A stretch of 64,000 nt of DNA. Source: an uncultured Rikenellaceae bacterium. Its GTDB lineage: Bacteria; Bacteroidota; Bacteroidia; Bacteroidales; Rikenellaceae. The stretch spans positions 1 to 64,000 of the forward strand of contig CASEGL010000005.1 of the NCBI GenBank assembly GCA_949287525.1. Direction: 5' to 3'. This document shows, piece by piece, positions 1-64,000 of this stretch. A program made the position numbers and the translations under genes. Under the pieces are notes generated by a model that saw nothing but the letters and a program-made list of their open reading frames with translations, was not told the origin of the DNA and searched no databases. Within the stretch, counting starts at the first letter, position 1, and each line of letters begins with the position of its first letter.

Positions 1-101
1 TTGTGAGAGTGAAAATAGTTGCGTATCTTCGCAGATGGCATCGGACACTTTTTTTGTCCGATAGTATAGAAAATGTCAGAACAAGTCTTGACTATTACAG
101 C

Positions 102-136
102 TAAAAAACAAAGGGGCGGCAATCTTGCCGCCCCTT
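102..136 (-). terminator. Rho-independent terminator of purC
   Basis: A perfect 10-bp stem (113-122 paired with 125-134), extended by A:T pairs, is followed on the minus strand by a T-rich run (TTTGTTTTTTAG). It lies 20 bp past the purC stop codon. Nothing recognisable precedes it up to position 1 apart from a small TCGGAC/GTCCGA hairpin with a T loop near 50-61. Confidence 0.85.
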
Positions 137-156
137 CCTGTTCCGTCGCGTTCCGC

Positions 157-1116
157 CTATTTGAGGCTTTTCAGACACTCGGAGACATTTTTCTCGATCC
201 GATGGAGAATCTCCTCAGGCGTGGACGACTCGGCGCCCTTGACAAATTTCTCGCCCGTAATCTGTTCGTACAGTTCGATGTACCGGTCGGTAATGCCCGC
301 CACGATCTCCGGAGTCATTTCGGGTACCTGCTGTCCCTGCAAGCCCTGGAATCCGTTGGCCATGAGCCACTCGCGCACAAACTCCTTCGAGAGCTGTTTC
401 TGGCGCTCGCCTTTGGCCAACCGCTCCGCATACCCCTCGGCATAGAAGTAGCGGGACGAATCCGGCGTATGGATCTCGTCCATGAGGTAGATGACGCCGT
501 CTTTCTTGCCGAACTCGTATTTGGTATCCACGAGGATCAGTCCCATTTTGGCCGCAATCTCGCTGCCCCGCTGGAAAATCGCACGCGTATATCTTTCGAG
601 CTGCTCGTACTCCTCGCGGCTTACCAGCCCCGAGGCAATGATCTCCTCTTTCGAGATGTCCTCGTCGTGACCCTCCGCCGCCTTGGTGGTCGGCGTAATG
701 ATCGGCTCCGGGAATTTCTGATTCTCCACCATGCCGTCGGGCATCGCCACGCCGCAGATCGTGCGCTTGCCAGCCTTGTACTCCCTCCAGGCATGCCCCG
801 ACAGGTAGCCGCGAATCACCATCTCCACCTTGAACGGCTCGCATTTGCGGCCGACCGTCACCATCGGATCCGGAACGGCGAGTTTCCAGTTCGGAAGGAT
901 GTCTGTCGTCGCATCGAGAAATTTTGCGGCAATCTGATTCAGCACCTGGCCTTTGTAGGGAATGCCCTCCGGCAGTACGACGTCGAAGGCGGAAATCCGA
1001 TCCGACACCACCATGACAAGGTATTGGCCGTTAATGTCATACACATCGCGTACTTTGCCCGTGTACTTGCTGATTTGCCCCTCGAAAGCGAAATCGGTTC
1101 GTGTGATAGCGTTCAT
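157..1116 (-). CDS. purC: SAICAR synthetase (phosphoribosylaminoimidazole-succinocarboxamide synthase)
   Basis: Catalyses the ATP-dependent joining of aspartate to CAIR in de novo purine synthesis, in the cytoplasm. The 319-residue product starts MNAITRTDF and shows the family's KVRDVYD segment near residue 18, the DRISAFDV motif and the SGHAWREY region, so all three subdomains appear intact. The length matches the longer eukaryote-like/Bacteroidetes form. The frame stays open upstream for about 47 more codons, but that extension is low-complexity and unrelated to PurC, so the ATG at 1116 is preferred. It appears monocistronic, with a terminator 20 bp downstream and a candidate promoter about 150 bp upstream. 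The family call is firm. Confidence 0.96.
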
Positions 1117-1267
1117 TGTATTTCTGGTTTTGTTTGTTACTGTCAGGAACAAGACCTTTTGCAAACGGATCTGCACGGCAACTTCCGACTCTCCGCACAC
1201 CTGCGGGGACGGCGGATGCCGTCTTCCGGCGACAGTCCGCTGCCGATCCGGCTCCAATAGGTCCTTG

Positions 1268-1275
1268 CAAAGTTA
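1268..1275 (-). promoter_or_regulatory. Candidate -7 box for purC
   Basis: TAACTTTG on the minus strand matches the Bacteroidetes -7 consensus TAnnTTTG. No clear -33 TTG is seen at the usual distance. It would give purC a 5' leader of roughly 145 nt. The gap 1117-1499 holds no other recognisable gene. Confidence 0.4.
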
Positions 1276-1499
1276 ACCATTCTCTTCATTGTTCCCGCAG
1301 TTCCCAGCCCCCTTTCTCTTCCTCTTTTTGCAAACACATCCCCGGCGCGGCGATCCGCAGCCCGCCAACGGGTCGCGTAGCCCGCCGGACATCCACCTGC
1401 CGGCCACAATTTGCCGCCGGAACGGCCAATATCGGCCGATTTTGCCTACCTTTATACTCGGTAAAACAGGTACGCCTCACAACGGCACATTGCATCATC

Positions 1500-1799
1500 A
1501 TGATAAAGATCTACGGAATGGAGACCTGTCCCGACTGCACGTATGTGGAGGCGCAGGTCAAAGGCGACAGCCGATACGCCATCATCGACATCGGCAGTCA
1601 TGTGAAATACCTCAAGGAGTTCCTGCGGCTGCGCGACACCCACCCTGCATTCGACAACGCCAAACGGCATGGAGCCGCAGGCATTCCCTGCTTCGTCCTC
1701 GAGGACGGCACCGTCACGCTCTCGCCCGAAGAGGCCGGACTGCACGCGCGTCCCGTCGCCGAGGGAGCCTCCTGCAGCATCGACGGCAGCGGCTGCTGA
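1500..1799 (+). CDS. Glutaredoxin-like protein
   Basis: A 99-residue thioredoxin-fold protein that probably acts as a cytoplasmic thiol-disulfide oxidoreductase. It begins MIKIYGMETCPDC, with a CPDC redox motif at residues 10-13, and keeps the conserved cis-proline region (GIPCFVLEDG, about residue 61-70), which here carries an extra cysteine next to the proline. The C-terminus is Ser/Gly/Cys-rich. The ATG at 1500 puts the motif at the usual place near the N-terminus; the longer open frame upstream is not glutaredoxin-like. It is followed after 22 bp by the esterase gene, so the two are probably co-transcribed. The physiological partner is unknown. Confidence 0.85.
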   Translation: MIKIYGMETCPDCTYVEAQVKGDSRYAIIDIGSHVKYLKEFLRLRDTHPAFDNAKRHGAAGIPCFVLEDGTVTLSPEEAGLHARPVAEGASCSIDGSGC

Positions 1800-1821
1800 C
1801 CTACCCGACACACCGACAGCC

Positions 1822-2415
1822 ATGGCACGGAAAATCCTGTTTCTTCACGGCTTTTTCGCTTCGGGAGCCTGTATTCCGGCTCAAACGCTGAAGCAATACT
1901 TCGCAGGGCAGGACACGGTGCTGACTCCCGACCTGCCCCCACACCCGCAGGCAGCCCTCGCCTTCATCCGGCAACTCTGCATACGGGAGCGTCCAGACAT
2001 GCTGGTCGGCAACAGCAACGGCTCGTTTCTGGCTCAGATCATCGCTGCCGAAACGGGGCTGCCCGCCCTACTGGGCAACCCCCATCTGGAGATGACCTCG
2101 TTTCTGACCGAACGCATCGGCACGCACACCTACAAGTCGCCCCGTGCGGACGGCAACCAGACACTCGTCATCGACCAGCCGCTGATCGACGCATTTGCCG
2201 ATCTCCAGCAGCACCAATGGGACTGGTGCCTCCCCGAAAACCGCGACAAGGTTTGGGGACTGTTCGGTGAAAACGACACAGTCGCCCGTTACGAACCGCT
2301 CTTCCGGGAACACTACACGCACGCCTACCATTTTCCCGGCGCCCACACCCCCACGGCCGAAGAGGTCGTCCGGCATTACGCCCCGCTGATCGAAAAGATA
2401 CTGAAAGGCTGCTGA
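1822..2415 (+). CDS. YqiA-like alpha/beta-hydrolase esterase (UPF0227)
   Basis: A 197-residue small alpha/beta hydrolase resembling E. coli YqiA, a cytoplasmic esterase of uncertain substrate. The N-terminal FLHGFFAS is the oxyanion-hole HG region, GNSNGS places the nucleophile at Ser65, and GENDT (Asp152) and GAHTP (His175) complete a plausible Ser-Asp-His triad. The ATG at 1822 begins right at the first beta-strand (MARKILFLHG), as in the family. It lies 22 bp behind the glutaredoxin-like gene and ends before a strong stem-loop. The fold call is confident; the substrate is not known. Confidence 0.85.
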   Translation: MARKILFLHGFFASGACIPAQTLKQYFAGQDTVLTPDLPPHPQAALAFIRQLCIRERPDMLVGNSNGSFLAQIIAAETGLPALLGNPHLEMTSFLTERIGTHTYKSPRADGNQTLVIDQPLIDAFADLQQHQWDWCLPENRDKVWGLFGENDTVARYEPLFREHYTHAYHFPGAHTPTAEEVVRHYAPLIEKILKGC

Positions 2416-2554
2416 CAACGTGTACCTCCAACGCTGCACGCACTGCCGCATTTGCCTTCCGCCAGACAATTCCTCAGCCCGCCTCCTGCCGGATACAACT
2501 ACCGCAACGCCACCTGCTGCGTCTGCCCCTGCACAGGAGACGGGACACAACGAA

Positions 2555-2608
2555 TTGCGGGTTCCCTGTGCCGGAAAACCGGCTTTCGGGAACCCGCAAC
2601 TTGTTTTG
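2555..2608. terminator. Probable bidirectional terminator between convergent genes
   Basis: A 12-bp perfect stem (2555-2566 with 2588-2599) encloses a second hairpin (CCGG-AAAA-CCGG). A T-rich tract (TTGTTTTG) follows on the plus strand. It sits between the esterase gene and the convergent cytochrome c peroxidase gene. The rest of 2416-2622 holds nothing recognisable. Confidence 0.65.
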
Positions 2609-2622
2609 TTACACGCGACGCG

Positions 2623-4020
2623 CTACTCCTTCATGTTGTCATTAACCAGCACCTGACCGTTATATTCGCCAGTCAGCGCATGCAGGAAAGCCGTGATGGA
2701 CGCAACCTCCGCATCCGTCAGTTCTTCACCGACCTGGTATTTTGCCATCATACGAACGGCCTCCTCCAGCGTCTTGACGCTGCCGTCGTGATAATAGGGA
2801 TAGGTCAGCGCCACATTGCGCAGACCCGGCGTGCGGAAGCGGAAGCGATCCCGCTCGATGCCGGTCTGCGCCCAACGGCCGTTGTCGCCGTCCGTTAGTC
2901 CCGACTTCTCCTGCAGTTCGCGATCCTTGAAGTAGTCGGCACGCTGACCCATCAGTTCATAGCTCAGGCCGCCCATATTGACGCCCGCATGACAGGTCGC
3001 GCAGCTGTACTCCTTGAACAACTCGAAACCTTTGATCTCCTCGGCCGTCATGGCCTCCTTGTCTCCCTTGAGATAACGGTCGAACGGCGAGTTCGGCGTA
3101 ATGAGCGTCATCTCATACTGTGCGATCGCATCCGTAATGGTCGCCTGGCTCAGTCCCTCGGGATAGGCGGCATTGAATGCCTTCACGAAGGCCTTGTCCT
3201 TGGCAAGACGGGCTACGATCTCATCGAAGGACGAGCAGCCCATCTCGACCGGGTTGAGAGGCGGACCGGCTGCCTGATCGGCCAGCGTTGCGGCGCGGCC
3301 ATCCCAGAACTGGGCAAAATTGAAGACGGCATTGAAAACGGTCGGGGCATTCACGCCGCCGAGCTGGCCGCCGATGCCTTCCGAATACTTCAGGTTGTCC
3401 ACCCCACCGGTATTGATGCCGTGACAGGTGGCACACGACACGCTGCCGTCGGCCGACAGACGGGTGTCATGATAGAGCAGTTTGCCGAGTTCCGCCTTGG
3501 CCGGATCGTACTCCACGGCGTCGGGAATCGGACGGATGCTCTCGTTGGCAAACTCCGGTGCGGCCAGCGTATTCGGATAGAACCGCGCACGCTCCTCGCT
3601 CACCCATGCCAGCACCATGTCGGTCTTCTTACGGGTCAGGGACGAGCCCCAATGGATGAGGTAGTACTTGGCGAGCGGCATCGTGCCGTCCATCACGACC
3701 TTCTCCACCTTGGCGAGATCCACTTCATTGACGGCCTCGCCGTTGGCAATGGCCGCCATCATCGGAGCGATGTCGAACGCCTTGTAGCCCTCGACAATGT
3801 CTTCCGTAATCACCTTGCGGGCGATGGGCCAGTTGGCATAGAACGGGAGCGCCGGATCGGCCGTGTGACATTCGGCACATCCGCCCTCGTCCATGATTTT
3901 CACGATCCGCTCGTCTGCAGGCATCGATTCGGGCGGCGCCGTATTGACGGCCCGGTAAACGATCGCTCCCACGACGACGATGCCGGCCACCGCGAGAATG
4001 ATTTTTGAACCTGTTTTCAT
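2623..4020 (-). CDS. Tri-haem cytochrome c peroxidase
   Basis: A 465-residue exported c-type cytochrome expected to reduce H2O2 to water in the periplasm. One N-terminal hydrophobic segment (residues about 6-23) anchors or exports it. Three haem c sites are visible: CAECH (48-52) in an N-terminal haem-binding domain, CATCH (196-200) and CATCH (340-344), the latter two forming the usual di-haem CCP/MauG-type body. The body has family landmarks such as FWDGRA and RFRTPGLRN. The extra N-terminal haem domain makes it longer than classical di-haem peroxidases and may act as electron entry. It is the last gene of an operon with ccsA and resB, which supply covalent haem attachment. Confidence 0.92.
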   Translation of the reverse strand: MKTGSKIILAVAGIVVVGAIVYRAVNTAPPESMPADERIVKIMDEGGCAECHTADPALPFYANWPIARKVITEDIVEGYKAFDIAPMMAAIANGEAVNEVDLAKVEKVVMDGTMPLAKYYLIHWGSSLTRKKTDMVLAWVSEERARFYPNTLAAPEFANESIRPIPDAVEYDPAKAELGKLLYHDTRLSADGSVSCATCHGINTGGVDNLKYSEGIGGQLGGVNAPTVFNAVFNFAQFWDGRAATLADQAAGPPLNPVEMGCSSFDEIVARLAKDKAFVKAFNAAYPEGLSQATITDAIAQYEMTLITPNSPFDRYLKGDKEAMTAEEIKGFELFKEYSCATCHAGVNMGGLSYELMGQRADYFKDRELQEKSGLTDGDNGRWAQTGIERDRFRFRTPGLRNVALTYPYYHDGSVKTLEEAVRMMAKYQVGEELTDAEVASITAFLHALTGEYNGQVLVNDNMKE

Positions 4021-4061
4021 GATCTTTATGTTTTGAGGTTAAACGATATATGATCGTCTTT

Positions 4062-4844
4062 TCAAGCGGTTACGCCGTACAGATGCATGCTTTCCGCCGA
4101 CGAAGGCAGGTATTTGTATCCGTACCAGCACATCTGCAGCAGCAGGAAACTCACGATCACCACCAGGTAGAGCCACCGGCTGCGCGACGCTCCGGAGAGG
4201 CGCAGGTGGATATAAACGAGGTAGCCGGCCGCCGTGACAGCCGCCCACGTCTCCTTGGGATCCCAGTCCCAGAAATCGCCCCACGCCTGCTTGGCCCAAA
4301 TCGACCCGGTCAGCATGCCGACAAACAGCAGTCCGACGCCGATATAGACCAGATTGTCGATCGGCTTCAGATAGCGCTGCTCCTTGCAGGCCAGTCCGGC
4401 CACCGCCAGCAGGAAAGCACAGGCCAGCACGCCGTAGGCGAACATGTAGACGGTGACGTGAGGGATGAAGAACACGCTCTGCAAGGCCGGCACCAGGGTT
4501 CGGTCATGAATCTCCGGCTGCAAGATATTGACAAGACAGAATACGGACGAGAGGACGGTCGTGAACGACAACAGCCACCGGTAACTCCACCGGCGATAGA
4601 CCAGCAGGCCGGCGATCAGCACGAACAGGGAGTACCACAGCCGCGTCTCCCCCATCGTCCGCATGGGAGGCCGTCCCAACGTCACCCAGAAGCCGGCCAC
4701 AAAGACACCCAGCACAAGGATGCCGGCCAGCGAGAGCCATTGGGCCGGCGCCGACCTGCCCGACCGGCTCCAGGCAAAGCCCGCTCCGGCGGCCGACAGC
4801 GCCATCGATGCGACGGCAAAATATTGGAATGATTCCCAGTTCAT
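4062..4844 (-). CDS. ccsA: Cytochrome c biogenesis protein CcsA (haem handling)
   Basis: A 260-residue polytopic inner-membrane protein with about seven hydrophobic segments. Residues 188-200 hold the tryptophan-rich haem-handling motif (WGDFWDWDPKETW) that marks the CcsA/CcmC/CcmF superfamily, where it presents haem to apocytochrome. With the ResB-like gene directly upstream (1 bp gap) it forms a system II cytochrome c synthetase, split into two proteins. The operon ends with the tri-haem peroxidase, its likely substrate. Confidence 0.93.
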   Translation of the reverse strand: MNWESFQYFAVASMALSAAGAGFAWSRSGRSAPAQWLSLAGILVLGVFVAGFWVTLGRPPMRTMGETRLWYSLFVLIAGLLVYRRWSYRWLLSFTTVLSSVFCLVNILQPEIHDRTLVPALQSVFFIPHVTVYMFAYGVLACAFLLAVAGLACKEQRYLKPIDNLVYIGVGLLFVGMLTGSIWAKQAWGDFWDWDPKETWAAVTAAGYLVYIHLRLSGASRSRWLYLVVIVSFLLLQMCWYGYKYLPSSAESMHLYGVTA

Positions 4845-4845
4845 C

Positions 4846-5658
4846 TCAGTCTCTGTTTCTGCCGCCCCACACCAATGCGAAAGCGCCTGCCATAAAAAGC
4901 AACAATCCGGTCAATGCAACGTATTTCCACGGCTGCACGACGAATTCGAGTATGCAGTAGGCGGAGTCACGGCCCGCCTCCGTATCGTATTCGGTCAGGT
5001 AAACGTCCTCTTTCCACGACTTGTGCCAGGGATGGTTCACCCGGATCGTCCGGCGGTCGTCGCCGACCGACACCACGGCGCGGAAATCGGAGGGCGTCCG
5101 GTTGTCATAAAACTCCGCCTCGAAATCCTCCACGACGAGGGTATAGCCAAGCGAACGGACAGCCCCCTCCTCCGTATAGGCGCGGTCGATACTTTCGCCC
5201 ACATTCACGGCCGCCCGCATGCGGCGCATATCCGCTGCGCCGAAAGCGAGTGCGGCGATCAACAGGAACAGACCGGCATGATTCAGGTAGAACCGTATCC
5301 TGAACCGCCCCCTGTACCGCAGCACGGCAAGAAACAGATTGGCCAGCAGCAACAGCAGCACGGCAAGGAATACCCATGACCGCTGCCATTCGCATGCAGG
5401 GAAACATGCGATGACAAGACAACACAGCGCCGCCAATAGCATGGCGGCCACACCGGCATAACCGGATGCCAGCGCAGCCGTCCACCGGCTGTTCCGTCGC
5501 TCCCTATTCAGCACGTACAACCCGCCTGTGAGTGCCAGCAGCACGGCAACATTCACCGGAAAGGCGAATATGCGGATGTCCGGATTGCCGAACGCCCATT
5601 GCACTCCGGCGGCAACGAGCAGAACCGGAACGAAAAGGTAAGCCAAATGTTTTCCCAT
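4846..5658 (-). CDS. resB: ResB-like cytochrome c biogenesis protein
   Basis: A 270-residue membrane protein with two N-terminal hydrophobic segments, further segments around residues 65-90 and 95-115, another near 130-145, a soluble stretch of about 100 residues (150-240), and a final membrane helix before GGRNRD. This layout fits the ResB/CcsB partner of system II maturation, where the periplasmic domain holds apocytochrome near CcsA. It is the first gene of the resB-ccsA-peroxidase operon, and its stop is separated from the ccsA start by one base. A near-consensus -7 box (TATTTTTA, minus strand, 5674-5681) lies just upstream but has no clear -33. Confidence 0.82.
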   Translation of the reverse strand: MGKHLAYLFVPVLLVAAGVQWAFGNPDIRIFAFPVNVAVLLALTGGLYVLNRERRNSRWTAALASGYAGVAAMLLAALCCLVIACFPACEWQRSWVFLAVLLLLLANLFLAVLRYRGRFRIRFYLNHAGLFLLIAALAFGAADMRRMRAAVNVGESIDRAYTEEGAVRSLGYTLVVEDFEAEFYDNRTPSDFRAVVSVGDDRRTIRVNHPWHKSWKEDVYLTEYDTEAGRDSAYCILEFVVQPWKYVALTGLLLFMAGAFALVWGGRNRD

Positions 5659-5844
5659 ACCGGAAATTTAATGTAAAAATAATCTTTTCCCCGTATGATC
5701 GGACATCCGCCCGACAAAACCTGCCGTCCGGCACAAATTTTTTCCGCACCGGCCGCTTCCACAGGCAAACGGCTGCCCTCCGACGCATATGCAGCGCGTT
5801 ACCAAAAAAACAGTACCTCATGTACCATTCCGGCTCAAAACGCT

Positions 5845-5852
5845 TAAATTTG
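5845..5852 (+). promoter_or_regulatory. -7 box for the PI-PLC lipoprotein gene
   Basis: TAAATTTG matches TAnnTTTG and lies 21 bp before the ATG at 5874, implying a leader of only about 14 nt. No -33 TTG is seen at 19 bp. Confidence 0.5.
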
Positions 5853-5873
5853 CAGGTTCAAATTTTCAAAATC

Positions 5874-7460
5874 ATGATTCAAACGAAATTACGTTTCATC
5901 CTGCAGGCGTTGCTGTGCATTGTCTTGTGCGCCGGCTGCGAAAAGAACAACAACACCCCGCCCCGGCATCCCGAACTGGGTACCGAGCAGAAGGACCCCA
6001 TCCGCAGAACGGTAATCAGCGAAGACGGCCCTCATAAAGGAGAGAGACACCGCTCCAGCACGAACTTCAGCACGATAGGCATGAACAAAGGCAAGATCCT
6101 CTGGTCGTGCGACGACGGCATCACGTTCGATGTCAACATCGACAAATCCGGCAGCGACGACGTGTTTGCTTCGAGCCTGTTCAACACGGCCATCACGGAT
6201 TTCTATGAGTCCGACCACCTTTACATCGCCAACCCGAACGGGGCATCCGACGACTTCACCATCACGTATGAGATCATCGAGGAACTCCCCGGCTACGTCT
6301 ATGTAACCAGTTCTTCCAGCCCCCTCGACGGCCAGAAGAACCGCTCGAGCCAGAACTTCAACCTCGGATCGTCCAACTATTACGAAGTGGTCTGCAAGGA
6401 CAGCATTTCGTTCAAGATCAACCAGGACGTTTCCGGCTCGGACGAGGGGATCTATTCGAATCTGAAAAACGGCTCCATCATCCGCAACCCGCTCCGCAGC
6501 GACCTCTACATCGCCAATCCTTCGGGCGCGACCAACGCCTTCATGGTGACGTTCGTCCCCCGCGAGGCCGATTACGCCTGGATGACCCAGCTGAGCGACG
6601 ACCTCTACCTCTACGAACTCTCGATCCCCGGCACCCACGACGCCGGCACCGGCCAGAGTGTACCGCCCGGACTCGGCAAATGCCAGAACTTCGGCATCCG
6701 CCAGCAGCTGGAAGACGGTATCCGCTACTTCGACATCCGCGTGGATGAGGAGATGGACATCCGCCACAACTCGGTCGACTGCCAGATCGACTTTGCCGAC
6801 GTGTGGAACGATTTCACCTCATACCTTAAAGAGCACCCCGGCGAGACGATCATCATGCAGCTCAACAGCCACGATGACGACGACAAGATCATCACCTCCC
6901 TCTCGCCCTATCTGGACAGCGACGATGCACTGACCGTCAATTCGATCCCCACGCTGGGCGAAGCCCGCGGCAAGGTAGTGCTGTTCCGCCGTTTCCGCGA
7001 GGGACACGATGCCGTCAATGTGCGCGACATCTGGCCGGATGACGGTGTGGCCGCCCACGTCTCGAACGGCTACAACACGTTCTATATCGAAGACCGCTAC
7101 TACGACGCGGGTGAAGCCATCCACGATACGAAGGAAAAGAAAAACCTGGTCAGCGCTGCCATTACCGATGCCTGCGACAACCAGAACAACCAGACCATGT
7201 ATATCATCTTCAACAGTGTGGCCGGCCGTCCCGTCCACACGCCCTGGGACTATGCATGGGGTGGCATCGACATCAATCCGGAGATGAACCCCGCTCTCTC
7301 TTCCATCCTCGATACTGTGGAGAAGAGCTACCAGACCCCCGTGCATATCGGCGTCGTGCTGATGGACTTCTACAACAAACACGCCTACGACGATCCCCAC
7401 CATCTGGTTGAGCGCATCATCAACCTCAACTTCGAGGAGCCCTTCATCAATATCGACTAA
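5874..7460 (+). CDS. PI-PLC-type phosphodiesterase lipoprotein with duplicated N-terminal domain
   Basis: A 528-residue lipoprotein with a signal peptide ending at Cys22 (VLCAGC). The C-terminal half (about 235-525) is a phosphatidylinositol-specific phospholipase C X domain: SIPGTHDAG places a catalytic His at 255, FDIR follows at 285-288, the second His is in RHNS (298), and HPGETIIMQL matches the family's late strand. Before it are two tandem, clearly related beta-rich domains (about 60-135 and 156-228), each starting RSSxNF, containing a Gly/Ser/Asp turn (SGSD), and ending LYIANPxGA. They may bind lipid or carbohydrate. The enzyme is expected at the cell surface or in the periplasm and may cleave (glyco)phosphoinositides; the substrate is inferred only from family. 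It appears monocistronic. Confidence 0.88.
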   Translation: MIQTKLRFILQALLCIVLCAGCEKNNNTPPRHPELGTEQKDPIRRTVISEDGPHKGERHRSSTNFSTIGMNKGKILWSCDDGITFDVNIDKSGSDDVFASSLFNTAITDFYESDHLYIANPNGASDDFTITYEIIEELPGYVYVTSSSSPLDGQKNRSSQNFNLGSSNYYEVVCKDSISFKINQDVSGSDEGIYSNLKNGSIIRNPLRSDLYIANPSGATNAFMVTFVPREADYAWMTQLSDDLYLYELSIPGTHDAGTGQSVPPGLGKCQNFGIRQQLEDGIRYFDIRVDEEMDIRHNSVDCQIDFADVWNDFTSYLKEHPGETIIMQLNSHDDDDKIITSLSPYLDSDDALTVNSIPTLGEARGKVVLFRRFREGHDAVNVRDIWPDDGVAAHVSNGYNTFYIEDRYYDAGEAIHDTKEKKNLVSAAITDACDNQNNQTMYIIFNSVAGRPVHTPWDYAWGGIDINPEMNPALSSILDTVEKSYQTPVHIGVVLMDFYNKHAYDDPHHLVERIINLNFEEPFINID

Positions 7461-7524
7461 ACGCGCGACGACGCGCGCCGTCCGATTCCGAACAGAATCG
7501 AAGACGTCACATAACGGAAAAAAG

Positions 7525-7554
7525 AACGCAGGCGTGCCGTTGCACGCCTGCGTT
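7525..7554. terminator. Bidirectional terminator
   Basis: A perfect 13-bp stem (7525-7537 with 7542-7554) has a CGTT loop. T-rich flanks follow in both directions (TTTCCTTA on plus, CTTTTTTCC on minus). It separates two convergent lipoprotein genes. Confidence 0.85.
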
Positions 7555-7595
7555 TCCTTATCTGCTTCGGAAGCCCCGAAAGGCTCCCTGCCAAC

Positions 7596-9962
7596 TTAGT
7601 TATTCATATCGGCCTCGGTGAGGGGACGGATCGTAGCCGCTACGCCGTCGACGGTAATCGTGACACCGTCCACGACTTCACCCACATAAGGCCATGCCGT
7701 GGCATCCTGAGCGACCCATTCCGCTGCCGACGTAGCCGGATCGGTACAGGTGATCGTCCACGAACCGAGCGTCAGTCCGGTAATATCCACACGGTAGGAT
7801 CCCGCTACGCCCATATCGCCGATCACCGGACCGGAAGCATAGGTACCATCCCCATCGGAATAGGCGTGTTCGATCGCCACGTTATCGACCGAGCAGTCCT
7901 TAATCGTGGTCTGCGACGCCTGAATCGAACCGATCAGACCGCCCATCGTGTACCATCCACACAGGGTGACTCCATCGACCGAGCAGTTGGAGATCGTATT
8001 TTCCGCTCCGGAAGCAAAGCCGACCAGACCGCCGAGACGATAATGGTTTCTGTATCCCGACCTGTCGATCTTCACGTTTTCCACCGAGCAGTTGGTAATC
8101 GATCCGCCCTGCATCAGACCGACCAGACCGCCGATCCATCGTGCATTCGTTCCCACCGCAGACCTGATCTGAACCGCCACATTGACCAGACGCAGGTTGC
8201 TGATCGACGCGTTGCGGGTAAAGCCGAACAGGCCTACGCCATAATAGCCCGCACTGATCTCAATATTCGAAATCGTATGATTCTGACCGTTAAAGTTACC
8301 GGCGAAAGCGGGACCTGCGGCCGAGGCATTCGTGCAGTTGCCGATACGATCAAGCGCCATACCCTGTGCGTCAATATCCTGCTCCAATACGAAATACTGT
8401 CCGGCATAGAGATCCTCAGAGGATTTGGTGAACTGCCATCCGATCCGCTGCAGGTCTTCCTGCGTCGAGATCCGGTACGGATCCTCCTCGGTACCCGCAC
8501 CCGGCAACAGCGGTTCGGCAGCCCACAGCAGCACGAGGCTCGTGCTGGTCGTATAGGGATCGGGAACCCAGTAGGCATACATGCCCTCGCCGGGAGTCAA
8601 TACGGAGGGCTGGCGTTTCCATACGACGTAACCGGCATTGATCTGGAGCGACTCCGGTTCGGCCGCATAATAATTCAGCACGCTGCCGCCGTCGATCACC
8701 AGGTTCTTGACCGTGGCCGTCGGCCAACCGTTCTGTGCGTTCTTGTTCTGCAAGGTCAGACGGACCGCATCCGAAGTGAGCGACGCTGCCGAGCCGTAGA
8801 AATCGACCGACTGCGTACCGTTGCCGAACTGGAAATCGAAAGAGGCTGTCGTTTCGGTCGCCATATTGACGAAAATCAGGTTGCGATTATCCGCCGGCGA
8901 TGCGCCGTCGGCCGGTTTTACAATCACCGTACCGTCAGCAAACGGGGCCGACAACTGGAAGTCGTCCGGCAATCCCGCAGGCAGTTCAATGGTCTGGTCT
9001 CCTGCAATCGGCGACGTCAGCACCAGCTGCTGCTCTCCCGCAGCTACGGCATCGGCCAGCAGCGTCGAGATCTCATCACCGGTTGCCGCACCGGACAGTT
9101 CCCATACGGGGAACAACAGCTTCTTGTTCCGCACCGGCAGCTGACTCGACATGTTCTTTTCGAGCAGCACCATATCGTCACCGTTGTAGAACTCAAATGC
9201 CAGCGACTGTACGCCAAACGAAGCCGTACCCGGCAGAATCGGCACAACGACCGGAATCTCTACCGGATCCTCGCCGAGGACCAGCGTTCCGCAATCGAAC
9301 GTAATCGCTTTGGTAGCCGCCGCATCGTAGGGTTTGAACGAAGAGGTCTCCACGCGGAACTTCGGTTCATCGGGAACACTCACATCAATCGCACCGCCGC
9401 CGGCCAGATAACGCGATGTCGAAGTCAGTCTGATCTTCGTCACCGCACCGGTACCTTTCAGACGCAGCGTAAACACGGAGGCGCAGTTGCTGAATGACAC
9501 CACCTGGGTTGCATCGTCAGGCTGGCCGTACATCGGCATCGCCAGTTTGTCGAACGACTGCTCGGCCGACAGGATGCAGGGGAGTTCCGTCTCGCCCGTA
9601 CCGTCAAATTCCCAATATCCTTCGGCAGGATACAGCACATAGAGGATCTCGTCCTCATCGGTCATATTGCTGGTAATCTCCTGAAATGTTGCGCTCGTCG
9701 AATTGGCGCCGTCGATCAGTTCAAAATCCGTCGATGTCACGTCGCCTTCCTTCGTGCGGTAGAACACCTTGAGCTGATCTTCCGCATCCCACCTGATATC
9801 GACGTTGTCGAGCGAAGCCCGGGTCACCTCGTCAATCGCCGCCTGCAGCTGGCGTTTGCCGGACAGCGTCTCCGCCCCTTCAACCGGTTCCTTGGCACAG
9901 CCATTCAGCAGCAGTCCGCCCACCAGAGCGGCTGCCATAATCATCAATCGAGTCCTTTTCAT
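7596..9962 (-). CDS. Fimbrillin-like surface lipoprotein with GLUG repeats
   Basis: A 788-residue lipoprotein starting MKRTRLMIMAAAL, with lipobox LLNGC (Cys22). The N-terminal part (about 40-310) has the pattern of Bacteroidales fimbrillin-like (Mfa/FimA-type) proteins, including an early TRASL segment and a VLYPAEGYW strand. The C-terminal part contains at least four GLUG-type units (about 575-708), each with G-G-L-[VI]-G followed by a CSV[DE]NV-like strand, which suggests a beta-helix or adhesin module. It is expected on the outer surface, possibly in adhesion or pilus formation. The 18-codon in-frame extension upstream is basic and lacks a signal sequence, so the ATG at 9962 is preferred. 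No chaperone, usher or anchor genes are nearby. Confidence 0.8.
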   Translation of the reverse strand: MKRTRLMIMAAALVGGLLLNGCAKEPVEGAETLSGKRQLQAAIDEVTRASLDNVDIRWDAEDQLKVFYRTKEGDVTSTDFELIDGANSTSATFQEITSNMTDEDEILYVLYPAEGYWEFDGTGETELPCILSAEQSFDKLAMPMYGQPDDATQVVSFSNCASVFTLRLKGTGAVTKIRLTSTSRYLAGGGAIDVSVPDEPKFRVETSSFKPYDAAATKAITFDCGTLVLGEDPVEIPVVVPILPGTASFGVQSLAFEFYNGDDMVLLEKNMSSQLPVRNKKLLFPVWELSGAATGDEISTLLADAVAAGEQQLVLTSPIAGDQTIELPAGLPDDFQLSAPFADGTVIVKPADGASPADNRNLIFVNMATETTASFDFQFGNGTQSVDFYGSAASLTSDAVRLTLQNKNAQNGWPTATVKNLVIDGGSVLNYYAAEPESLQINAGYVVWKRQPSVLTPGEGMYAYWVPDPYTTSTSLVLLWAAEPLLPGAGTEEDPYRISTQEDLQRIGWQFTKSSEDLYAGQYFVLEQDIDAQGMALDRIGNCTNASAAGPAFAGNFNGQNHTISNIEISAGYYGVGLFGFTRNASISNLRLVNVAVQIRSAVGTNARWIGGLVGLMQGGSITNCSVENVKIDRSGYRNHYRLGGLVGFASGAENTISNCSVDGVTLCGWYTMGGLIGSIQASQTTIKDCSVDNVAIEHAYSDGDGTYASGPVIGDMGVAGSYRVDITGLTLGSWTITCTDPATSAAEWVAQDATAWPYVGEVVDGVTITVDGVAATIRPLTEADMNN

Positions 9963-9975
9963 GATTCGGCGCCTC

Positions 9976-10095
9976 CTACCATGTTGTTTCCACGGCATCC
10001 ATCTGTTCCGTTTCATGCTGCGCCGTTACAGCAAACCCCTATTCCACATCCACTTCGAGCAACTCGATGCTCGGTGTCACATACTGCTTTTCCAT
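9976..10095 (-). pseudogene. Small ORF interrupted by an amber codon, upstream of the fimbrillin-like gene
   Basis: On the minus strand an ATG at 10095 opens MEKQYVTPSIELLEVDVE, then a TAG at 10039-10041. The same frame resumes GFAVTAQHETEQMDAVETTW and ends with TAG at 9976-9978, 13 bp before the lipoprotein start. Reading the first TAG as CAG would give a 39-residue acidic protein; the leading ME/MKxxYxxPxxELLE pattern and an [EQ]GFA core resemble, from memory, small proteins beside fimbrillin-like genes in Bacteroidales. The simplest reading is a nonsense mutation (C to T) in a small gene. A functional 18-residue peptide or readthrough cannot be excluded. The rest of 10096-10240 shows nothing else. 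Confidence 0.45.
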
Positions 10096-10240
10096 TGCGT
10101 TTAGGTATTTGTTATATTGTGAACAACATATCCACAGCACGCAAAAATAACACATACAGCCGTTAAACAAATCTGTTTACATCAAAAAAACAACCTATAT
10201 ACGGTATACACCTCAACCATTTATCACACGCATACACATC

Positions 10241-10288
10241 AAAAAACGGCATCGGAGGAGGCAGTCACTGCCCTCCCCGATGCCGTTT
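10241..10288 (-). terminator. Terminator of the alcohol dehydrogenase-flavoredoxin operon
   Basis: A 12-bp stem (10244-10255 with 10277-10288) continues into an inner GC-rich stem and is followed on the minus strand by TTTTTTG. It lies 15 bp past the flavoredoxin stop. Confidence 0.85.
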
Positions 10289-10303
10289 CAGCCATCTGAC
10301 GTC

Positions 10304-10864
10304 CTACTTCAGTTTCTTGCCGATCGCGAACGCCTTGCCGACCGCCTCGCCGAGCGGCCGATAACACAAATGGACCGGATCGTACGTGACGGGCTTCAGC
10401 CTGGCCGGATCGATCTGTCCTTCACCATCCAGTACCGACTCGTCGGCCGACACATTCACGATACGGCCGACCAGATGGTTGCTCTCCTCGTCATACGACA
10501 CCAGTTCGCACTCCAGCGCCATGGGCAGCTCCTCGATCAGCGGTGCGTTCACGAATGCCGACCGCACCGTATGAAAACCGGCTCGCGCCACCTTGTCCGG
10601 CACCTGATTGCCCGACACCAGCCCTACATAGTCGCAGGCAGCGAGGCAGTCCGCCGTTGCCATGCTCACCGTAAAGGCCCTGGTCGCCAGAATATTTTTC
10701 GTTGTCTTATGTCCTTCCGAGAGGCAAAGGCCGACCATGTCGTCGGTATGGATGCCTCCCCAGGCCGCATTCATCGCATTGGGGCGCCCCGCTTCGTCGT
10801 AAGCCGCCACAATGAAGACGGGCATCGGATAGAGCCACGTCTTCGCTCCGAAATTCTTTCTCAT
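10304..10864 (-). CDS. Flavoredoxin / flavin reductase-like protein
   Basis: A 186-residue FMN-binding split-barrel protein of the flavin reductase-like family; such proteins use flavin for NAD(P)H- or thiol-dependent reductions or as electron carriers. Typical features are the PMPVFIVAAYDEAGRPNAM start of the barrel, CLSEGHKTTKNI (phosphate/flavin contact region) and the closing HLVGRIVNV strand. The chosen ATG (10864) has an unusually strong ribosome binding site for this clade (GAGGAGG, 7 nt upstream). An alternative ATG at 10897, overlapping the dehydrogenase stop, would add MTDKQNRGGFV. It is co-transcribed with the upstream alcohol dehydrogenase. Confidence 0.88.
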   Translation of the reverse strand: MRKNFGAKTWLYPMPVFIVAAYDEAGRPNAMNAAWGGIHTDDMVGLCLSEGHKTTKNILATRAFTVSMATADCLAACDYVGLVSGNQVPDKVARAGFHTVRSAFVNAPLIEELPMALECELVSYDEESNHLVGRIVNVSADESVLDGEGQIDPARLKPVTYDPVHLCYRPLGEAVGKAFAIGKKLK

Positions 10865-10893
10865 AACAAATCCTCCTCTGTTCTGTTTATCGG

Positions 10894-11940
10894 TCATTTG
10901 CCGGTCGGGGGCGTCACGGCCACCTTGACGACTCCCTCCAACCGGTTCTCGAAAATACGGTAGGCCTCCCCGATCCGGTCGAGCGGGAAACGGTGGGTGA
11001 TGAGCGGCGTCGTGTCGATCCGCCCCTCGGCAATCAGCCGCAGGATCTCGGCGCAGTCGCAGCCGTCCACGCCGCCCGTTTTAAAGGTCAGATTCTTGCC
11101 ATACATGTCCGGCAGCGGCAACACCTGCGGGCGGTCGTACAGGGCGACGACCGTCACCACGGCATTCGGACGGGCGCACTCCCAGGCCATGCGGAAGCTC
11201 TCCTCCGTACCGGCCACCTCGATGACCGCATCTGCTCCGCCATGCTCGCTCTGCTGCAGGACGGTCTCCCGGCACCGGTCGGGCGCAACGACCGTCACCT
11301 GCGGATAGTACTCCTGCACGAAACGGATCCGTTCGGGCGACTGCTCGCACACGATGATGCGGCGCGGACGCTTCAACAGCGTACAGAGCAGCGTGCAGAT
11401 GCCCGTCGGCCCGGCACCGATAATCAGCACCGTATCCTCTTCGCCTATTTCCGAAATGCGGGTCGCCCAGAATCCCGTAGCGAGAATGTCGCCCACGAAC
11501 AGCGCCTGTTCGTCGCTCACCCCGTCGGGAATGCGGTTCAGCCCCTGATCGGCATAGGGAACACGTACATATTCGGCCTGACCGCCGTCGATACGGCATC
11601 CCAGCGCCCAACCGCCGTGTTCGTCGGTACAGTTGTTCACGTAGCCGTGCCGGCAGAAAAAGCACTCGCCGCAGAAGGTCTCCACATTGACCGTCACGCG
11701 GTCGCCCGCCTTCACGGAAGTGACCGCCTCGCCCACCTCTTCCACGACGCCGACCATCTCATGCCCGACCGTAATGCCGGGTACGGCTCGCGGCACACTG
11801 CCGTGTTTGATGTGCAGATCGCTGGTGCAGATGCTGCCGAGCGTCACGCGCACCAGCGCATCGCGCGGCCCCTGCAAGGCGGGCTTCGGTTTCTCGATCA
11901 GTTCAAAATCCCCGCGCCCGACATAAGTATATGCCAACAT
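10894..11940 (-). CDS. Zinc-dependent medium-chain alcohol dehydrogenase
   Basis: A 348-residue MDR-family NAD(P)-dependent alcohol/polyol dehydrogenase. Catalytic zinc ligands are seen in ICTSDLH (Cys about 38) and GHEMVG (His about 60). The structural zinc loop has four cysteines in CGECFFCRHGYVNNC (about 89-103), and the cofactor site follows as GAGPTG near 176. The fold is complete from start to stop. It overlaps the flavoredoxin's alternative start by 4 bp and so heads a two-gene operon. The substrate is not evident; isopropanol or threonine/sorbitol-type dehydrogenases share this architecture. Confidence 0.92.
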   Translation of the reverse strand: MLAYTYVGRGDFELIEKPKPALQGPRDALVRVTLGSICTSDLHIKHGSVPRAVPGITVGHEMVGVVEEVGEAVTSVKAGDRVTVNVETFCGECFFCRHGYVNNCTDEHGGWALGCRIDGGQAEYVRVPYADQGLNRIPDGVSDEQALFVGDILATGFWATRISEIGEEDTVLIIGAGPTGICTLLCTLLKRPRRIIVCEQSPERIRFVQEYYPQVTVVAPDRCRETVLQQSEHGGADAVIEVAGTEESFRMAWECARPNAVVTVVALYDRPQVLPLPDMYGKNLTFKTGGVDGCDCAEILRLIAEGRIDTTPLITHRFPLDRIGEAYRIFENRLEGVVKVAVTPPTGK

Positions 11941-12094
11941 AGCTGATTCTCTTTAGACAAAACGAATGTTTAAATTTAGCAAAAATCGCGTTTGCTGATG
12001 CCCCGCATCCGAAAAACGGTTCACGCAAAAGGGCGCGCCGTCTTCCCTGCCGACATAACGGAGCGTCCCATACTGTCCGCGCCGCAAATATCGT

Positions 12095-12102
12095 TATCTT
12101 TG
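12095..12102 (+). promoter_or_regulatory. -7 box for the META-domain lipoprotein gene
   Basis: TATCTTTG is an exact TAnnTTTG match 66 bp before the ATG at 12168. No -33 TTG is recognisable. Confidence 0.5.
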
Positions 12103-12167
12103 TCGGGGTTTCGCCCAGGCGGGGCATACGGCGCCCCTCCTCCGCGATCCCGCAGACTCTAAAATAC

Positions 12168-12638
12168 ATGCAACACATGAAACGCAGTATCCTTATCGCC
12201 ACGGGCGTCATCCTGACCGGACTGCTGCTGACCGGCTGCTGCCAGAAATGCCGCAAAAGCCGCGAAGCCGCCACGCGCCCCATCCAGAATGTCGTATGGC
12301 ATCTGACCCAGTTCGACGGCAAAGCGGTCGAACTGCCCGACCGTTACGAACTCACTTTCGGCACCGACGGCACCGTTACGGGCATCGGCGAATGCAACCG
12401 CTTCTTCGGCCCCTACGAAGTGAAGGACGCGGGCGGCAGCATCAAGATCGGACCGGTAGCCTCGACCATGATGGCCTGCCCCGACATGGATTTCGAGACG
12501 CAGTTCTTCCGCATGTTCGACGCCGTGCATCTCTACCAGCTCGACGAGACGCACCTCTACCTCTTCGTGGACAACAAGATCAAGGCCGTTTTCGAGCAGC
12601 TCGACAAACCGGTTGAGGCCGATCCGGCCAACCGGTAG
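12168..12638 (+). CDS. META-domain (HslJ-like) lipoprotein
   Basis: A 156-residue lipoprotein with lipobox LLTGC (Cys24). After the signal peptide comes one META/HslJ domain (about 40-145): a VVWHLTQFDG strand, an LTFGTDGTVTGIGECNRFFG core with the family's conserved Gly-Cys-Asn, and a late TMMACPDMDFETQFF segment. HslJ in E. coli is linked to heat induction and novobiocin resistance; the biochemical role is unknown. A second ATG at 12177 (MKRSIL) would give a shorter, equally plausible signal peptide. It is transcribed alone, convergent with recR. Confidence 0.85.
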   Translation: MQHMKRSILIATGVILTGLLLTGCCQKCRKSREAATRPIQNVVWHLTQFDGKAVELPDRYELTFGTDGTVTGIGECNRFFGPYEVKDAGGSIKIGPVASTMMACPDMDFETQFFRMFDAVHLYQLDETHLYLFVDNKIKAVFEQLDKPVEADPANR

Positions 12639-12658
12639 CCACCCCTAAACATACGTAC

Positions 12659-12692
12659 AGCGGCGACACGGGAAGATTCCCATGTCGCCGCT
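12659..12692. terminator. Bidirectional terminator
   Basis: A 14-bp stem with one mismatch (12659-12672 with 12679-12692) has an AAGATT loop, between the convergent META lipoprotein and recR genes. The T-tracts are weak on both sides. Confidence 0.6.
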
Positions 12693-12724
12693 GCCGTTTC
12701 TTGTCCGCTCGGCGTACCGCACCG

Positions 12725-13327
12725 TCACCCTCTGCGTATCGGGGTCCGGTTGTGCAGGGCGTGGGCGATGGTCAGCTCGTCGGCATACTCGATCTCGTCA
12801 CCGAACCCGATGCCGCGCGCAATACTGGAGACCTTCACGTCGGGGAACTGCTCCAGCCGGCGGGTCAGGTAGAAGAGCGTGGTCTCCCCCTCGACGGTCG
12901 TGCCGAGCGCCAGGATCACCTCCCGTATGCCGCCGCGCGCAATGTTGTCAAGCAGCAGGTCGATCTTCAGATCGGAGGGCGCAACGCCCTGCATGGGCGA
13001 TATGACGCCGCCGAGAACGTGATACAGCCCGTTGTACTGCCGCGTATTCTCTATGGAGAGTACATCCCCCACCTGTTCGACCACACAGACGACCGAGCGG
13101 TCGCGCGAAGGGTCGGCGCAGATCGGACAGATCTCCTCGTCGGAGAGGTTGTTGCAACGCGCGCAGTAACGGATCCGGCTCCGGAAGTCGCTCATGGACT
13201 GCGCCATGCGCAGCACCTCCTCGGTGTCCATGCGCAGCAGGTGCATCGACAGCCGCAGTGCCGTTCTCCGCCCTATGCCGGGCAGGCGGGACAACTCGCC
13301 CACCACATCATCCAACAGTTTCGACAT
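12725..13327 (-). CDS. recR: Recombination mediator RecR
   Basis: A 200-residue RecF-pathway protein that helps load RecA on gapped DNA. The N-terminal helix-hairpin-helix (LSRLPGIGRRTA, 12-23) is followed by a four-cysteine zinc finger (Cys55, 58, 67, 70), a Toprim domain (VVCVVEQVGDV onwards, about 78-170) and the C-terminal Walker-B-like tail. Length and domain order match the family. It is the last gene of a batD-batE-recR run, 54 bp after batE. Confidence 0.97.
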   Translation of the reverse strand: MSKLLDDVVGELSRLPGIGRRTALRLSMHLLRMDTEEVLRMAQSMSDFRSRIRYCARCNNLSDEEICPICADPSRDRSVVCVVEQVGDVLSIENTRQYNGLYHVLGGVISPMQGVAPSDLKIDLLLDNIARGGIREVILALGTTVEGETTLFYLTRRLEQFPDVKVSSIARGIGFGDEIEYADELTIAHALHNRTPIRRG

Positions 13328-13381
13328 GACGCAAACAATAACCGGTTACACGTATCTTGCCTTCTCCGTCTGCAGGCTTTT

Positions 13382-14167
13382 TCAATAGGCGATTGCCGCC
13401 ACCGTATCGGACGTCACCCATCCCTTGTTGCCGTCGGCGATCATGATCTCCGTCCAGCCGTCGTATTCGGAAAGGATCGTCACCTTGGTTCCCTCGTGAA
13501 TCAAGAAAATATCGCTGCCCCCCGCTTTGGGCGAACTCTTGACCGAGGCCGCCTGAGCCAGCACGATAGCCTCCGAGGCATCCGTCAGTTCCCTGCGCTC
13601 CACGGCGGCGAACACAACCGTCACCACAAAGAACACACCGAAGCAAACTCCGGCAAAGAAGCCTGTCCGCCGCCATCCGGTCCGGTCGGTCAGCAGGAAC
13701 AGCAGCACACCGGCCAGCGTCAGCGCCAGCAGAACCAGCGACACGACGGCCCACGCATTGCTGTCGAGCGAGGAGCGCCATGCCTGCACCCAGCGCGAAA
13801 GGAAAAATTCGGGTATTTCATCAATCTTGTCCTTCACCTGCGTGTTGGCTACCGACAGATTATAGGCGATGTCGCGATCATACGGGCGCAGTTTCAGCGC
13901 CTTGTTGTAGTTCAGGATCGACCGACCCAGTTCGCCCGACTTGAAATAGGCGTTGCCCAGGTTGTAGAAGAGCCTGTCGCCCACATAGCCCTGCGCCACG
14001 AGTTGTTCGTACTGCTCGGCCGCGCCGCGGTAGTCGCCGTTGATATAGGCGGTATTGGCCTGCTCCCAGAGCTGCCGGATGTCGATCGCCTGCTCCTGCG
14101 CCGCTGCGGCAGGCACACCGCCGCACACCGCCATCCATACTCCGAATAAAACGATCAGCTTTTTCAT
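13382..14167 (-). CDS. batE: BatE-like TPR and SH3-domain membrane protein
   Basis: A 261-residue protein with a signal peptide (residues 1-23), then TPR repeats (about 30-115, with LFYNLGNAYFKSGELGRSIL as the clearest unit). Two membrane helices follow (about 138-160 and 170-190), then a C-terminal bacterial SH3 domain (about 200-258) ending KGWVTSDTVAAIAY. This order matches BatE of the Bacteroidetes aerotolerance (Bat) cluster. The TPR faces the periplasm and may assemble with BatA/B/D. It starts 16 bp after batD. Confidence 0.85.
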   Translation of the reverse strand: MKKLIVLFGVWMAVCGGVPAAAAQEQAIDIRQLWEQANTAYINGDYRGAAEQYEQLVAQGYVGDRLFYNLGNAYFKSGELGRSILNYNKALKLRPYDRDIAYNLSVANTQVKDKIDEIPEFFLSRWVQAWRSSLDSNAWAVVSLVLLALTLAGVLLFLLTDRTGWRRTGFFAGVCFGVFFVVTVVFAAVERRELTDASEAIVLAQAASVKSSPKAGGSDIFLIHEGTKVTILSEYDGWTEIMIADGNKGWVTSDTVAAIAY

Positions 14168-14183
14168 CGTCCGCTCTCCTCCA

Positions 14184-16016
14184 TCATTTACCGATTATAC
14201 CTTCCAATTTCGAGACGATCTCCACGCCGGCGGCATAGAGTTCGTTCATCCGCCCTGTCACGGCAGGCGCATACTGGGCATACTCGCACTCGCCGATAAT
14301 GTCGATGTAACGCTGCGCCGTTTCCGCCGAGATGCCGCGCTTGAGCAATTCGTCACGCACGTTCTCCTTGGTCAGGTTCGATGCGGGAATGTTGAGCTTA
14401 TCGCCCATGTACCCCCACAGCGCCTTCAGCATCTCTTCGTAGAAGCCGCGCGGATTGTCACCGTTCATGTGCCTCTCCGCCGCACGGAAGCGCAGCAGCG
14501 CCACCTTGTTGGCCCGTTTGCCCTTCACCAGCACGCTGTTGTTCCGATCCCGCAGCAGCTTCCGCAACCATACGAATGCACCCACAAAAGCCGCCAGCAA
14601 AACGGCTACGCCGAGGAAATACCAGCCGCTGGCAAAGAACAGCCGGTCGGTTTTCTTCAGCCGGGGGTCGTCCAGATGGATGAATCGGATATCCCTGCCG
14701 AGGATCTGGATATCCTCCTTGGAAATGCCGCCCAACACGGGACCGCTGCCGGCTACCGTCGTCGAATCGCGCAGGACAGTCAGCTTCACGGGCTGGGTAT
14801 GCACCGTCTCGTAGGTTTTCAGCCGGGGATTGAAATAGGTAAACTCCACCGCCGGCAGCTCGTATTCGCCGGCCACGCGGGCAATGGCCGGATACTCGAA
14901 CTGGCGGTAGCCGTAGATACCCCGGGCCGTATTGTTCAGGCTTTCGGTCGTCTTGACATTATACTGCTCGAACGAAGCGGGCAGTTCGATCTTCGGCGCC
15001 TGCACCTGCGGCAGGTTGCCGCTTCCGGAGAGCTTCAGGTTCAGCGTGAAGGCCGAGTTGGCCGCCACCTGGGCGGGCGGCGCCAGCATCTCCAGCGAGA
15101 AATCGCCCACGGCGCCCGAAAAGCTCGACGGAGCGCCGGCCGGCAGGTCGCGCACCGTAATGGTCACCGGTTTGGAAGCTACCCTGCGGCGCACCTCCTG
15201 AATGTTGGGGCCGCCGAAGAAGTCGTCGATCAGCGACTGGCGGCGTGACTGCATCACGATCTGGGCCACGACGCTCAACTCCAGCGGATCGATCGTCAGC
15301 GTACCGGCCTGCTGCGGGAACAGCAGATCCTCGCGGATGACATGGGTGTCATAGATCTTGCCGTTCAGCTCCTCGCGCTGGGGCGCATAGCCGTCCACAT
15401 TCAACTGCTGCACCCAGAAACCGTCGTACGACGGGAACTTCGCATTCTCCAGATTCAGCGGCACACGCCGGTAGAGTTTATAGGTCACCCGCACCGGCTC
15501 TCCCTTATATACGGTGTGTTTGTCGACCTCCGCCCGCATGACAATGTCGTCGGGAGCGAGTACCGCCCGATCGGACGGTTGTCCGCCGACCGCCGGAACG
15601 GCACGCTGGGCAGCACTTCCGTCCGTTTCGTTCAGCACCTTGATCTGCAGGGGTCCTGCCTTGTAGTTTTTGCCCTTCACCGTGACGCTGGCAGCCGGAA
15701 TAGCGATTTCTCCTTCGCTGTTTCCCTGCAAGACATAGGTATAGGTGTACCGCGTCTCCTGGGTCATGTTGCCGTTGACAATCGAAATGGATTTGCTGGT
15801 CGACAGGGTCGGCCCTGCCAGCACGTCGATGCCCTCGAATGCCGGAGCATCGAAGCCATCCGGTTCGGCATCGACCACATATTCGACACGGAAAATTTCC
15901 CCTACTGCAACTACACGGGGAGCATTAACGTCAAACGAAACCTGCTGCGCCCATGCCATCGCCGGTAAAATCGACAGCACCGCCAGCAGAACCATCCTTC
16001 TGAGGTATCCGTTCAT
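14184..16016 (-). CDS. batD: BatD-like oxygen-tolerance membrane protein
   Basis: A 610-residue protein with a signal peptide ending near AWAQ (residue 24). A long periplasmic region contains repeated immunoglobulin-like beta units (for example the GNSEGEIAIPAASVTVKGK and LKLSGSGNLPQVQAPKIELP regions). One membrane helix lies near 465-487, with a basic cytoplasmic tail and a C-terminal helical domain. This is the BatD architecture of aerotolerance operons. The ATG at 16016 (MNGYLRRMVLL) gives the signal peptide; the open frame upstream is unrelated. It lies directly ahead of batE. The MoxR ATPase and BatA/BatB/BatC genes that usually accompany it are absent here. Confidence 0.88.
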   Translation of the reverse strand: MNGYLRRMVLLAVLSILPAMAWAQQVSFDVNAPRVVAVGEIFRVEYVVDAEPDGFDAPAFEGIDVLAGPTLSTSKSISIVNGNMTQETRYTYTYVLQGNSEGEIAIPAASVTVKGKNYKAGPLQIKVLNETDGSAAQRAVPAVGGQPSDRAVLAPDDIVMRAEVDKHTVYKGEPVRVTYKLYRRVPLNLENAKFPSYDGFWVQQLNVDGYAPQREELNGKIYDTHVIREDLLFPQQAGTLTIDPLELSVVAQIVMQSRRQSLIDDFFGGPNIQEVRRRVASKPVTITVRDLPAGAPSSFSGAVGDFSLEMLAPPAQVAANSAFTLNLKLSGSGNLPQVQAPKIELPASFEQYNVKTTESLNNTARGIYGYRQFEYPAIARVAGEYELPAVEFTYFNPRLKTYETVHTQPVKLTVLRDSTTVAGSGPVLGGISKEDIQILGRDIRFIHLDDPRLKKTDRLFFASGWYFLGVAVLLAAFVGAFVWLRKLLRDRNNSVLVKGKRANKVALLRFRAAERHMNGDNPRGFYEEMLKALWGYMGDKLNIPASNLTKENVRDELLKRGISAETAQRYIDIIGECEYAQYAPAVTGRMNELYAAGVEIVSKLEGIIGK

Positions 16017-16147
16017 ATATAATACATTGATTGTCACCGCCTTCCGATCGCACCGTCCCTGCAAGCACCGGCGAGTCACTCCTCCCTTGTCTGGCCGAAC
16101 GGCTATTGGCAATAACGCTCGGAAATCGCATTTAGTGTTTTGGCGGA

Positions 16148-16155
16148 CAAAAATA
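16148..16155 (-). promoter_or_regulatory. Candidate -7 box for batD
   Basis: TATTTTTG on the minus strand fits TAnnTTTG, about 130 bp upstream of the batD ATG. No -33 TTG is seen. The remainder of 16017-16257 has no gene. Confidence 0.35.
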
Positions 16156-16257
16156 CGCATTTTCGCCATTTGCCGCCCCTGTTCGGCAGACAAAAGACTC
16201 GGAACATCCAGCCGACCGCCCATCCCGCACCGCGGAGTGCCTGCTGCCGACAAACGC

Positions 16258-16290
16258 GCAAGGGCAGCGGCCCGAAAGCCCTGCCCTTGC
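16258..16290 (-). terminator. Likely terminator of the fumarase gene
   Basis: A perfect 10-bp stem (16258-16267 with 16281-16290), GCAAGGGCAG/CTGCCCTTGC, lies 25 bp past the fumarase stop. The following T-tract (GCGTTTGTC) is short, so it may be a weak terminator. Confidence 0.55.
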
Positions 16291-16314
16291 ATGTTGCAGC
16301 CTGTCGCGCGACCG

Positions 16315-17925
16315 CTAATGTTTGAAGTCGGCGAAGAAGTCGTTGCCCTTGTCGTCCACGATGATGAAGGCGGGGAAGTTCTCCACGTAGATCTTGCGGA
16401 CAGCCTCCATGCCCAGTTCGGGGAAATCGACCACCTCGACACTCTTGATGCTCTCCTTAGCCAGGATGGCTGCCGGACCGCCGATCGAGCCGAGGTAGAA
16501 GCCGCCGTGCTTGCGGCAGGCGTCGGTCACCTCCTGCGAACGGTTGCCCTTGGCCACCATCACCATCGAACCGCCCATGCTCTGGAACAGATCCACGTAG
16601 GGGTCCATTCGGCCGGCTGTCGTCGGGCCGAAGCTGCCCGAAGCCATGCCCTGCGGCGTCTTGGCCGGACCGGCATAGTAGACGGGGTGTTTCTTCATGT
16701 ACTCCGGCATCGGCTTGCCCTCGTCGATCATCTGTTTGATGCGGGCGTGGGCGATGTCGCGCGCCACGATCAGCGTACCCTTGATGTTCAGACGGGTCTT
16801 GATCGGATACTGTGACAGGGTCTTCAGCACCTTGTCCATGCCTTCGTCGAGGTCGATCTCCACGGCGGGTTTCATGATCGGCGCCTCGGCCGGCAGGAAA
16901 CGTTCGGGATGACGCTCCAGTTCCTCGAGGAAAATACCCTCCTCGGTGATCTTGGCCTTGATGTTGCGGTCGGCCGAGCAGCTCACGCCGATGCCCACCG
17001 GACAGGAAGCGGCGTGGCGCGGCATGCGGATCACGCGCACGTCGTGTACGAGGTACTTGCCGCCGAACTGGGCGCCGACACCGCTCTCGCGGCAGATCTT
17101 CAGCACCTTCTCCTCCCACTCCAGATCACGGAAGGCGCGGCCGCCTTCGTTGCCGCTGGTGGGCAGGGCGTCGAAGTAACCGGCCGACGCCTTCTTCACG
17201 GCAGTAAGGTTGGCCTCGGCGGAGGTGCCGCCGATGACAACGGCCAGGTGGTAGGGCGGGCAGGCCGACGTACCCAGATCCTTGATTTTCTCCTTGATGA
17301 ACCTGGTCAGCGAGGCCTCGTTGAGCAGCGCCTTGGTCTGCTGGTAGAGGAAGGTTTTGTTGGCCGAGCCGCCGCCCTTCGTAATGAAGAGGAACTTATA
17401 CTCGTTGCCCTGTTCGGCATAGATGTCTACCTGGGCAGGCAGGTTGTTTCCGCTGTTCTTCTCGTCGGTCATGGTAAAGGGAACGACCATCGAGTAGCGC
17501 AGGTTGCGGTCGCGGTAGGTCTCCCACACGCCCTTCGTAATGGCCTCGGCGTCGTTGGCACCCGTATAGACATCCTCGCCCTTCTTGCAGATGGCGATGG
17601 CCGTACCGGTATCCTGACAGGTCGGCAGCTCGCCCTGAGCTGCCACGACCTGGTTCATCAGCATCGTGTAGGCCACGAACTTGTCGTTGTCGGTTGCCTC
17701 GTCATCCTTCAGGATGTTGGCCAGTTTCTGCAGATGAGCCGGCCGCAGATAGAAGGAGACGTCGGCGAACGCCTCGCGCGAAAGCAGCTCCAGACCGCGC
17801 GGATCAACGCGCAGGATGCGGCGGCCGCAACACTCCTCGACACTCACATACTCCTTGGTGAGCAGTCTGTACTTCGTTTCATCTTTTCCCAGCGGGAACG
17901 GTTCCTGATACTTGAATTCCGACAT
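16315..17925 (-). CDS. Class I (iron-sulfur) fumarate hydratase
   Basis: A 536-residue homodimeric [4Fe-4S] fumarase interconverting fumarate and malate in the reductive or oxidative TCA branch. The three cluster cysteines are visible at 103 (PTCQDTGTA), 222 (SACPPYH) and 316 (GVSCSADR), and the C-terminal beta domain follows ([16 protein letters not shown], then [17 protein letters not shown]). The length matches single-chain FumA/FumB-type enzymes. In anaerobic Bacteroidales this step feeds succinate formation. The cluster is oxygen-labile in this class. Monocistronic, with its own candidate promoter upstream. Confidence 0.96.
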
Positions 17926-18016
17926 CGCTTTGTGTTTTTATGGTTTGGCGAAACCCGACCGGACGGGACGGGCAAAAAATCCCCGTCGATCTCTTGTCAG
18001 GCTTCGATGTTTTTGT

Positions 18017-18024
18017 TATCTTTG
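18017..18024 (+). promoter_or_regulatory. Candidate -7 box for the aldolase gene
   Basis: TATCTTTG on the plus strand lies 182 bp upstream of the aldolase ATG, in the divergent intergenic region. The long leader and lack of a -33 TTG make the assignment tentative. Confidence 0.35.
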
Positions 18025-18037
18025 ATGTACTGAACGG

Positions 18038-18045
18038 CAAAATTA
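18038..18045 (-). promoter_or_regulatory. Candidate -7 box for the fumarase gene
   Basis: TAATTTTG on the minus strand fits TAnnTTTG, 113 bp before the fumarase ATG. It lies within 15 bp of a plus-strand -7-like box, so the two divergent promoters would overlap. Confidence 0.4.
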
Positions 18046-18206
18046 GCAATTATTTCAGATAATGTTATCCGAATAACAGCAAAAAAGCGACGATGCCCTC
18101 CCCCGCTCGCCGGTGCGATGTGTCGAAAGGGTTTTCGCCCGTTGCGACGAAACGGAAACAATCGTTTACAAATACATCCACAATCTACCTAAAAACCGAT
18201 TTGATT

Positions 18207-19199
18207 ATGGTATCTTACAAAGACCTCGGACTCGTCAATACCCGGGAGATGTTCGAGAAAGCCATGGCCGGTCACTATGCCATTCCGGCATTCAACTTCA
18301 ACAACATGGAGCAGCTGCAGGCCATCATCCAGGCTTGTGTCGAGAGTGCTTCTCCCGTCATCCTCCAGGTATCGAGCGGCGCCCGCAAATACGCCAACCA
18401 GACGCTGTTGCGCTACATGGCCGAAGGCGCCGTCGCCTACGCCAAAGAGCTGGGTCGCAACATTCCGATCTGCCTGCATCTCGACCACGGAGATACGTTC
18501 GAATTGTGCAAGTCGTGCATCGACATGGGCTTCTCGTCGGTGATGATCGACGGCAGCCACCTGCCCTACGAGGAGAACGTGGCGCTCACCCGCAAAGTCG
18601 TGGAGTACGCCCACCAGTTCGACGTGACGGTCGAGGGCGAACTCGGCGTGCTGGCCGGCATCGAGGATGAGGTCGCAGCCGAACACCACACCTACACGGA
18701 ACCCGATCAGGTGATCGATTTCGTAACCAAGACCGGCGTCGATTCGCTGGCCATTTCGATCGGCACCTCGCACGGAGCCAACAAGTTCCGTCCCGAGCAG
18801 TGTACCCGCAACGCCGAAGGCGTGCTGGTTCCCCCGCCCTTGCGTTTCGACATCCTCGAAGAGGTCGAGAAACGCCTGCCCGGCTTCCCGATCGTGCTGC
18901 ACGGCTCCTCGTCGGTACCGCAGAAGTTCGTGGAGATCATCAACAAGTACGGCGGCGCCGTGAAGGACGCCATCGGCATTCCGGAAGACCAGCTGCGCAA
19001 AGCCTCCAAGAGTGCCGTCTGCAAGATCAACATCGACAGCGACGGCCGTTTGGCCATGACGGCTGCCGTACGCGAAGTGCTGGCCACCAAACCGGCCGAG
19101 TTCGACCCGCGCAAATACCTCGGTCCGGCTCGCGACTGGTTGAAGGAACTCTACAAACACAAATGCGAAAACGTCCTCGGCAGCGCAGGCAAGGCCTAA
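18207..19199 (+). CDS. fba: Class II fructose-bisphosphate aldolase
   Basis: A 330-residue zinc-dependent aldolase cleaving fructose 1,6-bisphosphate to DHAP and glyceraldehyde 3-phosphate in glycolysis and gluconeogenesis. Visible are HLDHGD (Asp93/His94, catalytic and zinc ligand), the GELG segment at about 144-147, His189 in GTSHG, and HGSSS at 232-236 for the second metal-binding His and phosphate contact. The ATG at 18207 starts MVSYKDLGLV, as in Bacteroidetes homologues; a longer frame upstream is unrelated. A strong terminator follows the stop. Confidence 0.96.
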   Translation: MVSYKDLGLVNTREMFEKAMAGHYAIPAFNFNNMEQLQAIIQACVESASPVILQVSSGARKYANQTLLRYMAEGAVAYAKELGRNIPICLHLDHGDTFELCKSCIDMGFSSVMIDGSHLPYEENVALTRKVVEYAHQFDVTVEGELGVLAGIEDEVAAEHHTYTEPDQVIDFVTKTGVDSLAISIGTSHGANKFRPEQCTRNAEGVLVPPPLRFDILEEVEKRLPGFPIVLHGSSSVPQKFVEIINKYGGAVKDAIGIPEDQLRKASKSAVCKINIDSDGRLAMTAAVREVLATKPAEFDPRKYLGPARDWLKELYKHKCENVLGSAGKA

Positions 19200-19220
19200 G
19201 CCGCACGGCGACGCATTCCA

Positions 19221-19262
19221 AAAAAACGTTCCGCAGGATTCGCACCTGCGGAACGTTTTTTT
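19221..19262 (+). terminator. Strong terminator of the aldolase gene
   Basis: A 17-bp perfect stem (19221-19237 with 19245-19261) starts with AAAAAA and ends in TTTTTTT, so it could work in both directions. Confidence 0.92.
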
Positions 19263-19569
19263 ATGCCCGCCGCACCCCGGCACTTCGCCTTCGCCGCCAC
19301 ACTCCGCACGTCACTACACTTCGCTGCACCCACCGCACCGAACGCTTCGCCAACAGCCGGCGGCATGCGCCTAAGCCCTTTCAAGATCCGTATCCGGACG
19401 AAGGCTTGCCGCGCCGTTCAACGCATTCTTGATGGCGTTTGGAGATGCGGAGAAAGGCGGATCGCCCGCCGCCCGGACATGCAGCACAGCCCCCGTACTT
19501 CGCCGCGCCATCGTCGCACAACGCCGCACAACAGCTCCCCTCCTCCGCTGCGACCGCCCCACTCCCTGC
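19263..19569. other. Intergenic stretch with no recognisable gene
   Basis: This GC-rich stretch between two terminators has several short open frames on both strands, but none encodes a recognisable protein, has a plausible start context or resembles its neighbours in codon use. No repeats or RNA signatures were seen. Confidence 0.5.
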
Positions 19570-19602
19570 AAACAAAGACGGAGGAGCTTTGGCTCCTCCG
19601 TC
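19570..19602 (-). terminator. Terminator of the second fimbrillin-like lipoprotein gene
   Basis: An 11-bp perfect stem (19577-19587 with 19592-19602) has a TTTG loop and is followed on the minus strand by TTTGTTTG. It lies about 55 bp past the stop codon at 19658. Confidence 0.75.
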
Positions 19603-19657
19603 ATGCAAATGGAATCTGCGGCACGTCTTGCGAACCGACGTGTTTCCGCATCAGGGA

Positions 19658-21649
19658 TTACTTCCAAACCGGATCGACCTCCGGATTACGGACGAACGGC
19701 TCAACAACAGCCGCATGCCCCTGTTCGCGGGTCCAGACCACGTTGCCATAAACATTGCTGCCGTACGACACATAATCGTCAACGAACGTAATGAAACCGC
19801 AAGCATTGAGGTTCGTCGCCACGCTGTTGGCAAACGTCACCGTGCCGTCCGCATACGTTCCGATGTATTGCCCCGTCGGGTCATACATATCCACGCTCGC
19901 TCCGAACGGATAGAAAGCAACAAATTCAAACGAGGAACCGGCGTCGGCTACCAGCGTTGCCCCTCTGAGAACAAGCTGACCATCCTCAAACCATGCTTCG
20001 ATCGTATCATCCACGCCGTACAGATCAGCCGTCTCACCCATCATGCCGGACACCCGGTACGTGCGGCCGACGGTGGCCTGTTCGACCGTCACCGTCACCG
20101 GCTCGTTGCCCCAGCCCATCAGGTCGTCGTACTGCATCGTCCACATACCGATGAACTGGCGGTACTCGGCCGTATCGTCTCCCTCCTGGAGCGCCAGGGT
20201 CGTAAACGGATAACGGTAGAGCTGACTGTTTCCATTGGGACTCTCAAACAACAGCAACAACTCATATTCCGTCTCAGGCAGCAAATCGTCGAACACATAA
20301 ACGAACGTCTCCCCATCCAGTTCATGGCCATCAGGATCATTTATCATCAACTGCGTCAGCACCTCGCTATCGGTAAGCTCACCCCATATCGGCCCCATGC
20401 CGAGCATGATGTGATATCGCGTCGCACCGGTTACCGTCGAGGTCCAGGAAAAAAACGTATCGCCTACGGTCCACTCCGGATCAAATGTGATCGACGGATC
20501 GACCGGCATTTCCGGCGTCGTGTAGTCCAAACGCGACACTGTGCCTACCAACTCACCGTTCAGTAGCGCACCGGCCAGGAAACACTGCGGGGTACCGGCT
20601 TCTGTCGCCCACTTCAAAACTTTCATATTATTCTCAAAGACAATCACTTGTCCAGTAGCAGTCAAAATGGCATCCAAGTCGATGCCGGCAGCCAGATTCG
20701 CGTCCACGTCTTCCTGCGACAAGAAACAGGCCAGAAAATCGGTCGCTACAACATCACCGACCAGTTCGTAGTTCACACAAGTCGTTTTCCAATCGCTTTG
20801 TGCCGTGTCGATCGTCATGTTCACCGTCACCGTCTCGGCTGCCGCCTGTTCAAAGACAAGACCTTCGACCGGCGTAATGGCAGCACGCTCGACCTGCACA
20901 GGATCCGTCGCCGTCTTCACGACTACCGCCCCCGACGCATCGGTCATCGTCACGGTCAGCGCCTCGTACATGCCGGCCGGAACCACGAAATAGAGCGAAA
21001 GGGGTTCGGAGGACAACGTCTCGTTGATTCCGGTCATTGTCACTCCCTGATCCGAAGCGACCACCTCAACGGTCTCCTCCGTCCACATCGGCACCAGGAG
21101 CGTGCCGGACATCGCCTGGCTGGACGACAGCGTTACTGACGCCAGCGTCCCCTCGCCGGTAATCCGCAGTTCCAAGATACCGCACATATGGCGGAAATTG
21201 AGCTGCGAAAAATCGCCGGAGGCGTAAGCCACCATCGGATTGAGTTTGTCGTCAAACGTACCGGGTACATAATGCTGTTCTCTGGGCAGCTGCACCCGCT
21301 GCTGCCAGCCATTGTCGGTACCCGCACAGAGTTCGGCCGGATAGATGGCACAGAACACTTCCCCTGCAGGCAGGTAACCTTCAAACGACGCTGTCGCAGA
21401 ACCTGCGCCGTCAATCAGCGCAAACGACTGAGATTCACCGCCGTCACCGAACAGATAAAAAGTATCATCAGCACTCCACAACACGGAATCATCGCTGCCC
21501 AACGAGGTGCGGGTCTGCCCGGCTACGGCTGTCAGGGTAACTTTTTCGCGCGGCGGAGCAACCTCCTCCTGCTTCTGACAGGCTGCCAACAGCAAAGCGC
21601 CTGCAACGGGAAGTCCGATCCGCCACATCATACAGTAGAATTTTCTCAT
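19658..21649 (-). CDS. Large fimbrillin-like lipoprotein
   Basis: A 663-residue lipoprotein with lipobox LLAAC (Cys24), starting MRKFYCMMWRIG. The N-terminal region (about 35-290) has the Bacteroidales fimbrillin-like pattern: a TRTSLGSDDSVLWSADD segment, then a FCAIYPAEL strand and a NFRHMCGILELRITG strand. The C-terminal half (about 300-663) is beta-rich and Asp/Thr-rich, with an Ig-like stretch (about 400-510), but I do not recognise a named domain there. It is probably surface-exposed. It shares its N-terminal pattern with the lipoprotein at 7596-9962 but lacks GLUG repeats. No secretion or anchor genes adjoin it. Confidence 0.7.
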   Translation of the reverse strand: MRKFYCMMWRIGLPVAGALLLAACQKQEEVAPPREKVTLTAVAGQTRTSLGSDDSVLWSADDTFYLFGDGGESQSFALIDGAGSATASFEGYLPAGEVFCAIYPAELCAGTDNGWQQRVQLPREQHYVPGTFDDKLNPMVAYASGDFSQLNFRHMCGILELRITGEGTLASVTLSSSQAMSGTLLVPMWTEETVEVVASDQGVTMTGINETLSSEPLSLYFVVPAGMYEALTVTMTDASGAVVVKTATDPVQVERAAITPVEGLVFEQAAAETVTVNMTIDTAQSDWKTTCVNYELVGDVVATDFLACFLSQEDVDANLAAGIDLDAILTATGQVIVFENNMKVLKWATEAGTPQCFLAGALLNGELVGTVSRLDYTTPEMPVDPSITFDPEWTVGDTFFSWTSTVTGATRYHIMLGMGPIWGELTDSEVLTQLMINDPDGHELDGETFVYVFDDLLPETEYELLLLFESPNGNSQLYRYPFTTLALQEGDDTAEYRQFIGMWTMQYDDLMGWGNEPVTVTVEQATVGRTYRVSGMMGETADLYGVDDTIEAWFEDGQLVLRGATLVADAGSSFEFVAFYPFGASVDMYDPTGQYIGTYADGTVTFANSVATNLNACGFITFVDDYVSYGSNVYGNVVWTREQGHAAVVEPFVRNPEVDPVWK

Positions 21650-21852
21650 TGTCTCATCGGTTTGAATTAAACATGCAAAGGCGTTCCACGCCTTCAGGCA
21701 CAATATACATATATTTTATATAACACACAATAATTACATATAAATAAAACAATAAACACCAAAATGGAGCAACCGACGCACCGCAACTTCCGCGCGCGGG
21801 AAAGAATCTGCGCCGAAACGGCCGAAACGCGCCAAGACAAGGTTTTTATCGC

Positions 21853-21860
21853 TATCTTTG
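21853..21860 (+). promoter_or_regulatory. -7 box for nusB
   Basis: TATCTTTG is an exact TAnnTTTG match 27 bp before the nusB ATG. No TTG lies at the -33 position. Confidence 0.55.
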
Positions 21861-21887
21861 CAGGCCGAATCAAAATCAGAAACAGCT

Positions 21888-22829
21888 ATGTTCAGCCGCA
21901 GGTTCTTACGCATCAAAGTCATCAAGGCACTCTATGCCCACTTCAAATCCGAGAGCGATTCACTGGTCGCCTCCGAGAAAAACCTGATCAGCAGCATCGA
22001 CAAGTCGTATGATCTCTACTTCCAGATGCTCCGCCTGATCGTCGATGTGCGCAACTATGCGTCCGAGCGGATCGAACTGGCCCGCAACAAGAAACTGCCC
22101 ACCTACGCCGACCTGCACCCGAACCTGCGGTTTGTCGAGAACGCCGTCATCGACCAGATCGAGCGAAGCGAAGGGCTGAACGCCAAACTCAGCAAACAGG
22201 GGCTGGGCTGGTCACAGTATCCGGAACTCATCAAACACCTCTACGGTCTGATGATCGAAAGCGAATACTACAAACGCTACATGGCGGCGCCGGCCACCAC
22301 ATACAATGCCGACCGCACGCTGGTGTCCGACTTCTTCATCGAGACGGCTCAGAACAACGACATGCTCGAAACGGTTGTCGAGGAGCAGTCGATCCAATGG
22401 TGCGACGACGTAAACTTCGCCTTGATCATGGTGGTCCGGACCCTCGAAGGCTGCCGTCCCGACGACAACGACCTGCCCCTGCGCCGCGAATACAAAAGCG
22501 AGGACGACCTCGCCTTCACCAAGGAGCTGTTCCGCAAAACGGTGATGCACTTCTCCGAATACCAGGAATATATCGAAAAGTTCATCACCAACTGGGACGT
22601 GGAACGCATCGCTTTTCTCGACAACGTGATTCTGGCCTGCGCCATCGCCGAGCTGACCGGCTTCGAGTCGATTCCGGTGAAGGTGACAATGGACGAATAC
22701 ATCGAACTGGCCAAATATTACAGCACCCCTGGCAGCAGCCTCTTCATCAACGGCGTGCTGGACAAGATCGTGGAAGCACTGCGCGCCGAAGGCCGCATCA
22801 ACAAGAGCGGCCGCGGACTGCTCGAATAA
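21888..22829 (+). CDS. nusB: Transcription antitermination factor NusB (long Bacteroidetes form)
   Basis: A 313-residue protein, about twice the length of E. coli NusB. The C-terminal third (about 190-305) is the classical all-helical NusB domain, with YIEKFITNWDVERIAFLDNVILACAIAEL and the closing PGSSLFINGVLDKI motif. The N-terminal part begins MFSRRFLRIKVIKALYAHF, as is usual for Bacteroidetes NusB. It binds boxA RNA with S10 during rRNA transcription. It heads a nusB-DUF1573-yajC run typical of the phylum, although yajC has its own promoter. Confidence 0.92.
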   Translation: MFSRRFLRIKVIKALYAHFKSESDSLVASEKNLISSIDKSYDLYFQMLRLIVDVRNYASERIELARNKKLPTYADLHPNLRFVENAVIDQIERSEGLNAKLSKQGLGWSQYPELIKHLYGLMIESEYYKRYMAAPATTYNADRTLVSDFFIETAQNNDMLETVVEEQSIQWCDDVNFALIMVVRTLEGCRPDDNDLPLRREYKSEDDLAFTKELFRKTVMHFSEYQEYIEKFITNWDVERIAFLDNVILACAIAELTGFESIPVKVTMDEYIELAKYYSTPGSSLFINGVLDKIVEALRAEGRINKSGRGLLE

Positions 22830-22848
22830 CCGGTCCAACACCCCGCTC

Positions 22849-23283
22849 ATGATCTCCGCACCGCGTCGCCTCCTCGGACTGCTCCTGCTGCTCGGCTTGG
22901 CCGGCTGCGGTTTCGCATGCCGCCCGAAAGCCACCCCCACCCGTCTGCGCGGTGAGGTGCTGGCCATCTCCGACGAAACGCTCCGCAAGGGCGTTGCCGA
23001 CACCTTCCGCTTCGGCACGCTCCGCCACGGCGAACGGGTGGTGCGCGACTTCATCGTCAAGAATACGGGCAGCCGCCCCTTCGTCATCGCCGACGTCGAT
23101 TCGGACTGCGGCTGCATCGCCACCGAATGTGCAGGCATTCCCCTGCAGGCAGGCGACTCGACCGCCCTGAGCGTGTCGTTCGACTCGCGCGGCTACTACG
23201 GCTACATTCTGAAGGAGGTGCGGATCCTCACCTCGCTCGACACACGGCCGCTGGTCTTTTTCCTGGAGGCCGAAGTCAGATAA
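22849..23283 (+). CDS. DUF1573 lipoprotein
   Basis: A 144-residue lipoprotein with lipobox GLAGC (Cys20). The mature part is one immunoglobulin-like DUF1573 domain with the family's HGERVVRDFIVKNTGSRP strand pair and the DSDCGCIATEC motif, where three cysteines cluster at about residues 87-95. The function is unknown. It sits 19 bp after nusB and before yajC, its usual place in Bacteroidetes. Confidence 0.88.
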   Translation: MISAPRRLLGLLLLLGLAGCGFACRPKATPTRLRGEVLAISDETLRKGVADTFRFGTLRHGERVVRDFIVKNTGSRPFVIADVDSDCGCIATECAGIPLQAGDSTALSVSFDSRGYYGYILKEVRILTSLDTRPLVFFLEAEVR

Positions 23284-23301
23284 CAAAAAACGGGGCGGCA
23301 C

Positions 23302-23331
23302 TTGGAATTCCGCATAAAAAAAGTATATTTG
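23302..23331 (+). promoter_or_regulatory. Bacteroidetes promoter for yajC
   Basis: A TTG (-33) at 23302-23304 and TATATTTG (-7) at 23324-23331 are separated by exactly 19 bp. The yajC ATG follows 32 bp later. One of the clearest promoters in the window. Confidence 0.8.
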
Positions 23332-23363
23332 CAAGTCTCAACACCAAAATTTTGATCACGACA

Positions 23364-23690
23364 ATGAACTTTTTAAGCATGAATTATCTCGCAGCTGCAC
23401 CGCAGGCTCAAGGCGGCAGCCTCAGTTTTATCCTCATGATGGTACTGATCTTCGTGGTGATGTACTTCTTCATGATCCGTCCGCAGCAGAAGCGTCAGAA
23501 AGAGCTGAACAACTTCCGCAACTCGCTGGAGGCAGGCCAGAAGGTCATCACCGCCGGCGGCATCTACGGCAAAATCAAAGAAGTGAAGGAAACCTACGTG
23601 CTGCTCGAAATCGACAACAACGTACACATCCGCGTCGACAAGAGCATGATCATGAAGGATCCGGGCGAACTGCAGCAGCCGCAGAAATAA
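23364..23690 (+). CDS. yajC: Sec translocon accessory subunit YajC
   Basis: A 108-residue inner-membrane protein with one N-terminal membrane helix (about 20-38) followed by the highly conserved MIRPQQKRQKE motif and a small cytoplasmic beta domain (AGQKVITAGGIYGKI). YajC associates with SecDF and the SecYEG channel. The start used gives MNFLSMNYL; a second ATG seven codons in (MNYLAAAP) is possible. A terminator follows after 23 bp. Confidence 0.95.
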   Translation: MNFLSMNYLAAAPQAQGGSLSFILMMVLIFVVMYFFMIRPQQKRQKELNNFRNSLEAGQKVITAGGIYGKIKEVKETYVLLEIDNNVHIRVDKSMIMKDPGELQQPQK

Positions 23691-23713
23691 ACCTCGCTCC
23701 GCGACGTTCCTAC

Positions 23714-23755
23714 AAACAGGACACACCCCATGGTCGTGTCCTGTTTGCTTTTTAC
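23714..23755 (+). terminator. Terminator of yajC
   Basis: An 11-bp perfect stem (23714-23724 with 23736-23746) is followed by GCTTTTTAC on the plus strand. Confidence 0.85.
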
Positions 23756-23857
23756 ACTCCGCCGCAACTGCCTGCTGACGGCTGGGGCTTGCCGCCGGAC
23801 GGAGGAAACACCGGACGCAAACCGTGCGGCGGGCGGGCAACCGAACGCGATTTTTCC

Positions 23858-23865
23858 TACCTTTG
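23858..23865 (+). promoter_or_regulatory. -7 box for the sirtuin gene
   Basis: TACCTTTG matches TAnnTTTG, 58 bp before the ATG at 23924. No -33 TTG is visible. Confidence 0.5.
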
Positions 23866-23923
23866 TAAGATGGTACGGCTCCATCCGGCCGTGCGTCATT
23901 TCCCTTTTATCCGCACAAACATC

Positions 23924-24625
23924 ATGAGCAAAAAGAAACTGGTCGTCTTCACCGGAGCCGGCGTCAGCGCCGACAGCGGCATCGCCACCTTCCGCGATGC
24001 GGACGGTCTGTGGGCCAAATACCGGATCGAAGATGTCTGCACACCGGAAGCGCTGGAACGCAACCGCGCCCTGGTAATCGAATTCTACAACAAACGGCGC
24101 AAAGAGCTGCTCGAAACCCGTCCCAATGCCGGACACTACGCCATCGCCTCCCTTGAGGAGTATTTCGACGTGGAGGTCATCACCCAGAACATCGACGACC
24201 TGCACGAACGCGCCGGCAGCCACCGCGTCACCCACCTGCACGGCGAACTGCGCAAACTCCGCAGCTCGGTAAACGAAACCCTCACCTTCCCGATCGAAGG
24301 GTGGGAGCAGAAACTCGACGAGCGCGCTCCGGACGGTTCGCTGGCACGCCCCTTCGTGGTCTTCTTCGGCGAGGCGGTGCCGATGTTCGAGGAGGCCGCC
24401 CGCATCGCCTCGCGCGCCGACCTGATGATCGTGGCCGGCACCTCGCTGGCCGTCTATCCGGCCGCCTCACTGGTGCGTTACGTGTCGCCGCAGACGCCGA
24501 TCTACCTGGTGGATCCGGGCAACCCCGACACGCACGGCATCGGTAACCTGCGCCAGCACATCCGGAAGAACGGAGCCGAAGGCCTGCCGCTGCTGGCCGA
24601 ACAGCTGAGACGGCTGGCCGACTGA
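23924..24625 (+). CDS. Sirtuin-family NAD-dependent protein deacylase lacking zinc cysteines
   Basis: A 233-residue Sir2-family enzyme that would remove acyl groups from lysines using NAD. NAD-binding motifs GAGVS (11-15), TFRD (22-25) and TQNIDDLHERAG (88-98), and the catalytic His106 in HLHG, are all present. The four zinc-binding cysteines usual in sirtuins are missing: the only Cys is at 39, and the stretch where the zinc ribbon should be (110-140) has none. Tyr55 and Arg58 fit the YxxR pattern that in CobB and SIRT5 favours succinyl or malonyl lysine. The ATG at 23924 (MSKKKLVVFTGAG) is preferred to the longer open frame. It appears to be transcribed alone. Confidence 0.88.
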   Translation: MSKKKLVVFTGAGVSADSGIATFRDADGLWAKYRIEDVCTPEALERNRALVIEFYNKRRKELLETRPNAGHYAIASLEEYFDVEVITQNIDDLHERAGSHRVTHLHGELRKLRSSVNETLTFPIEGWEQKLDERAPDGSLARPFVVFFGEAVPMFEEAARIASRADLMIVAGTSLAVYPAASLVRYVSPQTPIYLVDPGNPDTHGIGNLRQHIRKNGAEGLPLLAEQLRRLAD

Positions 24626-24697
24626 CCGCCTTCCCGCATGCCGGAACTACAAACCGGAGCCAACCGGAGCGAATAACCTCCTGTTTGTAAGTAACTA

Positions 24698-24728
24698 TTT
24701 GTTTTTTGAGACCTTTTCGTTACTTTTG
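24698..24728 (+). promoter_or_regulatory. Bacteroidetes promoter for carbamate kinase
   Basis: TTTG (-33) at 24698-24701 and TACTTTTG (-7) at 24721-24728 are separated by exactly 19 bp. The coding region starts 63 bp later. Confidence 0.8.
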
Positions 24729-24791
24729 CGTGCGCCGGAGCCGAACAGGATCCGGTACTAACTTACAGATAATACACCTCAGATAGAATCC

Positions 24792-25730
24792 ATGACGAAA
24801 CTTGCAGTAGTCGCCCTGGGCGGCAATGCCTTGTTACGCAGCGGCCAAAAAGGCACCTATACCGAACAGTTGCAAAACGTACAGGAAACCTGTAATGCGT
24901 TGATGCAGCTCATTTCGCAGAACTACAACCTCGTGATCGGTCACGGCAACGGCCCGCAGGTGGGCAACGTACTGCTGCAGCACGACGCGGGTCACAAAAC
25001 ATACGCACTGGAAGTCATGCCTATGGACTTCTGCGTCGCCGAGACGCAGGGTTCGATCGGCTACATGATCGAGCAGACGCTCCGCAACTGTCTGGCCGCA
25101 GCATCCAACAAGCGCAATGTCATCACGATGGTGACCGAAGTCGTCGTGGACCGCAACGACGAACGTTTCGCCAACCCGACCAAACCGATCGGCCCCTACT
25201 ATACCAAAGAGCAGGCCGACATTTTTGCAGCGACCGACGGCTCGATCTACCGCGAAGACCCGAAAGGCAACGGCTGGCGCAAGGTGGTCGCTTCGCCCGT
25301 ACCGCTGGAGATCATCAACGTCGATATCGTGAAACGGCTGGCTGCCGAGGGCAACATCGTCATCACGGCCGGAGGCGGCGGCATTCCCGTCTATCGCGAC
25401 GGCCAGAACCTGGTCGGCGTGGAAGCCGTTATCGACAAGGACCTCGCCTCGGCCCTGACGGCCGTGACGATCGGCGCAGACGAGTTCTACATCCTGACCG
25501 ACGTACCCAAAGTCTATGTCAATTTCCGCAAGCCCGACGAAAAGGCACTGGACGTGATTACCGTGGCCGAAGCGGAGCGCTACATCGCCGAGAAACAGTT
25601 CTCGGAAGGCTCGATGCTCCCGAAGGTGAAAGCGGCACTGTTCTTCGTGCGCAACGGAGGCAAGGAATGCGTCATTACCGATGCCACGCAGCTGGGCAAA
25701 CCGGGTTGCGGCACACGCATCATTCCGTAA
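24792..25730 (+). CDS. arcC: Carbamate kinase
   Basis: A 312-residue amino-acid kinase-fold enzyme catalysing ADP + carbamoyl phosphate <-> ATP + carbamate + NH3. Family motifs are VALGGNALL (7-15), GHGNGPQVG (50-58), AGGGGIPV (about 193-200), VIDKDLAS and the C-terminal LPKVKAAL. The length is standard. In arginine or agmatine fermentation it makes ATP from carbamoyl phosphate, but no arginine deiminase or ornithine carbamoyltransferase gene lies nearby; it stands alone between its own promoter and terminator. Confidence 0.96.
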   Translation: MTKLAVVALGGNALLRSGQKGTYTEQLQNVQETCNALMQLISQNYNLVIGHGNGPQVGNVLLQHDAGHKTYALEVMPMDFCVAETQGSIGYMIEQTLRNCLAAASNKRNVITMVTEVVVDRNDERFANPTKPIGPYYTKEQADIFAATDGSIYREDPKGNGWRKVVASPVPLEIINVDIVKRLAAEGNIVITAGGGGIPVYRDGQNLVGVEAVIDKDLASALTAVTIGADEFYILTDVPKVYVNFRKPDEKALDVITVAEAERYIAEKQFSEGSMLPKVKAALFFVRNGGKECVITDATQLGKPGCGTRIIP

Positions 25731-25757
25731 CGGGAAGCAGCATACGGCATATCGCTA

Positions 25758-25797
25758 CGACCGGATGACACCAACGACTGCCATCCGGTCGTTTTTT
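25758..25797 (+). terminator. Terminator of carbamate kinase
   Basis: A 10-bp perfect stem (25758-25767 with 25782-25791) is followed directly by TTTTTTG. Confidence 0.9.
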
Positions 25798-25828
25798 GTC
25801 CGCTTTTTTGCCGAAAATGCCGATTATT

Positions 25829-25860
25829 TTGCCGGATCGGACACTCTGGCAAGATATTTG
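25829..25860 (+). promoter_or_regulatory. Possible promoter for the OsmC/Ohr gene
   Basis: TTG at 25829-25831 and GATATTTG at 25853-25860 resemble the -33 and -7 boxes, but the spacing is 21 bp and the first base of the -7 is off consensus. The ATG lies 56 bp further on. Confidence 0.35.
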
Positions 25861-25916
25861 CGCGTTCTTTTTAAAGAGAATTTAACAAAACGCAGAACCT
25901 TTAAAACCATTTTACA

Positions 25917-26342
25917 ATGGAGAAATTATATACGGCAGTTGCGACTACCAAGGGCGGACGCAACGGACATGTGGCCTCATCGGACCATATTCTGGATCTG
26001 GATCTCAAAATGCCCAAAGAATTGGGCGGTGAAGAGGGTTACACCAATCCCGAACAACTCTTCTCGGCCGGTTATGCGGCTTGTTTCGCTTCGGGCCTCG
26101 AACTGATCGCACGACGCAAGAAACTGAATGCCGACGGCGTCGAGATCACGGTTGCCACGAGTCTGTGCCGTCACCCCAGTGGCGAAGGCTTCCGTCTCCA
26201 CGTTGAGATCACGGGTGTTTTCCCGAAAGGCATCTCCAACCAGCATGCCGACGAACTGATGAAAGCTACCCACGACTTCTGCCCCTATTCGCGAGCCATC
26301 AAGGGCAATGTCGAGGTCATTCTGCATCACAAAATTGCCTGA
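25917..26342 (+). CDS. OsmC/Ohr-family organic hydroperoxide resistance protein
   Basis: A 141-residue peroxiredoxin-like protein of the Ohr branch. The two redox cysteines are Cys56 (AGYAACFASG) and Cys122 (HDFCPYSRA), with Arg15 and Glu46 (NPEQLF) as the usual active-site partners. It would reduce organic hydroperoxides in the cytoplasm using dihydrolipoyl or thiol donors. It is followed after 55 bp by the YtxH gene and may share a transcript with that three-gene group. Confidence 0.92.
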   Translation: MEKLYTAVATTKGGRNGHVASSDHILDLDLKMPKELGGEEGYTNPEQLFSAGYAACFASGLELIARRKKLNADGVEITVATSLCRHPSGEGFRLHVEITGVFPKGISNQHADELMKATHDFCPYSRAIKGNVEVILHHKIA

Positions 26343-26397
26343 CGCAACTACCCCCGCACACAAACGTCAAACCCCAATTACCTAAACAACCAACACT

Positions 26398-26703
26398 ATG
26401 AAAACATCTCATGTAGCAGCTTTCCTGTTGGGTGCAATGGCAGGCAGCATCGTAGCTTTACTGTACGCTCCCCAGAGCGGTCGTAAAACCCGCAGACAGA
26501 TCCGCGACTTCGTAGATGACGAACTCGAAGAGGCCGGCGAATTTGTAGAACGCACCAAAGCCCAGGTCAAAGATACCGTAACGCGCGGCATGAACCAGAT
26601 TCGCGAAAGCGCCGCTCAGGTACGCGATTACGTAAACGACGAAGTTGCCGGAATCAAAGCCGGTCTGTGTGACTGCGCCAAAGGCACTCCGACCGAGGAA
26701 TAA
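26398..26703 (+). CDS. YtxH-domain membrane protein
   Basis: A 101-residue protein with one N-terminal membrane helix with small residues (AAFLLGAMAGSIVALLYAPQ), then the YtxH signature APQSGRKTRRQI, and an amphipathic helical tail (about 35-92) ending in a Cys-containing segment. YtxH proteins are often stress-induced; the molecular function is unknown. The next gene starts 20 bp downstream. Confidence 0.88.
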   Translation: MKTSHVAAFLLGAMAGSIVALLYAPQSGRKTRRQIRDFVDDELEEAGEFVERTKAQVKDTVTRGMNQIRESAAQVRDYVNDEVAGIKAGLCDCAKGTPTEE

Positions 26704-26723
26704 CCCGCTAAGCCGAAAAACCC

Positions 26724-27083
26724 ATGGACGAGCTTTTTCAGGACATCAAACGGTATATCGACCTGCGCATCAAACGCACCAAGCTCAACGCCGTTGAAAA
26801 TCTTTCCATTTTCTGCGGCAGGGCGATCGTCATCGCAGCCTTTCTGCTGCTGTTGCTGCTGGCCATACTGACGCTGACAGGCGCAGTGGTAGCAGCCGTA
26901 GCGGACTGCATCGGATCGCTGATGTGGGCGTTCGTCATCGTAGGCGGTGCCTATCTGATTATTGCGCTGATCTTCTACCTGCTACGCAAACGGCTCTTCG
27001 TAAACAGCATGGTACGCACCTTCAGCCGCATGTTCTTTGATAACGAACCGAATTTGGAGGAGGACGACGATGAAGACTTTTGA
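26724..27083 (+). CDS. Holin-like (phage holin superfamily) membrane protein
   Basis: A 119-residue protein with a short cytoplasmic N-terminus, two closely spaced membrane helices (about 31-58 and 68-87) and an acidic tail ending EEDDDEDF. The layout is that of the chromosomal phage-holin-superfamily/DUF1469 type found with YtxH genes. There are no phage genes around it, so a role in envelope stress is more likely than lysis. It overlaps the next gene by 14 bp. Confidence 0.75.
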   Translation: MDELFQDIKRYIDLRIKRTKLNAVENLSIFCGRAIVIAAFLLLLLLAILTLTGAVVAAVADCIGSLMWAFVIVGGAYLIIALIFYLLRKRLFVNSMVRTFSRMFFDNEPNLEEDDDEDF

Positions 27084-27372
27084 CAACAAGCAACTGGCCG
27101 CCATCCGCTCCATGAAGGAGTTGCAGGCGACCAAACAACAGATCTCCCGCAGATTGCTCCGCAGCGAGCGTCGGGCGGCGAACCATTATCGCGAGGCCAT
27201 GGAAACGTTCTCGTTGCGTACGGTACTCACCTATGGCGTCAGTCTGGTCGATTCCGCACAGAGCATGGTTCGCTACTTCGGGAAAGGCTTGTTCAACGGC
27301 ATCTCTTCGGCGATCCGCCGGCGGAACGGCAGATACACCCGACGCGGCACCACGACACACGACGGCGAATAA
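27070..27372 (+). CDS. Small basic hypothetical protein of the YtxH-holin group
   Basis: A 100-residue protein, strongly basic, starting MKTFDNKQLAAIRSM within the end of the preceding gene. A purine-rich GGAGGAGGACGACG just ahead of its ATG is a good ribosome binding site. The middle is helical with Lys/Arg-rich turns, a weak hydrophobic segment lies near 60-85, and the C-terminus is Arg/Thr-rich. I recognise no domain. Position and translational coupling suggest it works with the two membrane proteins upstream. Confidence 0.65.
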   Translation: MKTFDNKQLAAIRSMKELQATKQQISRRLLRSERRAANHYREAMETFSLRTVLTYGVSLVDSAQSMVRYFGKGLFNGISSAIRRRNGRYTRRGTTTHDGE

Positions 27373-27412
27373 CCGTCCCGCCGCTCCGTTTCGCTATTCG
27401 CAACACAAGATG

Positions 27413-27453
27413 AAAGACCTTCCGCGCCTCCGGCGAACGGAAGGTCTTTTTGT
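27413..27453 (+). terminator. Terminator of the OsmC-YtxH-holin group
   Basis: A 12-bp perfect stem (27413-27424 with 27438-27449) is followed by TTTTTG. Flanking A/T pairs make it plausible on both strands. Confidence 0.88.
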
Positions 27454-27502
27454 TTCGTCTGCCTTTTCCGACCGTCTCTGCCACTCGGGTACGCATTTTT
27501 GC

Positions 27503-27510
27503 TACTTTTG
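27503..27510 (+). promoter_or_regulatory. -7 box for the DUF6090-like gene
   Basis: TACTTTTG is an exact TAnnTTTG match 34 bp before the ATG at 27545. No -33 TTG is evident. Confidence 0.5.
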
Positions 27511-27544
27511 CAAAAAGACAAACACAAGTTCCGCATTCCACGCC

Positions 27545-28342
27545 ATGAATACTGCCCATAAGACCGGCCACCGGCCGGACAAAACACCTCGGAACGCCTC
27601 ACGCCAAGACAAGGCTGTCCGCACACCGTCGCACCCCCGGGAAGAGGACCGCAATTTCCGCCGCTACTTCAGCCTGCCCCGCAACTGGCACATCGGCGAC
27701 TACCTGTGCAACCTGTCGATCGTCACGCTGGGCATCATCATCACCTTTGCGGGCAACGGGCTGCTCGACCGGCAGCGCAAGGCAAACGATGTCCGCAACC
27801 AGATGCAGCTGGTGCTGACCGAACTGCACGACAACGCCACCCTGCTGTCGCTCTACCGCGACCAGATCAACGTCGAACAGCAGTCCTCGCGCTACCTGCT
27901 CGCCCACATAAACGATCTGGAACACGCCTCGCTGGATACGCTGGCATATTACGGCTCGGTTCTCTACCAGATCGAATCGCCCAACTTCAACTACGACGCG
28001 CTGGAGATGTTCAAGCTGTCGGGACTGTTTCCTTCGATCAAGGACAAGCAGCTGGCTACAAATATTCTGAAATGCTACGAGGTACTCCAGATCGTCGAGT
28101 CGTCGCTCCGGCAATACTATGACATCAAGACGAACCACCTGATGTTCACCGACCAGAGTTGGACCCAGCAAACCACCGACTGGCGGGAATTCTGGCAGAT
28201 CTCCATGCGCTACGATTCGCTCCGCAACATTGTCTTCCTGGCCAACAGTTTCTTCGGCAACGACGCCGATTTCAGCCCCGAATTCCAACTGATCGACCAC
28301 ATCACCGAACGGATCGAAACGATCTACGACCTCAACCCCTGA
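27545..28342 (+). CDS. Membrane-anchored hypothetical protein (DUF6090-like)
   Basis: A 265-residue protein with a basic N-terminal tail of about 50 residues, one membrane helix (about 57-76, SIVTLGIIITFAGNGLL), then a long extracytoplasmic helical region beginning DRQRKANDVRNQMQLVLTEL. The order 'helix followed by an N-R-K type boundary and coiled coil' resembles DUF6090 family proteins of Bacteroidetes, whose function is unknown. Paired WREFW/YDSLRN segments near the C-terminus may form a helical bundle. It appears to be transcribed alone. Confidence 0.6.
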   Translation: MNTAHKTGHRPDKTPRNASRQDKAVRTPSHPREEDRNFRRYFSLPRNWHIGDYLCNLSIVTLGIIITFAGNGLLDRQRKANDVRNQMQLVLTELHDNATLLSLYRDQINVEQQSSRYLLAHINDLEHASLDTLAYYGSVLYQIESPNFNYDALEMFKLSGLFPSIKDKQLATNILKCYEVLQIVESSLRQYYDIKTNHLMFTDQSWTQQTTDWREFWQISMRYDSLRNIVFLANSFFGNDADFSPEFQLIDHITERIETIYDLNP

Positions 28343-28421
28343 CGGCGCGGCACACCGCAGTCCGGAAGCGGCAGCCCACCTTTTTTCAATCCCCTTCCGA
28401 TTTTCGGAACGGGGGAAACAT

Positions 28422-28429
28422 TACCTTTG
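28422..28429 (+). promoter_or_regulatory. -7 box for the EamA permease gene
   Basis: TACCTTTG matches TAnnTTTG, 31 bp before the ATG. A TTTTCGG lies where the -33 TTG is expected, so the upstream element is imperfect. Confidence 0.5.
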
Positions 28430-28460
28430 CACCAACATTCGCGTAACAACAACCGTCTCC

Positions 28461-29390
28461 ATGAATGCCAAAGCCAAAGGTTATCTGCTGGGGGCTGTCG
28501 CAGCCGCCACGTACGGCATGAATCCGCTGTTCGCCCTGCCGCTCTACAAAGCCGGCATGGATTCGGATTCCGTGCTGTTTTTCCGCTACCTGTTTGCGAT
28601 CGTCATCCTGGGCATCATGATCAAAACGCGCGGCCGCACATTCCGCATCGCCCGCCGGGAGGTGGTTCCGCTCGTCGTCATGGGACTGCTCGTCGCCCTC
28701 TCCTCCCTGACCCTGTTCCAGAGCTACCACTACATGGAGGCCGGCATCGCCTCGACACTGCTGTTCGTCTACCCGATCATGGTCGCCCTCATCATGGCCG
28801 TCTTTTTCAAGGAGAAGATCACCCTCCAGACGGTTGTCTGCATCCTGTTCGCCCTGGGCGGCATCGGCCTGCTCTACCAGGGCGAAGACGGCGCAACGCT
28901 CAGCATGACCGGCATCATCCTGGTCATGGTCTCCGCACTCGCCTACTCCATCTATATCGTGGGGGTGAACCAGTCGTCGCTGAAACAGATGGCCACCGTA
29001 CAGCTGACCTTCTACGTGCTGGTCTTCGGATTCATCCTGTTTCTGGTGCGCAGCCGCTTCGGCACCGACCTCACCCTGCCCGCCCGCTGGTACCAGTGGG
29101 GCAACCTGATCGCGCTGGCCGCCCTGCCGACCGCCGTCTCCTTTATCTGCACCACGCAGGCCATTCAGTATATCGGCTCGACACCGACCGCCATCCTCGG
29201 CGCACTCGAACCCGTTACGGCCGTCATTTTCGGCGTCACGCTGTTCGGCGAATCGCTGACGCCGCGGCTGGTACTCGGCATCCTGATGATTATCCTTGCC
29301 GTGACGCTGATTATCGCCGGAGGCAGCATCACCACCCAGTTGGTGCGCTTCCGCAAACTCTTCCCAAAACTGCTCCGCCCGCGCCGCTGA
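28461..29390 (+). CDS. EamA-family (DMT) permease
   Basis: A 309-residue inner-membrane protein with ten predicted hydrophobic helices in two EamA repeats (about 5-140 and 150-290). Hallmarks include the end of the first repeat (FFKEKITLQTVVCILFALGGI) and the matching element in the second (LFGESLTPRLVLGILMIILAV). Members export or import metabolites such as amino acids or nucleotide sugars; the substrate cannot be told from sequence. The ABC exporter gene follows after 35 bp. Confidence 0.88.
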   Translation: MNAKAKGYLLGAVAAATYGMNPLFALPLYKAGMDSDSVLFFRYLFAIVILGIMIKTRGRTFRIARREVVPLVVMGLLVALSSLTLFQSYHYMEAGIASTLLFVYPIMVALIMAVFFKEKITLQTVVCILFALGGIGLLYQGEDGATLSMTGIILVMVSALAYSIYIVGVNQSSLKQMATVQLTFYVLVFGFILFLVRSRFGTDLTLPARWYQWGNLIALAALPTAVSFICTTQAIQYIGSTPTAILGALEPVTAVIFGVTLFGESLTPRLVLGILMIILAVTLIIAGGSITTQLVRFRKLFPKLLRPRR

Positions 29391-29425
29391 TACCGCAATT
29401 TTCATAATCCAAAGTACAAAACGCC

Positions 29426-31174
29426 TTGAATACCACCCACGATACGACCCGACTACCGCTCCGGAAGATCCTGAGCCTCATTCCGCGCGAGCGTCGCAGG
29501 GGCGCCATCGGGGTGATCGTCGCCACGATCGCCCTGGCGCTGCTCGACTTTGCGGGCGTCGCGGCGCTGGTGCCGCTGCTGCTGGTGGTACTGGATGAGG
29601 CCACCGCGCTGCACACGCCCGTACTGGGCTGGTTCTACGAGGCGGCCGCCTTCGCGTCGTTCGACCGGTTCGTCATGGCCGTATGCGCCATCGTCATCGG
29701 ATTCATCGTGCTGAAGAGCCTGCTGACCGTCTGGATCTCGGACCGCGTGTACCGCTACCTGATGGGACTCTACCGCTACTACTCGACCCGCATGTTCGAC
29801 ACCTATCTCTCGCGCGGGCTGCTCTTCATCCGCCAGCACCACACCTCCGACCTGATCAACGACATCAACGGCGTCTGCATCCGGTTCACGGACGGCATCC
29901 TTGGCCTGCTGTTCAACATCGTCACGGAAGCCATCCTGCTGCTGTTCATCGCAGCGACCCTGCTGTGGTACGACCCCCGGCTGGTGCTGCTGGCCGTTGT
30001 CGTCTTCGTGCCGCTGTCGCTCGTCTATACGCTGGTCTTCCGCCGCCGCATGAACCAGAACGGCCGCACCGAAAACCGCCTTTTCGTCGCCCAGAACAAA
30101 ACCCTCTACGAAACCCTGCGCGGCTATGCCGACATCGAGATCAACAACGCCGAGAAGTATGTCTCCGACCGCTTCCGCAACGGACTCGACCAGCTGACCT
30201 CCTGCCGGCGCCAGGCCATGCTGATCCGCACGGCGGCCGGCCGCATGTCCGAATTCTCGCTGATTCTGGGCGTCGCCGCCATGATCGTCATCGGGCTGAT
30301 GACGGGCGAATCCATGGCGTCGCTGAAGATTTCGCTCGGCGTTTTCGCCGTGGCCGCCTACAAGATCATCCCCTCGGTCAATCGCATCATCAACTACTGG
30401 ATCGAGTACCGCCGCAACCTCTTCGCCGCCGAAAAGATCGCCGCCACGCTCGATCGGATCGACGAGATCCACTTCCTGCCCCCATCCGCCGAACGGCTTC
30501 CGTTCCGGAGCGGCATCGATTTCGACCGCGTCACTTTCCGTTACGAAACGGACGGCAAAGCGATTCTCGACCACTTCTCGCTGCACATCGCCAAGGGGGA
30601 GCGTCTCGGCATCAAGGGACGCTCCGGAGCGGGCAAGACCACCCTGCTCAACATCCTGTGCGGATTCTTCACGCCTGAATCGGGTCGCCTGACCATCGAC
30701 GGCGTACCGCTCACGGCCGACAACCGCCGCGCATGGCAGAACAACATCGCCTACGTCTCGCAGGAGGTCTTCCTGCCCGACATCCCGCTGGCCGAGAACA
30801 TCGCCTTCGGCGTGCCGCAGGAGCAGATCGACCCCGACCGGCTGCGCCGCTCCATCGAGGCGGCCTCGCTCACATCGTTCGTCGATGCGCTGCCCGACGG
30901 CGTCCGGACCATCACCGGCGAGGCGGGCTGCCGCCTGTCGGGCGGACAGCGCCAGCGGGTGGGCATCGCCCGCGCCCTCTACAAGGAGGCCTCGATCCTG
31001 CTGTTCGACGAGGCCACCTCGTCGCTCGACAGCCGCACGGAACTCGAGATCGTCGAAGCCATCGAACACCTCTCGGCCTCGCAGCGCGAACTGACCATTC
31101 TCATTATCTCCCACCGCGAACGAACGCTCGACTTCTGCGACCGCATCGTCGAAATTACCGAAACGCATGACTGA
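29426..31174 (+). CDS. ABC exporter, fused membrane and ATPase domains (TTG start)
   Basis: A 582-residue type-I ABC exporter half-transporter. Six membrane helices span about 25-320, and the ATPase follows with Walker A GRSGAGKTT (about 400), the Q-loop region YVSQEVFLP, signature LSGGQRQRVGIARAL, and Walker B ILLFDEATSSLD. The only in-frame start before the first domain is a TTG at 29426; a stop codon lies 21 nt upstream and no ATG occurs before the first helix. Its stop overlaps the start of an S26-like peptidase by 8 nt, a pairing known from peptide-export loci, but no precursor peptide or maturation enzyme is recognisable here. The substrate is unknown. Confidence 0.88.
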   Translation: MNTTHDTTRLPLRKILSLIPRERRRGAIGVIVATIALALLDFAGVAALVPLLLVVLDEATALHTPVLGWFYEAAAFASFDRFVMAVCAIVIGFIVLKSLLTVWISDRVYRYLMGLYRYYSTRMFDTYLSRGLLFIRQHHTSDLINDINGVCIRFTDGILGLLFNIVTEAILLLFIAATLLWYDPRLVLLAVVVFVPLSLVYTLVFRRRMNQNGRTENRLFVAQNKTLYETLRGYADIEINNAEKYVSDRFRNGLDQLTSCRRQAMLIRTAAGRMSEFSLILGVAAMIVIGLMTGESMASLKISLGVFAVAAYKIIPSVNRIINYWIEYRRNLFAAEKIAATLDRIDEIHFLPPSAERLPFRSGIDFDRVTFRYETDGKAILDHFSLHIAKGERLGIKGRSGAGKTTLLNILCGFFTPESGRLTIDGVPLTADNRRAWQNNIAYVSQEVFLPDIPLAENIAFGVPQEQIDPDRLRRSIEAASLTSFVDALPDGVRTITGEAGCRLSGGQRQRVGIARALYKEASILLFDEATSSLDSRTELEIVEAIEHLSASQRELTILIISHRERTLDFCDRIVEITETHD

Positions 31175-31619
31175 CATCCGCACCATTGCCAATGACCGGC
31201 TCTTCGCCGATCTGGAACGCCTGTTCGCCGAAGGGGGCGACGTACAACTTCCTGTCAAGGGATACAGCATGCGGCCGTTTCTGATGAGCGGCCGCGACTC
31301 GGTTCACCTTGTGCCGGTCACGCCCGACCGGTTGCGCCGCGGCATGGTGGTGCTGTTCCGCTACCGCACGGGCCACGTACTGCACCGCATCCGCCGCATC
31401 GAAGGCCAGCGGATTACGATCGTGGGCGACGGCAACTACCGCCAGCGGGAGCAGGTCACGACCGCCGACATCCTGGCCTTCGCCGATTCGATGGAGCGCA
31501 GGGGACACACCGTCCGCTACGGCAGCTGCCGCTGGCGCCTGCTATCGGCCTACAGCCTCGCCTGGCACCTCGCCCGCAGGCTCTATTACGACCTGAAAGG
31601 GAAACGCGCGCGGAGATAG
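31167..31619 (+). CDS. S24/S26-like peptidase
   Basis: A 150-residue protein with the S26 signal-peptidase-type fold. GYSMRPFL places the nucleophile at Ser34, RDSVHLVPV forms the following strand, and RRGMVVLFRYRTGHVLHRI puts a conserved His at 73 where SipW-type peptidases have His instead of Lys. A GDGN segment follows at about 88-91. There is no N-terminal signal anchor; the C-terminus has only a short hydrophobic/basic stretch, so it is probably cytoplasmic or peripheral. It overlaps the ABC exporter by 8 nt (ATGACTGA) and is probably coupled to it in translation. Confidence 0.75.
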   Translation: MTDIRTIANDRLFADLERLFAEGGDVQLPVKGYSMRPFLMSGRDSVHLVPVTPDRLRRGMVVLFRYRTGHVLHRIRRIEGQRITIVGDGNYRQREQVTTADILAFADSMERRGHTVRYGSCRWRLLSAYSLAWHLARRLYYDLKGKRARR

Positions 31620-31641
31620 GCCGACACCATCCAACAAACAG

Positions 31642-31675
31642 CAGGCGCGGAACAGGTTGCCCCGTTCCGCGCCTG
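31642..31675. terminator. Bidirectional terminator
   Basis: A 12-bp perfect stem (31642-31653 with 31664-31675) lies between the convergent peptidase and flavodoxin genes. The T-tracts are modest. Confidence 0.65.
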
Positions 31676-31692
31676 ACTTGTTCATACGCCCC

Positions 31693-32217
31693 CTATTTCG
31701 CCAGCTGCAGGGTGCGGAGCCATGCCGCCACCTCCTCTTCGGCCCCGGCGGCGCGACTGCCCCGGACGGCCAGTCCCGGAAGGATCTGCGCCGAGGGACA
31801 CAGCCGGGCCAGATCGGCCGTACTGTTCGCCAGGCCGCTGCCCTCATGGGTGCAGAACGGCACCAGCCTCTTGCCGGCAAAATCGTATGCCTCCAGAAAC
31901 GTGCAGACGGCCATCGGCATCGTGCCGCACCAGTTCGGATAACCGACAAACACCGTGTCATAAGCCGCCATGTCAGCCACCCGGCCGGTCAGCTCCGGAC
32001 GTGCCTGCGCCCGCATTTCGCGCACCGCCTCGTCCACACATGCCTTGTAGGCGGCCGGATAGGGCGCCACCCGTTCGATGCGGAAGAGGTCGCCCCCCGT
32101 ATGGCGAGCGATCATCTCCGCCACGCGCTCCGTGTTGCCGACCGGCAGATCGACGATGCTGCCGGCGACGTAGTTCTCCCCGCGATGGGAGAAATATGCG
32201 ATCAGGATATTGCTCAT
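31693..32217 (-). CDS. Flavodoxin
   Basis: A 174-residue flavodoxin-fold protein. The N-terminal ILIAYFSHRGENY is the FMN phosphate loop (with Ser9/His10/Arg11), followed by GNTERVAEMIA. The middle strand FVGYPNWCGTMPMAV (about 90-104) and the FCTHEGSG loop (about 120-127) complete the FMN site. It is probably an electron carrier or small quinone reductase. It is the last gene of a three-gene operon starting at 34018; the gap to the cupin-CMD gene is only 6 bp. Confidence 0.93.
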   Translation of the reverse strand: MSNILIAYFSHRGENYVAGSIVDLPVGNTERVAEMIARHTGGDLFRIERVAPYPAAYKACVDEAVREMRAQARPELTGRVADMAAYDTVFVGYPNWCGTMPMAVCTFLEAYDFAGKRLVPFCTHEGSGLANSTADLARLCPSAQILPGLAVRGSRAAGAEEEVAAWLRTLQLAK

Positions 32218-32223
32218 AACGTT

Positions 32224-33492
32224 CTATCTGTTTGCTTCGGGCAGCACTTCATTCAGGCAGGCCACCGCATTGAGCGTACGCGGATAGCCGATGTAGGGCA
32301 GCAGCTGGGTCGTGACGGCCAGCAGCACATCCTTGCCGTTCCCCACGGCCACATTGCCGACAATGTGGCCTTTCACCTGCGCCTCGCAGCCGCCGAGCGA
32401 CACGAGGATGGCATAGGTCAGCAGTTCGCGCGTGCAGACATCCAGCGCAGGCCGCGTCTGGTAGTCGCCGAAACAGTTGGCCGACAGGAACTCCTGCAGG
32501 TGGAGCTGGTTTTTCGGCGAGGCGGCGTACATGCGGTCGATCTGTTCGCCGAAGATGCCCTTCTGCAGGGCCAGCCCCTTCTCGGCGCGGTCGGCCGGCG
32601 TGGTCACGGACTGCGGCTCCAGCGGCAGCGTAACGCCCGCTTCGGCCAGCAGCCGGTTCAGCATCCGCAGCGACTCCTCCGCACGCGCCATGCCGACGTA
32701 GGGAACGGCATGATAGACCGTCTCGCGCAGCACAACCGGCTCGATGCCGTTGGCCAGCGCGGCACGCACCGCAGCCTCGAACACCGTCCCGGTCTGCATG
32801 GCCATAGCCGAAGCCATCGTCACCAGGATACGCGTGCGCAGGTCGAGGTCGCTGTGGCGGCGCACGTCATCGAAGGCGAAGTTGCCGAATACGGCGGCCA
32901 GTTCGGGATCGGTCGCTGCCAGCGCCTCCACTTCGCCCGACGCCCATTCGGCCGCATTGCAGGCCGCCGCTGCCGACAACTCCGGAGCAGCCGCCGCCGT
33001 TGCCGCGGCATACTGTTCGTCGGTGACCGGATCGAGCCACGTGTTGCGGTTGGTCTGCGGATTGCACTCCACGGCCAGATGGGAGAACCAGCTGTCGGGA
33101 GCCGCCCCGTGCCAGTGGACTACATCCGGCGCGATTTCCACCACGTCGCCCGCAGCCAGCGCCCGCGCCGGCTGTCCCTGCTCCTGATAATAGCCCCGAC
33201 CGGCCGTCACGATCAGGATCTGGCCGCCCGTATGGCTGTGCCAGTTGTTCCGACAGCCGGGTTCAAAGGTCACATTGTAAATCGGACAGTGCAACGCCGC
33301 ATTGCGGGTCAGCGGCGCCAGCCAGGAACGTCCGGTAAAATACTGTGCATTGGCGGGCGGATTGGGATCGCCCTGCGGGAACATCTGCATAAATACAGGC
33401 TCTTTTTTCATGGTCTCCTCCATAGTTTGTGCATGGATGCCGCAGGGCCACAGCAACAGCAGCACGGCGGCAATCATCCGGTTACGATACAT
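32224..33492 (-). CDS. Exported cupin-carboxymuconolactone decarboxylase fusion protein
   Basis: A 422-residue protein with a signal peptide (MYRNRMIAAVLLLLWPCGIHAQ). Residues about 60-140 form a cupin with metal-binding His in NWHSHTGGQ and a later HWHG. Two AhpD/carboxymuconolactone-decarboxylase-like helical domains follow (about 170-270 and 310-415), each with a TRxLxTxA-type helix (for example LRTRILVTMASAMAM and TRELLTYAILVSLGGCE). The second retains a Cys, but neither shows a clear CxxC, so peroxidase activity is uncertain. It is the middle gene of an operon with a cyclophilin-like lipoprotein and a flavodoxin, suggesting an envelope redox or detoxification role. The ATG at 33492 is chosen for the signal peptide; a longer frame exists. 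Confidence 0.82.
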   Translation of the reverse strand: MYRNRMIAAVLLLLWPCGIHAQTMEETMKKEPVFMQMFPQGDPNPPANAQYFTGRSWLAPLTRNAALHCPIYNVTFEPGCRNNWHSHTGGQILIVTAGRGYYQEQGQPARALAAGDVVEIAPDVVHWHGAAPDSWFSHLAVECNPQTNRNTWLDPVTDEQYAAATAAAAPELSAAAACNAAEWASGEVEALAATDPELAAVFGNFAFDDVRRHSDLDLRTRILVTMASAMAMQTGTVFEAAVRAALANGIEPVVLRETVYHAVPYVGMARAEESLRMLNRLLAEAGVTLPLEPQSVTTPADRAEKGLALQKGIFGEQIDRMYAASPKNQLHLQEFLSANCFGDYQTRPALDVCTRELLTYAILVSLGGCEAQVKGHIVGNVAVGNGKDVLLAVTTQLLPYIGYPRTLNAVACLNEVLPEANR

Positions 33493-33523
33493 AAAGATAG
33501 CGTTTTTCAAGGTTAATTCTTCC

Positions 33524-34018
33524 TCACTTCTCTGCGGGCGCAAAGGTCACCCTCACCCCGCCCCGTCCGAGGACCCGGGCCAGCGTATCGGCCTCCTCGA
33601 CTGCCCCCAGCCGCGTATAGCTGTACGGCGTTGTGAAGGTGTCGTAGAACAGGACGACCGTATCGTCGCCCCACAGCATCAGATCGCCGGTACGGATCCG
33701 ATCGGGTACCGCCGAAGCGGTCGGCAGCAGCTCGTCGAGCCGGGCATACTTCTCGTTGCCGTTCAGTTCGGTCATCTCCAGGGTCAGCGGCAACCGCGCA
33801 GCAAAGGCTCTGGCCGCCTCGGTGTCGGCAAGCGTCAGCGCAAAGGCCTTCTCCTCCGCACCGACCCGCAGCACCACCTGTCGCCAGCCGTCGCCGCCGG
33901 GCAGCGTTTCCTCCCCGCCTCCGGACGGAACGGTCCGCCCGCCGTCGGTACAGGCCGCCGACGCCCACAGGGAGCAGGAGAGCAGCGGGAGCATCATCCA
34001 TCGGTTGTTGTTCTTCAT
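33524..34018 (-). CDS. Cyclophilin-like fold lipoprotein
   Basis: A 164-residue protein with a signal sequence and candidate lipobox ASAAC (Cys23). The body (about 45-160) matches the small cyclophilin-like domain common in Bacteroidetes (AARAFAARLPLTLEMTELNG, then GDLMLWGDDTVVLFYDTF, ending in VRVTFAPAEK). This domain is beta-barrel-like and usually has no proven prolyl isomerase activity. It is the first gene of the operon that continues into the cupin-CMD gene (31 bp gap) and the flavodoxin. The ATG at 34018 is picked because it opens the signal peptide. Confidence 0.75.
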   Translation of the reverse strand: MKNNNRWMMLPLLSCSLWASAACTDGGRTVPSGGGEETLPGGDGWRQVVLRVGAEEKAFALTLADTEAARAFAARLPLTLEMTELNGNEKYARLDELLPTASAVPDRIRTGDLMLWGDDTVVLFYDTFTTPYSYTRLGAVEEADTLARVLGRGGVRVTFAPAEK

Positions 34019-34118
34019 CTTGCAGAACGGGCGGCTTGCCGGCCGGAACGGTTCATCCATTCCGGCGCTCCGCCCGTCGATACAAAGGAACAAACGATTC
34101 CCGCTCCACCCCCTAACC

Positions 34119-34211
34119 GGATTACGGGAAAACCAACCCGAATTACGGAATCCGCCCCGTTCCGCACAGCAGATGCCCTCCGCCGGCGGGATGAAACAAC
34201 GCGGATTACGG
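34119..34211. promoter_or_regulatory. Array of 21-bp-phased direct repeats between AraC gene and divergent operon
   Basis: GGATTACGG at 34119-34127, GAATTACGG at 34140-34148 and GGATTACGG at 34203-34211 start 21 and then 63 (3 x 21) bp apart. The last two copies agree further on both sides (CAAC before, ...TCCGCC after). They lie upstream of a -7-like box for the minus-strand operon (TTCCTTTG, 34083-34090). Two direct half-sites two helical turns apart are the usual binding pattern of AraC-family proteins, so this is the likely site of the AraC protein encoded at 34307. Confidence 0.55.
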
Positions 34212-34271
34212 ATCCGCCTACCCCGATTCCGGTTTCGGCCGCCCGGCCGTCGGACAAACCGGACAAACCGC

Positions 34272-34279
34272 TATTTTTG
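34272..34279 (+). promoter_or_regulatory. -7 box for the AraC regulator gene
   Basis: TATTTTTG is an exact TAnnTTTG match 27 bp before the ATG at 34307. No -33 TTG is seen. Confidence 0.5.
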
Positions 34280-34306
34280 CAGCAGGAATCCAAACCGACG
34301 GACATC

Positions 34307-35206
34307 ATGGACAAACAGATACTGCACATCGAAAACGTCTGCGACTACAACGAGCTGTTCGGCATCGAAACGCTCCACCCGCTGGTGAGCGTGATCGACA
34401 TGTCGCAGGTACACCCCATCCGTCACAGCCGTCAGACCTTCGGCTTCTATGCGATCTTTCTGAAAGAGGTCAAATGCGGCGACATGATCTACGGCCGCCA
34501 GTACTACGACTATCAGGAGGGGACGCTGGTCTGCCTGGCGCCCGGCCAGGTCATCGGCTTCGAGGACAACGGCGAGGTATTCCAACCCAAGGGCTGGGCG
34601 CTGCTCTTCCACCCCGACCTGATCCGCGGCACGGCGCTCGGCCAGCACATGCGCGAATACTCGTTCTTCTCCTATGAGGTGAACGAGGCGCTCCACCTCT
34701 CCGAACGCGAACGGGAGCTGGTCACCGACTGCATGCGGAAGATCCGCCACGAACTGGAACACGACATCGACCGCCACAGCAAACGGCTGATAGTCATCAA
34801 CATCGAGGTGCTGCTGGACTACTGCCTCCGCTTCTACGAGCGGCAGTTCATCACCCGCTCGCACGTGAACCGCGACATCGTAGGCCGTTTCGAGCAGCTG
34901 CTCGACAGCTATTTCGCCGACGGCCGCGCCCAGCAGGAGGGGCTGCCTTCGGTCCGCTACTGCGCCGAGGCGCTGTGCCTGTCGCCCAACTACTTCGGCG
35001 ACCTCATCAAGAAGGAGACCGGCAAGACGGCCCAGGAGTACATCCAGTTCAAGCTCATCGAAACGGCCAAGGACCGCCTACTCGACCCCGTGCGTACGGT
35101 GGGACAGGTGGCCTACGAACTGGGGTTCCAGTATCCGCAGCACTTCACCCGCCTCTTCAAAAAGATCACCGGACTCACGCCGAACGCCTACCGCACGCAA
35201 AACTGA
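34307..35206 (+). CDS. AraC-family transcriptional regulator
   Basis: A 299-residue regulator. The N-terminal half (about 20-150) is a cupin-like sensing domain (HSRQTFGFYAIFLKEV, then LVCLAPGQVIGFED). The C-terminal 100 residues form the two-helix-turn-helix AraC domain, with YCAEALCLSPNYFGDLIKKE and VGQVAYELGFQYPQHFTRLF as the two recognition units and the closing GLTPNAYR. It is divergent from the cyclophilin/cupin-CMD/flavodoxin operon and probably activates it through the phased repeats between them. This gene pairing is common in Bacteroidetes. The inducer is unknown. The longer open frame upstream is non-coding in appearance. Confidence 0.93.
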   Translation: MDKQILHIENVCDYNELFGIETLHPLVSVIDMSQVHPIRHSRQTFGFYAIFLKEVKCGDMIYGRQYYDYQEGTLVCLAPGQVIGFEDNGEVFQPKGWALLFHPDLIRGTALGQHMREYSFFSYEVNEALHLSERERELVTDCMRKIRHELEHDIDRHSKRLIVINIEVLLDYCLRFYERQFITRSHVNRDIVGRFEQLLDSYFADGRAQQEGLPSVRYCAEALCLSPNYFGDLIKKETGKTAQEYIQFKLIETAKDRLLDPVRTVGQVAYELGFQYPQHFTRLFKKITGLTPNAYRTQN

Positions 35207-35312
35207 CCGCCGGCCGATGCAGTGCGCAACCCGTTCCTGACAACGCCGTAAGGTATTTTCTACCTGCACAGCGACAGTTTTATCGCAAAATACACCGATT
35301 TTTCATCGTTTT

Positions 35313-35359
35313 TCGGAAGAGTATGTGTACTTTTATACCGTGAAAATATATTCTTCCGA
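35313..35359 (+). promoter_or_regulatory. Inverted repeat flanking the hydrogenase operon promoter
   Basis: TCGGAAGAGTAT (35313-35324) and ATATTCTTCCGA (35348-35359) are reverse complements with one mismatch, separated by 23 bp. The -7-like TACTTTTA (35329-35336) lies inside. The first downstream ATG is at 35372. It may be an operator, a leader hairpin or both. Confidence 0.5.
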
Positions 35360-35371
35360 CTACACGGCCGC

Positions 35372-35617
35372 ATGAACAAACGACGCATAAGCATCTGTCT
35401 GGGCAGTTCCTGCTTCGCTCGCGGGAACAATGTCAATGTGACGGAAATCAAACGCTTCCTTGCCGAAAAAGGATTGGAGGCCGATGTTGTCTTCAGCGGC
35501 CGGCTGTGCGAGGATATGTGCGGCAAAGGCCCGATCGTCTGCATCGACGACCGTGTTTACGAAGAGGTCTCCCTCTCGCTGCTGCACAAAATACTTGAAG
35601 AGGAGTTCAAATGCTGA
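35372..35617 (+). CDS. Thioredoxin-like [2Fe-2S] ferredoxin (HydC/NuoE-C type), first copy
   Basis: An 81-residue protein with the four-cysteine pattern of thioredoxin-fold [2Fe-2S] proteins: Cys9 and Cys14 in ICLGSSCFARGN, and Cys46 and Cys50 in RLCEDMCGKGP. It lacks the N-terminal helical part of full NuoE/HydC. It probably shuttles electrons to or from the sensory hydrogenase whose gene overlaps its end by 7 nt. First gene of the hydrogenase operon, behind the inverted-repeat promoter. Confidence 0.87.
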   Translation: MNKRRISICLGSSCFARGNNVNVTEIKRFLAEKGLEADVVFSGRLCEDMCGKGPIVCIDDRVYEEVSLSLLHKILEEEFKC

Positions 35618-37335
35618 GGCCGGTATATACTGAATCCGACAAATGCAGAAGGTGCTACAAGTGCATCCGCGAATGCCCCGTCAAAGCAATACAGGTCGAT
35701 CACGACCGTATCTCCATCATGCCGGAACGGTGCATCTGGTGCGGCCGCTGCACGGAAGTCTGCCCCACGGGAGCCAAGAAACTCCGTGACGGACTGACCC
35801 GTGCGCGCATGACGGTTGCGACCTACCCTTCGTCGATCCTCGCATTGGATCCCGCCTACATCAGCGAATTCAGCGACATCGCCCCCGAGACGCTGATCGC
35901 CGCCATCCGCAAACTCGGCTTCCGCGGCGTATCCGAAACCGCTCTCGGCGGACAGCTCGTCACTGCCCGTATCCGCAATTTTCTGAACGATGCCCGACCG
36001 GATGTCTATTTTTCATCCGCCTGTCCGGTCGTCGTCAATTATATCCGCAAATACCGGACAGAACGGCTTGACAACCTGATATCGGTTGCCTCGCCGATGA
36101 TCGCCCACGCCAAACTGCTGAAAAGGCTCTACGGCGAGGAGACGCCGATCATCTATGCCGGCCCGTGCATCGGGGCAAAATATGCCGCCGACAAGAACAG
36201 CGACCTGATCGCCGTGGCCATTACGTTCCAGGATCTGCGGGCATGGTTCGACCGCGCCGGCATCGAACTGGACAGGATCGTACCGGATGCCAACGACCGC
36301 TTCATTCCGCACGCGGCCGAAGGAGGGTCGCTGCTGGCCGCCGAAGGCGGTCTGCTGGCCGAACTCGGCGCGCTGACCGGCCAGACGGGTCACATGGCCT
36401 TTTCCGGACTGGATGCAGTCAAGACGATCCTGAGCGACCCCCATCTGCATCCGGACAAACCTTTGCTCATCGAACTGAACGCATGCGAAGGCGGCTGCAT
36501 CAACGGCCCAGGCTGTACGGACCGCACCTCGCCGGCCGCCAACCGCTATACGCTGTTCAGCCGGTGTCCGGCGCATCCGTCGCCCGAACCGGACGAACAG
36601 CCCGACCTCACGGTCAGCTTCCGTCCCGATCCCCAGCCGGAGGAGTCGTTCTCGGAACAACGCATCATCGAAACGCTCGCCTCGATCGGCAAAAACGCCC
36701 CCGAAGACGAACTCGACTGCGGATCGTGCGGTTACGGCACCTGCCGCGACTTTGCCCGCGCCCTGCTCGAGGGACGCGCCCGCAACAACATGTGCATCGC
36801 CTTCATGCGCCGCATGGCACACGACAAGGCCACCGTGCTGCTGCGCACCATCCCCGTGGGCATCGTCATCATCAACGCCAATCTGCGCGTGGCCGACATG
36901 AACCGTGCCTTTGCCTCCGCCGTCGGAGGCGACGCGCTGGCCGCCTACGAACTGTTCCCCGGCATGGAAGGCGTTCCGCTGCAGGAGATCTGTTCGTTCG
37001 AATCCTATTTCAAGACGGTACTGGCCACCGGCGAAGAACTCAAGGAACGGCGCATCCACGAAAACGACAAGACCTGGCTGCTCTCCATATACAACATCAG
37101 TCCGAAGAAACAGGTACTCGGCGTGTTGCAGAATCTGCACGAGCCTTCGGTACGCAAGGAGTGGCTGATCGAGAAGACCCGTGAGGTACTCGGCAACCAC
37201 ATGACCACCGTACAGAAAATCGCCGGCCTGCTGGGCGAGAATGCGGCCTACACGGACGCCACGCTGCGTTCGATCATCGAAGCCTACGACCGGGGCGTGG
37301 AGGAGATCCCCGCCAAACATCCCGCCAAGGACTAA
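35611..37335 (+). CDS. hydS: Sensory-type [FeFe] hydrogenase with PAS domain (HydS-like)
   Basis: A 574-residue protein. Residues 12-22 and 41-51 bind two [4Fe-4S] clusters (CxxCxxCxxxC twice). The H-cluster domain (about 75-320) has ligand cysteines at 138 (SSACPV), 186 (AGPCIGAK), and 292 and 296 (ACEGGC). The proton-relay Cys that precedes the first ligand in catalytic enzymes is Ala137 here, as in HydS sensory hydrogenases. An added Fe-S domain (Cys370, 373, 378, 395) and a PAS domain (about 408-510) follow, then a helical tail. No kinase or cyclase output is attached; the phosphatase gene 18 bp downstream is the likely output. It belongs with group C-type [FeFe] hydrogenases. The H2-sensing role is inferred. 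Confidence 0.87.
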   Translation: MLRPVYTESDKCRRCYKCIRECPVKAIQVDHDRISIMPERCIWCGRCTEVCPTGAKKLRDGLTRARMTVATYPSSILALDPAYISEFSDIAPETLIAAIRKLGFRGVSETALGGQLVTARIRNFLNDARPDVYFSSACPVVVNYIRKYRTERLDNLISVASPMIAHAKLLKRLYGEETPIIYAGPCIGAKYAADKNSDLIAVAITFQDLRAWFDRAGIELDRIVPDANDRFIPHAAEGGSLLAAEGGLLAELGALTGQTGHMAFSGLDAVKTILSDPHLHPDKPLLIELNACEGGCINGPGCTDRTSPAANRYTLFSRCPAHPSPEPDEQPDLTVSFRPDPQPEESFSEQRIIETLASIGKNAPEDELDCGSCGYGTCRDFARALLEGRARNNMCIAFMRRMAHDKATVLLRTIPVGIVIINANLRVADMNRAFASAVGGDALAAYELFPGMEGVPLQEICSFESYFKTVLATGEELKERRIHENDKTWLLSIYNISPKKQVLGVLQNLHEPSVRKEWLIEKTREVLGNHMTTVQKIAGLLGENAAYTDATLRSIIEAYDRGVEEIPAKHPAKD

Positions 37336-37353
37336 CGCCGGAAACACGTACCC

Positions 37354-38535
37354 ATGAGAACGAACGGAGATTTCATCGAGGTAGACTGTTTCCAGCGCAA
37401 CAAGGGAAACAACATCGTCTGCGGAGACACCTTCCTCTCGTACAAGTTCAAGGAGGAGGGTCGGGTCATCAGCGTCCTGTCCGACGGGCTGGGCAGCGGC
37501 ATCAAGGCCAGCGTCCTCTCGACCATCACGGCCACGATGCTGATGAACTTCACGGCGATGAACGAAGACATCGTCGCCGCCACCTCCTCGGTGCTGAAGA
37601 CGCTGCCGCGCGATGCCGTGCGCAAGATCAGCTACTCGACCTTCTGCGTGTGCGACATTGACTGCTTCGGCCGCGTGCGGATCGCCGAGTACGAGAGTCC
37701 GGCCTACTACCTGTTCCGCAACGGACGCTGCGTGGAGATGGACAAGTTCCGCATCCCCGTCCGCCGCGACGACATGGAGAACACGGCCATGTGGCTCTCC
37801 CAGTTCCAGATGGAGAAGGAGGACCGGCTGGTCTTCTTCAGCGACGGCATCAGCCAGTCGGGCATGGGAACCGCCTCGATGCCGTTCGGCTGGGCCGAAG
37901 GATGCTGCGAGTTCATAGCCCGCACCATTGCCGAACAGCCCTCCATATCGGCCAAGGCGCTGGCACGGGCCATCGTCGCCGAAGCTGAAAAGAACGACTC
38001 GTTGCAGCTCAAGGACGACACGAGCTGCTGCGTGATCTACATGCGGCGCCCCCGCAACCTATTGATCTGCACGGGTCCGCCCTTTGATGAGAAGAACGAT
38101 GCGACGCTGAGCCGCACCGTCATGGAATTTCAGGGCAAGCGGATCATCTGCGGCGGCACGACCGCCAACATCATCTCGCGGGAGACGGGACACCCCATCG
38201 AGATCGACATAAGTTCGATCCACAGCGGACTGCCGCCCGCCGCCCGCATGGAGGGCATCGACCTGGTGACGGAAGGCATCCTGACCCTGAGCCGCGTGGA
38301 ACGGCTGCTGGCCGAAGACCGGCGCGAAGCGTCGCCGGACAATCCGGCCGACCGCATGCTGCAGATGCTGGCCGACAGCGACAAGATCACCTTCCTGGTC
38401 GGCACGCGCATCAACATCGCCCACCAGGACCCCACCCTGCCGGTGGAACTGGAGATCCGGCGCAACGTGGTCAAGAAGATCAAGTCGAAACTGGAGCGCA
38501 AATGGCTGAAAGACGTAGACATAAAATACATATAA
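37354..38535 (+). CDS. SpoIIE-type PP2C protein phosphatase
   Basis: A 393-residue protein whose first 230 residues form a SpoIIE/PP2C-like phosphatase: NNIVCGDTFLS supplies the first metal Asp, VLSDGLGSGIKASVLS the second, FFSDGISQSG a third, and LKDDTSCCVIYM the last. The C-terminal part (about 230-393) is a separate domain (GPPFDEKNDATLSRTVMEF onwards) seen attached to such phosphatases near hydrogenases; its role is unknown to me. It sits between the two hydrogenases and probably converts the state of HydS into dephosphorylation of an unidentified serine/threonine target. No kinase or anti-sigma factor lies nearby. Confidence 0.87.
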   Translation: MRTNGDFIEVDCFQRNKGNNIVCGDTFLSYKFKEEGRVISVLSDGLGSGIKASVLSTITATMLMNFTAMNEDIVAATSSVLKTLPRDAVRKISYSTFCVCDIDCFGRVRIAEYESPAYYLFRNGRCVEMDKFRIPVRRDDMENTAMWLSQFQMEKEDRLVFFSDGISQSGMGTASMPFGWAEGCCEFIARTIAEQPSISAKALARAIVAEAEKNDSLQLKDDTSCCVIYMRRPRNLLICTGPPFDEKNDATLSRTVMEFQGKRIICGGTTANIISRETGHPIEIDISSIHSGLPPAARMEGIDLVTEGILTLSRVERLLAEDRREASPDNPADRMLQMLADSDKITFLVGTRINIAHQDPTLPVELEIRRNVVKKIKSKLERKWLKDVDIKYI

Positions 38536-38578
38536 GCGACGATCCGCACGGATTGTCCGAAGAAAATGGCTAAACAAT

Positions 38579-38836
38579 ATGGGTAAAATCGAATTGAAAA
38601 TCTGCATGGGTACGATGTGCTATGTGATGGGAGGAGCCGACCTCAAGGATGCGGTCGATTCCCTGCCACCCGAAGAACGTCAGCTCATCGATGTCAGCTA
38701 TGCCCCCTGTCTGGGGAACTGCAACGACGCAGGCGAACCGCCTTACGTTCAGGTAAACGGCCGTATCATTGCACGCGTCAGCAAATCAAGTCTCATTCAA
38801 ATCCTAAAAGAAGAACTGTACAACAATGCTGTATGA
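38579..38836 (+). CDS. Thioredoxin-like [2Fe-2S] ferredoxin, second copy
   Basis: An 85-residue protein with cysteines at 9 and 14 (ICMGTMCYVMGG) and at 44 and 48 (APCLGNCNDAGE), the same layout as the first-gene ferredoxin but diverged. The CxxxxC...CxxxC pattern and APCLGNC resemble NuoE/HydC C-terminal domains. It overlaps the hydA start by 11 nt, so it is likely an electron-transfer partner or subunit of the catalytic hydrogenase. Confidence 0.87.
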   Translation: MGKIELKICMGTMCYVMGGADLKDAVDSLPPEERQLIDVSYAPCLGNCNDAGEPPYVQVNGRIIARVSKSSLIQILKEELYNNAV

Positions 38837-40250
38837 CAACTATGCCATGCTCACGAAACGTGAGCTGCTGATCCGACTGGTAAAACTGCTGAAGGACAAC
38901 AACCTCGTCGATGGCGTAAAATACGTTCCCGTCGAGATGCGTCCGCGCGACAAGAAAAATATCAGCTGCTGCGTCCACAAGGACCGTTACATCCTGCGCC
39001 ACAAGATCATCTCGATCCTCGGCTTCGACGTGGACAACGAGGAGGACATCGACCTGATTCCGCTGTCGGACTACGCCCAGCGTTCGCTCGACAACAAGAA
39101 CACGAAGGAGAACATCCTCTCGGTGGTACACGAGGCGTGCAGCGCCTGCATGCAGTCGCAGTACTTCATCACCAACATGTGCCGCGGCTGCGAGGCGCGC
39201 CCCTGTATGATGAACTGCCCCAAGGGAGCCATCTCCTTCAAGGGCGGCAAGGCCCACATCTCGCAGGAGGACTGCGTAAGCTGCGGTCTCTGCCAGCAGG
39301 TATGTCCCTACCACGCCATCATCTACACGCCCGTACCGTGCGAGGAGGCCTGCCCCGTGAAGGCCATCTCCAAACAGGCCGACGGCACGGAGCATATCGA
39401 CAAGGACAAATGTATCTACTGCGGCAAATGTATGCAGGCATGTCCCTACGGCGCGATCATGGAGCGTTCCAAGATCATCGACGTTCACAAATGCCTCTCC
39501 AACCCCGACAAGAAGATCACGGCGATCGTCGCTCCGGCCATCTACGGCCAGTTCAACGCCTCGCCGGCCGCCATCCTCGCCGCCATCAAGAAGATCGGCT
39601 TCGATGACGTGATCGAGGTGGCTCTGGGTGCCGAGGATACCTCGCGCAACGAGTCCGAGGAGCTGAAGGAGCGCATCGCCGAAGGTCAGCCCTTCATGAC
39701 CAGTTCGTGCTGCCCCGCCTATGTGGGTTGGGTGGACAAGCACGCCCCGATGCTCAAACCGTTCGTATCGGATACGCGCAGCCCGATGGTCTATGCCGCC
39801 CGCCGCGTGAAAGCCGCCGATCCTGACATGGAGGTGGTGTTCATCGGCCCGTGTCTGGCCAAACGCTACGAAGGCGACCACGTGCCTGAGGTGGACTACG
39901 TGATGAGCTTCGAGGAGCTGGGCGCATTCCTGATCGCCTACGGCATCGACGTGGTAGAGGACGACAAAGTGGAACTCAATCCGGAGGTAACCACCTTCTC
40001 GCGCGGTTATGCCATGGCCGGCGGTGTGCGCAGCGCCATCGCCAACGCAGTCGGCGACCAGTACACCACGATCAACATCGAGGGTCTGGACAAAAAGAAT
40101 GCCGCTCTGCTGAAGGCCATGCCCAAAAAACCGGCTGCCCAGTTCATCGAAGTGATGGCCTGCGAAGGCGGTTGCGTGAACGGCCCCTGCTCGCTCGCTC
40201 CGCTGACGCTCGCCAAACGCCAGATGAAGAAGGCGCTGACCGACAAGTAA
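38826..40250 (+). CDS. hydA: Catalytic [FeFe] hydrogenase (group B type)
   Basis: A 474-residue enzyme that interconverts H+ and H2, expected to evolve H2 from reduced ferredoxin during fermentation. After about 100 residues of unassigned N-terminus come cysteine-rich ferredoxin motifs (Cys119-131, 150-160, 172-176 and 196-206). H-cluster motifs are L1 TSSCCPAYV (proton-relay Cys295, ligand Cys296), L2 GPCLAKRYE (Cys343) and L3 MACEGGCVNGPC (Cys446, 450). The set matches the group B hydrogenases common in gut Bacteroidetes. The maturases HydE, HydF and HydG are not in the window. An alternative ATG six codons downstream is possible. Confidence 0.92.
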   Translation: MLYDNYAMLTKRELLIRLVKLLKDNNLVDGVKYVPVEMRPRDKKNISCCVHKDRYILRHKIISILGFDVDNEEDIDLIPLSDYAQRSLDNKNTKENILSVVHEACSACMQSQYFITNMCRGCEARPCMMNCPKGAISFKGGKAHISQEDCVSCGLCQQVCPYHAIIYTPVPCEEACPVKAISKQADGTEHIDKDKCIYCGKCMQACPYGAIMERSKIIDVHKCLSNPDKKITAIVAPAIYGQFNASPAAILAAIKKIGFDDVIEVALGAEDTSRNESEELKERIAEGQPFMTSSCCPAYVGWVDKHAPMLKPFVSDTRSPMVYAARRVKAADPDMEVVFIGPCLAKRYEGDHVPEVDYVMSFEELGAFLIAYGIDVVEDDKVELNPEVTTFSRGYAMAGGVRSAIANAVGDQYTTINIEGLDKKNAALLKAMPKKPAAQFIEVMACEGGCVNGPCSLAPLTLAKRQMKKALTDK

Positions 40251-40310
40251 CGATTCTCCAAAAAAGCGGGAGGCGAGCCGAAAACTCCTTCCCCCCGCTC
40301 TTTCTGCAAA

Positions 40311-40350
40311 AACCCCGCACGAACCGATGTCCGTGCGGGGTTTCTTTATC
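40311..40350. terminator. Bidirectional terminator between hydA and era
   Basis: A 12-bp perfect stem (40311-40322 with 40333-40344) has TTTCTTTAT on the plus side and TTTTTGC on the minus side. A second, weaker GC-rich stem (AGCGGGAGG...) precedes it at about 40266-40300. Confidence 0.87.
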
Positions 40351-40380
40351 TTATCCGTTGCCGGCGGATGCCGTCCTGTG

Positions 40381-41262
40381 TTACTCCATGTAGCCGAACC
40401 GGCGGAGCTGCTTGTCCGAGTCGCGCCAGTTGTCGTTCACCTTCACGAAAAGCTGCAGGAAGACCTTCTTGTCCAGGAACTTCTCCAGATCCACGCGGGC
40501 GGCCGTCCCCACCTTCTTGAGCATCTCGCCGCGGCGGCCGATGATGATCGCCTTCTGCGACTCGCGCGCCACATAAATGGTCGCCGCAATGCGGTCGATC
40601 GTCGGCTCCTCCTTGTACTCCTCGATGGCGATCTCCACGCTGTAGGGAATCTCCTTCTGATAGTTGAGCAGAATTTTTTCGCGGATGATCTCCGACGCGA
40701 AGAAACGGAGCGTGCGGTCGGTCAGCGTATCCTTCGGATAGTAGGGTTCCCCTTCCGGCAGTTTGGCCAGAATCATGTCGAACAGTCCGCCCATGTTGAA
40801 CCGGTTGAGCGCCGACACGGGAACGATCTCGGCCTTGGGCAGCCGTTCGCGCCAGCGGCCGACCAGCTCCTCCAGCTGCTCCTGCGTGGAGAGGTCGATC
40901 TTGTTGATGACGACGATCACGGGTGTCTCGCCGCGCGCAAGCACATCGACGATCGCCTCCGACGTGGCATCGCCATGCTCCACCGTATCGGTGACATAGA
41001 GGATCACGTCGGCATCCGAGAGGGCGCCGCTGACGAAGTTCATCATCGACTCCTGCAGCTTGTAGGCGGGCTTCAGGATACCCGGCGTGTCGGAATAGAC
41101 GATCTGGAAGTCATCGCCGTTTACGATACCCATGATGCGGTGGCGCGTGGTCTGCGCCTTGGAGGTGATGATCGAGAGCCGTTCGCCGACCAGTTCGTTC
41201 ATCAGCGTCGATTTGCCCACGTTGGGGTTCCCGACGATATTGACAAAACCCGATTTGTGCAT
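40381..41262 (-). CDS. era: GTPase Era
   Basis: A 293-residue ribosome-assembly GTPase that binds the 3' end of 16S rRNA. G1 GNPNVGKST (11-19), G3 DTPG (about 58-61) and G4 NKID (about 120-123) are all present. The C-terminal KH domain contains YVARESQKAIIIGRRGEMLKKVG. It is the last gene of a minus-strand run with thiamin and housekeeping genes. Length and domains are standard. Confidence 0.97.
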   Translation of the reverse strand: MHKSGFVNIVGNPNVGKSTLMNELVGERLSIITSKAQTTRHRIMGIVNGDDFQIVYSDTPGILKPAYKLQESMMNFVSGALSDADVILYVTDTVEHGDATSEAIVDVLARGETPVIVVINKIDLSTQEQLEELVGRWRERLPKAEIVPVSALNRFNMGGLFDMILAKLPEGEPYYPKDTLTDRTLRFFASEIIREKILLNYQKEIPYSVEIAIEEYKEEPTIDRIAATIYVARESQKAIIIGRRGEMLKKVGTAARVDLEKFLDKKVFLQLFVKVNDNWRDSDKQLRRFGYME

Positions 41263-41319
41263 GATATGCGTTCTATGTGACTGCTGACAAAGATAGGCAG
41301 AAATACGGTAGCGCCCGCA

Positions 41320-41931
41320 TCAGCCGGCGAATTTCGCCGCCCGCTGCAATGCCCCAAAGCGGTGCAGCAGCTCCGACAGTGTCTCCGCCCCCCGGTAGCC
41401 CTGCCACAGGTCGCCCAGCACGGCAGCCCCGCCGAAGCCCCACGCCCGCACCTGCGCCAGGTTGTCGGGGGTGACACCTCCCAGCGCCATGACGCGCCAG
41501 TCGATGATTCCCTCGCGCGCGGCGCGGGAGAGTTCCTCTGCCGCAAATCCCGCCCGATAGCCCTGCTTGGAGATGCTGTCGAAAATGGGGCTGAGGAAAA
41601 GGTAATCGAGCCGGTCACGCCACGCCGCCACCTCCTCCAGCGAATGGCAGGAGCGGCTGACCGTACCGGAACAGCCGGTCGGCGGCAGCGGATTGCGGCC
41701 GTTCAGGTGAACGCCGCCCAACCCCCAGCGGGGCTGCAGGTCGAAGTGGTCGTGCAGCACGATCCGTCCCCGCACCGCAGCCGGCAGCGCGACGATGAAT
41801 GCGTCCAGCTCCTCCCGCGAGGCGGCCGATTTGCGCAGATGGAGCCTCCGAAGCCCCTGCGCGAAAAGCGCCGTCACGGCCGCCGCCTCATCGGGCAGCC
41901 ATTCGGGCGCAGTCAGTACGATCAGTTCCAT
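41320..41931 (-). CDS. Thiamine phosphate synthase-like (ThiE/TenI family) protein
   Basis: A 203-residue TIM-barrel protein. It starts MELIVLTAPEWLPDEA, then LRRLHLRKSAASREEL (HLRK replaces the QLREK of classical ThiE), then VLHDHFDL, GGVHLNGRNP, FLSPIFDS and the phosphate loop VMALGGVTPDN. This matches the short second ThiE/TenI proteins of Bacteroidetes. It may couple HMP-PP with thiazole phosphate or act in thiazole handling like TenI; the altered first motif leaves activity open. It starts 11 bp after thiD. Confidence 0.8.
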   Translation of the reverse strand: MELIVLTAPEWLPDEAAAVTALFAQGLRRLHLRKSAASREELDAFIVALPAAVRGRIVLHDHFDLQPRWGLGGVHLNGRNPLPPTGCSGTVSRSCHSLEEVAAWRDRLDYLFLSPIFDSISKQGYRAGFAAEELSRAAREGIIDWRVMALGGVTPDNLAQVRAWGFGGAAVLGDLWQGYRGAETLSELLHRFGALQRAAKFAG

Positions 41932-41942
41932 GGCTTGCTGGT

Positions 41943-42761
41943 TCAATGACGATCCGGGAAATGCCACAGCGGCCCGTTGCCGGAGCCGATGTGCATGTCG
42001 CGTGCGGCCGCAATGGCGCGGTTCATGTAGTCCTTGCCTGCGGCCACCGCCTCGCGCAGCGGCAGTCCAAAGGCCAGTTGGGTGGCAATGGCCGAGGAGA
42101 GCGTACAGCCGGTGCCGTGCAGGTTGCCCGTCACGATCCGCTCGCTGTCGAACCGCACCGCCCCACCGTCGTAGAGTACGTCGGTCATCCGGTCGCCCGC
42201 CAGATGCCCTCCCTTCACCAGGCAGGCGCATCCGTAGCGGCGGGTCAGCTCTTCGGCCGCCCGATCCATCTCCTCGATAGTAGTCACCGGCCGTCCGAGC
42301 AGCCGCGCCGCCTCATGCAGGTTGGGCGTGATGAGCCGGCACAGCGGGAAGAGTTCGTCGCACAGCGCCGCCACGGCCTCCTCCTCGATCAACGCCTTGC
42401 CGCTGGTGGAGACCGCCACCGGATCGAGTACCACGCATCCCGATCCGTAGCCGCGCAGTGTATCGGCCACGGCTCGCACGATGGCAACGGTACCGGTCAT
42501 GCCAATCTTTATCGCATCGGGACGCAGGTCATCGAGTACCGCCTCGACCTGTGCCGCCACCAACCCGGCCGGCAGGTATTCGACGGCTGTCACGCCGCGC
42601 GTATTCTGCACCGTGACGGCTGTGACGGCTGCCGCCGCATAGCCGCCGAGCGCCGACACGGTTTTCGTGTCGGCCTGGATGCCGGCACCTCCCGAAGGGT
42701 CCGATCCGGCAATCGCCAGCACGACCGGAGGACGTCCGGCCGATTCGTTACAAGCGTTCAT
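41943..42761 (-). CDS. thiD: Hydroxymethylpyrimidine/phosphomethylpyrimidine kinase
   Basis: A 272-residue ribokinase-fold enzyme phosphorylating HMP and HMP-P for thiamin synthesis. Key motifs are AIAGSDPSGGAGIQAD (17-32), DPVAVSTSG, the KGGHLAG segment, and the anion-hole motif GTGCTLSSAIA with its catalytic region near the C-terminus. It precedes the ThiE/TenI-like gene by 11 bp. No TPP riboswitch is recognisable in the 86 bp upstream. Confidence 0.95.
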   Translation of the reverse strand: MNACNESAGRPPVVLAIAGSDPSGGAGIQADTKTVSALGGYAAAAVTAVTVQNTRGVTAVEYLPAGLVAAQVEAVLDDLRPDAIKIGMTGTVAIVRAVADTLRGYGSGCVVLDPVAVSTSGKALIEEEAVAALCDELFPLCRLITPNLHEAARLLGRPVTTIEEMDRAAEELTRRYGCACLVKGGHLAGDRMTDVLYDGGAVRFDSERIVTGNLHGTGCTLSSAIATQLAFGLPLREAVAAGKDYMNRAIAAARDMHIGSGNGPLWHFPDRH

Positions 42762-42847
42762 GTTCCGTGTTTGCTGTCAGAAAAGGATACGGGAAGAGCC
42801 GGCAGCCGTTTTTGCTCCGCCCCTTCCCGTTATCCGCAGGGTTGTGA

Positions 42848-44218
42848 CTACTTCCGCTGCAGTTCAGCGAAATATTTGTAGAACAGCATAATCGTCTCGA
42901 TGCCGCGGTAGAAGTTGTCCAGACCGTAGCTTTCGTTCGGCGAGTGGATCGCGTCACGGTCGAGGCCGAAGCCCATCAGAATCGACTTGATGCCCAGGAT
43001 CGACTCGAAACCGCTGATGATCGGGATGCTGCCGCCCGAGTAGAACGGCAGGGGTTTCTTGCCGAAGGTATCCTCCATCGCCTTCTCGGCCGCATGGTAG
43101 GCGGGCAGATCGGACGGAGCCACGTAGGGCTGGCCGCCGTGCAACGCCTGCACCTGCACCCGCACGCCCGCCGGAGCCAGGCTGCGGAAATACTCCTCGA
43201 ACAGCACAGCGATCTTGCGGAAGTCCTGGTTCGGCACCAAACGCATCGAGATCTTGGCCGATGCCCTGGAGGGGATGATCGTCTTGGTACCCTCCTCGAT
43301 GTAGCCGCCCCAGATGCCGTTTACGTCGAGCGACGGACGCACGCCGGTACGCTCGATGGTGGTGTAGCCCTGCTCGCCAGCCACGTCGGGGATGTCGATC
43401 AGCTGCTTGTAGCGCTCGATGTCGAACGGCGCCTTGTTGAAGGCCTCACGCTCGGCGGGCGTCAGCACGCGCACGTCGTCGTAGAAACCGGGGATGGTGA
43501 TGTGGCCGTTCTCATCGACCAGCTTGGCGATCATGCCGGCCAGCACGTTGGCGGGGTTGGCCACCGCACCGCCGAACAGGCCGGAGTGCAGATCCTTGTC
43601 GGGACCCGTCACCTCCACCTGCATGTAACACAAGCCGCGCAGGCCGCAGGTGATCGACGGCACGTCCCAGGCGATCAGGCTGGTATCCGACACCAGGATG
43701 ATGTCGGCCGCCACCAGTTCGCGATGCTCCTCGCACCACTTGTAGAGGCTCTTGGAGCCGATCTCCTCTTCGCCCTCAAGCATGAACTTCACGTTGCAGG
43801 GCAGCGTACCGGTTGCCACAAGCGTCTCGAACGCCTTGGCGTGCATGTAGAGCTGTCCCTTGTCGTCGTTGGCGCCGCGTCCCCAGATGCGGCCGTCCTT
43901 GACGACCGGCTCGAACGGAACGGTTTTCCACTCGTCGATCGGATCCTCCGGCATCACGTCGTAGTGGCCGTACACGAGTACGGTCGGCAGCGCCGGATCA
44001 ACGGTCTTGCGGGCGAAGACCACCGGATTGCCCTCCGTGGGCATCACTTCGGCCATGTCGGCACCCGACTTGAGCAGTGCCTCGCGCAGCCACTCGGCAG
44101 CACGCACCATGTCGCCCTTGTGACTGCTCTGCGCACTCACCGAAGGAATGCGGAGCAATTCGAAAAGTTCCTCCAGGAACCGGTCGCGGTTCTGTTCGAT
44201 ATACTGTTTTACTTCCAT
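42848..44218 (-). CDS. M20-family dipeptidase
   Basis: A 456-residue metallopeptidase of the M20 family (CNDP-like). Zinc ligands fall in VYGHYDVMP (His85, Asp87), GRGANDDKG (Asp118) and LEGEEEIGS (Glu150-152 region), with a later dimerisation domain starting near DLHSGLFGG and the last ligand region SGGSIPI. It would hydrolyse dipeptides in the cytoplasm. It lies 47 bp after the phosphohexomutase gene in a minus-strand run. Confidence 0.93.
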   Translation of the reverse strand: MEVKQYIEQNRDRFLEELFELLRIPSVSAQSSHKGDMVRAAEWLREALLKSGADMAEVMPTEGNPVVFARKTVDPALPTVLVYGHYDVMPEDPIDEWKTVPFEPVVKDGRIWGRGANDDKGQLYMHAKAFETLVATGTLPCNVKFMLEGEEEIGSKSLYKWCEEHRELVAADIILVSDTSLIAWDVPSITCGLRGLCYMQVEVTGPDKDLHSGLFGGAVANPANVLAGMIAKLVDENGHITIPGFYDDVRVLTPAEREAFNKAPFDIERYKQLIDIPDVAGEQGYTTIERTGVRPSLDVNGIWGGYIEEGTKTIIPSRASAKISMRLVPNQDFRKIAVLFEEYFRSLAPAGVRVQVQALHGGQPYVAPSDLPAYHAAEKAMEDTFGKKPLPFYSGGSIPIISGFESILGIKSILMGFGLDRDAIHSPNESYGLDNFYRGIETIMLFYKYFAELQRK

Positions 44219-44265
44219 AAATTTTTATTTGATGCTTGATGAGTGTTTTTCCGTCTTGTGCCGCC

Positions 44266-45654
44266 TTACGCCCGCAGGCTCTCGATCTCGGCCATGAAAT
44301 CGGCAGCCAGCTTTTCGGCCGACTTGCGGTAGCCGCTCTCGGCATAAATGCGGATAATCGGCTCGGTATTCGAACTGCGCATGTGTACCCAGCCGTCGGC
44401 AAAGTCGATCTTCACGCCGTCGATGTCGGTGATGCGCCCCTTGCCCGCGTAGCGGTCCTTCATGACGGCCAGGATGCTCTTCACGTCCATGTCGGGCGTC
44501 AGCGTGATCTTGGTCTTGGCGATGTAATATTCCGGATAGCTGCGGCGCAGTTCGGTCATGCGCTTGCCGCTCTTGGCCAGCAGGGTCATGAACAGCGCCG
44601 TACCCACCAGCGCGTCGCGGCCGTAGTGGAGTTCGGGATAGATGACGCCGCCGTTGCCCTCGCCGCCGATCACGGCGCCGGTCCGCTTCATTTCGGCCAC
44701 CACATTGACCTCGCCCACGGCAGCCGCCGAATAGGAGCCGCCGCGACGCTCGGTCACATCGCGCAGGGCGCGCGTCGAACTGAGGTTCGAGACCGTATTG
44801 CCCGGTGTCGCCGACAGCACGTAGTCGGCCACCGACACGAGCGTATATTCCTCGCCGAAAAGTTCGCCGTTCTCGCACACGAAAGCCAGCCGGTCCACGT
44901 CGGGATCGACCACCACGCCCAGATCGGCGCCGTGGCGTTTGACGGCCTCCATGATCTGCGTCAGGTTCTCGGCGATCGGTTCGGGATTGTGGGCGAAGTT
45001 GCCGTCGGGCGTGCTGTTCAGGCACACGATCTCAACGCCCATGCGCTCCAGCAGCTGCGGGATGACCAGTGCGCCGACCGAATTGACCGGATCGACCACC
45101 GCCTTGAAATGTCTGGCACGCACGGCCTCGACATCGACCAGCGGCAGCGCCAGCACCATGTCGATATGCTGTTCGCCGAACGAACCGCTCTCGACCACAT
45201 GGCCCAGCCAGTCCACATCGGGAAACTCCGCACCGTCCGCCTCGGCCAGCTCCAGCACGCGGCGGCCGTCGGCATCGCTCAGGAACTCGCCGCGGTCGTT
45301 GAGCAGCTTCAGCGCATTCCACTGGCGGGGGTTATGGCTGGCGGTAATGATGATGCCGCCGTCGGCACGCTTGGTCATCACGGCCAGTTCGACGCCCGGC
45401 GTGGTACACAGATCCACGTCAATCACGTCCACGCCGCAGCTCATGAGCGTACCCTTGACCAGCGAGGCCACCATGTCGCCCGAGATGCGGGCGTCGCGGC
45501 CCACCACGACACGGCGATGCTCCTTGTGGTTGCGCTCGGCCAGCCAGCGCGTATAGCCTACCGTAAATTTCACGATGTCGAAAGGCGTGAGGTTGTCGCC
45601 TGCCACGCCGCCGATGGTTCCCCGGATACCGGAGATGGATTTTATCAACGTCAT
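44266..45654 (-). CDS. glmM: Phosphoglucosamine mutase / phosphohexomutase
   Basis: A 462-residue alpha-D-phosphohexomutase. ITASHNP carries the phosphorylated Ser106, VVDPDVDRLAF is the metal-binding loop, GGEGNGGVIY contacts the sugar, and MRSSNTEP near the C-terminus binds phosphate. In Bacteroidetes this type usually makes glucosamine 1-phosphate for peptidoglycan and lipopolysaccharide, although phosphomannomutase activity cannot be excluded from sequence. The first residues (MTLIKSISGIRGTIGG) follow the typical start. It is divergent from the nucleoside phosphorylase. Confidence 0.9.
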   Translation of the reverse strand: MTLIKSISGIRGTIGGVAGDNLTPFDIVKFTVGYTRWLAERNHKEHRRVVVGRDARISGDMVASLVKGTLMSCGVDVIDVDLCTTPGVELAVMTKRADGGIIITASHNPRQWNALKLLNDRGEFLSDADGRRVLELAEADGAEFPDVDWLGHVVESGSFGEQHIDMVLALPLVDVEAVRARHFKAVVDPVNSVGALVIPQLLERMGVEIVCLNSTPDGNFAHNPEPIAENLTQIMEAVKRHGADLGVVVDPDVDRLAFVCENGELFGEEYTLVSVADYVLSATPGNTVSNLSSTRALRDVTERRGGSYSAAAVGEVNVVAEMKRTGAVIGGEGNGGVIYPELHYGRDALVGTALFMTLLAKSGKRMTELRRSYPEYYIAKTKITLTPDMDVKSILAVMKDRYAGKGRITDIDGVKIDFADGWVHMRSSNTEPIIRIYAESGYRKSAEKLAADFMAEIESLRA

Positions 45655-45731
45655 ACTGAAAATTCGATTCAGGGGGTTCTTATATCGGACGAAAATAGTT
45701 ATTTTTATCTCAATAAAAAAGAGAAAAATCC

Positions 45732-46607
45732 ATGAAGCGCACCATTCCGGCCTCGGAACTGATCCTCAACTCCGACGGTTCCATATTCCACCTCCACCTG
45801 CACCCCGAACAGATTGCCGACACGATCCTGCTGGTCGGCGACCCGGGGCGTGTCGAGACCATCGCCTCGCGTTTCGAGACGCGAGACGCCGAGGTCTCCA
45901 ACCGCGAATTCCGCACCGTCACGGGCACCTTTCGGGGCAAACGGCTGTCGGTCGTCTCGACCGGCATCGGCACGGACAACATCGACATCGTGCTGACCGA
46001 ACTCGACGCGCTGGCCAACATCGACTTCGCCACCCGCACCGTGCGCCCGCAGCTCCGGCAGCTCACCCTGCTGCGTCTCGGCACCTGCGGCGCCCTGCAG
46101 CCCGATCTCGAAATCGGCTCGCTGATCTTCTCGCGCACCTCGATCGGCATGGACGGCCTGCTGAACTTCTACGCCGGACGCGAAGGGGTCTGCAACCTCG
46201 CCATGGAACAGGCGCTGCTGGAACAGGTACGCCCCGACCGGCGGCTGGCCACCCCCTACTGCATCGATGCCGACGCCCGTTTGGCCGACCTCTTCCACAG
46301 GGGAACCGTTCCCGGCATCACCATCTCCGCCCCGGGCTTCTATGCTCCGCAGGGGCGCTACCTGCGCCTCGCCCCCGAAGACCCTACCCTGCTCGAAAGG
46401 CTGGCCGCCTTCACCTTCAACGGGCTGCACGTCACCAACTGCGAGATGGAGAGTTCGGCCGTAGCCGGTCTGGCCGCCCTGATGGGACACCGCGCCGGCA
46501 CAATCTGCACGGTGATCGCCCAACGGGTCGCCCACAACTCCGATACCGACTACATGGCACTGGTGGGCCACATGATCGACCGCGTACTCGAACGGCTGAC
46601 CGAATAG
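45732..46607 (+). CDS. Nucleoside phosphorylase (uridine phosphorylase-like)
   Basis: A 291-residue PNP/UDP-family enzyme that splits nucleosides with phosphate for salvage. LLVGDPGRVETIA (34-46) is the phosphate-binding start, STGIGTDNIDIV follows, then LRLGTCGAL, and NCEMESSAVAGLAALMGH is the ribose/base pocket. The EMES motif is typical. Longer than E. coli Udp (253), as in Bacteroidetes. The region before its ATG is AT-rich with TATTTTTA (45700-45707) as a possible -7. Confidence 0.9.
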   Translation: MKRTIPASELILNSDGSIFHLHLHPEQIADTILLVGDPGRVETIASRFETRDAEVSNREFRTVTGTFRGKRLSVVSTGIGTDNIDIVLTELDALANIDFATRTVRPQLRQLTLLRLGTCGALQPDLEIGSLIFSRTSIGMDGLLNFYAGREGVCNLAMEQALLEQVRPDRRLATPYCIDADARLADLFHRGTVPGITISAPGFYAPQGRYLRLAPEDPTLLERLAAFTFNGLHVTNCEMESSAVAGLAALMGHRAGTICTVIAQRVAHNSDTDYMALVGHMIDRVLERLTE

Positions 46608-46630
46608 CCCGTCCGCAAACCGCCATACGG

Positions 46631-46669
46631 AAACGGAGACCTGCCGACCAGGGCAAGCCTCCGTTTTTG
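46631..46669 (+). terminator. Likely terminator of the nucleoside phosphorylase gene
   Basis: An 8-bp stem (46631-46638 with 46659-46666) has a long 20-nt loop that may pair internally, followed by TTTTTG. It lies before the convergent MATE gene. Confidence 0.6.
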
Positions 46670-46689
46670 CTGTCTGCATTCCGCCGCGG

Positions 46690-48045
46690 CTATCCCTGTC
46701 GGGACACCACGAAGCGGCGGCGGTAGTACACGTAGCCCACCGCGTCGGCCAACGCCCAGCCGATCGGGATCGACCACCAGACGCCGTGTACACCGACGGC
46801 CGGAATAGCTGCCAGCACATAAGCCAGCACTACGCGCGTGCCGAGCGAGAAGATGGTCAGCACGAGCGACATGGCCGGCATCCGCACGGTGCGGAAAAAT
46901 CCGTACAGGAGGAAGAGCCACCCGATGCCGATGTAGAAGCTGCCCTCCACGCGCAGGTATTCGCGCCCGATGGCGATGATCTCCGCCTCGTCGGCCGACA
47001 CGAAGAGCCGCATCAGCGGTTCGGCCCACACGAAGACCGCCGCCGAGACGGCCAGACAAAAGAGCGACACGGCCAGCACCGCACGCCGCACCCCCTGCCG
47101 CACCCGATCGGTGCGCCCCGCCCCGTAGTTCTGGGCAATGAAGGTGGAAAAGGCGTTGCCGAAGTCCTGCGCCGGCATGTAGGCGAAGGAGTCGATCTTC
47201 ACCGCCACGGCAAAGGCAGCCATCACGGCGGTGCCGAAGCTGTTCACCAGCCCCTGCACCATGAGAATGCCGAAGTTCATCACGGACTGCTGCAGGCAGG
47301 TGAGCGACGAGTAGGAGAAGATTTCGCGGATCGCCCGCCGGTCGGGACACAGCTCGCCCCGCCGGGGACGGAAGGAACGGAACCTGCGCAGCGTGTGGAC
47401 ACACAGCCCCGCGCCGGCCACCGCCTGCGAGACGACGGTTGCCACCGCCGCGCCGCGTACTCCCCACCCCAGCACCGCAATGCAGAAAAGATCGAGGCCG
47501 ATGTTCAGCACGACCGACACGGTCAGATAGACGAGCGGTGTCACCGAATCGCCCACGGCCCGCAGCAGGCAGGCGTAGTAGTTGTAGAGTGCCGTGAACC
47601 CCATGCCGAGGAAGATGATCAGCAGGTAGTCGTACATCGGCCCGACTACCTCCGGCGGGGTCTGCATCAGGGCGATCACGGGACGGATCAGCACCAGCGC
47701 CAGCAGGTTGATCGCCACCGTCACGCCGCCGATCAGCCACAGGGCGGCCGTCTGGCTGCGCCGCAGGCCGTCGAAGTCGCGCGCGCCGAACTGCAGCGCA
47801 AAGACCGCGCCGCTGCCCATGCAGAGTCCGATGAAAAGGGAGGTGATGAACACCATCAGCGTGTAGGATGTCCCCACGGCCGCCAGCGCCGAAGCCCCCA
47901 GCAGCCGCCCCACGATGAAGGTATCTGCCAGGTTATAACATTGCTGCAGCAGGTTACCGAGCATCATCGGCGCGGCGAAGCGCAGCATCGTCGCCGTGAT
48001 GCCGCCCCGTGTCAGGTCTCCCGCATAGATCCGCGCCGCAGCCAT
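46690..48045 (-). CDS. MATE-family efflux transporter
   Basis: A 451-residue inner-membrane protein with twelve hydrophobic helices in two MatE halves (about 12-225 and 235-440). Family features are the MLGNLLQQCYNLADTFIVGRLLG start and the FSTFIAQNYGAGRTDRVRQG loop that opens the second half. Such proteins export drugs or metabolites against Na+ or H+. It follows the SBF transporter gene by 10 bp, so the two probably form one transcript. The substrate is unknown. Confidence 0.93.
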   Translation of the reverse strand: MAAARIYAGDLTRGGITATMLRFAAPMMLGNLLQQCYNLADTFIVGRLLGASALAAVGTSYTLMVFITSLFIGLCMGSGAVFALQFGARDFDGLRRSQTAALWLIGGVTVAINLLALVLIRPVIALMQTPPEVVGPMYDYLLIIFLGMGFTALYNYYACLLRAVGDSVTPLVYLTVSVVLNIGLDLFCIAVLGWGVRGAAVATVVSQAVAGAGLCVHTLRRFRSFRPRRGELCPDRRAIREIFSYSSLTCLQQSVMNFGILMVQGLVNSFGTAVMAAFAVAVKIDSFAYMPAQDFGNAFSTFIAQNYGAGRTDRVRQGVRRAVLAVSLFCLAVSAAVFVWAEPLMRLFVSADEAEIIAIGREYLRVEGSFYIGIGWLFLLYGFFRTVRMPAMSLVLTIFSLGTRVVLAYVLAAIPAVGVHGVWWSIPIGWALADAVGYVYYRRRFVVSRQG

Positions 48046-48055
48046 CGTCCCGCCG

Positions 48056-48955
48056 TCACTGCCGCTCGGTTCCTTTATACCGCCACAGCTGGATGCTGTT
48101 CACAATATTCTGCCAGACCACATAGGCCGCCGGAGCGACCGAGGCCAGCGGGTCGAGCCACGTCTGCGCCATCCAGATGGCCAGTACGGTGTTCTTCTGT
48201 CCGAGCGACTGTCCGCCCGCCACCGTGTCGCCGTAGCGCCGTCCGATCTTCCGCCCGACCGCAAACTGGATCAGGCAGATCGCCAGCGCAATGACGGCCA
48301 GCGCCACCTCCGTCCCGTAGTTTGCGCTGGGCTGGCGTACCAGAAACTCGACCGTACGCCCCATGACGATGGTCAGCGACACGGCCCACAGCCAGAACGA
48401 AACGGTCTGACGACGTTTCACTGCCTCGTGCCAGCGCGGCAGGAAGCGGTCGAGGACAACCGCACAGACGAACGGCAGGATCAGCAGCGGCACCACTCGC
48501 CACAGAATCAACATCAACGAGCGGAGAAACGAATACTCCGGATGGGCGCCGAAGAGGGCGAACATCACCGGCGCCGCCACGGCCACGCCCATGTTGCTCA
48601 GCAGGCAGAACGAGGCCATCGTCGCCACGTTGGCCCCCAGCATGCCGCCGATGGTCGTGGCGGCCATGGCCGTAGGGATGAACGAACACATGAAGGCACC
48701 CTGCGCCAGCACGCCGCTGACTGGCGCCAGCAGCAGATAGAGCAGGATGCCGCCTCCCAGCTGGAAGGCCAGCAGCACCCAGTGCAATGCCGTGAAACGC
48801 ACCTCGCGCGCCGCAATGCGGCAGTAGGTCACGAAAAGCATGGCAAAGATCAGGTAGGGGGTCAGAAAGGAGATCCGGCTGAAAAAGCCGTGGAAAACGG
48901 CGCCCAGCACCATTGCTATGGGCAGCGCCGTCGTACGTCGTTGATGGGAAGTCAT
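48056..48955 (-). CDS. Bile acid:sodium symporter-family (SBF) transporter
   Basis: A 299-residue membrane protein with nine to ten hydrophobic segments. The cluster FIPTAMAATTIGGMLGANVATMASFCLLSNMGVAV (about 92-126) corresponds to the crossover motif region of SBF-like transporters, and the second crossover falls near GQSLGQKNTVLAIWMAQ (about 248-264). Many bacterial members carry organic anions rather than bile acids. It is the promoter-proximal gene of a two-gene unit with the MATE transporter. Confidence 0.82.
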   Translation of the reverse strand: MTSHQRRTTALPIAMVLGAVFHGFFSRISFLTPYLIFAMLFVTYCRIAAREVRFTALHWVLLAFQLGGGILLYLLLAPVSGVLAQGAFMCSFIPTAMAATTIGGMLGANVATMASFCLLSNMGVAVAAPVMFALFGAHPEYSFLRSLMLILWRVVPLLILPFVCAVVLDRFLPRWHEAVKRRQTVSFWLWAVSLTIVMGRTVEFLVRQPSANYGTEVALAVIALAICLIQFAVGRKIGRRYGDTVAGGQSLGQKNTVLAIWMAQTWLDPLASVAPAAYVVWQNIVNSIQLWRYKGTERQ

Positions 48956-49000
48956 GGGGACGGACTGTTACGGGGGTTACGGCTCTTCACGCACCGGCAA

Positions 49001-49041
49001 AACAAAAGCGGACGGTTTCCGTCGAGAATCCCCTCCGCTTT
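49001..49041 (-). terminator. Likely terminator of der
   Basis: An 8-bp stem (49005-49012 with 49034-49041, AAAGCGGA/TCCGCTTT) encloses an imperfect inner stem and is followed on the minus strand by TGTTTTG. It lies 27 bp past the der stop and before the SBF promoter region. Confidence 0.55.
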
Positions 49042-49067
49042 CGGTTTGTCGCCGCACGTTGCGCACG

Positions 49068-50372
49068 TTATTTCTGCCGGAAATAGATCTGGATCGGCAC
49101 ACCGGAGAAATCCCAGTGTTCACGGATCTTGTTCTCCAGAAAACGGCGATAGGAATCTTTGATATATTGGGGCAGATTGACGAAAAAGGCGAACACCGGC
49201 GTGGGATTCGGCAGCTGGGTCACATACTTGATGCGGATGTACTTGCCCTTGATCGAAGGGGGCGGCGTCTCCTCGATGATCGGCAGCAGGAAATCGTTCA
49301 GCTCCGAGGTGGAGATGCGGCGCGCACGCGACTGGTAGACCCGGATGGCCGTCTGCAGCACTTCCAGGATGCGCTGCTTGTCGGGTACCGACGTGAAGAT
49401 GACCGGCACGTCGCTGAACGGGGCCAGCTTGCCCTGCAGGAACTCGCGCCACTCCTTCATCGTGTTGTTGTCCTTGTGGATCAGGTCCCACTTGTTCACT
49501 ACGATCACGCACCCCTTCTTGTTGCGCACGATCAGGTTGAAAATGTTCATGTCCTGCGCCTCGATGCCCTGCGAGGCGTCGAGCATCAGCACGCAGACGT
49601 CCGAACTCTCGATGGCACGGATGGAACGCATTACGGAATAGAACTCCAGATCCTCGGTCACCTTGCCCTTCTTGCGCAGACCGGCCGTGTCGATCAGGTA
49701 GAAGTCCATGTCGAACTTGTTGTAACGCGTGTGGACCGAGTCGCGCGTGGTGCCGGCCACCGGCGTCACGATGTTGCGCTCCTGCCCCAGCAGGGCGTTG
49801 GTCATCGAGGACTTGCCCACATTGGGTCGGCCGACGATCGTAATGCGCGGCAACCCCTCTTCGTAGAGGCTCCGCGAGTCGTCGGGCAGTGCGGCCACCA
49901 CGGCATCCATCAGGTCGCCCGTACCGCTGCCGCTCATCGAGCTGATGGCATAGGGATCGCCCAGGCCGAGCGCGTAGAACTCGTGCGTGCCGTAGAACTG
50001 CTCGTTGTTATCGACCTTGTTCACCACCAGCAGCACCTTCTTGGAAGTACGGCGCAGGATGTCGGCCATGAACATGTCCAGATCGGTGATGCCCGTGCTG
50101 ACCTCCGTCAGAAACAGGATCACGTCGGCTTCGTCGATCGCCAGCATCACCTGGCGACGGATCTCGTCCTCGAAGACGTCGTCGCTGTTGACGGTATAAC
50201 CGCCGGTATCGATCACCGAAAATTCACGGCCGTTCCAGTCCGTACGGCCGTAGTGTCGGTCGCGCGTGGTGCCGGCCGTCGCATCCACGATAGCCTGGCG
50301 CATGCCGACCAGACGGTTGAAGAGGGTGCTTTTGCCCACGTTGGGGCGACCGACGATTGCTACTATGCCCAT
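49068..50372 (-). CDS. der: Ribosome-associated GTPase Der (EngA)
   Basis: A 434-residue double-GTPase needed for 50S subunit maturation. The first G domain begins [19 protein letters not shown], with DTGGY and NKVD; the second has [25 protein letters not shown] and NKWD. A C-terminal KH-like domain closes the protein (about 350-434). The ATG at 50372 is the family's standard start; a longer open frame upstream is not conserved-looking. A TATCTTTA box on the minus strand (50396-50403) may be its -7. Confidence 0.97.
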
Positions 50373-50519
50373 ATCATTGCGTATTTTACAGGCTGTAAAG
50401 ATAACGAGAAATCTCCAACTTCCCGCTTCCTGCCGCCGCTTTGCCTGCGCTTCGCGCCGCCGGACGGTCGGCGGCATGCCATTTTTCGGACAACCCGACC
50501 ATCTTCGGAATAAAAAAGC

Positions 50520-50527
50520 TATATTTG
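50520..50527 (+). promoter_or_regulatory. -7 box for the outer-membrane protein gene
   Basis: TATATTTG is an exact TAnnTTTG match 32 bp before the ATG. No -33 TTG is present. Confidence 0.55.
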
Positions 50528-50559
50528 TACGATAACGATAATCAAAAAACTCAAACCTT

Positions 50560-51198
50560 ATGAAAAAAATCGCAGTCCTCGTATGCGCGGCTCTTTTTTC
50601 CGTATCGGCACTGGCCGGTAACAACAATTCGCTGCCGCTCCTCTCGTTCGGACTCAAAGTCGGTTATACCGCCAACCAGCAGAAATTCGACATCAACACG
50701 CTGATCAACAGCCAGGCATTCAAGGAGAACGCCGCCGGCTTCAATGCGGGCATCGTAGCCCGGGTGGATATTCCCGTCGTGCCGATCTTCGTACAGGGCG
50801 AGCTGGTTTACGACTGGGGCAAATACAAAGGTATCCAGCTGGCCGAAGGTCTCAGCACCTCGGACGTGACGACCAACAACCTCAGCGTACCGGTGCTGGT
50901 GGGCGTGGGCATCGGCTCGTCGAACATCGTGAAGGTACGCGCCAACCTCGGCCCGGTCTTCAACATCCTCTCGACAGCCAAATTCTCGAACCTGAAAAAC
51001 GCCGACTCGTACGAAAGCGTCTTCCAGCGCCCGACGGTGACGTGGACGGCCGGTCTGGGTGTCGATCTGTTCAACATCATGATCGACGTGCGCTACAACG
51101 GCGTATTCAAGAAGAAAGAGATTTCCAAAGTCACTGACCTGGCGTCGGTAGACACCACTCCGACCAGCTGGACCATCAGCGTCGGCTACCTGTTCTAA
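50560..51198 (+). CDS. Small outer-membrane beta-barrel protein
   Basis: A 212-residue protein with a clear signal peptide (cleavage near SALAG, residue 19-20). Alternating amphipathic strands follow, with [13 protein letters not shown] as the first strand and ISVGYLF ending in the C-terminal aromatic typical of outer-membrane barrels. The pattern fits the PorT/OMP_b-brl type 8-strand barrels of Bacteroidetes. The role is unknown. The phoH gene begins only 9 bp after its stop, so they are likely co-transcribed. Confidence 0.82.
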
Positions 51199-51207
51199 GG
51201 AAAACCT

Positions 51208-52188
51208 ATGCCGGAAAAGATCATCACGCTTGAGGGGGTCGATCAGCTCAGTTTCTACGGAGCGGCCAATGCTAATCTGAAGAAAATGTGCGAGCTGTTC
51301 CCAAAGCTCAAGATCGTCGCCCGCGGATCGACCCTCAAGGCGATCGGCGAAGAGGCCGAACTGGAACGGTTCGAAGGCAAGATCGACGAACTGCTGACCT
51401 ATGCGGCCAAGTACGGCCACATCTCGCCGGAAGTCGTCGGACAGGTCTTCTCCGAAGGGCTGCGCCGAGCCGAGAAATCGCAGGAAAAGGACGCGATCGT
51501 CTATGGCAACGGCGGCCTGATTGTGCGTGCGCGCACCGAGAACCAGCAGCTGCTGGTCAGGCTCTACAACGACAACGACCTGCTCTTCGCCGTAGGGCCG
51601 GCCGGCAGCGGCAAGACCTACACGGCTATCGCACTGGCCGTGCGGGCGCTCAAGAACAAGGAGGTCAAGCGGATCATCCTGACCCGTCCGGCCGTCGAGG
51701 CGGGCGAGAAACTGGGCTTCCTGCCCGGCGACATGAAGGAGAAGCTCGACCCCTACCTGCAGCCGCTGTTCGACGCGCTGAACGACATGATCCCTGCGGC
51801 CAAACTCCAGAAATACATCAACGAAGGCACCGTACAGATCGCTCCGCTCGCCTACATGCGCGGCCGGACGCTCGACAACGCCTTCGTCATCCTCGACGAG
51901 GCGCAGAACACGACGCTCTCGCAGCTGAAAATGTTCCTGACCCGCATGGGGCGCAACGCCAAGTTCATCGTCACGGGCGACATCACCCAGATCGACCTGC
52001 CGCGCCGCGCCGATTCGGGACTGGTGCGCGCCATGGAATTGCTGCGCAATATAAAGGGAATTGCCATCGTTGAATTCGGGAAGCAGGACATCATCCGCCA
52101 CCGGCTCGTGCAGCACATCATCCGTGCGTTCGAGGAACAGCAGGAACAGCGGCAGGAGGCCGGTGACGAGGCGCCGCAGCACAACTGA
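51208..52188 (+). CDS. phoH: PhoH-family ATPase
   Basis: A 326-residue protein of the PhoH/PhoL type. The N-terminal KH-like part (about 1-95) precedes a P-loop ATPase with Walker A GPAGSGKTYTA (130-140), the conserved ILTRPAVEAGEKLGFLPGD stretch, and Walker B ILDEAQNTT. PhoL-type proteins are linked to RNA metabolism and ribosome maturation (often near ybeY). The C-terminus is Gln/Glu-rich. It is probably co-transcribed with the outer-membrane protein upstream. Confidence 0.94.
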   Translation: MPEKIITLEGVDQLSFYGAANANLKKMCELFPKLKIVARGSTLKAIGEEAELERFEGKIDELLTYAAKYGHISPEVVGQVFSEGLRRAEKSQEKDAIVYGNGGLIVRARTENQQLLVRLYNDNDLLFAVGPAGSGKTYTAIALAVRALKNKEVKRIILTRPAVEAGEKLGFLPGDMKEKLDPYLQPLFDALNDMIPAAKLQKYINEGTVQIAPLAYMRGRTLDNAFVILDEAQNTTLSQLKMFLTRMGRNAKFIVTGDITQIDLPRRADSGLVRAMELLRNIKGIAIVEFGKQDIIRHRLVQHIIRAFEEQQEQRQEAGDEAPQHN

Positions 52189-52272
52189 CGGCCGGCCACA
52201 GGAAGGCTGCCCCGCTGCCGCAACGGAAGCAAAACGAACGAAAAAGTATAGAACCAACACACGATTACGATC

Positions 52273-53736
52273 ATGGATAAGGATCTGAAAAAATTACAAC
52301 CGGCAGGCCTCTGGTCCCACTTCGCAGAGATCTGCAACATTCCCCACCCTTCGCACCACGAGGAGAAGATTCGGGAATATGTCATCAACTTCGCCAAAGC
52401 GCACCATCTCGACTATACGGTCGATGAAGGACCGAACGTAATTATCCGCAAGCCGGCCACGCCGGGTATGGAGAACCGCCGCACGATCGTATTGCAGGCT
52501 CACCTCGACATGGTGCCGCAGAAGAACTCGGACAAGGAGTTCGACTTCGAGAAGGACGCCATCGAGGCCTACATCGACGGCGAATGGGTGACTGCCAATG
52601 GTACGACGCTGGGAGCCGACAACGGCATCGGCGCATCGACCATCCTCGCCGTACTCGAAGCGAAAGACCTGAAGCACGGCCCGATCGAGGCACTCTTCAC
52701 CGCTACCGAGGAGACGGGCATGGACGGTGCCTTCGCCCTCAAGGCCGGTGGGCTGAAAGGCGACATTCTGCTCAACCTCGACTCCGAAACCGAAGGCGAA
52801 CTGTACGTGGGCTGCGCCGGCGGTCTCGATCTGACGGCTACGATGAAATACGACACCGAGAAGATCGACAAGGCCGAATTCACCGGCTACCGCCTCGAAC
52901 TGAAAGGCCTCAAGGGCGGCCACTCCGGCATGGAGATCATCCTTCAGCGCGGCAATGCGAACAAACTGCTCGCCCGCTTCCTGCGCAACTTCCAGGAGAA
53001 GCTGGGCATCATGCTGTGCGACATCGACGGCGGCGGCCTGCGCAATGCCATTCCCCGCGAGGCGTTCGCCACGGTAGCCGTGATGAAGAAGAACGAAAAA
53101 GCGTTCCTGAACGCCGTTAAGAAATTCGAGAAGCTCTACATCGCCGAGTACAAAGGCATCGAGGACAGCCTCTCGTTCCGTGCCGTACCGGTGAAACTGC
53201 CGGCCAAGGCGATCAACTTCTTCGATCAGGCCAATCTGGTCGATGCCGTTTACGCTTGCCCCAACGGCGTGGTACGCATGAGTACCGCCATGCCCGGTCT
53301 GGTGCAGACCTCCTCGAACCTCTCCCGCGTGGTATCCGAACGCGGCACGTTCAAGATCCAGTGCCTGCTGCGCAGCTCCATGAACAGCGAGAAGGAGGAT
53401 CTGGCGATGACGATGCGCACCGTCTTTGAACTGACGGGTGCAACGGTAAGGACCTCGGGTTCCTACGACGGCTGGAACCCGAACATGGATTCGCCCATCC
53501 TGAAGACGATGATGACCGGCTATGAGAAGCTGTACGGCAAGCAGCCCGCCGTCATGGCCATCCACGCCGGACTGGAATGCGGCATCATCGGCGGCAAATA
53601 CCCGTCGATGGACATGATCTCGTTCGGCCCGACGATCAAATACCCCCACTCGCCCGACGAGAAGGTAAACATCGCCTCGGTCGAGAAATTCTGGAAATTC
53701 CTCTGCTACACGCTGGAAACCGCTCCGGAGAAATAA
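52273..53736 (+). CDS. pepD: Aminoacyl-histidine dipeptidase (M20C, PepD)
   Basis: A 487-residue di-zinc peptidase that cleaves Xaa-His dipeptides such as carnosine and related peptides. Visible sites are LQAHLDMVPQK (zinc His and catalytic Asp), TTLGADNGIGAS (bridging Asp), TATEETGMDGA (catalytic and zinc Glu) and LNLDSE. A lid domain occupies about 210-400, starting with KGLKGGHSGMEI. The length is that of E. coli PepD. A strong terminator follows. Confidence 0.95.
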   Translation: MDKDLKKLQPAGLWSHFAEICNIPHPSHHEEKIREYVINFAKAHHLDYTVDEGPNVIIRKPATPGMENRRTIVLQAHLDMVPQKNSDKEFDFEKDAIEAYIDGEWVTANGTTLGADNGIGASTILAVLEAKDLKHGPIEALFTATEETGMDGAFALKAGGLKGDILLNLDSETEGELYVGCAGGLDLTATMKYDTEKIDKAEFTGYRLELKGLKGGHSGMEIILQRGNANKLLARFLRNFQEKLGIMLCDIDGGGLRNAIPREAFATVAVMKKNEKAFLNAVKKFEKLYIAEYKGIEDSLSFRAVPVKLPAKAINFFDQANLVDAVYACPNGVVRMSTAMPGLVQTSSNLSRVVSERGTFKIQCLLRSSMNSEKEDLAMTMRTVFELTGATVRTSGSYDGWNPNMDSPILKTMMTGYEKLYGKQPAVMAIHAGLECGIIGGKYPSMDMISFGPTIKYPHSPDEKVNIASVEKFWKFLCYTLETAPEK

Positions 53737-53763
53737 TCCGCCCGGATCGGCCGCATAACCTGC

Positions 53764-53801
53764 AGGAGCCCGAAACCGTTGGTTTCGGGCTCCTCTTTTT
53801 T
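53764..53801 (+). terminator. Terminator of pepD
   Basis: A 14-bp perfect stem (53764-53777 with 53781-53794) with a GTT loop is followed by CTTTTTTC. The following 53802-54025 contains no recognisable gene. Confidence 0.92.
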
Positions 53802-54025
53802 CACACCGCCCCCGCCATGACCGGTGCAGCCGCCCCGCTGCCGAAACCGCCCTCTCCCGATGCGCCGATCCGGACGCAGCCGCGCCAGGCTGGCAGCACC
53901 GCCCGCCATTTCATCCTGGTTCCGGCACCCTGGCGCACCGCAAGGTGTACGGATGCATGCGGTGCTGTGCCGCACACCGTACACACGTCAAAAAAACAGC
54001 TGCAAACACCCGCTTTGCACGATTG

Positions 54026-54055
54026 TTGCAGTACGAATAAGTGTTCGTACAATCT
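54026..54055 (+). promoter_or_regulatory. Inverted repeat in the putative DUF308 promoter
   Basis: GTACGAA (54031-54037) and TTCGTAC (54044-54050) form a perfect inverted repeat with a 6-bp centre. It starts 2 bp after a TTG (54026-54028) that would be a -33 box. At 19 bp from that TTG lies TACAATCT, a poor -7 match. The position suggests an operator for a dimeric regulator. Confidence 0.45.
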
Positions 54056-54069
54056 AAAATTTTCAGTCT

Positions 54070-54642
54070 ATGGCAAATCTAATGAGTGACTTCAAAGGTC
54101 TTACCCGCTACTGGTGGATCACGCTGATTCTCGGCATCGCCATCTGCATCGCCGGCATTCTGGTATTTTCGTTCCCGGGCGAAAGCTATCTGGGTCTTTC
54201 GGCGCTGTTCGCCGTACTGATGCTCGCCTCCGGTATCGTACAGCTGATCATGGCATTTACCGAGAAATACATGACCGGACGTAGCTGGACAGCCATGCTG
54301 GGCTGTCTGGAGGTGATCCTCGGCGTCATGCTGATCGCCCGTCCCGGCATCTCGGCCTTGATGCTTCCCATCATTCTGGGCATGTGGCTGCTCTCGCGCG
54401 GCATCGGTCTGATCGGCACGGCCAGCGAAATGAACCGGTTCAAGATCCCCGGAATGGGCTGGACCATTGTTCTCGGCATTCTGCTGACCATCTGCGCACT
54501 GATGATCCTGTTCCGCCCGATCTTCTTCGGCATGCCCGCCGTCATCTCGTGGGTGGGCATCACGTTCCTTTTTGCCGGCATCATCCTGACCCTCTTCGCC
54601 TTCCAGTTGCTCGGCATCCGGAACAAACTCAAAAAGCTGTAG
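54070..54642 (+). CDS. DUF308 (HdeD-like) membrane protein
   Basis: A 190-residue inner-membrane protein with six hydrophobic helices in three paired repeats, the layout of DUF308/HdeD proteins. Each pair has a Gly-rich helix such as LGIAICIAGILVFSFPG, LGCLEVILGVMLIARPG and LGILLTICALMILFRP, so the pattern L-G-x(8-12)-[FR]-P is repeated three times. HdeD is tied to acid resistance in E. coli; the function here is unknown. Its promoter region has a striking inverted repeat. Confidence 0.87.
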   Translation: MANLMSDFKGLTRYWWITLILGIAICIAGILVFSFPGESYLGLSALFAVLMLASGIVQLIMAFTEKYMTGRSWTAMLGCLEVILGVMLIARPGISALMLPIILGMWLLSRGIGLIGTASEMNRFKIPGMGWTIVLGILLTICALMILFRPIFFGMPAVISWVGITFLFAGIILTLFAFQLLGIRNKLKKL

Positions 54643-54662
54643 TCAGCCCCTCTTGAAACGCC

Positions 54663-54702
54663 AGCGGGGACGCCTCAAAAAAGGCGTCCCCGCTGCTTTT
54701 TG
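54663..54702. terminator. Terminator of the DUF308 gene
   Basis: A 12-bp perfect stem (54663-54674 with 54683-54694) has an A-rich loop and a GCTTTTTG tail. It also lies 32 bp past the convergent outer-membrane gene's stop and may serve both. Confidence 0.88.
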
Positions 54703-54733
54703 CTCCGGCCGGATCCTGCCGGCGGAAAACAGA

Positions 54734-57652
54734 TCAATGGAAAGGGGGAGGCGGAGGCCCCATCGGCGGCCGCGCCCGCGTAGCCCCGTTCGTGAAATTA
54801 TCGTAGTCACTGGCCTTCACGCCCTTGCTGAAAGCGCGCAGGTTATAGACGAACTGCACCGAGAAGTAACGGCCGATGGCGAGGTTCGTACTGTTCTGGA
54901 TATAGGAGCTCTCCACCGTACGCCGGAAACTGGTGTTCTGATTGAACAGGTCATTCACGCCGATGCTCACCTCGCCGAGCTGGTTGCGGAAAATCTTCTT
55001 GCCGAGAAAGAGGTTGCAGATCACATACTGCTCGTCGTAATCGCTCGTAATGCCCCGGTACTGATTGTAGGTGGCCGTTCCCGTAAAGGTGAAGCCTTTC
55101 CAGAACACCCACTTGATGTTGGCCGACGCATACTGGTTGATGAACTTGTTCTGCGTCCGGACACCCTGCGACACGCCGCTGGCAATGTTGTAACTGCCGT
55201 TGTAGGTGATCGTGAAGTCGATGTTTTCGCTGATGTTGCTGCTGAGCTGCACACCGCCGTTGAAATAGCTCTCGTTGCGCATGAACTGCTCGCCGTCGAT
55301 CACGTTGGGGGTCTGGGCCAGCATCACGCCGACATTGAAGTTCAGGTTGCTGGCCAGAAAGCGTACCGGCAGGCCGTAACTCAATCCGCCGCGCAGCATC
55401 CAGCTGCTGCCGAGATTGGCATACCGCGAATAGCGCTGGCCGGGCTGCAGCAGCTGGTCGGAGTTGGGAATGACGAACGGCCGGTCTGCATGGTAGGTGA
55501 CGATCGAATCACCGATGTAATCGGTCGTATATTCGGCGCCGAACATGACGGTGAAGGTGCGTCCCTTCGGCACGTTGGAGTTGATGTAGAAAGCGTGCAG
55601 CGTATTCTTGTAGGCCGGTACCAGCGCCGAGTTGCCGCCCTGCACGTAGGTCGTATTCGAAAAGTCCGGCACATCCTGCAGCTGGGTGACGGAGGGGTTG
55701 TCGGTGCGGGAGCGCAGGTGGACGCGCAACGTATTCTGCTGGTCGAAGTTGATGTTGGTCATCACGGCATAGACCAGATTGTTGAACCGGTACTGCACCT
55801 GCGGATCCACCGTGGACGGAGCCAGCGTATGGTTGTCGAGTGTCGCATACTGGTACATCAGCGAGGCCGAAACGTTGGTCTTGCTGTCCGAGAAACGGTA
55901 GCCCGGCCCCACCTTGTGGGTCAGGTAGCCGCTGTTGTTGATCGTAGAGAGCTGGTCGTCGAACTGCGGGCTGATGATCCCTTCCAGCGGATCCCACAGA
56001 TAGGTCAGTTTCTGGGCGTCGGAATACTCATACTCGGCCCGGTATTCGAGGCTGACGAGCGAGGTCTTGCTCAACGGCTCGGTATAGGTCGCGCCGCCCC
56101 ACAGCCGGTAGGTGTAGGTATCCTGATCGATCCGCTGGTTGGCCGTCGAATCGGCCAGCGCCCCCTCGACGAACTGGGGCATGTAGTAATATTCGTCGAT
56201 CAGTTCCAGCTGGTCGTTCTTGCTGTACCGGCCGCCGACATTGACCGTCAGGGTACGTCCGGGTTTGCCGAGCTTGGCCCGGTAGAGAGCGATCAAACTG
56301 GCATTATAGCCGACCCGACTGTCATCGGTGCCATTCAGGATGCTCTGCAGCTCCGAGTAGAGATTCTCCCCGACGATATTATACATGTCCGTCTGCGCCT
56401 GTTCGTGACTGCCGTAGTTCTGATAGCTGAACGACGGACGGATCATGAGGCTCTGATTTTCGTTGATCTTGTAATCGATACGCGCATTGAAACGGTGGTT
56501 GTAGTTCTGCGCCCATGACTCGCCCGTTTCGTAATCATACTGCGTACCGGGATCCTGCCAGATCTCGTTGGTGAACTCGTTGCGGTTCTTGTTATGGTTG
56601 AAGAAGTAGCTGGCCGTCACCTCCACGCCGTCGCGCTTGCCCCATGTGTCGCTGAAGTTCAGACCGACCGACTGGATGGTCGAGATACCGTCCAGCGGGC
56701 GCACCATGTAGCCGCCGATGCCGCCTCCGCGGCCGAGACGCATGCCGCCTCCGCCGGACGAATTGCCGCCCGTATTGACGACACCCAGAATATCCTCGAA
56801 GGAGAAGTTCTGCTGGTTGATGTTGTTGGCCATGCCGATCAGCGACAACCGCGTGTCGCCGCTGAACAGATTGACGTTGCCGCCCGCCGTATAATATTCC
56901 GGATAGCCGTAGGAGGCATAGAGCTTGCCGAATACCCCTTTGCGCTTGCCGACGTTCGTGACGATGTTGATCGCCTTGTAGCCCTCGCCGTCGTCGAGTC
57001 CCGTGAACTCGGCCTGATCGCTCAGCTTGTTGAATATCTGCACGTTCTCAACAATCTCGGCCGGCAGGTTCTTGATGGCCGTGCTGACGTCGTCGCCGAA
57101 GAACTCCTTGCCGTCCACCAGAATCTTCTGAATCTGCTCGCCCTGAGCCTCGACCGTGCCGTCGGCGCCGATCATCACGCCCGGCATCTTGGCCAGCAGC
57201 GTCTCGGTGTCGGCATCCGAAGCCACCTTGAAAGCCGCCGCGTTATAGACCACCGTGTCGCCCTTCTGCGAGGTACGCATGGCCGGCACCTCCAACACCA
57301 CCGCTTCGATGGCGGTCGCCTCGACCTCCATCTTCAGGGTACCCAGATCGACACTCGCCCCGTTGACGGCCACCGTCTTGACCAGCTCCTTGTAACCGAG
57401 AAACGAAAACTTCATCTCGTACCGGCCGTAAGCCAGGCCGTTCAGCGAAAACCGACCGTCGATGTCGGTCATCTGCTGCCTCGACGCATCGATATTGCCG
57501 AGTCCGTTCAGTTCGACCACCGCACCGATGACGGGTTCGCCCGTATCGGCGTCGATCAGCGTACCCGCTACCCGTCCCGTCGGTTCGGCGGCATATCCCG
57601 ATACCGTCACCGCCGCCAGCAGCCAACACAACAAAATGCCTATTTTTTTCAT
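54734..57652 (-). CDS. Large outer-membrane beta-barrel receptor with carboxypeptidase-regulatory and plug domains
   Basis: A 972-residue outer-membrane protein. A signal peptide (1-21) is followed by a carboxypeptidase-regulatory-like domain (about 25-110, GRVAGTLIDADTGEPVIGAVV), a plug-like domain (about 120-240, with KMPGVMIGADGTVEAQGEQI and VDGKEFFGDD), then a long barrel (about 245-950) of the TonB-receptor-like outer-membrane family. A Gly-rich loop (SSGGGGMRLGRGGGIGG) lies near 300-318, and the C-terminus ends in a Pro-rich tail (RPPMGPPPPPFH) instead of an aromatic-ended strand, which is odd for a barrel. No SusD-like partner is nearby. It is read from the same strand as the sensor kinase and LytTR regulator upstream (39 bp gap). 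Confidence 0.85.
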   Translation of the reverse strand: MKKIGILLCWLLAAVTVSGYAAEPTGRVAGTLIDADTGEPVIGAVVELNGLGNIDASRQQMTDIDGRFSLNGLAYGRYEMKFSFLGYKELVKTVAVNGASVDLGTLKMEVEATAIEAVVLEVPAMRTSQKGDTVVYNAAAFKVASDADTETLLAKMPGVMIGADGTVEAQGEQIQKILVDGKEFFGDDVSTAIKNLPAEIVENVQIFNKLSDQAEFTGLDDGEGYKAINIVTNVGKRKGVFGKLYASYGYPEYYTAGGNVNLFSGDTRLSLIGMANNINQQNFSFEDILGVVNTGGNSSGGGGMRLGRGGGIGGYMVRPLDGISTIQSVGLNFSDTWGKRDGVEVTASYFFNHNKNRNEFTNEIWQDPGTQYDYETGESWAQNYNHRFNARIDYKINENQSLMIRPSFSYQNYGSHEQAQTDMYNIVGENLYSELQSILNGTDDSRVGYNASLIALYRAKLGKPGRTLTVNVGGRYSKNDQLELIDEYYYMPQFVEGALADSTANQRIDQDTYTYRLWGGATYTEPLSKTSLVSLEYRAEYEYSDAQKLTYLWDPLEGIISPQFDDQLSTINNSGYLTHKVGPGYRFSDSKTNVSASLMYQYATLDNHTLAPSTVDPQVQYRFNNLVYAVMTNINFDQQNTLRVHLRSRTDNPSVTQLQDVPDFSNTTYVQGGNSALVPAYKNTLHAFYINSNVPKGRTFTVMFGAEYTTDYIGDSIVTYHADRPFVIPNSDQLLQPGQRYSRYANLGSSWMLRGGLSYGLPVRFLASNLNFNVGVMLAQTPNVIDGEQFMRNESYFNGGVQLSSNISENIDFTITYNGSYNIASGVSQGVRTQNKFINQYASANIKWVFWKGFTFTGTATYNQYRGITSDYDEQYVICNLFLGKKIFRNQLGEVSIGVNDLFNQNTSFRRTVESSYIQNSTNLAIGRYFSVQFVYNLRAFSKGVKASDYDNFTNGATRARPPMGPPPPPFH

Positions 57653-57691
57653 GCTTCCTTTAATGATCGCTTGCTATAAGTTTCCTTTTCC

Positions 57692-58444
57692 TCAACGTTC
57701 TCCCTGCAACCACCGCTTGAACTCAGGTACGCGCGCCTTGCTGACTATGACCCGCTCCGGCGTATCGACCGTCAGATTAACCGAAAGCCGGTTGCCGAAC
57801 CACACCACAATGTCGCCGATCGCCTCGCGCGCCACGATGAACTGCCGGTTGGCCCGGAAGAACTCCTCCTCCGGCAGCTGCGGCATCACCGCCTCCAGCG
57901 TCCGGTCGAAGGGGAACAGCTCACCCTTGAGTGTACCGATGGTCACCTTCTCGTTGCTGGAATAGAAAAAGGCGATGTGTTCCCTGCGCAGGGGAATGAT
58001 CCGGTCGCGGACATGCACCAGGAAAGCCTGTGCGCCGCGCTGCTGCATGGCATCGCCCACCCTGCGCACATATTCGCGCTGACCGGCCTGCGAGAGATGC
58101 TCCAGTTTATCGACCGCCCGCCGCAGGTCCTCCTCCTTGATCGGCTTGAGCAGGTAGTCGATGCTGTTTACATGGAATGCCTCCAGCGCATACTGGTCGT
58201 AAGCCGTCGTAAAGATGACCGGACAGGCCACCTCGGTCTTCTCGAAAATCGTGAAGGCCGAACCGTCCGCCAGATGGATGTCCAGAAACATCAGATCGGG
58301 CGTGTCGTTCGTCTCCAGCCACTCGACCGTCTCCGTCACGCTCTCCAGCTGCGCCACGACCTCCATCTGCGGAAAGGTCTGACGCAACATGGACATCAGG
58401 TTCACCGCCGCAGCGGTTTCGTCTTCCACCACGATGACTTTCAT
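57692..58444 (-). CDS. LytTR-family response regulator
   Basis: A 250-residue regulator with a receiver domain (1-120; acidic pocket VEDE at 6-9, phosphoacceptor Asp55 in FLDIHLADGSAF, conserved Thr/Lys in FTTAYDQYALEAF and LLKPIKEEDL) and a LytTR DNA-binding domain (about 145-248). It overlaps the sensor kinase gene by 4 nt (ATGA) and ends 39 bp before the large outer-membrane protein gene, its most likely target or co-transcribed partner. Confidence 0.95.
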   Translation of the reverse strand: MKVIVVEDETAAAVNLMSMLRQTFPQMEVVAQLESVTETVEWLETNDTPDLMFLDIHLADGSAFTIFEKTEVACPVIFTTAYDQYALEAFHVNSIDYLLKPIKEEDLRRAVDKLEHLSQAGQREYVRRVGDAMQQRGAQAFLVHVRDRIIPLRREHIAFFYSSNEKVTIGTLKGELFPFDRTLEAVMPQLPEEEFFRANRQFIVAREAIGDIVVWFGNRLSVNLTVDTPERVIVSKARVPEFKRWLQGER

Positions 58445-59547
58445 TGTCTTTTCTCCTCCGTGTGATTGTCCATTTCCTCTTTTCTGCGCTCCTCCAGCGG
58501 CAGCCGCACGACAAATACGCCCTGCTCGTCCGAAACGGTGATCTCCCGCTCGGTCAGCAGCCGGTAGCGGCTGGCCAGATTCTTCAGTCCGATTCCCGTT
58601 CCCTGCTCCGAGTCGTCGATCTTGGGCTGGATCGGATTGCTGACCACCAGCATGCCGTTCTCGACGGCAATGGTGACGTGCAGCGGTTTGGTCCGCGTGA
58701 TCGTATTGTGTTTCACGGCATTCTCCACCAGCGGCTGCAGCGACAGCACCGGCAGCAACCGCTCCATGCAGGTTTCGGGGATCTGCGTATCGATGAACAG
58801 CTTGCCGGCATACCGCACCTCCAGCAGGTATTTGTAGGCATCCAGAAAGGCCAGTTCGTCCCGCAGCGTCGTCAGCATGTTCCGCCCCGAACGGATGATG
58901 TAGCGGAACGTATCCGACAGCCGGTCGATATAGTTCAATGCATCCGCATTGCGCTCCTCGCGCACCAGCATGGCCAGCGAATTGAGCGAATTGAAAAAGA
59001 AGTGGGGATTCATCTGGTTGATCAGCACGTCGTACCGCGAGCGCAGATTCTCCGTTTTCAGACGTTCGTTCTCCAGCATGATCTGCTGCCGCCATGCGAT
59101 CAGTTCGTAGATCTTGCCGTACAGCGCCACGACAGCCAGCGTGAAGGAGATCTTCAGCAGCAGCATCGGATTGACGATCCGGTTGGCGATCAGCACCACG
59201 CGCAGTTCGCCCGAACGCGAGATGAAGGGCGCGACGAAATAGATGCAGCCGGTCAGCACGAAGGCGACCAGCAGCCGTTTCAGATAGCCGTGCGACGAAG
59301 GGGTGCGCGTCGAGTCCAACCGCCAGGTAAAGAGGGTCAGCAGCACGAAGGCCAGTACGACATAGAACAGCGCCTCGACCACGACGGAAGCCGTATAATT
59401 CTCCATGCCGTAGCCGTGGGGGCGGATGTCGCTCCGGGCGGCCAGGATCATGAAGACCAGATACGAGAAATTGACGATCAGACTGATCACCACAGCGATC
59501 AGCACATTGGCCAAGGTCTTGCCGAATCGAATTTTGTGTCGCAACAT
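58441..59547 (-). CDS. LytS-type sensor histidine kinase
   Basis: A 368-residue membrane kinase with four hydrophobic segments in the N-terminal 150 residues (about 11-35, 55-74, 91-108, 128-150), a coiled linker, then the His_kinase domain with the phosphorylated His182 in MNPHFFFNSLNSL. A HATPase_c domain follows (LQPLVENAVKHN about 265-276, later GTGIGLKNLASR). No large periplasmic sensor is present, so the signal is probably sensed in the membrane. The start MLRHKIRFGK (59547) is chosen over a longer frame beginning 39 nt upstream. Confidence 0.93.
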   Translation of the reverse strand: MLRHKIRFGKTLANVLIAVVISLIVNFSYLVFMILAARSDIRPHGYGMENYTASVVVEALFYVVLAFVLLTLFTWRLDSTRTPSSHGYLKRLLVAFVLTGCIYFVAPFISRSGELRVVLIANRIVNPMLLLKISFTLAVVALYGKIYELIAWRQQIMLENERLKTENLRSRYDVLINQMNPHFFFNSLNSLAMLVREERNADALNYIDRLSDTFRYIIRSGRNMLTTLRDELAFLDAYKYLLEVRYAGKLFIDTQIPETCMERLLPVLSLQPLVENAVKHNTITRTKPLHVTIAVENGMLVVSNPIQPKIDDSEQGTGIGLKNLASRYRLLTEREITVSDEQGVFVVRLPLEERRKEEMDNHTEEKRQ

Positions 59548-59583
59548 ATTACCGAATCCTGTCGGACCGCAGTCCGTCGGATG

Positions 59584-59591
59584 CAAAGGTA
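59584..59591 (-). promoter_or_regulatory. -7 box for the sensor kinase operon
   Basis: TACCTTTG on the minus strand matches TAnnTTTG, 36 bp upstream of the kinase start. No -33 TTG lies at the usual spacing. Confidence 0.5.
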
Positions 59592-59666
59592 CACACTCTG
59601 TTCCGCAACAGGGCCGTCATCCGGCCGAAACGGCAAAACAGAGGGGTGAACCGCACGGTCTCCCCG

Positions 59667-60215
59667 TCAGCGGCCTTCCGCCCCGTCCTCCCCGCCGTAC
59701 CACGAAGCATAGAGCCGGTAGTCGCGGGCCGTGCGGGCGATGATCTCCTCGCGCTGGCGGGGTGTCACCTCCTTCACCCGGCGTGCCGGCACGCCGGCAT
59801 AGACGCCGTTGGGTTCCAGCCGGCTGCCCGACAGCACCAGCGCGTTGGCCGCGATGATGCATCCGCTGCCGACCACCGCATTGTCGAGAATCGTGGCGCC
59901 CATGCCGATCAGGCAGTTGTCCTCGATGGTGGCGCCGTGGATGATCGCATTATGGCCGACGGAGACGTCGTTGCCGATATGGGTCTGCGACGGATGGGGC
60001 GATCCGTCGAACAGGGTATGGATCACGGCGCCGTCCTGAATGTTGGTCCGGTCGCCGATCGTGATGCAGTTCACGTCGCCCCGCACCACGGCGTTGAACC
60101 AGATCGAACAGTCGCGTCCGACGGTCACGTCGCCGATCAGCACGGCCGTATCGGCCAGAAAGGTGTCCTCGCCCACCGCAGGGGTTTTGCCCCGCACCGT
60201 TTTTATCAAAGCCAT
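59667..60215 (-). CDS. Gamma-carbonic anhydrase-like hexapeptide-repeat protein
   Basis: A 182-residue left-handed beta-helix protein built of hexapeptide repeats (for example VLIGDVTVGRDCSIWFNAVVRGDV). The three zinc histidines of the gamma-carbonic anhydrase family are at 66, 88 and 93 (AVIHT, VGHNAIIHG). The catalytic acidic loop of the archaeal Cam enzyme is missing, as in the CamH/YrdA group, so activity is uncertain. It starts 58 bp after the mazG stop in the same direction... mazG lies downstream of a separate start, with this gene following it on the minus strand. Confidence 0.9.
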   Translation of the reverse strand: MALIKTVRGKTPAVGEDTFLADTAVLIGDVTVGRDCSIWFNAVVRGDVNCITIGDRTNIQDGAVIHTLFDGSPHPSQTHIGNDVSVGHNAIIHGATIEDNCLIGMGATILDNAVVGSGCIIAANALVLSGSRLEPNGVYAGVPARRVKEVTPRQREEIIARTARDYRLYASWYGGEDGAEGR

Positions 60216-60273
60216 GGTCTACGTTCAGTTCTGTCGCTCCGATGACCGCAGGTCCGGACGCCGGAGCGGATGG

Positions 60274-61077
60274 TTATTCGTTTATCTTCTCCTCCTGCTT
60301 GGCCTCCTGCCAGTAGTGTTCCATCTCCTCGAGCGGCATCTTCGTCAGCTCCACGCCCTGCTCCTCGGCACGCGCCTCGATGTGGGCGAAACGGCGCATG
60401 AACTTCTTGTTGCTCCGCTCCAGCGCATTCTCGGGATCGATGCCGTAGAGCCGCGCCATATTGACCAGCGCAAAGAACAGATCGCCCACCTCGCTCTCGA
60501 TCCGGTCGGTATCGTGGCCGGCAATCTCCCGCTCCACTTCGGCAATCTCCTCCTTGACCTTGTCCCAGACGTCTTCGCGCTTCTCCCAGTCGAAGCCCGT
60601 GGCAGCCGCCTTCTGGCCGATCCGGTAGGCCTTGACCATGGCCGGCAGGCTGCGCGGCACCCCCGACAGCACGCCGCGGCGCGCCTTGCGGTTCTTCTTG
60701 CGCTTCTCGGCCAGTTTCAGCTCCTCCCAGTTATGGATCACCTGGCCGGCACTGTCGGCCTCGACGTTGCCATAGACATGCGGATGGCGGTAGATCAACT
60801 TGTCGCACAGCGCATTGGCCACATCGCCGATGTCGAACCTCCCCTGCTCGTCCGCCATGCGGGAATAAAAGACGATGTGCAGCAGCAGATCGCCCAGCTC
60901 CTCACGGATGCCGTCCATGTCGCCGTCGGTAATGGCGTCGGTCAGTTCAAAGGTTTCCTCGATGGTATTGTTGCGCAGCGATTCAAAGGTCTGCTCCCGA
61001 TCCCAGGGACACTCCACCCGCAACCGGTCCATGACGCCCAAAAGCCGGCCGATCGCCTCCAGTTGTTTTTCGTACAT
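60274..61077 (-). CDS. mazG: Nucleoside triphosphate pyrophosphohydrolase MazG
   Basis: A 267-residue all-helical pyrophosphohydrolase that converts NTPs and dNTPs to monophosphates and PPi. It has two MazG domains: the first holds LRNNTIEETFELTDAI and GIREELGDLLLHIVF, the second VKEEIAEVEREI and ESEVGDLFFALVNMARL, each giving the EExxE...ExxD metal-binding pattern. The ATG at 61077 (MYEKQLEAIGRLLG) begins at the family's conserved start; the open frame upstream is spurious. The gamma-carbonic anhydrase-like gene lies 58 bp downstream on the same strand. Confidence 0.95.
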   Translation of the reverse strand: MYEKQLEAIGRLLGVMDRLRVECPWDREQTFESLRNNTIEETFELTDAITDGDMDGIREELGDLLLHIVFYSRMADEQGRFDIGDVANALCDKLIYRHPHVYGNVEADSAGQVIHNWEELKLAEKRKKNRKARRGVLSGVPRSLPAMVKAYRIGQKAAATGFDWEKREDVWDKVKEEIAEVEREIAGHDTDRIESEVGDLFFALVNMARLYGIDPENALERSNKKFMRRFAHIEARAEEQGVELTKMPLEEMEHYWQEAKQEEKINE

Positions 61078-61201
61078 AGCTCGATGTATTTTTGTTTCCG
61101 TTTGGAATAGCACGCCAAAAATACGAAAAAAGGAGGTCATCCGGATCGCGCGGATCGGGTTTTCGGGCGGACGACGGACGGCGGCAAACTGCCGGCAGGT
61201 A

Positions 61202-61231
61202 TTGCAAGTTCCGCCGCCGTTCCTATCTTTG
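61202..61231 (+). promoter_or_regulatory. Bacteroidetes promoter for the small lipoprotein gene
   Basis: TTG (-33) at 61202-61204 and TATCTTTG (-7) at 61224-61231 are separated by exactly 19 bp. The ATG follows 27 bp later. Confidence 0.82.
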
Positions 61232-61258
61232 CCGTAAACTGCAACACCTGTAACAACC

Positions 61259-61678
61259 ATGAAACACATTTTCGGACTGATCTTCTGCGCCTGCACGCTG
61301 AGTTCCTGCGCCTCCATCTTCTGCGGCGCCAAGAAAAACGTCACCTTCGAGTCGAACCTTACCTCCGCCGAAACGCTCACCATCGACGGCTACAAATACT
61401 ACGATGTCGAATTTCCCTTCACGGTCAAGGTGCCGCGCGGCTTCTACCAGACGATCGTCGTAGGTTCGCAGGCCGGCTACAAGAAAGCGACCGTAACCAT
61501 CACCAAGACCTTCAACCCCGTCTCGGTCATCAACCTCACCAACATCCTGGGCTGGGGCATCGACGCCGCCACGGGAGCCATGATGCAGCCCGAATACAAC
61601 GTTTACACGCTGGAGTTCCGTCCCGACGAAACGGCCGCCTCCCCCCTGTCGGTAATCCACGAGATCGAACTGGAATAA
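61259..61678 (+). CDS. Small PEGA-like lipoprotein
   Basis: A 139-residue lipoprotein with candidate lipobox LSSC (Cys17). The mature part is beta-rich: KKNVTFESNLTSAETLTIDG, then FPFTVKVPRGFYQTIVVGSQAGYKKATVTI, which resembles a PEGA-type surface domain (a short beta-sandwich with a G-Y-K turn). A hydrophobic stretch with INLTNILGWGIDAATGAMM near 95-113 may insert in or lie on the membrane; similar stretches occur in small Bacteroidetes and phage-type lipoproteins. The function is unknown. Confidence 0.7.
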   Translation: MKHIFGLIFCACTLSSCASIFCGAKKNVTFESNLTSAETLTIDGYKYYDVEFPFTVKVPRGFYQTIVVGSQAGYKKATVTITKTFNPVSVINLTNILGWGIDAATGAMMQPEYNVYTLEFRPDETAASPLSVIHEIELE

Positions 61679-61738
61679 CTGCCTGCCGGACACACGCCCC
61701 CTGCCGGCGTTCCGGAGGAAAAGGCGCCGCCGGGTACC

Positions 61739-61768
61739 TTGTTTTTTCGGAGAAAAACACTATCTTTG
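61739..61768 (+). promoter_or_regulatory. Bacteroidetes promoter for tRNA-Gln
   Basis: TTG (-33) at 61739-61741 and TATCTTTG (-7) at 61761-61768 are separated by exactly 19 bp. The mature tRNA starts 20 bp after the -7 box. Confidence 0.85.
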
Positions 61769-61788
61769 CAGCGTCGAAAGACAACGAT

Positions 61789-61859
61789 TGAGCCATGGTG
61801 TAATGGTAACACTGCAGATTTTGGTTCTGTCATTTTGGGTTCGAATCCCGATGGCTCAA
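61789..61859 (+). tRNA. tRNA-Gln (anticodon TTG)
   Basis: A 71-nt cloverleaf. The acceptor stem TGAGCCA pairs with TGGCTCA, and the D arm includes GGTGTAATGGTAAC. The anticodon stem GCAGA/TCTGT encloses loop TTTTGGT with TTG at positions 34-36, and the T arm has GGGTTCGAATCCC. The discriminator base is A; CCA is not encoded (CAA follows). A consensus promoter lies just upstream. Confidence 0.95.
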
Positions 61860-61941
61860 CAATCGCTCCGATTCCCTTCGCACTTTGCCGCGGAGGGGAT
61901 TTTGCGTATCTTCGCCTGTCCACGTCCAAAAGACACGCACC

Positions 61942-62484
61942 ATGCAATTCACCCGATTCGACGACCTGCCGCCCGCTCTCCGCGAGGAGGTGTGGCAACT
62001 TTACGAAACGAGCTTCCCCGCCCACGAACGACGCAGCCGCGCCGCACAGCTGGCCGCATTCGGCGATGAGCAGGCACACGGCGACCTGCTGCTGGACGGA
62101 AACGGGCAGCTGGCCGCCCTGGTCTTCTACTGGACCTGCAACGACCTGCTCTACATCGAGTTCCTGGCCGTCCATCCCGCCATGCGCGGACGGCAGACCG
62201 GCAGCCGCATCATGCGCGAACTGCTCGGACGCTATCCGCACCACACGGTCGTGCTGGAGATCGAACCGCCCGAAGACGAGACGACCTGCCGCCGGCTCCG
62301 CTTTTACGAACGGCTCGGGTTCTGCGCCAACGGCTACCCCTATACGCACCCCTCCTACCGGACGGGGGATGCTGCCTGCCCCCACCGGCTGGTGATCCTG
62401 AGCCACGGCGCGCCGCTCACACCGCAACGCTACGAGGAGTTCCTCACGCTGATGCGTATGGTCGTACTGCACTATGCCGACTGA
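61942..62484 (+). CDS. GNAT-family N-acetyltransferase
   Basis: A 180-residue acetyltransferase fold. The core strand-turn LLYIEFLAVHPAMRGRQTGSRIMREL (about 71-96) supplies the acetyl-CoA pyrophosphate loop (R-G-x-x-x-G/S), and RFYERLGF (about 121-128) is the usual motif B. Such proteins acetylate amines or protein N-termini; the substrate is not known. The ATG at 61942 (MQFTRFDDLPP) is preferred over a longer frame that runs into the tRNA-Gln 3' flank. TATCTTCG at about 61909-61916 may be a -7 variant. Confidence 0.87.
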   Translation: MQFTRFDDLPPALREEVWQLYETSFPAHERRSRAAQLAAFGDEQAHGDLLLDGNGQLAALVFYWTCNDLLYIEFLAVHPAMRGRQTGSRIMRELLGRYPHHTVVLEIEPPEDETTCRRLRFYERLGFCANGYPYTHPSYRTGDAACPHRLVILSHGAPLTPQRYEEFLTLMRMVVLHYAD

Positions 62485-62547
62485 CACCCCGGCCGCCCGC
62501 CGGTGAAATCGCAACAAATGGGGACGACAGCCTCCGGACAAAATGGC

Positions 62548-62555
62548 TATCTTTG
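62548..62555 (+). promoter_or_regulatory. -7 box for the HMA-AraC regulator gene
   Basis: TATCTTTG is an exact TAnnTTTG match ending only 9 bp before the ATG at 62565. Transcription from it would give a leader of just a few nucleotides. Confidence 0.5.
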
Positions 62556-62564
62556 TCCTATGTG

Positions 62565-63134
62565 ATGGAAGAGTACAAACTATATATCAAGAACATGGTC
62601 TGCCGCCGCTGCATGATGGCGGTCGAAAAGCTGCTGCGCGACCAGGGCATCGAACCGATTGCGGTCGGACTGGGCATCGTCACCCTGCCGCACCCCCTGG
62701 CGGCGGAGGAGCGCGCCGCGCTGGACGGCGCGCTGCGCGAACTGGGCTTCGAACTGATCGACGGGCGGCGCGAACGGCTCATCGAACAGATCAAGAGCCT
62801 GGTCATCGAACTCATCCACAACGAGAACAGCGACCTGAAGGTCAACCTGTCCGACTATATCAGCTCCAACCTGCACCACGACTACAACTACATCAGCAGC
62901 CTCTTCTCGGAAGTGGAGGGGGTCACGATCGAGAAATACTTCATCCTGCAGAAGATCGAACGGGTCAAGGAGCTGCTCGTCTATGACGAACTCTCGCTGG
63001 GCGAAATCGCTGCCCTGCTCAACTATTCGAGCGTCGCCCACCTGAGTGCCCAGTTCAAGAAGGTCACCGGACTGACGCCCAGCCACTTCCGCACCATCGG
63101 AGCCGGACGGCGGCGCCCCCTCGACGAGGTGTGA
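62565..63134 (+). CDS. AraC-family regulator with N-terminal HMA metal-binding domain
   Basis: A 189-residue protein. Residues 4-66 form a heavy-metal-associated (HMA/CopZ-like) fold with the CxxC pair Cys13/Cys16 (MVCRRC) on the usual first loop, followed by a linker helix (about 67-90). A complete AraC two-HTH domain follows (about 92-177: LSDYISSNLHHDYNYISSLF and LGEIAALLNYSSVAHLSAQF, then GLTPSHFR). The fusion suggests direct binding of Cu(I) or a similar metal controlling DNA binding. It lies 165 bp upstream of the copper chaperone/ATPase gene, which it probably regulates. The ATG at 62565 keeps the first HMA strand; TTG or GTG starts just upstream are possible. Confidence 0.88.
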   Translation: MEEYKLYIKNMVCRRCMMAVEKLLRDQGIEPIAVGLGIVTLPHPLAAEERAALDGALRELGFELIDGRRERLIEQIKSLVIELIHNENSDLKVNLSDYISSNLHHDYNYISSLFSEVEGVTIEKYFILQKIERVKELLVYDELSLGEIAALLNYSSVAHLSAQFKKVTGLTPSHFRTIGAGRRRPLDEV

Positions 63135-63191
63135 TCCTGCCGGCGCCGCCACAGGCCGTTCCCGCAGCCCGACCCGCACCGCACCCCTTTC

Positions 63192-63226
63192 GGAAATCAT
63201 GTAACATTTTCGGGAAATTATATAAC
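63192..63226 (+). promoter_or_regulatory. Tandem direct repeat, likely operator of the copper ATPase gene
   Basis: GGAAATCATGTAAC (63192-63205) and GGAAATTATATAAC (63213-63226) match at 12 of 14 positions and start 21 bp apart. The downstream copy ends at the -33 position relative to the -7-like box at 63248. This is the classical arrangement for an AraC-family activator. Confidence 0.65.
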
Positions 63227-63247
63227 GTCCACACCCTGCCGGCACGC

Positions 63248-63255
63248 CATCTTTG
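63248..63255 (+). promoter_or_regulatory. Imperfect -7 box for the copper chaperone/ATPase gene
   Basis: CATCTTTG differs from TAnnTTTG at its first base only. It lies 22 bp after the second operator repeat and 45 bp before the ATG. A weak core promoter would suit activation by the upstream regulator. Confidence 0.5.
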
Positions 63256-63299
63256 CAACGGAAGCAAAAACAGGTTATTCACCCCTTAACCCCACAATC

Positions 63300-63566
63300 A
63301 TGGCTACGGTCAAGAAAACATTTCCGGTTCTGCAAATGGGATGCGCGGCATGTGCCGCACGGGTCGAAAACGCCGTTCGGGAAGCCGAAGGCGTCGCATC
63401 GGCTGCAGTCAATTTCTCCTCGGCCGAGGTAACCGTCACGTTCGATCCTGCCGTCACCTCGCCCGAACAGCTCCGCGACGTCGTCCGCAAGGCGGGCTAC
63501 GATCTGGTCATCTCCGAACAGGAGGCAACCCCCGACGCACTCGGCGAACGTCAAAAAAAAAAGTAA
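63300..63566 (+). CDS. HMA domain of the copper ATPase; zero-frame product is a CopZ-like chaperone
   Basis: An 88-residue reading frame encodes one HMA domain with Cu(I) ligands Cys15 and Cys18 (QMGCAACAARVE), the usual beta-alpha-beta pattern and a linker ending QKKK, then TAA. In homologous copper ATPases the same HMA domain is continuous with the membrane region; here that region follows at once in the -1 frame, starting on the last bases of a run of ten A. The zero-frame product alone would be a complete soluble copper chaperone. Either a programmed -1 frameshift makes both proteins or the gene is broken; see the heptamer entry. Confidence 0.88.
   Translation: MATVKKTFPVLQMGCAACAARVENAVREAEGVASAAVNFSSAEVTVTFDPAVTSPEQLRDVVRKAGYDLVISEQEATPDALGERQKKK
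63553..63563 (+). other. Slippery A-run (A10-G) with -1 frameshift heptamer
   Basis: Ten A's (63553-63562) followed by G contain A AAA AAG in zero-frame phase at 63557-63563, the same heptamer used in E. coli dnaX. The zero-frame codons are CAA AAA AAA AAG TAA, so the stop directly follows the slip site. Slipping back one base reads AAA AAA GTA ACC, which enters the ATPase frame. Strong downstream structure is not obvious; a short GGGCC/GGCCC stem lies at 63591-63602. Confidence 0.7.
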
Positions 63567-64000
63567 CCGACCTTAAACACCGCACGATCTGGGCCGTGGC
63601 CCTGTCGCTGCCGGTGGCGGTCATCGGGATGTTCTTCATGGATATGCCCCTGGCCAATCCGATCATGTGGCTCCTTGCGACACCGGTTCTCGTCTGGTGC
63701 GGAAGAAGCTTTTTCGTCAATGCGTGGCAGCAGCTCCGCCACCGCACCGTGACGATGGACACCCTCGTGGCGCTCAGCACCGGCATCGCCTACCTGTTCA
63801 GCCTTTTCAACATGCTCTGGCCGGAATTCTGGCTCGCACGCGGCATCCAGCCCCATGTCTATTTCGAGGCATCGAGCGTCATCATCGCCTTCATCCTGCT
63901 CGGCCGGCTGCTCGAAGCCCGCGCCAAGGAGAACACCACCACCGCCATCCGCAAACTGATGGGACTCCGCCCCCGCACGGTAACGGTCGTCGTAAACGGC
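63563..64000 (+). CDS. copA: Copper-translocating P-type ATPase, membrane part (partial, -1 frame)
   Basis: An open frame of 146 codons runs to the window edge without a stop. It begins VTDLKHRTIWAVALSLP and contains the first four membrane helices of a P1B-type ATPase (about 10-28, 33-50, 65-85, 97-115), with TMDTLVALSTGIAYLFSLFN and HVYFEASSVIIAFILLGRLLEARAK, both highly typical of copper ATPases. The actuator domain starts at the edge (TVTVVVNG). The phosphorylation and CPC motifs lie beyond the window. No ATG precedes the first helix in this frame; a GTG at 63596 lies inside it. Expression therefore most likely depends on a frame change at the A-run. Confidence 0.85.

Follow-up and report, generated by a model that had tools for sequence, protein, structure and literature searches.

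Bacteroidota are dominant gut and environmental bacteria. The one-component regulators CueR, CsoR and CopY were not found in this phylum by published surveys (PMC10141476, PMC4938975): CsoR was noted as absent in Bacteroidales (PMC4938975), and a survey of marine bacteria reported, for Bacteroidota, only two-component and ECF homologues (PMC10141476). A 2024 study of Bizionia (Flavobacteriaceae), in which copper regulators were sought, could point only to candidates whose copper site is unproven (PMC11213822). In the literature that we searched, with most subscription journals outside its scope, no convincing one-component copper sensor is named for Bacteroidota, and no paper describing an HMA-AraC copper regulator was found.

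Proteins related to parts of the locus described here are well known. AraC bound at I1-I2 occupies a tandem direct repeat that reaches the -35 region, which is the class II activation arrangement. Ada combines a cysteine-rich, metal-binding N-terminal domain with an AraC-type HTH, as does the protein described below, but the zinc-bound cysteine of Ada is a methyl acceptor, and Ada has no HMA fold and is not a metal sensor. The chaperones CopZ and Atx1 and the HMA domains of CopA are built on an MxCxxC motif and a beta-alpha-beta-beta-alpha-beta fold. In E. coli, a -1 programmed frameshift yields both a chaperone and a pump from one copA gene, CopA(Z) (PMC5009743).

The window, i.e. the whole 64-kb stretch of DNA that was analysed, encodes a protein in which an HMA-like N-terminus with a CxxC motif is joined to an AraC domain (Table 1). 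This arrangement, first proposed in a sequence-only reading of the window, was borne out by profile comparison, an AlphaFold2 model and a match to PF12833. The latter (HTH_18, the double-HTH domain of AraC/XylS proteins) was found with E=5.5e-15 and 55.9 bits against a cut-off of 33.6, and structure comparison of the model placed the C-terminal part with AraC-family DNA-binding domains. Like AraC, MarA/SoxS and Rob, the regulator has a complete AraC DNA-binding domain; unlike AraC/XylS proteins, it has no cupin or dimerisation domain and carries instead an HMA-like sensor domain attached through approximately two residues.

Table 1. Features of the regulator-copA locus (positions in the window; all on the + strand)
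Feature	Position	Strand	Basis and details
TATCTTTG, -7 box match (TAnnTTTG), probable regulator promoter	62548-62555	+	sequence; similarly short distances in several relatives
HMA-AraC regulator CDS, 189 aa	62565-63134	+	ORF call (ATG at 62565, stop at 63132-63134, 189 codons); HTH_18; family spread
HMA-like domain, residues 3-65	62571-62759	+	CopZ/ATP7B profile matches; AF2 model; Z ~7; hhalign
CRRC, residues 13-16, predicted metal-binding loop in MVCxRC	62601-62612	+	conservation in relatives
AraC-type DNA-binding domain, residues 68-180	62766-63104	+	PF12833; Z 12-15
Operator, direct repeat TGTAAC-N15-TATAAC, 21-bp period	63200-63226	+	spacing scan; PWM scan
CATCTTTG, -7 box of copA promoter	63248-63255	+	offset conserved in relatives
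copA 5' frame, 88-aa CopZ-like HMA product if unshifted	63300-63566	+	HMA PF00403, E=3.7e-16
A10, putative slip site, CAAAAAAAAAAG then stop TAA	63553-63562	+	identical in 6 genus genomes
CopA pump body, -1 frame	63554-64000, running past window end	+	TIGR01511

The HMA assignment required family profiles, since the domain is missed by single-sequence searches. Pfam gave no HMA match (PF00403) for the regulator sequence, NCBIfam run on the regulator alone likewise missed the domain, and weak Pfam matches were obtained for nine of 21 relatives (best E=0.0035). With a profile built from the 21 relatives, residues 2-64 could be aligned to HMA domains, those of ATP7B at E=9e-12 and of CopZ at E=3e-4. 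In the AlphaFold2 model (pLDDT 89), residues 4-65 form the beta-alpha-beta-beta-alpha-beta topology with MxCxxC on loop 1, and the AraC domain begins at residue 68. Comparison of residues 1-66 with Atx1 and CopZ gave a Z-score of about 7, a middling value that some unrelated ferredoxin-like folds also attain; the assignment is therefore carried by the motif and the sequence profile. The proposed likeness to the HMA domain of the pump is weak: it showed only at the level of profiles (hhalign to CopA HMAs, E=6.8e-5), and a BLASTP comparison of the domains returned no match. The regulator shares motif and fold with CopZ/Atx1 and CopA HMAs, and differs from them in its conserved MVCxRC with an invariant arginine, a short beta2-beta3 hairpin, and fusion to a DNA-binding domain.

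In the window, the motif reads MVCRRC. M11, R15 and C16 are invariant among the 21 relatives and C13 is nearly so, and in all 85 homologues linked to copA both cysteines are retained (CxxC lost in 0/85). Conversely, copA adjoins none of 11 homologues with SxRC in place of CxRC, nor one homologue with a broken N-terminus. Retention of CxxC thus appears tied to copA adjacency; this association is suggestive and is without significance once relatedness is corrected for. Because the tree shows only 2-3 changes or losses of the trait, we do not argue statistically from the loss of CxxC. The SxRC proteins form a paralogous subfamily (L157, L164, L169, L172-L175, L177, L180, L181 and L024), in several cases adjoined by PAS/sensor-kinase-like or response-regulator genes, and this branch has apparently lost the metal ligand.

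The regulator precedes a copper ATPase gene, as had been read from the window, and the same order recurs phylum-wide. The CopA product, which continues to about position 65500 of the contig, is a P1B-1 copper ATPase by its TIGR01511 score (606.6 bits versus a cut-off of 397) and its CPC motif (in ACPCALG). The family was present in 182 of 395 genomes and 95 of 171 genera sampled in phylum Bacteroidota, and hits with a genus name include Bacteroides, Dysgonomonas, Flavobacterium, Chryseobacterium, Mucilaginibacter and Niabella. Matches were also obtained in 30 plasmid records, every one of them from a Bacteroidota genus; those matches that are annotated are called only 'AraC family', 'helix-turn-helix' or, once, 'response regulator'. 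A same-strand copA lies no more than 1.5 kb downstream of the regulator at 85 of 137 loci (17/22 in the family set; 52/76 in the named set, which is similarity-ranked and includes some near-duplicates; and 16/39 in the broader phylum sample), and at several loci the order is regulator, small HMA protein, copA. At about a third of the loci copA is not adjacent, and the downstream neighbours are then often other metal-export genes. These include an SO_0444 Cu/Zn exporter (L017 and L018) and proteins named, by inspection and clustering, as HMA-membrane, CusB-like and multicopper-oxidase-like. In two Niabella species (L069, L070), selU/mnmH-like and selD-like genes, names assigned by reading the sequence, follow the regulator instead of copA.

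Within the genus of the window, the regulator was present in seven of 23 genomes. It accompanied copA in seven of the eight copA-bearing genomes and was found in none of the 15 without copA, a co-occurrence that may be inflated by clade structure. The one genome with copA and no regulator (G088) has no operator either.

The interval 63192-63226 upstream of copA had been proposed to hold the operator, and it does contain a direct repeat that recurs across the phylum in both spacing and weight-matrix scans. The consensus upstream of copA is TRTAAM-N15-TRTAAC, with half sites exactly 21 bp apart; other spacings gave no case or one. In the window, each half is preceded by an AAAT-like sequence. 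A weight matrix was derived from 16 family loci and applied to 118 other, independent regions; 77 of these outscored the 99th percentile of dinucleotide-shuffled sequences, compared to about one expected. In 51 of the 77 the TTTG of the -7 box stood at offset 25, and in 10 it was one base nearer (offset 24). Throughout the phylum, a constant 20-21 nt separate the repeat from the -7 box; in the window, CATCTTTG begins exactly 21 nt past the operator. No -33 TTTG element is apparent beneath the repeat. Because the repeat ends 21 nt before the -7 box, its proximal half appears to stand in for the -33 element, and the fixed geometry implies a class II activator. As a conserved pair of direct-repeat half sites at a set distance from the -7 box, the sequence is a candidate AraC-type site; it resembles the AraC site in extending as a tandem 21-bp repeat to the -33/-35 region, and differs from AraC/XylS systems in its use of the Bacteroidota -7 promoter. 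The regulator gene is preceded by a -7 box match of its own, TATCTTTG, 9 nt upstream of the ATG, and its mRNA is therefore probably leaderless or nearly so. Short distances of this kind (6-14 nt) were also seen at L004, L008, L017, L018 and L020.

A genome-wide search with a loose operator pattern returned three matches, one of them the copA site. Since the same pattern read backwards gave two, chance alone could account for such matches. One was singled out by its distance and gene context: it lies 21 nt before a -7 box and precedes a ZitB-like CDF metal exporter gene (L187:3772-4764, minus strand; contig C1 of this genome, G000). The encoded protein is rich in His at its N-terminus and carries a Cys-rich tail, CCVPGGCGGC, and its gene stands in tandem with a second CDF gene. 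Among seven genomes of the genus, this operator was present in G000 and its nearest relative, G059, and in none of the other five. CDF was therefore rejected as a general regulon member, and its place in the regulon would be recent.

Known copper sensors were not encountered alongside the regulator: no CsoR was found in the 21 genomes searched, no CueR above cut-off, and no CopY/BlaI-type protein in this genome. The regulator itself is none of these. It would share with them one-component control of copA, but their DNA-binding folds (MerR, CsoR and BlaI/CopY) and metal sites are unlike its own. Gene order, the conserved operator and its fixed place in the promoter, the link of an intact CxxC to copA neighbours, co-occurrence within the genus and the absence of other sensors together support the view, already held in the sequence-only reading, that the protein is a one-component copper-responsive regulator with a predicted metal site. 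From the computed domains, operator, geometry and linkage we infer that it binds metal, that the metal is Cu(I), and that it activates. We conclude with good confidence that the HMA-AraC protein, as a one-component regulator, activates transcription for copper export in response to Cu(I), and that it is very probably the switch by which export is turned on in Bacteroidota.

We consider it unlikely that the protein senses a different thiophilic or transition metal (Zn, Cd, Hg or Ag), or more than one metal, with CopA belonging to a general metal-efflux set. The operator before the ZitB-like CDF gene and the position of the regulator before the SO_0444 Cu/Zn exporter would allow for a response to Zn(II) or Cd(II), but the predominant target is a copper ATPase of the P1B-1 type, the CDF operator is confined to two of seven genomes, and multicopper-oxidase, CusB-like and CopZ-like neighbours suit copper. 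A metal-dependent repressor, whose apo-form would block the promoter until freed by Cu(I), is a little less probable still. A protein bound to the operator, which overlaps the -33 position, could obstruct polymerase; however, there is no apparent -33 TTTG for it to cover, and the phylum-wide constancy of the distance to the -7 box is that of AraC-type class II activation, while the position of repressor sites usually varies. We think it very improbable that the HMA-like part is just a structural or dimerisation module of a protein that answers to something else. Although the SxRC subfamily exists near other genes and the HMA domain goes unseen by Pfam in most members, such a role does not fit the presence of CxxC in every copA-linked copy together with invariant M11 and R15.

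In a Cu(I)-responsive activator, the CxRC of the HMA domain would serve to bind Cu(I) from the cytosol, or else Ag(I) or some other thiophilic metal. Two AraC domains of the metal-loaded protein would then sit in tandem on the 21-bp direct repeat, the one on the proximal half, at the -33 position, aiding the housekeeping sigma factor, and transcription would start from the TAnnTTTG -7 box of copA. Cu-bridged pairing of HMA domains is seen in chaperone crystals, and such pairing could keep both DNA-binding domains in place on the tandem repeat. Alternatively, metal could release a contact between the HMA and DNA-binding domains.

The target gene has a feature of its own. In the window, copA opens as an 88-aa HMA ORF that ends in CAAAAAAAAAAG-TAA, and the ATPase follows in the -1 frame. 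The A10 run is the sole A/T run of eight or more in the window, the GC content of which is 60%. A homopolymer error in assembly was considered and rejected, since A10 followed by an immediate stop is present in six separate genomes of the genus, between flanking sequences that have diverged (the window locus and L004-L008). At the other loci examined, including L016 from the seventh regulator-bearing genome of the genus, copA is a single ORF. The run would allow either programmed -1 frameshifting (on A_AAA_AAG) or transcriptional slippage; brief folding of single sequences revealed no evident shared stimulatory RNA structure 3' of it. As in E. coli CopA(Z), one copA would give a chaperone and a pump by a putative -1 shift. 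The arrangement is its mirror image, with the chaperone as the unshifted product and the pump as the shifted one, and the putative slip site here is A10 plus a stop. If A10 does shift, a single gene would supply the free chaperone by default and the full pump upon shifting. This site is possibly of equal interest to the regulator.

That HMA-AraC proteins are the main class of cytosolic Cu(I) sensor in Bacteroidota and, in addition, that copA of this genus is recoded at A10, we regard as a reasonably likely combination. The family, its operator and its promoter geometry provide a concrete candidate sensor for the phylum. If the reading is true, it adds a class of metalloregulator built from the copper-chaperone fold, which here would switch an AraC-type activator on a 21-bp direct repeat, and, in the genus of the window, the regulator would control a copA that is recoded at A10 into chaperone and pump.
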